Positions 1 to 29,341 of a stretch of 29,341 bases of DNA are shown one piece after another. The DNA lies in IMG/VR virus record IMGVR_UViG_3300043449_001450, positions 1-29,341 of that record; one strand, given 5' to 3'. Both the position numbers and the translations under genes were made by a program. Each line of letters begins with the position of its first letter. Position 1 is the stretch's first letter. The DNA is from a virus. The notes beneath the pieces are model-generated. The model did no database searches, was not told where the DNA came from, and was given only the letters and a program-made list of their open reading frames with translations.

Positions 1-2
1 AT

Positions 3-287
3 AATGATTCTAAATTTTTAATAGCCCCATTATCAGGTAAAAGATATATTAAAAATACAAGTTTAGATTTATTCGTAATTCTTAACGATAGACGAGTTAG
101 TTTAACTAATCATGTTTATCACTATGATGTAAGACTACCTGAACGAGAATGGGATAGGTTAACAACAATGTATGATAACAAAACGGAAAAAATACGAATT
201 GATTTAGAAAATCAAATTAAATCCCAAATAAATTATTCTTTAACTACAATATTAGATAAAGTAAATAAATCTTTTGACCATCAATAA
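3..287 (+). CDS. hypothetical protein, C-terminal part, cut by the left edge
   Basis: An open frame enters from the left edge and runs 94 codons to a TAA at 285-287. No start codon is visible because the gene begins outside the window. The readable part is charged and fairly hydrophilic. It contains the stretch SGKRYIKNTSLDLFVILNDR and ends in a probable helix finishing NKSFDHQ. I do not recognise the family. The next gene starts one base after its stop, so the two are probably co-transcribed and end together at the hairpin at 533-560. The frame is open throughout and matches its neighbours in codon use, so I think it is real. Confidence 0.6.
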   Translation, partial: NDSKFLIAPLSGKRYIKNTSLDLFVILNDRRVSLTNHVYHYDVRLPEREWDRLTTMYDNKTEKIRIDLENQIKSQINYSLTTILDKVNKSFDHQ

Positions 288-288
288 T

Positions 289-534
289 ATGATTGAAAAT
301 AACGAAATCTACGGTAAATTATTTAATAAAATTGTATTACAAGATGAATCTCATTTAGAGGCTCTTTTAGATAGTATGGATAGAGAACGAGCAATTTATT
401 TGTTAGTGGAATCTGTTAGATATGCTTATAATATGAATGCTTACACAATAGGAGAGTCTGAGGTAATTTCTAAATGTATTCGAATATTAAGTAGGATTGA
501 TTCAGAAGACACCAAAGAAACTGATATAAATTAA
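289..534 (+). CDS. hypothetical protein, 81 aa
   Basis: I choose the ATG at 289, which directly follows the upstream stop (TAA T ATG). A TTG at 274 would overlap the previous gene and is less likely. The product is a small, mostly helical, acidic protein with the motif DSMDRERAIYLLVESVRYAY and no signal peptide or membrane segment. I do not recognise a family. It lies tail-to-tail with the minus-strand gene ending at 580, and the terminator between them serves both. It may be a small regulatory or middle-expressed phage protein, but nothing in the sequence shows that. Confidence 0.65.
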   Translation: MIENNEIYGKLFNKIVLQDESHLEALLDSMDRERAIYLLVESVRYAYNMNAYTIGESEVISKCIRILSRIDSEDTKETDIN

Positions 535-560
535 AAAAGACCGATTTCTCGGTCTTTTTT
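533..560. terminator. bidirectional intrinsic terminator
   Basis: A perfect 12-bp inverted repeat (533-544 with 549-560) has the GC core GACCGA/TCGGTC, a TTTC loop and A/T runs on both flanks, so it makes a hairpin plus U-tract in either direction. It sits between the convergent genes ending at 534 (+) and 580 (-). Confidence 0.85.
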
Positions 561-579
561 AATTTATAGTTTATTTTTA

Positions 580-1101
580 TTAACCTATTAATGCGCTAGC
601 ATCTCCACCTGCTTTACTTGTGTCGACACCTCCACCACCAGCCGCTGCGGCAGTTGATGTTTGAGTTGTTGCACCCGCAACTGTTGTTGTCGCAGTAGTT
701 GAACCTGCAACTGTAGTTGATGCGGTAGTTGAAGCCGAACCTGATGAAGAAGATGCAACACTTCCTCCCTCAAGAGCAGTCATAATTGCTCCTCGAGTTA
801 ATGGACCTATTACACCGTCTTCTTTTAATCCTAAGTTATATTTAGTGTTCAAAAGTTTTTGTACTTCAAGACCTGTCGCCTTTCTTGTAGTTTTAGTTGT
901 TGTTGAAGCAGCCGCAGTAGAGGTTGAAGCCGCTGCAAGAGTGGTTGTTGGTCCAACACTTACACTTTGAGTTCCACCCACAACAAAGTCTTGAACTTCA
1001 CCTTCTTCATTTATGTATTGCTCAGAAATAACTTTACCTCTTCTATACCCAAAAAGGTATTTCATCTCGTTAATATTATTTAATATATCTTGGTTTTTCA
1101 T
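580..1101 (-). CDS. Ala/Thr-rich protein with peptidoglycan-binding-like domain and cleavable-looking N-terminus (173 aa)
   Basis: The N-terminus (residues 1-27) is a short helical segment ending KVISE, followed by Gln28. This fits the (I/L)-x-E site cut by T4-type prohead proteases. Residues 78-110 resemble a peptidoglycan-binding type 1 repeat, with the signature DGVIGPLTR. The rest is low-complexity Ala/Thr/Ser, including VAGSTTATTTVAGATTQT, and a Gly-rich tail. There is no signal peptide or membrane segment. It is the last of three adjacent genes of similar design (also 1122-1556 and 1575-2729), which points to duplication and divergence. A virion or internal-head protein that touches the cell wall during entry is a reasonable guess. 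A structural linker protein is the alternative. Confidence 0.7.
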   Translation of the reverse strand: MKNQDILNNINEMKYLFGYRRGKVISEQYINEEGEVQDFVVGGTQSVSVGPTTTLAAASTSTAAASTTTKTTRKATGLEVQKLLNTKYNLGLKEDGVIGPLTRGAIMTALEGGSVASSSSGSASTTASTTVAGSTTATTTVAGATTQTSTAAAAGGGGVDTSKAGGDASALIG

Positions 1102-1121
1102 TGTTGTATAATTTTATTTTT

Positions 1122-1556
1122 TTATAACCCCATGGCATTTTTAAATGCTCTTTTACATTTTCTAAACTTATTATTTGTTTTATTTGTACCACATGCGGTG
1201 TCCAAAGTAGTTGCCCCTGCAACAGGTACTTCAGAAAACGTAGAAGTATTTGCAGGTTTTGTAGTTGCTGCCGCTGCCACAGTTGTTGTTTGAGTTGTTG
1301 CCGCTGCCACAGTTGTTGTTTGAGTTGTTGCCGCTGCCACAGTTGTTGTTTGAGTTGTTACATCAGCCGCAGGTTTTCCACCTATTTTAGCCAATATTGC
1401 CGAAATCGTTTTTGGACCAAGACTACCATCAGCTTTAACACCTACCGCAGTTTGGATTGACATAACATCTTTATCTGCTTCATTTAAAAACATAAGTGAA
1501 TTATGTTTAGATAAAATGTGTCTTCTTTCTTCTTCAGTTATTATAAGTTTTTTCAT
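1122..1556 (-). CDS. peptidoglycan-binding-like protein with 10-aa tandem repeats and prohead-type N-terminus (144 aa)
   Basis: Residues 1-26 form an amphipathic N-terminal module (KKLIITEEERRHIL) ending FLNE26, followed by Ala27. The (I/L)-x-E|A pattern is the same as at the capsid protein's predicted maturation site. Residues 33-58 are a peptidoglycan-binding-like repeat with VKADGSLGPKTISAIL. Three exact copies of TTQTTTVAAA follow, then a short Cys-containing basic C-terminus. No signal peptide is present. The N-terminal module closely matches that of the neighbouring 384-aa protein, so the two share ancestry or targeting. I infer a packaged or structural virion role. The enzyme-free, linker-rich layout argues against a stand-alone lysin. 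Confidence 0.72.
   Translation of the reverse strand: MKKLIITEEERRHILSKHNSLMFLNEADKDVMSIQTAVGVKADGSLGPKTISAILAKIGGKPAADVTTQTTTVAAATTQTTTVAAATTQTTTVAAAATTKPANTSTFSEVPVAGATTLDTACGTNKTNNKFRKCKRAFKNAMGL
1269..1358. repeat. three 30-bp tandem repeats inside the 144-aa gene
   Basis: Three consecutive 30-bp units (1269-1298, 1299-1328, 1329-1358) share the core CCGCTGCCACAGTTGTTG and encode a 10-residue Ala/Thr repeat on the minus strand. The units are practically identical at DNA level, so the array is young and likely to vary in copy number between relatives. Confidence 0.9.
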
Positions 1557-1574
1557 AATACTTTTAATATTTTT

Positions 1575-2729
1575 TTATTTAATTCCTAATTTTGCTTTAA
1601 CACCTGATTTAGTAGCGTCATCAAAAACACCTGTTTCTGCAACTCCAATTATTTTTTGGATTTGTTTAATGTTAGATGTTGTCACAGGACTAGGACCTGA
1701 TGGTTTTGCCGCGGTATTTGTTGTTCCTGTAGTCTTAGTTGACGCACCTGTCGCGGCTCCTGATGCTGAAGGAGACGCTGCGGCACCCGCTGCAATACCT
1801 GCTAAAGCAGCGACCTTAGAGTCAACAGTGAGTTTTACCATTGGTAAAAGTTGTACAGGTGTTGTACCTCCTTTACTAATTACATTTATCTTATCGATGG
1901 CTTGACCTGCGTATTTACCATTGTAATCAGAAAATTTAAAATAATATTTATTTGCAAATGTAATTGGGTATCCTCCATTAGAACTATAATTTTTAAATAT
2001 AACCCAATTATTCCACCACATATTTCCTTTACCGTCAAGTTTAACATCTAAACCAATACCTTTTAATTTTTCCATTAAAGCGTTAAAATATCTATTTGGG
2101 TCATTTGTAGTACCCCCCCAATTAGTATCTGATGCTGGGGCGGCCGCCTTACCGCCACTTGATTCAACTTTTTTCGATAATTCTTCAGTTTTTCTTTTAG
2201 CCGCTAATAATGGTTGGTATACATACTCATTCCATTCAGAGTCAGTGTCAATATCTCCATCTAAGTCACCTAATAACGTATAACCAGGATAATTTTCTTC
2301 ATATCTTTTAATAACCGCACATAAATCAGGAATTGTGGCAATTTTAGATAAATTTGATTTAATCGCATCTTCATCTGTACCATTCCAAACTCTAACCGCG
2401 TCATAAACACCTTTAGCAATACCGTCTAAAGTTCCTCCTGCCATTGTTGATTTACCAACTTCACTACTCTTCTTACAAGCATTAAAGATGGCTTCAACCC
2501 CTTTGTAAGAACCTCCAGAACCTCTTAAGTATCCTATGGCACCACCAATCAATGCCCCTGGTATTGCACCAACTCCACCAACATACGCACCAATTGCGGC
2601 ACCTGCCGCCGCACCAGCACCAACAGACCCCAAATCATTTTCTGATAAGTATTGTCTTGATGTTGCGTTTTCATGAAGTTTTAATATTCTTTCTTTTTCT
2701 TCTTCGTTTAAGAAATATAGTTTTTTCAT
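1575..2729 (-). CDS. multidomain protein: prohead-type N-terminus, glycine zipper, annexin-like repeat, peptidoglycan-binding-like C-terminus (384 aa)
   Basis: Residues 1-30 (NEEEKERILKLHE, ending YLSE30) repeat the N-terminal module of the 144-aa neighbour and end in a (I/L)-x-E site. Residues 36-70 are a Gly/Ala zipper (AAGAAIGAYVGGVG) of the kind that packs helices in membranes. Residues about 106-178 resemble an annexin-type repeat: WNGTDEDAIKSNL, then an LxxLIKRYEENY-like helix and an LLGDLDGDI segment. The middle (about 205-290) is an unknown Trp/Asn/Tyr-rich domain, then Ala/Thr linkers, then a C-terminal peptidoglycan-binding-like repeat (residues about 350-384). There is no signal peptide. 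Glycine zipper, annexin-like and wall-binding parts together suggest contact with membrane and wall, perhaps after ejection from the head. The domain calls are by eye. Confidence 0.68.
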   Translation of the reverse strand: MKKLYFLNEEEKERILKLHENATSRQYLSENDLGSVGAGAAAGAAIGAYVGGVGAIPGALIGGAIGYLRGSGGSYKGVEAIFNACKKSSEVGKSTMAGGTLDGIAKGVYDAVRVWNGTDEDAIKSNLSKIATIPDLCAVIKRYEENYPGYTLLGDLDGDIDTDSEWNEYVYQPLLAAKRKTEELSKKVESSGGKAAAPASDTNWGGTTNDPNRYFNALMEKLKGIGLDVKLDGKGNMWWNNWVIFKNYSSNGGYPITFANKYYFKFSDYNGKYAGQAIDKINVISKGGTTPVQLLPMVKLTVDSKVAALAGIAAGAAASPSASGAATGASTKTTGTTNTAAKPSGPSPVTTSNIKQIQKIIGVAETGVFDDATKSGVKAKLGIK

Positions 2730-2748
2730 AACAATATTGTTTTATTAA

Positions 2749-2756
2749 ATAAATAT
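2749..2756 (-). promoter_or_regulatory. ATATTTAT motif upstream of the 384-aa gene
   Basis: The minus strand reads ATATTTAT 19 bases before the ATG at 2729. This is one instance of a motif that recurs before late-strand genes; see the finding on this motif. Confidence 0.45.
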
Positions 2757-2766
2757 CATGTAGTTT

Positions 2767-2793
2767 AAAAAAAAATGGGGAATTAATCCCCAT
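2767..2793 (-). terminator. intrinsic terminator at the end of the CUB/GEVED gene
   Basis: A perfect 7-bp inverted repeat, ATGGGGA/TCCCCAT (2775-2781 with 2787-2793), is followed on the minus strand by a run of T residues. It lies just after the stop codon at 2798. Confidence 0.8.
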
Positions 2794-2797
2794 CTTA

Positions 2798-4825
2798 TTA
2801 ATAGTTTATTATTTTTCTTGAGGTGTTATCATCGTAAACTTCAAATATTACACCTTTTGTATTTCTATCCACTTCTTGACCCATTAGGTTAACATACTTG
2901 ACCACTTTTTTAAATGTTTTTGAATTATCCAATGATATTGGTCCATATATTTTATATTGACCGTCATAATCCATTTGAATTAATCTGTAATAATGTATTG
3001 TAAATTCTTTAAATGAATCTAAATAACTATAGTTCATTGTGCTATTACTATTTCCTGAAGACAATCTTGTACCAACGTATTCCCAATTTTCACCGTCAGT
3101 ACTTCTTTCAATTTTAAAATAATTGGAGTTATGTTCAGATGCGGTTGACCATTTTAATGAATTAAAGGATGGGTATTCATAACCATCAAAATAAATTAAT
3201 TCTACAGGTAGGGCAACAGGATTTGAAAGTCTAACAGTATATTCTTCAATCTCACCATAACCATAACCTGTGGTATAATAAGCATCGTTTGATGGTGTTA
3301 CTCCCCAAGCTGATAAAACTCTCATTAAAAAGTCACCTGTTGCAGCATCTGATGGTATTGTAATTAATTGTGATGTTGAATTTGCTGGGGCTTTTTGTAA
3401 AACATTTTCAGTTGTTTGAAAAGTACCATCACCATTATAGTCAATCCATGCGGCATATCCTTGACCTGACTGAAAAGTATTTGTTGCGGTAACACTTAAT
3501 TGATATGGTTCTCCTTTTGTTAACTCAATAACTTGAGAAGTAAAATCTTGATAAGCATCTCCATCGTTTGTGGAAGTGTTATTAATATTACCAAATGTTA
3601 CATTTGATATATAATCTCCATCATCGATTCCTGTTGAATATGTTGATGCGTTTCTTAAATTTACACTAACAACATTACTTAAACCTGAAGGGCAATTACC
3701 ATTTTTAGATGTTGTTCTAAACCAAATTTGTGTTTGTTGTACATTCATTCTAATACTATATGGGTTTGCAGGATTACTTGTTGACCCCGCAACTGTTGTA
3801 AAATTATTAAATGACCACTCAATCAAGGTAATATTTCCTTCGTTACCACTTGTTGTTAATGTTGTTGCATCATTAACTGTAGTATTTGATTTTGATGAAG
3901 TAATTGTTCCACCATTTGTTGGTGTTGTACAAACTGTAACCGATGTTATATTAGTAGCAAACCCACCCCAAGTACCGACATTAGAAATATCGGTTGTCCA
4001 TCTAATTGTAAGTTGTCCTGAAGCATTTTCTGCAGTTACATTAGGTGGTATTGTTGTACCATTAAGTGTTGCAAGTAATGTTGATGAGGTATTTGGACCA
4101 TCGTAAATGTATAGATAATCATAATTTGTTTCTAAATCCATTTGAGTGAATTGTAGTTGTAATTTTTTTGTATTATCTGAAGGGGTTAATGTAATTGTTC
4201 TATTTAAACTATTTGAATACCCTCCTAACGCAGGTCCTGCAGGTCCTACATCATCAGTTAATGTATAAGTAAATGATGAGTTAAGAGTTTGAGAACAATT
4301 ACCTAACATAGGTATTAATGTATTTTCACTTGATACTGTAGATGTTAATCCTAAGTCATCCACATATCTTTCATGAGAACCTGTACCACTTCTTGCATCA
4401 ACTAATCTAATATATACGTTTGTTAAACCTAACGCTCCGATGTTTAATGTATATTGTTGGTATGTTGTAGTAACTGTAGTAATAGACCCCCTTGTTGTCC
4501 AAGTTGTATTATCAGGTGACGTTTGTATATTTAAAACCCAAGCAGTTGTATTTGTACTTCTTCTATACCAAAATGTTAATACACCAGGATTTGAGATTAG
4601 TGGTGTTCTTAAAACATCATTTGTGGCGTTAAAAGTCGCATGATTCGTACCTGTACGATTTGGTGTGGTTAAAAAAGACATTGATGTTCCAGCCCAAGTA
4701 CCTTTTTGTGTTGGTAATGATGAACTAAAACTTTCGTAAAGAAAGTATTGGTTACATTGTGAGAACAAATTGAAACTTGTGATTAAATAAATCACAAAAA
4801 AAATCAAAATAAAAATTTTTTTCAC
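2798..4825 (-). CDS. secreted surface protein: signal peptide, CUB-like, GEVED-like and T9SS-like C-terminal domains (675 aa)
   Basis: Residues 1-22 are a classic signal peptide ending NLFS, with Gln23 next, matching the Bacteroidota habit of Gln at +1 after signal peptidase I. A jelly-roll-like region (about 28-165) is followed by a CUB-like domain (about 176-298, with DYLYIYDGP and GWGGFAT-like features), an Ig-like linker, and a GEVED-type domain (about 403-533: AAWIDYNGDGTF ... GYGEIEEYTV). An ALPVELIYF module (about 538-632) comes next, a sequence common just before T9SS tails. The C-terminus has NLMGQEVD and ends TSRKIINY, like a type A sorting domain. The start codon appears to be GTG. 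Export to the host surface is the best reading. A tail adhesin is less likely given the signal peptide. Confidence 0.82.
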   Translation of the reverse strand: MKKIFILIFFVIYLITSFNLFSQCNQYFLYESFSSSLPTQKGTWAGTSMSFLTTPNRTGTNHATFNATNDVLRTPLISNPGVLTFWYRRSTNTTAWVLNIQTSPDNTTWTTRGSITTVTTTYQQYTLNIGALGLTNVYIRLVDARSGTGSHERYVDDLGLTSTVSSENTLIPMLGNCSQTLNSSFTYTLTDDVGPAGPALGGYSNSLNRTITLTPSDNTKKLQLQFTQMDLETNYDYLYIYDGPNTSSTLLATLNGTTIPPNVTAENASGQLTIRWTTDISNVGTWGGFATNITSVTVCTTPTNGGTITSSKSNTTVNDATTLTTSGNEGNITLIEWSFNNFTTVAGSTSNPANPYSIRMNVQQTQIWFRTTSKNGNCPSGLSNVVSVNLRNASTYSTGIDDGDYISNVTFGNINNTSTNDGDAYQDFTSQVIELTKGEPYQLSVTATNTFQSGQGYAAWIDYNGDGTFQTTENVLQKAPANSTSQLITIPSDAATGDFLMRVLSAWGVTPSNDAYYTTGYGYGEIEEYTVRLSNPVALPVELIYFDGYEYPSFNSLKWSTASEHNSNYFKIERSTDGENWEYVGTRLSSGNSNSTMNYSYLDSFKEFTIHYYRLIQMDYDGQYKIYGPISLDNSKTFKKVVKYVNLMGQEVDRNTKGVIFEVYDDNTSRKIINY

Positions 4826-4838
4826 TATTGTGTTTTTT

Positions 4839-4873
4839 AAAAAAAGATTCCCCTATATAATAAATATAGGGGA
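4839..4873 (-). terminator. intrinsic terminator between the 32-aa gene and the CUB/GEVED gene
   Basis: A perfect 9-bp stem, TCCCCTATA/TATAGGGGA (4849-4857 with 4865-4873), has a 7-base loop and is followed on the minus strand by seven T residues. It would end transcripts from the protease unit (6812 to 4936). The loop and its edge include one copy of ATATTTAT (4860-4867), 34 bases before the next start, so termination and re-initiation signals may overlap here. Confidence 0.75.
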
Positions 4874-4935
4874 CTTATCTTTTAATCAATACATCAGTAT
4901 GTGTAAATTTTCATTTGAGGGGAATCATTTTATAT

Positions 4936-5034
4936 TTACACGGTCTGAGTGATTATTTTTACCATCATCATAACTGAAAACGTTACTCCAGTTATTAATG
5001 TTGTTAATATTATGTTAAAAAAGTTATCTTTCAT
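4936..5034 (-). CDS. 32-aa single-span membrane peptide
   Basis: The ATG overlaps the stop of the 112-aa gene in an ATGA arrangement (5031-5034), which usually means translational coupling. The peptide starts MKDNFF, has one hydrophobic segment from about residue 5 to 28 (NIILTTLITGVTFSVMMMV), and ends TQTV. It is too short to identify by family. The overlap, the shared transcription unit and the clean membrane segment make it credible. Its position next to exported proteins could suit a small membrane helper, a holin-like or an exclusion peptide, but none of these is shown by the sequence. Confidence 0.55.
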   Translation of the reverse strand: MKDNFFNIILTTLITGVTFSVMMMVKIITQTV

Positions 5035-5369
5035 TTTATTAATATTTTATGACCAAAAAACGCACTTAAAATTTCATCATCACTTTCTTTTATTAAATCA
5101 TTTTTTGTAATTTCTAAAATTTCACATAATGAATTTGAGTTATTAATTATATCACAAGACTCCACTTTAAATTTTTGTATTTTTTTTATCATTTCTAACG
5201 TTAATTCAATATCCTTTATCGATTTGTTATTAGATTTATCTGAGAAATCACCTATTTCCTTTAAAAGGTCATTTATAACATCCCAACAATGGTCATTTAC
5301 CATTTTACAAACTCTTTCTTTCGCTTCTGTTAAATTAACTTCGATTCTCATTTTTATTTTTGTTCCCAT
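5031..5369 (-). CDS. hypothetical helical protein, 112 aa
   Basis: It starts 12 bases after the stop of the subtilase gene and overlaps the following 32-aa membrane peptide by 4 bases, so the three form one unit. The product looks all-helical and cytoplasmic, with four Cys residues and LTLEMIKKIQKF as its most regular helix. There is no signal peptide, unlike both large neighbours. An in-frame Met at residue 7 is an alternative start. I do not recognise the family. A role tied to the protease or the membrane peptide is possible from position only. Confidence 0.7.
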   Translation of the reverse strand: MGTKIKMRIEVNLTEAKERVCKMVNDHCWDVINDLLKEIGDFSDKSNNKSIKDIELTLEMIKKIQKFKVESCDIINNSNSLCEILEITKNDLIKESDDEILSAFFGHKILIK

Positions 5370-5381
5370 TTAATTGGTGTT

Positions 5382-6812
5382 TTAGCCCTTATAAATTCTT
5401 TTAACAATAACACCTCTATCTATAATATAATAAATACCAGGTAATGCGTTGTCTAAATTAGTCACTTTACCATTTACATCAATTACAATGGTGTCACCAA
5501 AACCTTCAGATAATTCTTTTTGTCCTTTATCCCATCCGTAGTGATTTCCATTCCCACCCTGATTTCCACCACCTTGACCAGGATTAGAAGAGTCAACTCC
5601 ATCCTCATCATTCCCATGACCATTATTTCCATCATTATTAGATAAGTCAATTAAGTTTTGAACCATTCTTAATGCCTCACCTGAGTTTAATCTACCTGAC
5701 CCTATTTTACCAACATAATTTGGATTTAGTAAATCGATATTAGTCGCACTAACTCTTAGAATTGAATCTATTTCGTCATTTGTTAAATCTTCTTTTAATG
5801 ATAACATTAATGCGACTGTTCCTGTTACATATGGTGTCGCGAATGATGAACCACTTGAGTATGTATACCATCCTGGTGCGGGTGTTAAAGGTACGTTATG
5901 TCCAGGAGCACATAAATCTACAGAAGAGTTTGTTTGGTGTCTTGTAGATGGATTACCTATTACTTTTTCAATATTGTCTTGACTACCTACACTTGTCACC
6001 GCAAATACGTGATTATATGATGACGGATAAACTAAAGCGTCAGGATTACCACAAGTCGAACCATTTCCCGCTGCCGCAACAATAAACGTTCCGTTATTAT
6101 ATATTTCATCTATTACTTGTTGTGCATATATGTTAAAACTACAACTAGATGCCCAAGATAAATTAATAACTCTTGCCCCATTATAAGAAGCGTTTAACAT
6201 ATCATTATAATTCATTCTAAATAAATTAAGTGTTGTATTATAACCTATTGATGAGATACCAATAGAGTTATTTGTGTTTCCTGCAACTATTGTTGCCACG
6301 GCCGTACCGTGTGTTCTTGTTGCGGTGTTTGTGTTGTCATAATAATTAATTTTACCGTTCAGTTCTTCGTGGGTATTATAGTAATTTTGGTCAGAAATTG
6401 CCACGTTTAGATTGGGATTACCCGTTGTGTATGACCATGCAGTTTGGGCGTTTATTAAATCTAAAGCCCAATTATTGGAAAATGTCGTTGTGTAGTCATT
6501 TGGTAACTCTAATGTTTCGTAAGTTGGTGCGTATTCAATACCTTTTAAACCTTCTACTCTATGTAGAGATGTGTATAAATCTACGATGTTACAATCACAA
6601 GTAAATTCATATACATTTTGTAATGACTCTTGTTTTGAAAATGGGAAGGCTTTTGTGTAAACTAAGTCAGTTTTTAATGTGGTTAGTACTGTTTGTAATT
6701 CTAATTTATTAACATCTTCTACTGTTACCCATACTGAACCTTTTTGTGCGAAAGATACTACAGTTAATAAACTAATTAGTAAAGTTGAGATTGTTGTTTT
6801 TAATTTTTTCAT
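5382..6812 (-). CDS. secreted subtilisin-like serine protease (S8) with T9SS-like C-terminus (476 aa)
   Basis: The signal peptide spans residues 1-22 (ends VVSFA, then Gln23). Residues about 24-100 are a short prodomain-like segment. The S8 catalytic set is complete: Asp141 (AISDQNYY), His168 (THGTAVATIVAG), Asn250 of the oxyanion hole (AAAGNG) and Ser323 (SGSSFATPYVTG). A Gly/Asn-rich linker (about 390-425) leads to a C-terminus ending GIYYIIDRGVIVKRIYKG, which resembles a Bacteroidota T9SS sorting tail. The host would therefore be expected to export it and possibly anchor it on the surface. Two inverted repeats lie in the 170 bases upstream, one abutting the start codon. A virion-borne protease is the alternative, but the signal peptide argues against it. 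Confidence 0.88.
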   Translation of the reverse strand: MKKLKTTISTLLISLLTVVSFAQKGSVWVTVEDVNKLELQTVLTTLKTDLVYTKAFPFSKQESLQNVYEFTCDCNIVDLYTSLHRVEGLKGIEYAPTYETLELPNDYTTTFSNNWALDLINAQTAWSYTTGNPNLNVAISDQNYYNTHEELNGKINYYDNTNTATRTHGTAVATIVAGNTNNSIGISSIGYNTTLNLFRMNYNDMLNASYNGARVINLSWASSCSFNIYAQQVIDEIYNNGTFIVAAAGNGSTCGNPDALVYPSSYNHVFAVTSVGSQDNIEKVIGNPSTRHQTNSSVDLCAPGHNVPLTPAPGWYTYSSGSSFATPYVTGTVALMLSLKEDLTNDEIDSILRVSATNIDLLNPNYVGKIGSGRLNSGEALRMVQNLIDLSNNDGNNGHGNDEDGVDSSNPGQGGGNQGGNGNHYGWDKGQKELSEGFGDTIVIDVNGKVTNLDNALPGIYYIIDRGVIVKRIYKG

Positions 6813-6813
6813 T

Positions 6814-6850
6814 TCTATTGGTTTGTTTTGTTATTTTCTACACCAATAGA
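6814..6850 (-). promoter_or_regulatory. hairpin abutting the subtilase start codon
   Basis: A perfect 9-bp inverted repeat, TCTATTGGT/ACCAATAGA (6814-6822 with 6842-6850), has a 19-base spacer and ends one base before the ATG at 6812. In the mRNA it would form a stem next to the start codon, so it could control initiation, or it may be a protein operator. Confidence 0.45.
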
Positions 6851-6920
6851 TAGGTTAAATACAACCTAAAAGTTAGTTTTTAAGTACCCTAAAAAGGTCA
6901 CTTTACAGAATAGAATCCAT

Positions 6921-6968
6921 ATCTAAGTAAGTGGTTTTTTGTATATAATTAGTAGTTATTACTTAGAT
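6921..6968. repeat. 10-bp inverted repeat in the intergenic region before the subtilase
   Basis: ATCTAAGTAA at 6921-6930 is exactly mirrored by TTACTTAGAT at 6959-6968, 28 bases apart. It lies in the 217-base gap between the capsid gene terminator and the subtilase start. It may be an operator pair or a large-loop hairpin. The rest of the gap holds no credible gene. Confidence 0.45.
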
Positions 6969-6980
6969 TTTATAAAATAA

Positions 6981-7009
6981 AAAAGGTCAGAGAATTTCTC
7001 TGACCTTTT
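6981..7009. terminator. intrinsic terminator after the major capsid gene
   Basis: A 9-bp GC-containing stem, GGTCAGAGA/TCTCTGACC (6985-6993 with 6997-7005), is flanked by A4 and T4 extensions and gives a U-tract on the minus strand. It lies 20 bases after the capsid gene stop. Confidence 0.85.
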
Positions 7010-7029
7010 CTTTATTTTGAGTTTGTTGA

Positions 7030-8901
7030 TTATCTCAATTCTCTCAAGTCGAATGTACGGATACCATCAACTGTAATTCTACCATAGAAACGGTTGTTAA
7101 CCATTTTCTTAGCGTATCTTGTCATGATACCTTTGATAGGTGTAAAGTTGAATGGGTTATACATTGTAGGAGTTAATTGTAGAGGTACATACGGTGCGTA
7201 GATGTAACCTGTGTCTAACAATGATGTTCCTTTGTGCCCGATTAACACTTGGTTAGGTGGGAAGTAAGGGTCACGGTAAACTTGGTAACGACCTGATAAT
7301 GTACCAACTCTTTCAATACCCATGTTGTATTGGTCTTGCTCAGGAGACGCGTTAGATACGTGGAAGTATTCTAAATCATCAAAAATCGCAGATACCTCAG
7401 AAGATACAACAATCCAGTTAGCTCCACCTCTTAAAGTAGATTTGTGGATTTGTGCTGACAATTGGTTGATTGCCGTAATCAACGTTTGGTTCCAGTCTTT
7501 TTGTGTATACGCAGTAGTTGCGTTGATTCTTCTCCATCCGTTGTAATCCCAACGTAAGTTCCAAGCCGCACCTTTTCTAAGGTCTCTTAAGATTTCACGG
7601 TCGATTTCAGCCGCAACTTGCTCAGATAATAAAGCCGTTAATTCAGCTTCAGCATCGATGTTGTGGAATGCCGCTACGTCTTGAGCCAATTCAGGTGACC
7701 ATTGTGCTCTTAATTTTCTTTCAGTTACAGAAACTGTTACAGACTCAAGGTCGAAAGAAACCTCACCGATTTTGTCTTCGAATTCAAGTTCTTTGTAACG
7801 TCTGAATACTGCAGTAATATCTTGGTTAGCCAATGTTCCGATTGTACTTCCTGTATAACCATCTAAAGATGTTGCATTACAGTTAGCACATACAGGACAA
7901 GAAAGGTCAACTTCTAAATAGATACAACCTTCTGGATTACAGATGTTATTGTAATAACCACCGTTACCATCTGCAGGGAAGTTAGCTTGTGCTCTATTAG
8001 ATAGACCTGATACGATACCTTGACCATATTGTTGAGTAACAACTCTAAACAATAATGATTTAGAATTACTATTGTCATCAAATAAAGGTGAACATGGTGA
8101 ATCTGCATCTAAGAAATCATTTGTAGTAAATAATCTTAAATCAGCTAAGAAAGATTCAGTATCATATTCGTTTCCATCAGGACCGATTAATTTACCGTTA
8201 CCAACATTAGCAAAACCACACATTTTAACGATTACTTTTCTAACGTTTTGTCCGTCATAAGCTCCGTCAGCATCTTTTAAGTTAGAACCATCCCAAACTT
8301 GTGCAACAGTGTCAACAGTAATTGCAGACCACTGACCTTTAGAATAGTCAAACAATCCTGGAGGGTCTAATTGACCTTCGTTACCTTCGTAGAATAAATC
8401 ATAAAGACTTTTCTTATAAGTAGGATTGTAAGTACCTGTTCCAGTAGTATAACCTTGACCAGCTTTTGCTTCGTCAGCAGTTAAACCATCTACCGCACCT
8501 ACAGGTCCATAATGTTCTCCTGAACCACCTTCGTAAGTGGTAAAGTCGTAATCACCGTTGTTATAACCTTGGATTTTAGGTACGAAGTAGAACAATTTAC
8601 CGATAGGTAAGTTCATAGCTTGTACAGATACGATATCGTTAGCTAATAATTTAGAGAATACACGTCTAACGATTGGGAAAACTACAGTTTCGAATGAACC
8701 TGATGAACCGTCAGAAGTTGCCTCATTGATTAGGAAAGACGCTTGGTTCTCATATAACTGAGCCACGTTCTCTTTTAAGTGTCCTCTTAGACCCTCTAGG
8801 AATCCTAATCTATCCCATTTGTTAATTGTATCTTCTTTGATAACTTTAAGGTGTTTCAAACCGATGTTACCAACAAGACCTGATTCTAATAATGCTCCCA
8901 T
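7030..8901 (-). CDS. 23: T4-type major capsid protein (gp23-like), 623 aa
   Basis: T4 gp23 features are clear. SFLINE60|A61 is the expected prohead-protease cut ((I/L)-x-E|A), followed by VVFPIVRR near residue 73. The conserved segment WSPELAQDVAAFHNIDAEAE spans about 401-420. GRYQVYRDPYF and DTGYIYAPYVPLQLTP lie near the C-terminus. At 623 residues it is about 100 longer than T4 gp23. Much of the extra length sits between residues about 115 and 365, including a Cys cluster (Cys321, 326, 335, 338, 341). The leader is A-rich without a Shine-Dalgarno, and the gene follows the scaffold by 39 bases. It forms the hexamers of the capsid shell. I see no gp24-type vertex gene in the window. Confidence 0.95.
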   Translation of the reverse strand: MGALLESGLVGNIGLKHLKVIKEDTINKWDRLGFLEGLRGHLKENVAQLYENQASFLINEATSDGSSGSFETVVFPIVRRVFSKLLANDIVSVQAMNLPIGKLFYFVPKIQGYNNGDYDFTTYEGGSGEHYGPVGAVDGLTADEAKAGQGYTTGTGTYNPTYKKSLYDLFYEGNEGQLDPPGLFDYSKGQWSAITVDTVAQVWDGSNLKDADGAYDGQNVRKVIVKMCGFANVGNGKLIGPDGNEYDTESFLADLRLFTTNDFLDADSPCSPLFDDNSNSKSLLFRVVTQQYGQGIVSGLSNRAQANFPADGNGGYYNNICNPEGCIYLEVDLSCPVCANCNATSLDGYTGSTIGTLANQDITAVFRRYKELEFEDKIGEVSFDLESVTVSVTERKLRAQWSPELAQDVAAFHNIDAEAELTALLSEQVAAEIDREILRDLRKGAAWNLRWDYNGWRRINATTAYTQKDWNQTLITAINQLSAQIHKSTLRGGANWIVVSSEVSAIFDDLEYFHVSNASPEQDQYNMGIERVGTLSGRYQVYRDPYFPPNQVLIGHKGTSLLDTGYIYAPYVPLQLTPTMYNPFNFTPIKGIMTRYAKKMVNNRFYGRITVDGIRTFDLRELR

Positions 8902-8940
8902 TTTTTTGGTTTTTTATTTTTGTTTGTTTATTTTATTTAT

Positions 8941-10638
8941 TTATCTTAATTTTGACATTAAGTCTTTCATTCTTAAAAACTGAGGATTTTCATACGTTTT
9001 AGATTCAATTAAATTAACTGCTGAACCTGTTGACGGTGCTCTTTCGATTGTACGTTCAAAAGATTCGTTAATTGATTGATTTTTATCCGTTGATAATTCG
9101 TCTTTAATAGAATGATATAAGTTCTTAGATTCTTTAATAGTTTCTACAGAATCAAATCTTCTTAATATATTAATTTTTTCTTGTTTAGAAGTTGAGTGTT
9201 CAGTAAACAAACGTGTAGCATATGCCAAGTTTGAGTTAAATACCGCAACCTCATTTAATTTATTTCTGAAGATATTTAAAGCTTTTCTGTATTCTTCATT
9301 TTTTTCTCTAAGAATTTGTACTTCTCTAGCGTTAGTACTTTCAAATGTAAGGTTTCTATTAGGAGTGATTCCTTTTCTAAGTCCTCTACCTGATTTTGAA
9401 CCGTTACCATAAGTACGTGCCGCTTCTTTTGTTTCTACTTTTTTAGGATTTACTCTAAATTCGCCATCCATTTGACCGTTGTCTTTTTTAGCGTCGAATT
9501 TAGAAGCTTTTTTAGCACTTCCAAAACCAATACCTCTACCACCATGTTTTTGTTTTTTAGTTGGTAAATCTTGGTTAGGTTTATTGTCATAACTAAATTT
9601 AGGTTTACCCATTCCCATACCTACTGCTTTACGAGCTTTTTTCTTTGCCTCACTAAGTTCTTCACCTCTACGATTGTTGAATCTAACTTCTTTATAGTCT
9701 TCTTCTTCATCTTCATCATCATATCCAGATAAATCATCCCAATCACTTGTGTCCAAACCTCGGTCACTTGCAAATCTCATTTGGTCGTCAAATTCACTAC
9801 CATATTCATCTAATTCAGAATATTCCGATAATTGGTCAACACCTGCGTCACCCATCATAGAGTCATCACCTAATTCAAGCTCATAAATGATACCATCTTC
9901 ATCTTCGTATAGAGAATCTTCATCTTCGTATAGAGAATCTTCATCTTCACGTACCGCTTGTTCTGAATAATAACCATCTTCATCTTCGTATAGAGAATCT
10001 TCATCTTCATCTAAACCTCCATATCCCTCAAAATCAGAAGTGTCATCGTCATCATCTCCGAATAATTCTTTAATGATGTCGTCTACATCTTCTTCTTCGT
10101 TCATACCATCATCTAATGATGAATATTCCATTGGTTCTGATAACTTTAATAAGTCTTCATCACTTTCACCTACTATCATATATTCTTTGTTTGTTTCGTT
10201 GTCTTTTAGGTTTATGTTCCCATTAGGGTCTTTTGTTACCACGATTTGGTCTTCAGGTCCTAATAGTTGGAAAACTTTAAGTACTTCAGAACTTGGTTGG
10301 TCTGTAAGGTCGATTGTGTCGTCATCCATATCAACGTCTACCATGTCTTCATCATCCATGTCTTCATCATCCATGTCTTCATCGTCCATTTCCTCGTCGT
10401 CCATGTCTTCGTCACCTAAATCTTCGTTATCTGCATCCATGTCTGCCACTGCAGCCATTTCAGCATCTGGTGCTACAACCTCTTCATCATCTTGTTCTGA
10501 CAGAGATTCTTTTACTAAATCACTGATTTCTTCCTTCATTGTTGAAGCAAGTATTCCTTTTGCATTTTCGGCAACCGCCTCTTCCAAATTTTTCATTTGG
10601 ATGATTGCTTCTTCTACTAATGATTTTTCTTTTGCCAT
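8941..10638 (-). CDS. 22: acidic prohead scaffold/core protein (gp22 position), 565 aa
   Basis: I start at the ATG at 10638 (MAKEKSLVEE); an upstream non-ATG start would cut into the leader. Residues 50-315 are extremely Asp/Glu-rich with repeats such as MDDEDMDDEDM and DEDSLYEDED, while residues 331-440 are Lys/Arg/Gly-rich. Candidate prohead-protease sites are SLSE48|Q and ELSE330|A, which would excise the acidic block. The C-terminal 130 residues are helical and end MKDLMSKLR. Position between protease and capsid genes, acidity and dispensable-looking repeats match T4 gp22, the scaffold that is degraded before DNA packaging. Direct similarity to gp22 is weak by eye, so the assignment rests on context and composition. 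It is much longer than T4 gp22. Confidence 0.75.
   Translation of the reverse strand: MAKEKSLVEEAIIQMKNLEEAVAENAKGILASTMKEEISDLVKESLSEQDDEEVVAPDAEMAAVADMDADNEDLGDEDMDDEEMDDEDMDDEDMDDEDMVDVDMDDDTIDLTDQPSSEVLKVFQLLGPEDQIVVTKDPNGNINLKDNETNKEYMIVGESDEDLLKLSEPMEYSSLDDGMNEEEDVDDIIKELFGDDDDDTSDFEGYGGLDEDEDSLYEDEDGYYSEQAVREDEDSLYEDEDSLYEDEDGIIYELELGDDSMMGDAGVDQLSEYSELDEYGSEFDDQMRFASDRGLDTSDWDDLSGYDDEDEEEDYKEVRFNNRRGEELSEAKKKARKAVGMGMGKPKFSYDNKPNQDLPTKKQKHGGRGIGFGSAKKASKFDAKKDNGQMDGEFRVNPKKVETKEAARTYGNGSKSGRGLRKGITPNRNLTFESTNAREVQILREKNEEYRKALNIFRNKLNEVAVFNSNLAYATRLFTEHSTSKQEKINILRRFDSVETIKESKNLYHSIKDELSTDKNQSINESFERTIERAPSTGSAVNLIESKTYENPQFLRMKDLMSKLR
9894..10009. repeat. acidic-coding repeats in the scaffold gene
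   Basis: The segment CATCTTCGTATAGAGAATCT occurs three times (near 9900, 9921 and 9981) and encodes repeated SLYEDED units on the minus strand. A second, 15-bp Asp/Glu/Met repeat lies around 10330-10400. Confidence 0.75.
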
Positions 10639-10659
10639 TTTGCGTTTTTTATTTTTATA

Positions 10660-10667
10660 ATAAATAT
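10660..10667 (-). promoter_or_regulatory. ATATTTAT motif upstream of the scaffold gene
   Basis: The minus strand reads ATATTTAT 21 bases before the scaffold ATG. A second copy lies at 10726-10733, 87 bases upstream, after the terminator of the preceding unit. A new transcript could therefore begin here for scaffold and capsid. Confidence 0.5.
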
Positions 10668-10751
10668 TACCAATCGTTAAAAAAGTCATATTTTGACTAA
10701 GTCAACAATTGGTTTTTTATATTTGATAAATATTTCCTATTTGTGAAAAAT

Positions 10752-10783
10752 AAAAAAGGAGACTAATTTTAGTCCCCTTTTTT
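10752..10783 (-). terminator. intrinsic terminator upstream of the scaffold gene
   Basis: A hairpin (GGGGACTA/TAGTCTCC with one G-U pair in the minus-strand RNA) is extended by A6/T6 arms. It lies 29 bases after the 69-aa gene and separates the protease unit from the scaffold and capsid unit. Confidence 0.8.
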
Positions 10784-10811
10784 GTATGTTAATTAAATTA
10801 TTGAAATCTAA

Positions 10812-11021
10812 TTAGTCTATCACCTCATCTATTTTGCTTTCAACAATTGCGGTTATTCTCCAATCTTGAGTATAATGTTCAAAGACTTTTGTTACCTTTG
10901 CCTCAACGTCAGTTGGATTATAACCCCTAACTAACTTTTCTTCTTTTTGTTTTTTTACTTTTCCTGAATCTGAATCAACCAAATCTATGGTTACTCTTGC
11001 AATAAAATATTTTTCGTCCAT
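10812..11021 (-). CDS. small protein, possibly DUF4494-like (69 aa)
   Basis: The protein is compact with alternating strands: YFIARVTIDLVDSDSGKVKK, then EEKLVRGYNPTDVEAKVTKV and WRITAIVESKIDEVI. This pattern of a charged hairpin followed by an 'x-TDVEAKV' helix and a closing strand resembles the DUF4494 family of Bacteroidota and their phages, though I hold this loosely. It lies between the gp21 and gp22 equivalents, 10 bases after the protease gene, so it is expressed with head genes. No catalytic motif is visible. Confidence 0.65.
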   Translation of the reverse strand: MDEKYFIARVTIDLVDSDSGKVKKQKEEKLVRGYNPTDVEAKVTKVFEHYTQDWRITAIVESKIDEVID

Positions 11022-11031
11022 AATTAATTAT

Positions 11032-11754
11032 TTAATAACCTAAATAATCGGATAACTTTCTCATTAAGTCAAGTGATTTATTACCTGAAGTACCAACATT
11101 TCTTTCTACAGACATTCTTTTTTCTTCATCTAAGTTTTCCTCAAAATTATTTCTGTCTTCAGGATTTAAGAATAAGTAAGCCCCTGGCGTAGATGGTGAA
11201 GATACTAAGTCAAAACAAATTAATTCAAAATCATCTTGTACTTCATTTTGTTCACCAACCTTTTTAAGTGAACCAACTCCTCTTGATGATATTCCTAAAG
11301 TAACACCTTGTCTTAAGTAATTTGCTGCCATATCACCTTTTGTTGATACTATACCTCTTTCATGGAATCCTGGACTTGTAAGTAATTTTAATTTACCCAT
11401 TAGAACTGGGCCATCCCACCATATATCAGTTATTAAATGTGATACTCTATCTAAATCAATAAGTGAAGATTCAGGGTGATTTAGTTCGGATAAAGAAGTC
11501 CCTTTTTCAATCATCTTTTTATAATTGTCGGCCTCTCTTTTAAGAATTCTTTCAGGATAAATTCTACCATTTCTATTTGGTGTATTATATTTTTGGAGTA
11601 CGGCGTAAAATTCAAATGGTTTTGAGTGGTCCATCTGAACTTTATTTTCCATGATATATTGATTTTGTGTTTCCCTTGGGTTAATAAATCCTGCATCGTA
11701 TTCTATTAAAATACCTTTGCCAGATTGTCCAGGTTTTAAAACTTGTAAATTCAT
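11032..11754 (-). CDS. 21: T4-type prohead core protease (gp21-like), 240 aa
   Basis: The catalytic elements of gp21-family serine proteases are visible: His93 in LSELNHPESS, Ser156/157 in LGISSRGVGS, and an acidic residue in CFDLVSSPSTPGAY. The NRNGRIYP motif (about 61-67), typical of this family, is also present. The enzyme cleaves scaffold and capsid proteins after (I/L)-x-E during head maturation. It lies upstream of the scaffold and capsid genes, as in T4. The N-terminal 40 residues differ from T4 and may be a propeptide. Length is close to T4 gp21. The leader is AATAAAGAA with no Shine-Dalgarno. Confidence 0.92.
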   Translation of the reverse strand: MNLQVLKPGQSGKGILIEYDAGFINPRETQNQYIMENKVQMDHSKPFEFYAVLQKYNTPNRNGRIYPERILKREADNYKKMIEKGTSLSELNHPESSLIDLDRVSHLITDIWWDGPVLMGKLKLLTSPGFHERGIVSTKGDMAANYLRQGVTLGISSRGVGSLKKVGEQNEVQDDFELICFDLVSSPSTPGAYLFLNPEDRNNFEENLDEEKRMSVERNVGTSGNKSLDLMRKLSDYLGY

Positions 11755-11770
11755 TTCTTTATTTTTATTT

Positions 11771-11778
11771 ATAAATAT
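11771..11778 (-). promoter_or_regulatory. ATATTTAT motif upstream of the prohead protease gene
   Basis: The minus strand reads ATATTTAT 16 bases before the protease ATG. It overlaps a palindromic TATTTATAAATA, so a T4-like TATAAATA is also present here in sense orientation. Confidence 0.45.
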
Positions 11779-11792
11779 TGAAGTTATTTAGT

Positions 11793-12239
11793 TTATTCTA
11801 CAAGTTCTTTTCTTTTGGTTAAATAAAAATTAAAATACTTAGATTCTAAAAACCCATTTTGGTAGATATCTTTTGACAGTTTTTTTAAAGTTTCTTTTAA
11901 TGATGTTGATTTAAAATCGAGTTCTTCTTCTTTTAGATATAGATTAACTTCTAAATTTAAAAATGACTTTTTACCCAAAGAGATTCCACTTGAACGTAAA
12001 TCTAAATCAACAATAAATTTATCATCAAATGTTTTTCTATCTAAAGATTCGTGTACCACATGTTTTATTGACCTACTTAGATTTTGTACTATTCTGTTCC
12101 AATTTTCAGAATCTTTTATGGGTTCTACCCAAGTTTGGATGTTTAGATACAATGATTTAAAATTAATTGAGTCTACAGTACCGTATACCACTTTGGCGGT
12201 TTTGAATCCTGTAATTTTTGAGGTTTTCCCCTTTTTCAT
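11793..12239 (-). CDS. hypothetical protein between portal and protease genes (148 aa)
   Basis: It starts with a basic segment (MKKGKTSKITGFKTAKVVYG) and continues with mixed strands and helices, including LNIQTWVEP and FLNLEVNLYLKEEELDF. No signal peptide, membrane segment or catalytic motif is visible, and I do not recognise the family. In T4 the interval between gp20 and gp21 holds the small prohead core genes 67 and 68, so this could be a positional counterpart. Sequence similarity to those is not evident. It is divergent from the bS21 gene. Confidence 0.68.
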   Translation of the reverse strand: MKKGKTSKITGFKTAKVVYGTVDSINFKSLYLNIQTWVEPIKDSENWNRIVQNLSRSIKHVVHESLDRKTFDDKFIVDLDLRSSGISLGKKSFLNLEVNLYLKEEELDFKSTSLKETLKKLSKDIYQNGFLESKYFNFYLTKRKELVE

Positions 12240-12280
12240 TCTTTTCCATAATTTTCACGTTTATTTTTTAAAAAAATAAG

Positions 12281-12288
12281 TATATTTG
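12281..12288 (+). promoter_or_regulatory. Bacteroidota-type -7 box before the bS21 gene
   Basis: TATATTTG is an exact match to the Bacteroidota -7 consensus TAnnTTTG and lies 45 bases before the bS21 ATG. No good TTTG -33 element is seen at the expected distance, so the promoter may be weak or activator-dependent. Confidence 0.55.
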
Positions 12289-12333
12289 TACAAGAAGTCA
12301 AAAAAGACAAATTTTGAGATATATGTATTATAT

Positions 12334-12525
12334 ATGATAATAGTTGTAGTAAAAAATAAATCTATTGAGCAGGCGTTAAAACAGTACAAGAGTAAAGTTA
12401 TTAAAACTCGTCAAATGACAGAATTGAATAATAGGAAAACTTTTGTTAAGCCGTCGGTATTGAGGAGAGCAGAATTGCAGAAAGCCAAATACGTACAAGA
12501 AAATTTTAAATCACAAGATAATTAA
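12334..12525 (+). CDS. rpsU: ribosomal protein bS21 homologue (63 aa)
   Basis: From the ATG at 12334 the product reads MIIVVVKNKSIEQALKQYKS, then TRQMTELNNRKTFVKPSVLR and RAELQKAKYVQE. This matches the bS21 fold and the Bacteroidota-specific pattern F-x-KPSV-x-R...A-x-YVQ. Tyr53 sits where, from memory, Bacteroidota bS21 has the tyrosine that helps hold the 16S anti-Shine-Dalgarno tail. A longer non-ATG start at 12286 would add 16 unrelated residues. The gene lies alone on the plus strand within the minus-strand head cassette, and its stop overlaps that of the convergent gene at 12522. No Shine-Dalgarno is seen. It probably replaces or competes with host bS21 in the 30S subunit. Confidence 0.85.
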   Translation: MIIVVVKNKSIEQALKQYKSKVIKTRQMTELNNRKTFVKPSVLRRAELQKAKYVQENFKSQDN

Positions 12526-13238
12526 AGATTTTCCTTTAATTTCTTTAATTTGAAATAACTGAACTTATCGTACTTTTCTGAAGTTACTCTTTCTACAGTC
12601 TCATTAATTCTGTTTAATGTTTCAGAATCAGAACCTTCTTTTAAATTATCTAATTTAGTTATTACTTCATTTTTAATTTTATTAAAATCTTCTTCTAAAG
12701 GTTTGTCATCCATAGATAGAAAATCCATTAATTCTTTTTTTTCTGATTCGTTAAGAGACTCAACATAATTTTGTATTGTTTTGTTTGCAATACTAACCAT
12801 AGTTGAAATAGGTAATTTTAAATATTCTTTTTGGATAGGTGCTCTTTTCGTTAATGATTCTCTAATTATTTTTTTACTTTTAATTTTAGACTCTATAGTT
12901 AACACATCATTAGAAAATAAATTGTCTATATGTTCATATTCATTTGATGATTTAACCCCACTAACCCATTTTCTTAATTTATTAATCTCGGAAGGTTTAA
13001 TTTTATTGATAGTGTTTTCATATATTCTAATACACTCATTAATATATTCACTTGCGTGTATATCATTTAAACCTTTTTTAGATTTAATTTCATCATACAA
13101 ATAATATATCTGACTAATGTTTTTATTATTTAGTACATTATTTTTAAAATTCTTCAATTCGTACTTAAAAGTTTTGTCCGTATATGATTCGACCAAAATT
13201 TTTTCTATCTTAGATTTTATAACACCAAATTTAACCAT
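12522..13238 (-). CDS. hypothetical charged helical protein after the portal gene (238 aa)
   Basis: I start at the ATG at 13238 (MVKFGVIKSK), preceded by an A-rich leader. A GTG at 13268 would overlap the portal gene. The protein is Lys/Glu/Asn-rich and almost wholly helical, with probable coiled coils near its C-terminus (LNRINETVERVTSEKYDKF). No known motif is seen. Its place directly after the portal and before the protease is that of prohead core proteins in T4-like phages, so a head-assembly role is plausible. Family identity is unknown. Confidence 0.7.
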   Translation of the reverse strand: MVKFGVIKSKIEKILVESYTDKTFKYELKNFKNNVLNNKNISQIYYLYDEIKSKKGLNDIHASEYINECIRIYENTINKIKPSEINKLRKWVSGVKSSNEYEHIDNLFSNDVLTIESKIKSKKIIRESLTKRAPIQKEYLKLPISTMVSIANKTIQNYVESLNESEKKELMDFLSMDDKPLEEDFNKIKNEVITKLDNLKEGSDSETLNRINETVERVTSEKYDKFSYFKLKKLKENL

Positions 13239-13253
13239 TGTTTTGTTTTTAAA

Positions 13254-13261
13254 ATAAATAT
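13254..13261 (-). promoter_or_regulatory. ATATTTAT motif between the portal gene and the 238-aa gene
   Basis: The minus strand reads ATATTTAT 15 bases before the ATG at 13238 and touches the portal stop codon. Confidence 0.4.
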
Positions 13262-15066
13262 CAACCACCTAGAAGTTTATTCAGTTGATTCTCAATTTCA
13301 CCTAAAGAATTTTTAGCTTTAGATAAATCAATAAACGAATCTTCATCAGTTAAAGACTCAGATTCTAATAATATTTTTAGATTATCTCTATTAAATGATT
13401 CAGGTGTTACTCCTGCTTCACCTCCCATATCACCACCTGCTGGAGGTGTTTCTCCACCCGATGGCGGTGGTGGTGGTGCCGCTCCTCCACCCGCAGTATC
13501 ACCTGTGGTTCCTCCACCATATAATTTGTCAATATTGTCAAATAAACCTGTTTTAGTAATTATTGTCGCAGTGTTAGTTAACTCAGCACCAACGGCTTTT
13601 TCAATTCTTTGTTGTTGTAAGTCAAGTTTAATTTCTTCATCTGAAAATCCAAGAATGTGTTTTTTAGCCCAAGATATTGAGGTTGGAGCGATACCTTCAA
13701 TTGCCGTTACCGCATCTTTATACGCCAATAATTTTTCTTTAAATACATCAATTTTTAATAGGTCTGCTTGAGTTGATGGGTTAGTTAAACCTAATGTAAA
13801 ATTATTTAACTCGTCCTCAAATCCTAATAAAAACAAATGAATAATTGCAATTTTATTTAATTCTGCAATCATAGATTTTTGTATTCTATTAATCGTTCTT
13901 GCAAAACGAATATCTTGTAGTGATAAATTTTTACCCTCTCCAACAACCTCCTCAAAACCTAAAAACGCCTTTGGTACACGTAAAGCGGTTAATAATTTTT
14001 TCTGTATATATTCGATATCAGCAATTTCGGCAAGATTTTGAGCCCCTGGTAAAGTATCTATAGGTGACGCTTGTGCAGGGTCCCTAACAGGAATAAAGTA
14101 ATCTTGGTCAACTGCCATTTGATTAAAACGTAAATCAACGTTTCCTGTTTTATCATCAACTACTTGATTTCTTTTAAATTTATTAGCAACTCTTTGTACG
14201 TACGCTTCAACATCTTTATCATCCATGTTACCAACAAAAACTTTAAAAACTCTTCTTTCAGGTGCTCTCGATGTACGATAAATTAACATAGCATCTTCTG
14301 AAAGAAGTAATTGTTTCCAAATACGTCTTGCTTTTTCTAACATAGAAGTACCATAAGGTAGTTTTCTGTCATCACCTAATAATCTAAAATGAGCAATTTC
14401 CCACGAGTTAAACTCCATGTCTTTAACTTTCCATTTAAATCTAAGACCTTTGTTTTCTGCAGGTTCGTCAACATTTTGTCTAGTCGCTTGAGCTGGCATA
14501 CCCCTCTCCAATCTTTCAATTTCAATGTTAGGTAATTGCATACAACCTACAACACCTTTTTCAGAATCTAATTTTAAATAAACAAAGTTATCACCGTACT
14601 TACAAGTATTTCTTGTCCACATAGGTAAATTTGTGTTTACATCTAATACATTGTTAAATAAATCCGCTAATATTCCTTTTATTCTTTTTGATTCAGAATA
14701 TATCTGTAACATATAACCGTTTTGGTCAACTGTTGTTGATTCTTCACCATAAATGTCTAAAGCCGCGGAAATCTCAGGAGTATATTCCATAGATTCGTAA
14801 TCATAAAAAGAAGCTAATCTTGTAGGTTCATAATAAACCGCTTGTGTATAAAGATTACTTTCAATCTTGGTCCATTGACCAGCTAAATACATTGTTTGTT
14901 GAGCCTGTAATAACTCTTTATCGTATTCTTGTTTTGAAGTGGTTTTTAAAAGTTCCTTTCTATCAAATTTATAAGTTGGGTAATCTTGGTTTAATAAAGC
15001 GTTAGGCCCAAAAGCATGGGATAATCTTTGCCAAACCGTGAGTTGATTATTATTGTTGTTTTCCAT
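13261..15066 (-). CDS. 20: T4-type portal vertex protein (gp20-like), 601 aa
   Basis: Family features include YTPEISAALDIYGEESTT (about 94-111), the RNTCKYGDNFVYLKLD segment, LPYGTSMLEKARRIWKQLLLSEDAMLIYR, and RVPKAFLGFEEVVGEGKNLS in the region where T4 gp20 has its conserved stem sequence. The C-terminus is a Pro/Gly-rich linker (PPPPPSGGETPP) followed by an acidic helical tail absent from short relatives. The portal forms the dodecameric ring through which DNA is packaged, and it docks the terminase encoded just upstream. Overall length is near T4 gp20 plus the linker. Confidence 0.93.
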   Translation of the reverse strand: MENNNNNQLTVWQRLSHAFGPNALLNQDYPTYKFDRKELLKTTSKQEYDKELLQAQQTMYLAGQWTKIESNLYTQAVYYEPTRLASFYDYESMEYTPEISAALDIYGEESTTVDQNGYMLQIYSESKRIKGILADLFNNVLDVNTNLPMWTRNTCKYGDNFVYLKLDSEKGVVGCMQLPNIEIERLERGMPAQATRQNVDEPAENKGLRFKWKVKDMEFNSWEIAHFRLLGDDRKLPYGTSMLEKARRIWKQLLLSEDAMLIYRTSRAPERRVFKVFVGNMDDKDVEAYVQRVANKFKRNQVVDDKTGNVDLRFNQMAVDQDYFIPVRDPAQASPIDTLPGAQNLAEIADIEYIQKKLLTALRVPKAFLGFEEVVGEGKNLSLQDIRFARTINRIQKSMIAELNKIAIIHLFLLGFEDELNNFTLGLTNPSTQADLLKIDVFKEKLLAYKDAVTAIEGIAPTSISWAKKHILGFSDEEIKLDLQQQRIEKAVGAELTNTATIITKTGLFDNIDKLYGGGTTGDTAGGGAAPPPPPSGGETPPAGGDMGGEAGVTPESFNRDNLKILLESESLTDEDSFIDLSKAKNSLGEIENQLNKLLGG

Positions 15067-15106
15067 AATTTTAATTTAAATACTAATTGGAATAATTAAA
15101 TAGTTA

Positions 15107-15253
15107 TTAACTATTCCCTTTTCCGTCAGATGATTTTTGTTGGTTAATTCTATTATCCCCACCTGGTTTAACTGAACTTATACCTTGTCCAGGGACATTT
15201 AATTTACTACCGTTAAATTTTTTACCTGACCTTTTTCTACTTGTAAGTCCCAT
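15107..15253 (-). CDS. small basic protein between portal and terminase genes (48 aa)
   Basis: An ATG-started frame (MGLTSRKRSGKKF ... KSSDGKGNS) fills the gap between terminase and portal genes. It has an A-rich leader and an ATATTTAT motif 13 bases upstream. It is rich in Lys, Gly, Ser and Asn and probably unstructured. It may bind nucleic acid or be a small head or decoration peptide. It starts 20 bases after the terminase stop and ends 40 bases before the portal start, so it is probably co-transcribed with both. Confidence 0.6.
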   Translation of the reverse strand: MGLTSRKRSGKKFNGSKLNVPGQGISSVKPGGDNRINQQKSSDGKGNS

Positions 15254-15266
15254 ATTCTTTTTTTTT

Positions 15267-15274
15267 ATAAATAT
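15267..15274 (-). promoter_or_regulatory. ATATTTAT motif upstream of the 48-aa gene
   Basis: The minus strand reads ATATTTAT 13 bases before the ATG at 15253, immediately after the terminase stop. Its presence supports the 48-aa frame being a gene. Confidence 0.45.
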
Positions 15275-17040
15275 TATCTCCTACCACTAAATAACCAAGC
15301 ATGCTTCATATATTCTTCTTTAGGAATTGTATTATTAAATTGTGAAATTCTTTCGTTATAATGTGGTATTACTGGATTAAATGCAATTTGTTGAGTAACG
15401 TTTTCATTATTACTTACAGACCAAGAATCAATCATTGCTTTAGTATGTTCAGTAACTTTAGTTAAATTACTAAATGATGCTTCCGCAACATAAGTAGCCA
15501 TTGCCATCCCCATAATAAGGTCATCATGATGTCCTTTTTGGTGGTCAGGTCTACCATTTATGTAAACAAACGTATTCATTTCGTTAAATAATCTAGAACT
15601 ATATATTTTAAAACCATGTCTCATAGCCTCTTCAAAAGACGCAATTATTTGAACTCGTTTATTATTAAAGTTAATTCCAGGAATTTTTTCTAAAGATTTG
15701 GGGTCATACTTCCATTTGTTAGTGCTATCGACTCCGTCAACGTATAAGTCTTTATAACCCATTTCTTGTAATTTTCTTGCGGTAGAAACGCCCATTCCAC
15801 CTGTTATATCAATTACAATATAACAAGAATACATATTAGCCCATTTATAACATATTTCGGCCATTGTATCGGGAGGTAGTTTTCCGACATATTCAGCAAC
15901 TTGTTCTCTTTCGTCAAAATCGATAATTTGAAATGAACTAAAATCTTCGCTATCACCTCTTGACACATCGACACCCATAACATATTTATGACCAATTACA
16001 GGTTCTTTCCAAATCCACAATGCGTTACCCATCATTTTATTTTCAGAAGGTCTAATCATATTCTCTTTTACTTTTTGCATAAGTAAGGAATCGAATACAT
16101 TATCACCCGAACCTAAAAAGTTACACTCTAACTCTTGTGATACTTTACGTTTATCATATTTTAATTTTTTAACCATGTTTTCAAGCCACGTAGAAGAAGG
16201 TTTATATCCCTGTTCCATAAGTTTAGTTACCTCAACATAGTTTCTTTCTTCAAAAGGGACTGTTTCCCATTTTAGTATTTCTTTCTCATCATATTCTTCT
16301 TTATTAAGTAGATAATGAATAATATTTTCAGTTTTAACAAAATATAAATCTTTAGCATACCTTGGGTCTCGATACCAATACATTTCAGTGATTTTAAAAT
16401 CATTCATGTTTCTTAATGCTTGGTCATATATTTCATAATAAATTGGGTCGTATCCATTTGGTGTTGATACTACAATTACCTTACCTCCCGTAGAAAGTGA
16501 TGCCATACAAGCCGCCCAAAAATCACTGTCGGCTTCAATAAAGGCTGCCTCATCAAATACGAGTACTGTTGGGGTAAACCCACGTAAAGCATCTTTAGAC
16601 GTTGCAACCGCTTTAACTTCACACCCATTAGTTAATTTATAATGTTTTGTTGATTTTTTGTTTGGGTCAATATCCACACCTGTCCAAGAAGGCCATTGAC
16701 TAACAAACATTCTTATTTTGTTAGCCATTTCAATTGAGGTGTCTAATTTGTTTGCAATAATTAGAATTTTTTCGGGTTTTTCTTTTTTTGCAAAAACTAA
16801 TTTTTTAGATATCCAAGCAGCGGTTACTGTAGACACACCAGCCTGTCTATACTTTAATGCAATATTTTCATTATATTCTTCATAATCGTTAAGTAATGTA
16901 ACTTGGTCTGGAAATAACTCTAAGGGTACATATTTTGATACAGTATTATCGTAAGTTTGTAAGTATGTCCTCAAAGCATACGGGGTATCCCTCATACATT
17001 TTACGTACTCAAGAAGTAATTGTTCTTTTGTTAAATTCAT
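15274..17040 (-). CDS. 17: terminase large subunit (gp17-like), 588 aa
   Basis: I start at the ATG at 17040 (MNLTKEQLLLEYVK), because the upstream alternative lies in a terminator hairpin. The ATPase domain shows a Walker A-like YRQAGVST (64-71), Walker B VLVFDEAAF (159-167) and the coupling motif STPNG (192-196). The RNase H-like nuclease domain shows Asp358 (MGVDVSRGDSED), Asp411 (VIDITGG) and Asp506/507 (GHHDDLIMG). It packages DNA into the prohead and makes the termination cut. No small-subunit (gp16-like) gene is recognisable in the window. Length is close to T4 gp17 (about 610). Confidence 0.95.
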   Translation of the reverse strand: MNLTKEQLLLEYVKCMRDTPYALRTYLQTYDNTVSKYVPLELFPDQVTLLNDYEEYNENIALKYRQAGVSTVTAAWISKKLVFAKKEKPEKILIIANKLDTSIEMANKIRMFVSQWPSWTGVDIDPNKKSTKHYKLTNGCEVKAVATSKDALRGFTPTVLVFDEAAFIEADSDFWAACMASLSTGGKVIVVSTPNGYDPIYYEIYDQALRNMNDFKITEMYWYRDPRYAKDLYFVKTENIIHYLLNKEEYDEKEILKWETVPFEERNYVEVTKLMEQGYKPSSTWLENMVKKLKYDKRKVSQELECNFLGSGDNVFDSLLMQKVKENMIRPSENKMMGNALWIWKEPVIGHKYVMGVDVSRGDSEDFSSFQIIDFDEREQVAEYVGKLPPDTMAEICYKWANMYSCYIVIDITGGMGVSTARKLQEMGYKDLYVDGVDSTNKWKYDPKSLEKIPGINFNNKRVQIIASFEEAMRHGFKIYSSRLFNEMNTFVYINGRPDHQKGHHDDLIMGMAMATYVAEASFSNLTKVTEHTKAMIDSWSVSNNENVTQQIAFNPVIPHYNERISQFNNTIPKEEYMKHAWLFSGRR

Positions 17041-17053
17041 AAATTGTTTATAT

Positions 17054-17061
17054 ATAAATAT
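17054..17061 (-). promoter_or_regulatory. ATATTTAT motif upstream of the terminase gene
   Basis: The minus strand reads ATATTTAT 13 bases before the terminase ATG and directly follows the terminator hairpin of the preceding gene, as expected for a fresh transcription start. Confidence 0.5.
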
Positions 17062-17062
17062 C

Positions 17063-17096
17063 AAAAACCCCCGATTAAAATTAATCGAGGGTTTTT
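17063..17096. terminator. intrinsic terminator between the 444-aa gene and the terminase gene
   Basis: A long stem (AAAAACCC-CGATTAA with TTAATCG-GGGTTTTT, 17063-17078 with 17081-17096, one C/A mismatch) is followed by T residues on the minus strand. It lies 18 bases after the stop of the 444-aa gene. Confidence 0.82.
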
Positions 17097-17114
17097 AGTC
17101 TTATTATAATCATT

Positions 17115-18449
17115 TTACAATCCTAATTGTGATAGGTCTATATCATCTAAATCTTCATCATCATCGTCATCGTCATCACCCATACTTCTTTCGTATTCTT
17201 GTTGTTTCAATTCTTTAGTAATTTCATCAACCATTCTTTCAATAAATTGAGTACCTTTAGGGTCACCCTTTAATATTAGTTTAGCAACTCTAAAAAATTC
17301 ATTAGCATCTAATTTAGAAAATCTCATAAATAGGTAATGTTGAATGAATTTTTTATCTTCATCAAATAACTCCATAGGATATGTTGCGGTAAACTTTTCC
17401 CAAAATATCGGACCAAGTCTTGAGTCCCAAATTTCTGCAGGTAAAGTATCTTCGGCCCCCATAATCATTTCTTGTTGTCTTGGGTCATCAGGTAAACCAT
17501 GAGTACCAAATACTTCATAAACACCTTTAACTAATTCGTGAATTAATAGTGGAAATGTTGCGGCTCTTGCTTTAACTGTTGGTGGGTCAGTTTCATCATC
17601 AACCTCACTTTGCCCCATTTGACCTCCACCTGACGCCGCCATACCTTCCATGTTTGGGAAAATCCAATATAAGTGTTCCATTAATGATTGTGTAACACCA
17701 TAAAGATTTAATAATTGTGGATTAATTCTACCAATTTCATCAGCAGCCAACACATACATGTGACCACCTTTAAACGCCGCTCCTTGTATTAATGAATTTA
17801 TAAATCTTCTTTTTGCTCTTTCTAAATTAAATTTTTCAAACTCATCTGCAAAATTTTCTAAATCTTCAGTATGTTTAAAAGCCTTTTTAACATCTTCCTC
17901 GTCAGGCATTTGTGGTTGTGTTTGCATCCCTTGAGCAGCACCCATACCACCATGAATTAATTTCGCGTCAAACTGAAGAGCCCCTTCAGGGATACCCATT
18001 TCTTTTTTAACTAAATCAACCGCCAAATCTTCTAAAGTTTTTTTATGTCTCGATTCAATCATTGCAATTTGTTGTGCTCCTTGCATTCCCATCATCATAA
18101 GATTCATAAAAGCGTTTGGACCTTGTAATGATTGGGTATTACCCATATACCTCCTAACTTTTTCAACCGAGTCTTTAAATCTTTTAGATGCGATTACTTC
18201 AATAAAATCCCTTTCTTCTTTTGGAATTGCGGGGTGTTCGTGAAAAGGAGTTTGTTTTTGTAAAATTTGTCTTTCAACATCTTGACCCATTCTTTCAGGA
18301 CCTTCGTAATCTATAGGTGCTTCAGAAATATTTTTCTTTATTTCATTTAGCAAAGACTTTTCTTTATATGTTAAACCCTCTCTCATTAGTTTTTTTTCTA
18401 ATGAATTTTTTGTTTTTAATATCTTTTCCATTTTTAAGTTCAAACTCAT
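17115..18449 (-). CDS. conserved-looking hypothetical protein upstream of terminase (444 aa)
   Basis: The start follows the previous stop by one base (TAA A ATG), so translation is probably coupled. The N-terminal 43 residues are Lys-rich and end NISE43|A, a possible prohead-protease site. The middle holds Met/Gly/Gln-rich stretches (FMNLMMMGMQGAQQ). The second half looks globular, with RARAATFPLLIHELVKGVYE and WEKFTATYPMELF-type helices. The C-terminus is an Asp/Glu tail ending DLSQLGL. I do not recognise the family. Location in a head-gene cluster and the acidic tail suggest a virion or assembly protein, perhaps in the terminase-small-subunit or neck position, which is speculative. Confidence 0.7.
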   Translation of the reverse strand: MSLNLKMEKILKTKNSLEKKLMREGLTYKEKSLLNEIKKNISEAPIDYEGPERMGQDVERQILQKQTPFHEHPAIPKEERDFIEVIASKRFKDSVEKVRRYMGNTQSLQGPNAFMNLMMMGMQGAQQIAMIESRHKKTLEDLAVDLVKKEMGIPEGALQFDAKLIHGGMGAAQGMQTQPQMPDEEDVKKAFKHTEDLENFADEFEKFNLERAKRRFINSLIQGAAFKGGHMYVLAADEIGRINPQLLNLYGVTQSLMEHLYWIFPNMEGMAASGGGQMGQSEVDDETDPPTVKARAATFPLLIHELVKGVYEVFGTHGLPDDPRQQEMIMGAEDTLPAEIWDSRLGPIFWEKFTATYPMELFDEDKKFIQHYLFMRFSKLDANEFFRVAKLILKGDPKGTQFIERMVDEITKELKQQEYERSMGDDDDDDDEDLDDIDLSQLGL

Positions 18450-18450
18450 T

Positions 18451-19458
18451 TTATTTTATATTAAGTCTTAATGAATCAAAAGTTAACCAATTAGGTAACT
18501 CATCATTACCTGCCTTAGGTGCTGGTTTAACTTTAGGTTTATACGGTGTTAAAGGTGTTGGTTTTGATGGTGTTTTAATACCAGGTTCGCTTGGTGCAAT
18601 CTTAGTATCTGCTTTAGGCGCGGGTTTAACTTTAGGTTTATATGGAGTTTCTGTACCAGGTTTTTTAGTTTTTTCTCTCTCCTTTGTTCTTTCTTTTTCT
18701 TTAGTCCCTGATTCAAATACTAAACCTAAAAAATCTCTTTTGCTCATTTTAGGTGAAACATATTTTTCTACCAATGATGTAACTTGTTTTTCTAAGTTTT
18801 CTTTAGTCATATCTGCAAGTTTTTCTTTGTATAAATTTGTTACAACACTACCAATTTTTTTTGAATAATCTTTCATTGTAAATTCTTCTTTAGTTTCAGT
18901 TTTCTTTTTTATTTCAGTTTTCTTTTTTCTTTCAGGTAATTTTTTAAAATTAGTTTTATCTGCAAATTCTTCAGCCATCTTACACCATTTTTTCTGTTCT
19001 TTTGTTTTTCCATCACCACACTTCGCAAAAAAATATTTTTGTTGTTTTTTTGACTTGAAGGATTCTTGTAATTCATTAAAAATATCCTCGTCTTCATTAA
19101 TATCTCCCCCATCATCATAATCACCAAAACCATCATCAGTAGACGGACCAACTTGTTTTGGTTGTTGGGTTCTTTGACCCTTTTCAAAATCCATAGAGTC
19201 TTCGTCTTCTTCAGCGATTTCAATATTTTTACCCTTTAACATATCAGGATTTTTTAACATATTATTTAATGCCTCTTTTTGTTTTGGGTCTTCGGAATTA
19301 TAAACTAATTTTTCAACTTTTGTTTGTTCTTTAGTTTCTTTTTTGGTTTCAACTAATCTTTTGTGTAATGCGTTAATTTGGTTTTCATTTAACGAAGATA
19401 ATAAATCATTATTAAAACCATGTTTAATAAGAGCCAATTTTTTACTATTATTTTTCAT
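18451..19458 (-). CDS. Lys/Glu/Pro-rich protein with a 'SKKQQKYFFAKC' motif (335 aa)
   Basis: I prefer the ATG at 19458 (MKNNSKKLALIKHGF), which overlaps the previous gene by only 11 bases. The start at 19500 would overlap by 53. An Asp/Glu-rich stretch precedes SFKSKKQQKYFFAKCGDGKT and WCKMAEEFADKTNFKKLPE, a short domain often seen in phage structural proteins. The C-terminal 100 residues hold Lys/Pro repeats, with TPYKPKVKPAPKA occurring twice and related copies at DNA level (about 18510-18549 and 18611-18650). This looks like a linker-rich structural protein. The function is unknown. Confidence 0.68.
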   Translation of the reverse strand: MKNNSKKLALIKHGFNNDLLSSLNENQINALHKRLVETKKETKEQTKVEKLVYNSEDPKQKEALNNMLKNPDMLKGKNIEIAEEDEDSMDFEKGQRTQQPKQVGPSTDDGFGDYDDGGDINEDEDIFNELQESFKSKKQQKYFFAKCGDGKTKEQKKWCKMAEEFADKTNFKKLPERKKKTEIKKKTETKEEFTMKDYSKKIGSVVTNLYKEKLADMTKENLEKQVTSLVEKYVSPKMSKRDFLGLVFESGTKEKERTKEREKTKKPGTETPYKPKVKPAPKADTKIAPSEPGIKTPSKPTPLTPYKPKVKPAPKAGNDELPNWLTFDSLRLNIK

Positions 19459-19858
19459 AAACAATTTTCTTTTCAAATTCAAGAACGAAATCTCGTTCAT
19501 ATAATTTATCTTTTACCGACTCTTCATTTTGACCAAAATTAAAAACTAATCTTTTAACCATATCAAAATTAATTTCTTCAGTTTCATTTTCCCAAGCCAA
19601 TGCAATAACTCCGTCCATTGCATCAACCATTGAAAAATAATCAGAGTTTTGAATAACGGACAACGTTGTATCATCAGTTTTCAAAACTCCAACTTTTGTT
19701 ATGTGTTCTAAATCAGGTGGTGATGGGTAACCATTCGATGGTTTCGATTCCCAAGAATCTCCCCATATACCTTCAATACTATCCGAAAAAATAAATTCGT
19801 ATGATATTTCTCCTTTATAGTTTGGTCCTAATTCATTCACATAAATTAAATAACTCAT
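19448..19858 (-). CDS. hypothetical protein, 136 aa
   Basis: It begins in a 4-base ATGA overlap with the stop of the 440-aa gene, so the two are translationally coupled. The sequence is mixed strand and helix with many aromatic residues (EISYEFIFSDSIEGIWGDSW), and the C-terminus is helical (VKDKLYERDFVLEFEKK). No signal peptide or catalytic motif is visible and I do not recognise the family. The tight coupling chain from 21177 down to 17115 suggests these four genes act in one assembly process. Confidence 0.72.
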   Translation of the reverse strand: MSYLIYVNELGPNYKGEISYEFIFSDSIEGIWGDSWESKPSNGYPSPPDLEHITKVGVLKTDDTTLSVIQNSDYFSMVDAMDGVIALAWENETEEINFDMVKRLVFNFGQNEESVKDKLYERDFVLEFEKKIVYEK

Positions 19859-21177
19859 AAAATACTTCCTTTAGGAGTTACTCTAATTCTTTTATTATTA
19901 CTCTCAAAAATTAAATTATTCTGTTGAGATTTTCCAACAAATTTAACTTTAGGATATTTTTTAATTAATTTAGTTGCTGAAATTTCTTGTGCAATAGTCT
20001 CAGACAGATTTCTAATTCTACTAACATTTTTATTAGTGTTCTCAGTAATGATTGATTTTTGTTTCTTTTTTTCTTCTAATAAAGTTCTTTCTTTCTCGTC
20101 AATCTTAAAATATTTTTTAAGGATGTTGTCAACTTTAGATTCTGAAAAAATACCTTCAATCATTCCTTGTACCGCGTCAGACTCTTCTTCAGATAATTCG
20201 TCGAACATATGTCTTTTCTTTCTAGCCCCATGTCTAGGGTAATTATCATCCTCATCTTCATCCTCATCATAATCAGAAAAATCAAATTCTGCAACTTCAC
20301 CTCCTTCAGGTGCTGCTGGTGGTGCTGGAACTGCTTCAGGTGCAACTCCTCCTTCAGGTGCCGCCTCAGGTGCAACTTCTTCACCTTCAGGTGCCCCTTC
20401 TTCACCTTCTTCACCTTCTTCACCTTCTAATTTTGCAATAATTTCGTCTAAATCTTCATCTTCTAAAGAATCTAAATCCAAAGCTGATAAAATAGAATTA
20501 ATTACATATTTAACATCTTTAGATGACATTTCATTCTCTTCGTCATCCATAAATGTTCTAATTTTTTGACCTAACTTACCTGTTAATTTTTGAATGTCTT
20601 TAAAAGTTACTTTTTCCTCATCCTCTTCATCTTCCATACCTTCTTCATCTTCCATACCTTCTTCATCTTCCATATCTTCAGGAGCGGTATCTGTTGGCAC
20701 TTCAGGTGCAGGTGATTCAGGTGATGGTGCAGGTGCCGCTGCGGGTACCATTGCAGGGTCCTCTTGTTCAGAAACCTCTTCACCAAACTTTAAAAAATAT
20801 TTATCATCAATATCAGACTCACTTTCAAATAAAGATAGGTTCTTAACATAACCTTGAGATGAGTTTACATCTTTAGCCATTAAGTTAAGTCTTTTTAATG
20901 CTTGTGAGTATGAAGAGTAATATTTTCTACCTTTTAAAGGTTCAATATATTCTAAATTAGATTCATTTAATCCTTTACCTTTTTTAATAACATAACCATT
21001 AGTTTCTTTTACTATATGATATTGTTGACCATCCGCCAAAAATTTAGAATATTCTAATGATTTATTTTCATTAATTGGGTTTGGTTTATGTTCGTTATAT
21101 CTCGCTATTTCTAACATGCGATTTAATTTATCCATTCCTTGTAGTTTTTCACTACCAATTGGTTTCAATTTTCCCAT
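19855..21177 (-). CDS. acidic repeat-containing hypothetical protein (440 aa)
   Basis: The N-terminus (KPIGSEKLQGMDKLNRMLEI) is helical and well formed. Residues about 140-200 are Pro/Ala then Met-Glu-Asp repeats (MEDEEG three times), and residues about 255-300 are Glu/Gly/Pro/Ala repeats. The C-terminal 100 residues are basic and helical. Possible prohead-protease sites include EEVSE|Q near residue 137. Alternating acidic low-complexity and basic segments recall the scaffold protein at 8941-10638, so an internal core or structural role is possible. I do not recognise the family. Confidence 0.7.
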   Translation of the reverse strand: MGKLKPIGSEKLQGMDKLNRMLEIARYNEHKPNPINENKSLEYSKFLADGQQYHIVKETNGYVIKKGKGLNESNLEYIEPLKGRKYYSSYSQALKRLNLMAKDVNSSQGYVKNLSLFESESDIDDKYFLKFGEEVSEQEDPAMVPAAAPAPSPESPAPEVPTDTAPEDMEDEEGMEDEEGMEDEEDEEKVTFKDIQKLTGKLGQKIRTFMDDEENEMSSKDVKYVINSILSALDLDSLEDEDLDEIIAKLEGEEGEEGEEGAPEGEEVAPEAAPEGGVAPEAVPAPPAAPEGGEVAEFDFSDYDEDEDEDDNYPRHGARKKRHMFDELSEEESDAVQGMIEGIFSESKVDNILKKYFKIDEKERTLLEEKKKQKSIITENTNKNVSRIRNLSETIAQEISATKLIKKYPKVKFVGKSQQNNLIFESNNKRIRVTPKGSIL

Positions 21178-21209
21178 CTTGAGTTTGTTTAAATAAAATT
21201 ATTTTATAT

Positions 21210-21217
21210 ATAAATAT
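21210..21217 (-). promoter_or_regulatory. ATATTTAT motif upstream of the 440-aa gene
   Basis: The minus strand reads ATATTTAT 32 bases before the ATG at 21177. It is the only such motif before the four tightly linked genes that follow, so it could drive all of them. Confidence 0.45.
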
Positions 21218-21253
21218 ATCGTTTAGCCTAATTATCCCTCAATAAATTCTATA

Positions 21254-23605
21254 CTATACCGATACATCAAATTTTTCCGATGCTTTAATAGCCTTACCTC
21301 TATGAGAACTAACCCCACCTCCAGCATTAATGTCTGCAAAATAAATTGCGGCTTCTTTTTTATTATTAAAATTTGGGAATGTTGATGGTGATTTACCTTT
21401 GGTAAAAAACGCTAATGCGATTTTAGCGGCAATTTCTGGGTTATTAACTAAATCAGGATTATCTACTAATTTATTACCCATACCAATCATATTACTATAT
21501 TTTTGATAATTCTTTATTCCTGTCAATTGATTAAAACCTCTACCTCGATATCTATAACCGTCATCTCCTCCTTGATTACCAACAGTTTTGGCATAAATTA
21601 AATTATAGAATTTTCTATCATCTTGTTTAAGTTGATTAATTTGTGAATCTGAAAGATGAGCCACTCGACTACCAAAAAGACCACGTATTCTTTCAGGGGA
21701 TGTTGTTGAATATGAAGTTTCACTTTTAGGTATAAAATTAGATTCTTTAGATATTACTGATAATACCCCTATTTGAGTGTAAGGATTTGTAATACCAATC
21801 TTATCCATCTCTTTAACTAAATAAGCAATATTTTTTTCTTGTTCAGGTTTAAATGATGAAATTAGTTTTACGTCACCTGTTTGTTGTGGTCCTCCTGTTT
21901 TTGCGGTTATGTCAGAAGATGTTAAGTCTTCATCCTTTTTAATTTTAGACATATTAGAATCATTAAAGTTTTTTAATGTTAATATTGAAAATAATTTTGT
22001 TAAGTCTTCCGTATTCATTGACCCATCTTCTTGTAGTCCGTATTTTTTTTGGAAATCTTTAACCGCTTGTTCTGTTTCAGGTCCAAACTTACCATCAATA
22101 CCCCATTTAGGTAAAAGGAATCCTAAAAATTGTAATGCGGTTTGTAATAACTCAACATCTTTGTCGACAGGAAGACGACTCTCAATCCCCTTTAAATTTT
22201 TAAGTTCTTTTTTAGATTGTACTAATTTATAAAAATCACTTAATATTTTATTATTACCTTCTTCGGCATTTTTTAATGTAGTAATTACATCTTCTTTTTT
22301 AACACCCGTAAATTCAGAATTTTTTGATATTAATTCATTAGTGTTGTCAACAATTTCTTTATCTAACACTTCATCTCTTTTTAATGGTGTTGAGTCAGGT
22401 GCTGGTACAGTTTCATTTTCACCACTACTTCCACTACTTCCGACAAATATTTTTCCTGAGTTTTTAAGTAAATCTCTTAAATGTTTTCCTCTTGGTAAAC
22501 CAATATGTACGTGAGTCATATTATCATGTCCAACCCATTCAGATATTTGACCAATAACATCACCAACTTTAACTGTTTGACCTTTGGTTAATTTTACATT
22601 TTTTAAATGTGTATAAAAAATATCAGGATAATCATTTTCACCTTTTATTGATACTTGTGTACCAAAAACTTTACCTGAATTTTTACCTGTGTCTCTAACC
22701 TTAGTTACAACACCTTCGGTATATGAATTAACAATTGTACCCGCAGGGGCAAATATATCCCACGCATTATCCGATTGCCAATTACCAAAAGCTCGTTTAC
22801 CATGATTTAAAGGACCGTTTTCTAAGTCAACTTTGAATTTACCTCCAATAGTAGTCGTTGCTTCTTTTAAAGATAGACGTTTGTCGACTAATTTATTTTT
22901 CATATCCCTTATCTTTTCAAGGTATCCATTTCGTCTAAGAATTTTAAAAACTAAATTTTCTTCAGAATATTCACCATCACTTTCTAAACCACATTGTCTA
23001 TATTTTCTAATTTTTTCAACGTACTTTTGAATTAATTTTTTTGCAGTTTCAATATCTTCGTCTTGAATGTTTTCATAAACTCCGTCAATAATTTTCATCC
23101 ATTGTTTAGCCTTTTCAGTAACAGAATTTTGGTTAAATTTAATTGAGTCTTTTTTAGGTTCACTAATCCATTCATCATACATGACAGAATAAATTGCGAT
23201 GTTTTTTACATCTTTATCAATATTTTCATCTTCAACATACAACTCAACGTCATAACCAAAAATTTTAATGTCTTGTTTTGTTGTGTATATTGTCTTTTTT
23301 AGTCTAAATAATTCTTCATATAAAGGTTTTGTTTTTTCAGAAAACTGATTAAAATCAACAATAATATGTATATCAACATCTGAATAGTTAGACCAATTAA
23401 AATTAGCGAGTGACCCTGTCATTACAACATCAGATACTAAAATGTCAACATCTAAAAACTCTATAAAATCATTAGCAATCTCTAATAAAGTTTCCCTAAC
23501 TTTAGGCACCATTTTAGGTGACGAAGAATTAACGTCGTCCCATAATTTAGGATTTAATGAAGATTTAATCCTAAAACTATCTAAGATAGATTTTAAATTA
23601 CTCAT
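21254..23605 (-). CDS. fusion of nucleotidyltransferase, M23-like, peptidoglycan-binding and GH19-like domains (783 aa)
   Basis: Residues 55-125 match a Pol beta-type nucleotidyltransferase: GS at 64-65, Asp76 and Asp78 in SNYSDVDIHIIVDF, and Glu121 in YDVELYVED. A helical region (150-245) ends SLKE248|A249, a prohead-protease-like site. Residues 265-372 resemble an M23 endopeptidase with His333 (YTHL) and His365/His367 (HVHIG); the usual first His is replaced by Asp279 in SDNAWD. Residues about 483-540 are a peptidoglycan-binding repeat (GIDGKFGPETEQAVKDFQ). Residues about 590-780 resemble GH19-type lysozymes, with Glu621 (ISKESNF) and YRYRGRGFNQLTG. The second half would cut host cell wall during entry or lysis. 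A nucleotidyltransferase on a lysin is unusual. No signal peptide is present. Confidence 0.85.
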   Translation of the reverse strand: MSNLKSILDSFRIKSSLNPKLWDDVNSSSPKMVPKVRETLLEIANDFIEFLDVDILVSDVVMTGSLANFNWSNYSDVDIHIIVDFNQFSEKTKPLYEELFRLKKTIYTTKQDIKIFGYDVELYVEDENIDKDVKNIAIYSVMYDEWISEPKKDSIKFNQNSVTEKAKQWMKIIDGVYENIQDEDIETAKKLIQKYVEKIRKYRQCGLESDGEYSEENLVFKILRRNGYLEKIRDMKNKLVDKRLSLKEATTTIGGKFKVDLENGPLNHGKRAFGNWQSDNAWDIFAPAGTIVNSYTEGVVTKVRDTGKNSGKVFGTQVSIKGENDYPDIFYTHLKNVKLTKGQTVKVGDVIGQISEWVGHDNMTHVHIGLPRGKHLRDLLKNSGKIFVGSSGSSGENETVPAPDSTPLKRDEVLDKEIVDNTNELISKNSEFTGVKKEDVITTLKNAEEGNNKILSDFYKLVQSKKELKNLKGIESRLPVDKDVELLQTALQFLGFLLPKWGIDGKFGPETEQAVKDFQKKYGLQEDGSMNTEDLTKLFSILTLKNFNDSNMSKIKKDEDLTSSDITAKTGGPQQTGDVKLISSFKPEQEKNIAYLVKEMDKIGITNPYTQIGVLSVISKESNFIPKSETSYSTTSPERIRGLFGSRVAHLSDSQINQLKQDDRKFYNLIYAKTVGNQGGDDGYRYRGRGFNQLTGIKNYQKYSNMIGMGNKLVDNPDLVNNPEIAAKIALAFFTKGKSPSTFPNFNNKKEAAIYFADINAGGGVSSHRGKAIKASEKFDVSV

Positions 23606-23610
23606 TAACT

Positions 23611-23618
23611 ATAAATAT
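23611..23618 (-). promoter_or_regulatory. ATATTTAT motif directly before the 783-aa gene
   Basis: The minus strand reads ATATTTAT only 5 bases before the ATG. If this is a promoter the transcript would be leaderless or would start inside the gene, so this copy may instead act at RNA level or be coincidental. Confidence 0.3.
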
Positions 23619-23860
23619 TATAGTTTTTTGTATTTAAAGGCTTTAGATATTTTTGTATTAAAAAATTTACCTTGAGATTCTGAAATTCTAAATTGGGTAT
23701 ATATTTGATGAGGAACATCATCATATTCATACTTCATCCCATTTTTAAATTCAACAACTAATTTTTTTGTTTCAGTGTCGAATTCTGTTCTAACTAAATT
23801 TGAGGACTGTACTTCATTAATAATCTTCGTCCCTTTTATTTCTTCTTTCGTGATTGCCAT
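23618..23860 (-). CDS. KTSC-domain protein (80 aa)
   Basis: The sequence fits the KTSC domain: VQSSNLVRTEFDTETKKLVV, then EFKNGMKYEYDDVP, then QGKFFNTKISKAFKYKKL. This small beta-rich domain is common in phages and bacteria, is found alone or fused to lysyl-tRNA-synthetase-like proteins, and has no settled function. The gene overlaps the upstream 112-aa gene by 44 bases in another frame and ends 12 bases before the 783-aa gene, so the three are probably co-transcribed. Confidence 0.82.
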   Translation of the reverse strand: MAITKEEIKGTKIINEVQSSNLVRTEFDTETKKLVVEFKNGMKYEYDDVPHQIYTQFRISESQGKFFNTKISKAFKYKKL

Positions 23861-24155
23861 TTTCTAACGGTATTTCTAAGTTTATTTTTGCTAATTTATC
23901 TTGAAAATAATCTACAAATTCATTATGGTCAACATCAAAAAAACTTTTTAATTCAGAAAATAATTTATCTCTTAAAATATTAAATTTTTGAAAATTTCTC
24001 ATTACGTCATTTGGGTAATATGGAGGTTTCTCTAAATCTTTTTCAGTCCACCCTTCTCTTCGAAATGCTCTTCTTAGCTCACGATATACTTCTAACAATT
24101 CTTCGTCAGCGTTTAAAGTTTTGACATACTTATCATAATGTTTCTTCATACTCAT
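23817..24155 (-). CDS. hypothetical charged helical protein (112 aa)
   Basis: The product is helical and highly charged: LLEVYRELRRAFRREGWTEK, then PPYYPNDVMRNFQKFN, with a basic C-terminus ENGNHERRNKRDEDY. The start is MSM or, two codons later, MKK. The last 44 bases overlap the KTSC gene, so the C-terminal tail is encoded in dual-frame DNA. I do not recognise the family. It is the first gene of the long minus-strand block and is divergent from the ClpC-like gene. Confidence 0.65.
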   Translation of the reverse strand: MSMKKHYDKYVKTLNADEELLEVYRELRRAFRREGWTEKDLEKPPYYPNDVMRNFQKFNILRDKLFSELKSFFDVDHNEFVDYFQDKLAKINLEIPLENGNHERRNKRDEDY

Positions 24156-24159
24156 AACG

Positions 24160-24167
24160 ATAAATAT
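24160..24167 (-). promoter_or_regulatory. ATATTTAT motif at the head of the minus-strand block
   Basis: The minus strand reads ATATTTAT 4 bases before the ATG at 24155, in the 70-base divergent interval shared with the ClpC-like gene. The very short gap weakens a promoter reading. Confidence 0.3.
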
Positions 24168-24179
24168 AAAATAATTGAG

Positions 24180-24209
24180 TTGAAATTACTAAATTAAATA
24201 TTATATTTT
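24180..24209 (+). promoter_or_regulatory. host-like promoter for the ClpC-like gene
   Basis: TTG at 24180-24182 and TATATTTT at 24202-24209 are spaced by 19 bases, close to the Bacteroidota TTTG-N19-TAnnTTTG pattern with one change in the -7 box. The start codon follows 16 bases later, so the leader would be very short. Confidence 0.45.
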
Positions 24210-24225
24210 CAGTAAAACATATTAT

Positions 24226-26262
24226 ATGATAGAATCTAAAGACGGTGGCAACCAAAACAAAAATAAAGGTAACGAGTCAAGCTCAACTCCTGTTTTGGAT
24301 AATTTTAGTAGAGATTTAATTAAGTTAGCTGAAGAAGGTAAGTTAGACCCTGTTGTAGGTAGAGAACGTGAAATAACAAGAATCGCCCAAATCTTATCAA
24401 GAAGAAAAAAGAATAACCCAATTATTATTGGTGAACCAGGTTGTGGTAAAACTGCTATTGCAGAAGGATTGGCAATAAAAATATTTAATGGAGAATGTCC
24501 AAGAAATTTAACTGACAAAAGAATTGTGTCATTAGATATGACATCAATCGTAGCAGGTACAAAATATCGAGGTCAATTTGAAGAGCGTATGAAGGTGATT
24601 ATTGAAGAATTACAAAATGCCCCAAATATCATAGTATTCATTGACGAAATACACACTATTGTTGGAGCAGGTAATTCGTCAGGTTCATTAGACGCTTCTA
24701 ACATATTTAAACCTGCATTGGCCAGAGGGGAAATTCAATGTATAGGTGCAACAACTTTAGATGAATACCGTAAAAATTTTGAAAAGGATGGTGCTTTAGA
24801 ACGTAGATTCCAAAAAGTTATTGTTGACCCTGCAACTAAAGAAGAAACATTACAAATTCTACAGAACACAAAAGACAGATACGAAACATATCATAAAGTT
24901 AAATATTCTAACGAAGTTCTAACATTGTGTGTTGATTTGGCTGAAAGATATATTACCGATAGAGAATTTCCTGATAAAGCGTTTGATATCATAGATGAGG
25001 TTGGTGCAAGAAGTCAAGTTGAAATAAAGATGCCTGACATTATTGAAAAACTTAAACTACAAGCTCAAGAAATTAAACATGAAAAGGTTGAGGTTGTTAA
25101 ACGTCAGAAATATGAAGAGGCCGCTGATTTACGGGATAAAGAAAGACGTATCTTAGATAAATTAGACCAAGAAAAGAAAAAATTTGAAGAAGAATTACAG
25201 AATCAAAAAAGAGATGTTAGTATTGAACTAGTTTATGAGGTTGTGTCAAACATGACCAAAATTCCATTATCTAAGTTAAGTTCTGATGAAACTCAATCGT
25301 TGGCAAATTTAGAAAACAATTTGTCAAGTAAAGTTATTGGCCAATCTGAAGCGGTGTCAAGAATTGCAAAATCAATTAGAAGAAATCGTTTAGGAATTAA
25401 AGACCCTAATAAACCAATCGGTTCATTTATTTTCTTAGGTTCCACAGGTGTAGGTAAAACTTATTTGGCAAAACAATTAGCGAAAGAAATATTTGGTAGT
25501 GAGGATAGTTTAATTAGAGTTGACATGTCTGAGTTCCAAGAAAAACATACAATATCAAGATTAATTGGTGCACCTCCAGGATATGTTGGTTATGATGAAG
25601 GGGGTCAATTAACTGAACAAGTTAAAAACAAACCATATTCAGTTATTTTATTTGACGAGATTGAGAAAGCAAATAAAGATATCTTTTCATCGTTATTACA
25701 AGTTTTAGATGATGGACATATTACCGATGGCTTGGGTAGAAAAATTAATTTCAAAAATTGTGTAATAATAATGACCTCAAATTTAGGAGTTAAAAAATTA
25801 CAAGAATTTGGTACAGGTGTTGGATTTAAAAGTGATAAAAATTCATATATCGAAGAGGAATATAAACGTGATATGTTAAAGAAAGAGTTACAAAAATTCT
25901 TCGCACCTGAGTTCTTAAATAGAATTGATGAAATTGTTATATTTAATTCTCTTAAGAAAGAAGAAGTTAAATCAATCGTTAAATTAGAAATTGATAAATT
26001 ATTTGACCGTTTAAATAATTTAAAATATCAAATCACATATGATGAAAGTATTATTGAATTAATATCTGAAGTTGGGTTTGATGAAACTTATGGAGCAAGA
26101 CCAATAAAAAGGGCAATACAAGATAAGATAGAAGATTTTATTTCTGAAGAAGTTTTAAAAGGTGAGATTATAACTACAAATCAATACCTAATTTATTCTG
26201 AAGAAAAAACGGTGAAAATTAAAACTACCAAAAAGAGTAGAAAGAAAAAAGGGAGTGAGTAA
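24226..26262 (+). CDS. clpC: ClpC-like AAA+ unfoldase lacking the N-domain (678 aa)
   Basis: Both AAA+ modules are complete. D1 has Walker A GEPGCGKT (69-76), Walker B VFIDE (137-141), pore loop KYRG (113-116) and LERRF. D2 has GSTGVGKT (405-412), ILFDE (474-478), pore loop GYVG (452-455) and sensor GARPIKR (623-629). A UVR-like segment (KRQKYEEAADLRDKERR, 292-308) in the middle region marks it as ClpC rather than ClpB or ClpA. VGF at 532-534, in the loop before the D2 sensor, is the ClpP-docking tripeptide. The usual N-terminal double repeat of about 150 residues is absent, replaced by a 25-residue Asn/Lys/Ser-rich lead. It probably feeds proteins to host ClpP with altered adaptor use. The C-terminal tail is Lys-rich. 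Confidence 0.93.
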   Translation: MIESKDGGNQNKNKGNESSSTPVLDNFSRDLIKLAEEGKLDPVVGREREITRIAQILSRRKKNNPIIIGEPGCGKTAIAEGLAIKIFNGECPRNLTDKRIVSLDMTSIVAGTKYRGQFEERMKVIIEELQNAPNIIVFIDEIHTIVGAGNSSGSLDASNIFKPALARGEIQCIGATTLDEYRKNFEKDGALERRFQKVIVDPATKEETLQILQNTKDRYETYHKVKYSNEVLTLCVDLAERYITDREFPDKAFDIIDEVGARSQVEIKMPDIIEKLKLQAQEIKHEKVEVVKRQKYEEAADLRDKERRILDKLDQEKKKFEEELQNQKRDVSIELVYEVVSNMTKIPLSKLSSDETQSLANLENNLSSKVIGQSEAVSRIAKSIRRNRLGIKDPNKPIGSFIFLGSTGVGKTYLAKQLAKEIFGSEDSLIRVDMSEFQEKHTISRLIGAPPGYVGYDEGGQLTEQVKNKPYSVILFDEIEKANKDIFSSLLQVLDDGHITDGLGRKINFKNCVIIMTSNLGVKKLQEFGTGVGFKSDKNSYIEEEYKRDMLKKELQKFFAPEFLNRIDEIVIFNSLKKEEVKSIVKLEIDKLFDRLNNLKYQITYDESIIELISEVGFDETYGARPIKRAIQDKIEDFISEEVLKGEIITTNQYLIYSEEKTVKIKTTKKSRKKKGSE

Positions 26263-26273
26263 CTCCCTTTTTT
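26245..26273. terminator. bidirectional terminator between clpC and the M20 peptidase
   Basis: The stem GGGAGT/ACTCCC (26251-26256 with 26262-26267) has a 5-base loop and A6/T6 flanks, so it works for both convergent genes. It includes the clpC stop codon. Confidence 0.85.
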
Positions 26274-26274
26274 A

Positions 26275-27102
26275 TTATCCAAAAATCATAAATCTTGATT
26301 TTTCTTTAGGTTTAAGAGTAAATTTTTGATTACCTAACCTTTCGATTATTTTTTTACCCGCGTCAATACCATTGTAAACATCCTCAACTACAACATACTC
26401 ATCTCTTGTGTGATAGTTATAGTACCCGATAGAAAAATTGATACATGCAAAATCAAAGATTTCTTTTAGTGCGTATACATCAGTATATGGGTGCGATTGA
26501 TATTTGTTTCTTTGTTTAAAATTTTCAGTGAGTACTTTGTCACATTCTTTAAAGAAATCACTTTCACGTTCAAACAATTGAGTCCCCATACAATATTCGG
26601 ATACCATCCAATTACCAGGTGCGTCAAACTCGATTGCGTATCCAACGTTTGAGAAGAATTCTTTATCGGCCTTTCTTGAACCATGACATCCTGTTTCTTC
26701 CGAAACAAAAAATCCTGCTTTAAGGTTTGGTAATTCTTTTAATAATTCCAAACAAGCATAAATACCACACTTATCATCACCACCAATACCTGTAGGTTCT
26801 CCTGAATCATTATAGGCCTTTAACGCTAATTTTAATTTTCTTTGAGCATTTGGTAATTGTTCTTCACGAACATTAATAGTGTCTAATTCATGAACCGTAT
26901 CTGTATGTGCAACAACACAAGGAAAAAACTCAACAGTTTCGTCGGTTTGTTTTGTTGCATAAATATTGGAGTGTTCGTCAACTTTAAATGGTATGTTATT
27001 TTCAGTCAACCATTCTGTAATGAATTTAATCATTAAGTCTTCCTTATAAGTCTTGGTTGGGACTGAAAGGACATTTTTTAAAAGTGTATAATCTCTTTGC
27101 AT
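26275..27102 (-). CDS. compact M20-type zinc aminopeptidase (PepT-like, 275 aa)
   Basis: The two-zinc site of M20 peptidases is complete: His66 and Asp68 (AHTDTVHE), Asp109 (GIGGDDKCG), Glu135/Glu136 (VSEETGCHGS), Asp160 (EFDAPG) and His231 (NYHTRDEYV). Glu135 is the expected general base and Asp68 the residue that orients the first ligand. At 275 residues it is much shorter than PepT (about 410), because the dimerisation or lid domain between the last metal ligands appears to be cut down. Such enzymes trim di- and tripeptides. It starts 9 bases after the unknown 464-aa gene and converges on clpC, so a role in finishing degradation of peptides is plausible but inferred. Confidence 0.85.
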   Translation of the reverse strand: MQRDYTLLKNVLSVPTKTYKEDLMIKFITEWLTENNIPFKVDEHSNIYATKQTDETVEFFPCVVAHTDTVHELDTINVREEQLPNAQRKLKLALKAYNDSGEPTGIGGDDKCGIYACLELLKELPNLKAGFFVSEETGCHGSRKADKEFFSNVGYAIEFDAPGNWMVSEYCMGTQLFERESDFFKECDKVLTENFKQRNKYQSHPYTDVYALKEIFDFACINFSIGYYNYHTRDEYVVVEDVYNGIDAGKKIIERLGNQKFTLKPKEKSRFMIFG

Positions 27103-27111
27103 AATACAAAG

Positions 27112-28506
27112 TTACACATTTTTTCGAGATTTCAAATATTTCCTTTCAAATAATTCAAAATTATATAGAAAAGAATTGAATTCGTCCAACGTTAAACTCC
27201 TTTGTTCTAAATCACCAAATTGTTTTTGAGTCCTAATAAATATTTTATTCGTTTGGGGGTCAATTTTTTCAATCCAAAAAGACCTATCATCACCCTTACC
27301 TGTTTTATACCACTTCCTAAGTTCATATTTTGATAGTACGTAATTAACCACTTTCTTATACTCCTCAAGATTAGTGAACATATCACTATCTTCAATTTTC
27401 TCAGATATTTTTTCCAATTGACGAGAAACTTCTCTATTGTAAGATTCGTAATCAAAATCATTACAACCAAATTCATACATATATTCTTCATACGGTCCCA
27501 CACTTTTTTGTTTTGCAATAGTACCCAATAACTCACTTAAAGTTAATTCATAATTTTGTGACATTTTATATAATGATAGTAATACATTAACAGTTGTAAC
27601 ATAAGAGTAAAAACATCCTGATTTGGCAAAAATACCGTAATTAACAAATGGGTCGCAAATTTCATTAGTAACTTCTTGTTTAGCACTTTCAGACATACAT
27701 TGTTCTTTAAGTGATTGATATTCGTCAATTATCCACTCAGCCTCCCTCTCAAAATTGGAGGTTAAAATTTTAGCAATTTTTTTAGTGTTGTCATCATTTA
27801 TTTCGGTAATTGTATTATCAAATAACGATGCGATTTCAAAAACCTTTTTTCTATTTTCAGGATTAAAGTCATATAACAAATACCCCTCTTTCCAATCTTC
27901 ATACGCATAATCTGAATGATAGAATCCCATGTCACCATTTCCATAATACGAAAATAAATTTCTTAAAAACCATCTATCACCTTCACTTAAATCAAATAAT
28001 TTAAAATAGTCTTCATTATCCTCAAATTTTAGAGTGACCATACTTTTTCCTGGTATCTGTTTATTAAATCTAAAACCCCCTACTAAATCATCATACCTGT
28101 TTAATGTATAATCAGTAAATTCATTTCCACTTTTTACTTTTTTTAAAATTTGGTAAATGTTTTGTGCGGGAATATGTTTATAAACCACATCTTCAGCCTC
28201 AGGATACCAATGAAACAATGTTGATGGGTTAACTTTCTGAAATTCGTCGTCCAAATAATCAGTAGTATAGTCGTATGGTATAATTACATATGATTTGGTC
28301 GTTACCCATTCATTACCTTTTTTATCAACTAAAATAAAAATATCTTTATGTTTATATTGGTCCCAAAGTTTCCATAGGTAACTATTAGGAGCAAAATATT
28401 TGGCGGCATCGTAAGAATTACATTTTAAAAATATAAAATCGTCATTCTCAAATAGTATTTTACTACCTTTGTAGGCTTCGTTCTTTAATTCTTCTTTTTC
28501 TGACAT
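27112..28506 (-). CDS. hypothetical protein between the peptidase and tmRNA (464 aa)
   Basis: The N-terminus (ENDDFIFLKCNSYDAAKYFA, then KDIFILVDKKGNEWVTTKS) loosely recalls a sensor-like domain found in several large-phage proteins, but key positions differ and I do not assign it. The rest is acidic and rich in aromatic residues, with a few hydrophobic helices (FYSYVTTVNVLLSLYKMSQ) that do not look like membrane spans. The C-terminus is helical and ends KYLKSRKNV. It is in one unit with the M20 peptidase and is divergent from the tmRNA across an 82-base interval. Confidence 0.7.
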   Translation of the reverse strand: MSEKEELKNEAYKGSKILFENDDFIFLKCNSYDAAKYFAPNSYLWKLWDQYKHKDIFILVDKKGNEWVTTKSYVIIPYDYTTDYLDDEFQKVNPSTLFHWYPEAEDVVYKHIPAQNIYQILKKVKSGNEFTDYTLNRYDDLVGGFRFNKQIPGKSMVTLKFEDNEDYFKLFDLSEGDRWFLRNLFSYYGNGDMGFYHSDYAYEDWKEGYLLYDFNPENRKKVFEIASLFDNTITEINDDNTKKIAKILTSNFEREAEWIIDEYQSLKEQCMSESAKQEVTNEICDPFVNYGIFAKSGCFYSYVTTVNVLLSLYKMSQNYELTLSELLGTIAKQKSVGPYEEYMYEFGCNDFDYESYNREVSRQLEKISEKIEDSDMFTNLEEYKKVVNYVLSKYELRKWYKTGKGDDRSFWIEKIDPQTNKIFIRTQKQFGDLEQRSLTLDEFNSFLYNFELFERKYLKSRKNV

Positions 28507-28517
28507 ATTTATATCAG

Positions 28518-28525
28518 ATAAATAT
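28518..28525 (-). promoter_or_regulatory. ATATTTAT motif upstream of the 464-aa gene
   Basis: The minus strand reads ATATTTAT 11 bases before the ATG at 28506. It lies just outside the tmRNA promoter on the other strand, so both directions start within about 50 bases. Confidence 0.4.
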
Positions 28526-28533
28526 TAAAAAAA

Positions 28534-28564
28534 TTTGTTATTATCGGATTTGTTTGTATATTTG
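28534..28564 (+). promoter_or_regulatory. Bacteroidota-type promoter for the tmRNA
   Basis: TTTG at 28534-28537 and TATATTTG at 28557-28564, 19 bases apart, match the Bacteroidota -33/-7 consensus at both boxes. Initiation near 28570 would give a short leader to be removed before the tmRNA 5' end at 28589. Confidence 0.8.
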
Positions 28565-28588
28565 TAAAACAAAAGTTCTTTAAAATAT

Positions 28589-28986
28589 GGGGATAACTTG
28601 GAATTGACTGGCATTGTTAGTTATTCGGGGCACGCAGTGAGAGGGTTCCTATCACTTAAATCTATGGAGTCAACAATTAAACGGCAACGTTTTAAACAAA
28701 ATGGCGGCAATCGGTCTTATCCGTGAAGACGCTGCGGTAGTAGCCTAACAGTTAGGAAACACCAATCGGGTCGGTGGACATATAACCCAGGAACAGAAGT
28801 CTTTACAAAGGTGTGGTTTCTATCCGAAAAGGAACAAGTGGAGGATTAGTTCTCAGTAAACCGAACCACTTTAAAAATAAGGGAATTGTGAAATTTCGGA
28901 TTGTTAGCTCAAACAATGTCCTAAGCGTGTAGTCCTTAATAGGTAAGGTGACCAACACGAGGGTTCGACTCCCTCTATCTCCACCA
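28589..28986 (+). ncRNA. ssrA: transfer-messenger RNA (tmRNA), one-piece, 398 nt
   Basis: The tRNA-like ends are intact: GGGGATA (28589-28595) pairs with TATCTCC (28976-28982), followed by A and an encoded CCA. The T arm is GAGGG-TTCGACT-CCCTC (28959-28975). An early pseudoknot stem AGTGA/TCACT (28636-28640 with 28652-28656) and the following TTAAATCT resemble Bacteroidota tmRNAs. The tag frame most likely resumes at GGC 28683 and ends at TAA 28746-28748. It gives 21 residues starting GNVLNKM and ending REDAAVVA, longer than and unlike the usual host GE(N/T)NYALAA tag. It rescues stalled ribosomes and marks the products for proteolysis. A later resume codon (GCG 28704) giving 14 residues cannot be excluded. 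Confidence 0.93.
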
Positions 28987-28989
28987 AAC

Positions 28990-29018
28990 AAAAAACCCAC
29001 CTAATTGGTGGGTTTTTT
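28990..29018. terminator. terminator after the tmRNA
   Basis: A perfect 12-bp stem (28990-29001 with 29007-29018; core CCCACC/GGTGGG) has a 5-base loop and A6/T6 arms. It starts four bases after the tmRNA CCA and also serves the convergent gene ending at 29035. Confidence 0.88.
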
Positions 29019-29034
29019 TATTAAATTAATTAAA

Positions 29035-29340
29035 TTATTTTCCCGAAATAAAAACCCATAAAGATAAATCACCATCAAATCTATCGGCATCATATGTAAT
29101 AAAACCTGTTGATGTTGTAAGATTAATAGTTGTATTGTAATCAAATACTTGTGAAAAATATTTAGTTTCACTACCTTTAGAATCTATAGGATTTTCTGAT
29201 ATTGGTTTTTCAGTATCTAAATCATATATTGTTGATTCGTCAAAAATAAAAATATTATTATAGTTAACGGGTTTGATTTTAAAATTGTATCCTTCAGTAA
29301 TATTAAATGAACCAATTTTAATATATCGTTTATTAGATTC
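29035..29340 (-). CDS. hypothetical protein, C-terminal part, cut by the right edge
   Basis: A frame enters from the right edge on the minus strand and runs 101 codons to the TAA at 29035-29037. It reads NKRYIKIGSFNITEGYNFKI, then YNNIFIFDESTIYDLDTEKP, and ends FDGDLSLWVFISGK. The alternating hydrophobic pattern suggests beta strands, as in tail or fibre proteins, but no family is recognised. No start is visible, since the gene begins outside the window. Confidence 0.6.
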   Translation of the reverse strand, partial: ESNKRYIKIGSFNITEGYNFKIKPVNYNNIFIFDESTIYDLDTEKPISENPIDSKGSETKYFSQVFDYNTTINLTTSTGFITYDADRFDGDLSLWVFISGK

Positions 29341-29341
29341 T

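Follow-up and report, generated by a model that had tools for sequence, protein, structure and literature searches.

In the window (the whole stretch of 29,341 nucleotides that was analysed), a subtilisin-like protease gene and a CUB/GEVED protein gene come after a gp23-like major capsid protein (MCP) gene (7030-8901), with two small genes lying between them (Table 1). The four ORFs were recovered with the lengths given in the first-pass annotation, at the positions listed in Table 1, and its assignment of the region to a T4-type late context was borne out by the portal, terminase, and prohead protease genes found in addition to the MCP gene. Eight terminator-like hairpins were found in the region versus 1.8 expected; those bounding the genes of interest are listed in Table 1. 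Occurrences of the T4 late promoter TATAAATA and of sigma-70 promoters were both at chance level.

Table 1. Positions of genes, protein features, and terminator-like hairpins at the locus
Feature	Position	Strand	Remarks
Terminator-like hairpin	6979..7011	-	Separates capsid gene from protease gene
Subtilisin-like (S8) protease, 476 aa	5382..6812	-	Signal peptide 1-22, catalytic domain ~117-392, linker, tail
Protease signal peptide, Gln at +1	6747..6812	-	From sequence; Q-rule (PMC5837995)
Short T9SS-like protease tail	5385..5492	-	Motif B VIDVNGKV, D LPGIYYII, E VKRIYKG
112-aa protein without signal peptide, accessory gene	5031..5369	-	Homologues near related proteases: L118 (55%), L094 (31%)
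32-aa single-span membrane peptide	4936..5034	-	72% homologue immediately past protease in L074/L001
Terminator-like hairpin	4849..4873	-	Separates protease/112-aa/32-aa unit from CUB/GEVED gene
CUB/GEVED adhesin-like secreted protein, 675 aa, GTG start	2798..4825	-	ORF, Pfam, model
CUB/GEVED signal peptide	4760..4825	-	Q23 invariant in 23 homologues
CUB domain, model residues 173-298	3932..4309	-	Pfam and fold comparison
GEVED domain, residues 457-531	3233..3457	-	Pfam
38-residue short sorting tail (putative), FKKVVKYVNLMGQEVDRNTKGVIFEVYDDNTSRKIINY	2801..2914	-	Three-stranded unit, pLDDT about 80-90
Terminator-like hairpin	2772..2796	-	Past CUB/GEVED gene

The 32-aa ORF overlaps the stop of the 112-aa ORF. 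Each of these genes adjoins the protease gene in some relatives and is missing from others, so that the earlier proposal that they belong to the same system as the protease and the CUB/GEVED protein is weakly suggested by their recurrence and weakened by their absences. A GldM identity for the 112-aa protein was rejected, as the match was weak (E 0.05 in Pfam and 0.01 in NCBIfam) and far under the cut-offs.

Protease and CUB/GEVED protein

The identities first proposed for the two larger proteins were confirmed by Pfam, with all three domains scoring over their cut-offs. The protease matched PF00082 at 102.7 bits (cut-off 21.8), and D141, H168, N250, and S323 aligned with the subtilisin catalytic residues and were invariant in 12 phage homologues; it is thus a Peptidase S8 member by both score and the placement of Asp, His, Asn, and Ser, and all four catalytic positions noticed at first are present. 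An I9-like propeptide is probable at about residues 25-94, judging from the predicted beta-alpha-beta-beta-alpha-beta order, while residues 393-440 form a Gly/Asn-rich linker and residues 441-476 the putative short sorting tail. The AlphaFold2 model of the protease was of low confidence (mean pLDDT 54), and in this model the main strands of the tail were predicted at 442-444, 459-465, and 468-475. Known phage subtilisin-like proteases (e.g., phrog_3677 and Bacillus phage SP-15) have the S8 catalytic domain in common with the window protease, with an identity of ~29% that concerns this domain only.

The CUB/GEVED protein showed GEVED and CUB matches of 55.5 bits (cut-off 24.4) and 30.8 bits (cut-off 21.4), respectively. 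In a PDB fold search that covered mainly residues 62-298 of the model, its CUB domain was superimposed on the neuropilin-1 CUB domain with a Z score of 16.5 and an rmsd of 1.7 A across 114 residues; a search of PHROGs with this protein returned no family. Both proteins begin with M-K-K, and the signal peptide ends in S or A directly before a Q at residue 23, in agreement with the signal peptides with Gln at +1 described initially. A Sec signal peptide with Q+1 was accordingly called from the sequence of each, is kept across the family, and conforms to the Bacteroidota Q-rule (PMC5837995).

C-terminal tails and their distribution

The first-pass annotation had likened both C-termini to Bacteroidota T9SS sorting tails and had named a lack of matches to T9SS-domain HMMs as grounds for rejecting this address. 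TIGR04183, PF18962, and CHU_C gave zero matches to the window proteins or tails in NCBIfam at E up to 10, and the sorting-domain models in Pfam gave zero matches to the whole proteins at E<=0.1 or to the tails alone at E<=10; neither protein thus has the C-terminal domain over the TIGR04183/PF18962 cut-off that defines T9SS type A. We consider a rejection on this basis too strict, because full-length tails that do match are present on orthologues of this protease in other phages. The orthologue in contig L007 reached 26.0 bits against TIGR04183 (cut-off 23) and that in L005, whose record also contains T4-type topoisomerase II genes, 18.7 bits, and both bear canonical YPNP-type tails. When compared using hhalign, the window protease tail was aligned with canonical Flavobacteriales T9SS tails over motifs B-D-E with a probability of 95% and a score of 37.4, versus maxima of 48% and 21.7 for column-shuffled controls and 3% for body segments. 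It corresponds to the C-terminal half of the full-length orthologue tails, i.e., to a homologous half of the type A sorting domain whose full form is found in phage orthologues, whereas the window proteins lack the YPNP half and stay under any reportable score. The proposed T9SS address is thus well supported by the relatives' tails and the profile alignment, although the HMMs did not match the window proteins directly.

The protease tail has the features of short CTDs, namely the motif B glycine (VNGKV), the motif D GxY (PGIYYII), and a basic motif E (VKRIYKG). The CUB/GEVED tail contains motif B (NLMGQEV) and a basic motif E, with GVIFEVY rather than GxY at the motif D position, and its main strands were predicted by AlphaFold2 at 641-646, 658-664, and 669-674. 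Its profile similarity to canonical tails was weak (19%), with 1 of 60 shuffles scoring equally well.

In all, 65 distinct phage proteins, among which the N-terminal domains are interchangeable, terminate in this 38-residue tail, and homologues of the protease retain the protease tail (G448, G459, and Y461 are invariant in the protease family), which shows that the tail-like C-termini noticed at the outset are not due to chance. Tail residues K2, N9, G12, Q13, and D29 were invariant in A1. Using a simple rule for signal peptides with Q at +1, we identified such peptides in 56 of the 61 full-length phage tail proteins and in 12 of 290 other ORFs, about half of the latter being protease orthologues or other T9SS-type proteins. 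Among related phage records, neighbouring genes for secreted proteins exceeded the CHU_C cut-off (L102 and L038; 49.3 versus 27), and one record contained an additional gene exceeding that of Por_Secre_tail (L037; 44 versus 27). Within one Flavobacteriales order, 100 of 199 genomes also encode secreted proteins ending in the same tail, versus 1 of 395 in a phylum-wide sample. It lay at most 6 residues from the C-terminus in all 20 chromosomal proteins inspected, and most of the full-length ones had a signal peptide. SprA was present in 195 of the 199 genomes of the tail-bearing order, and its presence is therefore not discriminating for the tail.

Possible use of the host T9SS

Taken as a whole, these data are best explained by the two genes being late-region cargo for the host T9SS, a reading in which we place considerable though not full confidence. 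Surface delivery of both proteins is likely, and the host is probably a T9SS-bearing, Flavobacteriales-like member of Bacteroidota. Both proteins would be exported by the host Sec system, in line with their Q-rule signal peptides, and the host T9SS would then recognise the short C-terminal tails and move the proteins through the outer membrane, either onto the cell surface or into the medium; this recognition step is suggested by the tail homology and by short CTDs of known function. In Prevotella intermedia, the only species reported with both short and long CTDs, the short CTDs are functional, cleaved, and glycosylated, with three predicted strands (PMC11969387). The window tails resemble them in length (about 40-55 residues), motif B, the motif D region, basic motif E, and three predicted strands, and the correspondence of the protease tail to the C-terminal half of a long tail has also been reported there (PMC11969387). 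They differ in lineage, and a clear GxY motif D is missing from the CUB/GEVED-type tail. The targeting signal of HBP35 lies within its last 22 residues, and CTD compatibility depends on the species (PMC11285876).

The position of both genes directly past the capsid gene could instead point to virion parts, such as a Hoc-like capsid decoration or a tail-associated protease, whose hydrophobic N-termini are non-working signal peptides. GEVED and CUB domains are adhesive, and in Flavobacterium phage immuto an Ig-repeat-like protein lacking a signal peptide is encoded close to the corresponding site. We nevertheless regard such a role as unlikely, given that Q+1 signal peptides are retained in the tail proteins despite their unrelated N-terminal modules, that chromosomal secreted proteins bear the same tail, and that cytoplasmic head assembly is closed to Sec-exported proteins. 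It is also rather improbable that the proteins reach the periplasm only, or are released by lysis, with the short tails being decayed remnants that the T9SS no longer reads. The YPNP half is indeed missing from both tails, neither of which is matched by the HMMs, and the existence of long-tailed orthologues indicates that tail length changed in evolution; however, the short form is itself conserved at the invariant residues of both families, has spread to many proteins and host genomes, and has functional counterparts in P. intermedia (PMC11969387).

Secreted proteins of Bacteroidota contain related domains, as would be expected if bacterial genes had been misassembled onto a phage contig or recently captured from the host without function. 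Such an origin was already disfavoured and appears very improbable, as the capsid-protease-CUB/GEVED order is repeated in five other contigs (L001, L003, L014, L021, and L035) and purifying selection acts on both of them, with pairwise dN/dS values of 0.09-0.19 and 0.26-0.30.

Under the preferred reading of T9SS cargo, the protease would probably travel as a zymogen with its N-terminal propeptide and act outside the cytoplasm, and the CUB/GEVED protein would be an adhesin-like surface protein of several domains, retaining its sorting tail while its N-terminal modules are exchanged among phages. Their most likely use, we infer, would be to alter the surface of infected cells at a late stage, with receptors shaved off or masked, such that virions would be captured neither by competing phages nor by debris. 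If so, an abundant group of aquatic bacteria would have phages that routinely use the host outer-membrane secretion machine to put proteases and adhesins on infected cells; in Flavobacteriales, this would offer a concrete means of excluding superinfection or releasing virions. The T9SS and gliding genes of Flavobacteriales are known phage-resistance loci, and isolates with sprA, gldK, gldM, gldN, or sprE mutations resist phage V156 (PMC9233685).

Phage-encoded T9SS cargo is already known from Cryophage (PMC7468147) and crAss-like cluster 2 (PMC6949934), whose genes likewise encode proteins with T9SS sorting signals. In Cryophage, the cargo also varies between related phages, and surface modification or superinfection exclusion was proposed there as well (PMC7468147). 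These cargoes have recognised T9SS sorting domains and comprise endoglucanase, GH39, PA14, and BACON proteins, whereas the window phage is T4-type and encodes, beside its capsid gene, an S8 protease and CUB/GEVED adhesin with short tails missed by the models. New here are this uncatalogued class of short tails and how widely it occurs; standard annotation misses such cargo, since no model recognises the short tails. The 38-residue tail may represent a T9SS address class found both on the chromosomes of Flavobacteriales and in a wide range of large T4-type phages, forming a fixed surface anchor behind swapped adhesin modules, with the protease alongside in some, that rebuilds the infected-cell surface; we hold the arguments for and against this wider proposal to be evenly balanced. 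If correct, short CTDs would extend well past P. intermedia. Among INPHARED phage records, close relatives were absent for both proteins, and what was retrieved was limited to distant proteases and four huge phages, all uncultured. The latter have the pre-tail domain in common, and one of the four, LR745206 (635 kb), terminates in the same short tail.

Putative secreted-protein locus beside the capsid gene

A T4-type head cluster (terminase, portal, prohead protease, scaffold-like gene, and Gp23 capsid protein) was identified on the minus strand of the 29.3 kb window, an IMG/VR virus record, bearing out the late-region setting assigned in the first-pass annotation. Directly after the capsid gene came a 476-aa subtilisin-like protease, a 112-aa gene, a 32-aa gene, and a 675-aa CUB/GEVED protein; the two small genes were optional neighbours, present beside some related proteases. 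Terminator-like hairpins (8 in the region vs 1.8 expected) occupied the capsid/protease, protease unit/CUB/GEVED, and CUB/GEVED/next-gene junctions. Although no prominent promoter was found around the two units, this placement fits two moron-like transcription units. The capsid-protease-CUB/GEVED order was kept in several contigs, many others had a tail protein (sharing the CUB/GEVED C-terminus) after the capsid gene without the protease, and both genes were under purifying selection; the two-gene locus is no artefact. The two downstream genes shared an N-terminal motif, MKKL..EEE(R/K)..IL..H, possibly a capsid-targeting leader, and contained peptidoglycan-binding-like repeats.

Coordinates of features in the window and in related loci
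Record	Position	Strand	Feature
Window	1122-1556	-	Downstream gene
Window	1575-2729	-	Downstream gene
Window	2798-4825	-	CUB/GEVED protein
Window	4936-5034	-	32-aa gene
Window	5031-5369	-	112-aa gene
Window	5382-6812	-	S8 protease
Window	24226-26262		ClpA/B-like AAA+ protein
Window	26275-27102		Weak M20-like peptidase
Window	28589-28986	+	Complete tmRNA gene
L005	4335-7422		Second secretome cassette
L007	4905-7565		Second secretome cassette
L038	103-2200		Second secretome cassette
L102	1280-3718		Second secretome cassette
L037 (phage record G005, 176 kb)	1-3566		TonB-dependent-receptor-like and 520-aa secreted proteins
L043 (Flavobacteriales chromosome)	4038-5117		Esterase-like secreted protein

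The protease and its tail

The protease matched PF00082 far above the cut-off. Asp141, His168, Asn250, and Ser323 aligned with the catalytic residues of subtilisin and were invariant among 12 phage homologues, in agreement with the earlier remark that all four catalytic positions are present. The beta-alpha-beta-beta-alpha-beta order of residues 25-94 in a low-confidence structure model suggests an I9-type propeptide, and a Gly/Asn-rich linker joins the protease to its tail.

Both C-termini had been likened to type IX secretion system (T9SS) sorting tails. The models TIGR04183, PF18962, and CHU_C matched neither window protein nor the tails alone; the likeness held for the protease through homology. 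Its orthologues in phage records G005, which contains T4-type topoisomerase II genes, and G007 (57-59% identity over the matched part) carried a full YPNP tail scoring 18.7 and 26.0 bits, respectively, against a cut-off of 23, and the window tail aligned with the C-terminal half of these tails. In a profile alignment against 30 canonical tails from Flavobacteriales, the window tail matched at 95% across motifs B, D, and E; none of 60 column shuffles exceeded 48%, and other segments of the two proteins did not exceed 3%. These comparisons make, indirectly, a strong case that the protease tail would be a T9SS signal. The same motifs occur in the 40-55 residue C-terminal sorting domains (CTDs) of P. 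intermedia, typically predicted to form one three-stranded sheet (Ye et al. 2025, PMC11969387), which the CUB/GEVED tail resembles in part. Cleavage and glycosylation of these short CTDs are proven, and P. intermedia was named the sole species reported with both short and long CTDs (PMC11969387). The targeting signal of HBP35 is located within its last 22 residues, and RgpB requires motif B (PMC11285876, PMC11969387).

The CUB/GEVED protein and distribution of its tail

The structure model (mean pLDDT 71) comprised a jelly-roll-like N-terminal domain resembling reelin (Z about 12), a CUB domain at residues 173-298 (Z 16.5, rmsd 1.7 A over 114 residues vs neuropilin-1), and a three-stranded tail (pLDDT about 80-90); GEVED and 'LPVEL...TASE...YYRL' domains were also present. 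The tail reached 19% against canonical T9SS tails, NCBIfam has no model for this short type, and a long-tailed relative (L022) matched PF18962 under the cut-off (E 0.0009); the short tail's tie to T9SS would be by company, not by profile. Altogether, 65 distinct phage proteins ended in this tail, which followed a constant pre-tail domain and varying N-terminal modules (CUB, GEVED, fn3, galactose-binding, Ig_7). The records encoding such proteins ranged up to 257 kb, and a 635 kb huge phage also had one. By one simple rule applied to all, signal peptides with Gln at +1 were called on 56 of 61 full-length tail proteins vs 12 of 290 other ORFs.

Within one Flavobacteriales order, 100 of 199 genomes had chromosomal copies, with a maximum of 12 in a single genome; the tail ended the protein in the 20 best matches inspected, and phage and host versions matched mutually at 99.6% by profile. 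In a phylum-wide sample of 395 genomes, the tail was found in the centre genome only and SprA in 303. Flavobacteriales chromosomal loci (L043, L158, L164) encode esterase-like secreted proteins (by eye) with this tail, so the host group may use it for secreted enzymes as well. Pointers to the host may be read in signal peptides that follow the Bacteroidetes-specific Q-rule (PMC5837995), in the tail's confinement to one order of Flavobacteriales, and in the best isolate matches of the capsid protein, among them a Microcystis phage (42%) and Flavobacterium phage immuto (41%).

Proposed role and related phage genes

Both proteins have signal peptides and conserved tails, with catalytic residues and a tail homologous to T9SS tails in the protease. 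Both would be exported by Sec, pass through the host T9SS, and act at the surface or outside the cell; shaving or masking of receptors is a speculative use. T9SS and gliding genes are mutated in phage-resistant Flavobacterium columnare (PMC9233685), and T9SS-dependent surface structures therefore matter for phage entry there, which would support a surface role of the cargo. Phage-encoded T9SS cargo is already known (PMC7468147, PMC6949934); the main novelty is the short tail class overlooked by annotation and its breadth among phages.

Sorting-domain cut-offs were passed in related phage records by CHU_C in L038, Por_Secre_tail in L037, and CHU_C with SprB repeats directly beside a tail protein in L102. 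A second phage cassette encoded three consecutive secreted proteins, two with a 'PI(S/Q)H(D/N)'-like C-terminal motif and the third of CHU_C type; one 812-aa L102 protein with SprB repeats matched all three. The 520-aa secreted protein of L037, adjoining a TonB-dependent-receptor-like protein, had a full T9SS tail (44 bits).

The window tmRNA gene (RF00023, 76.3 bits; cut-off 47), not detected by ARAGORN, ends in CCA followed by a terminator-like hairpin, and its candidate tag ORF ends AAIGLIREDAAVVA. Together with the ClpA/B-like and weak M20-like genes, it raises the possibility that this phage has trans-translation and proteolysis genes of its own.
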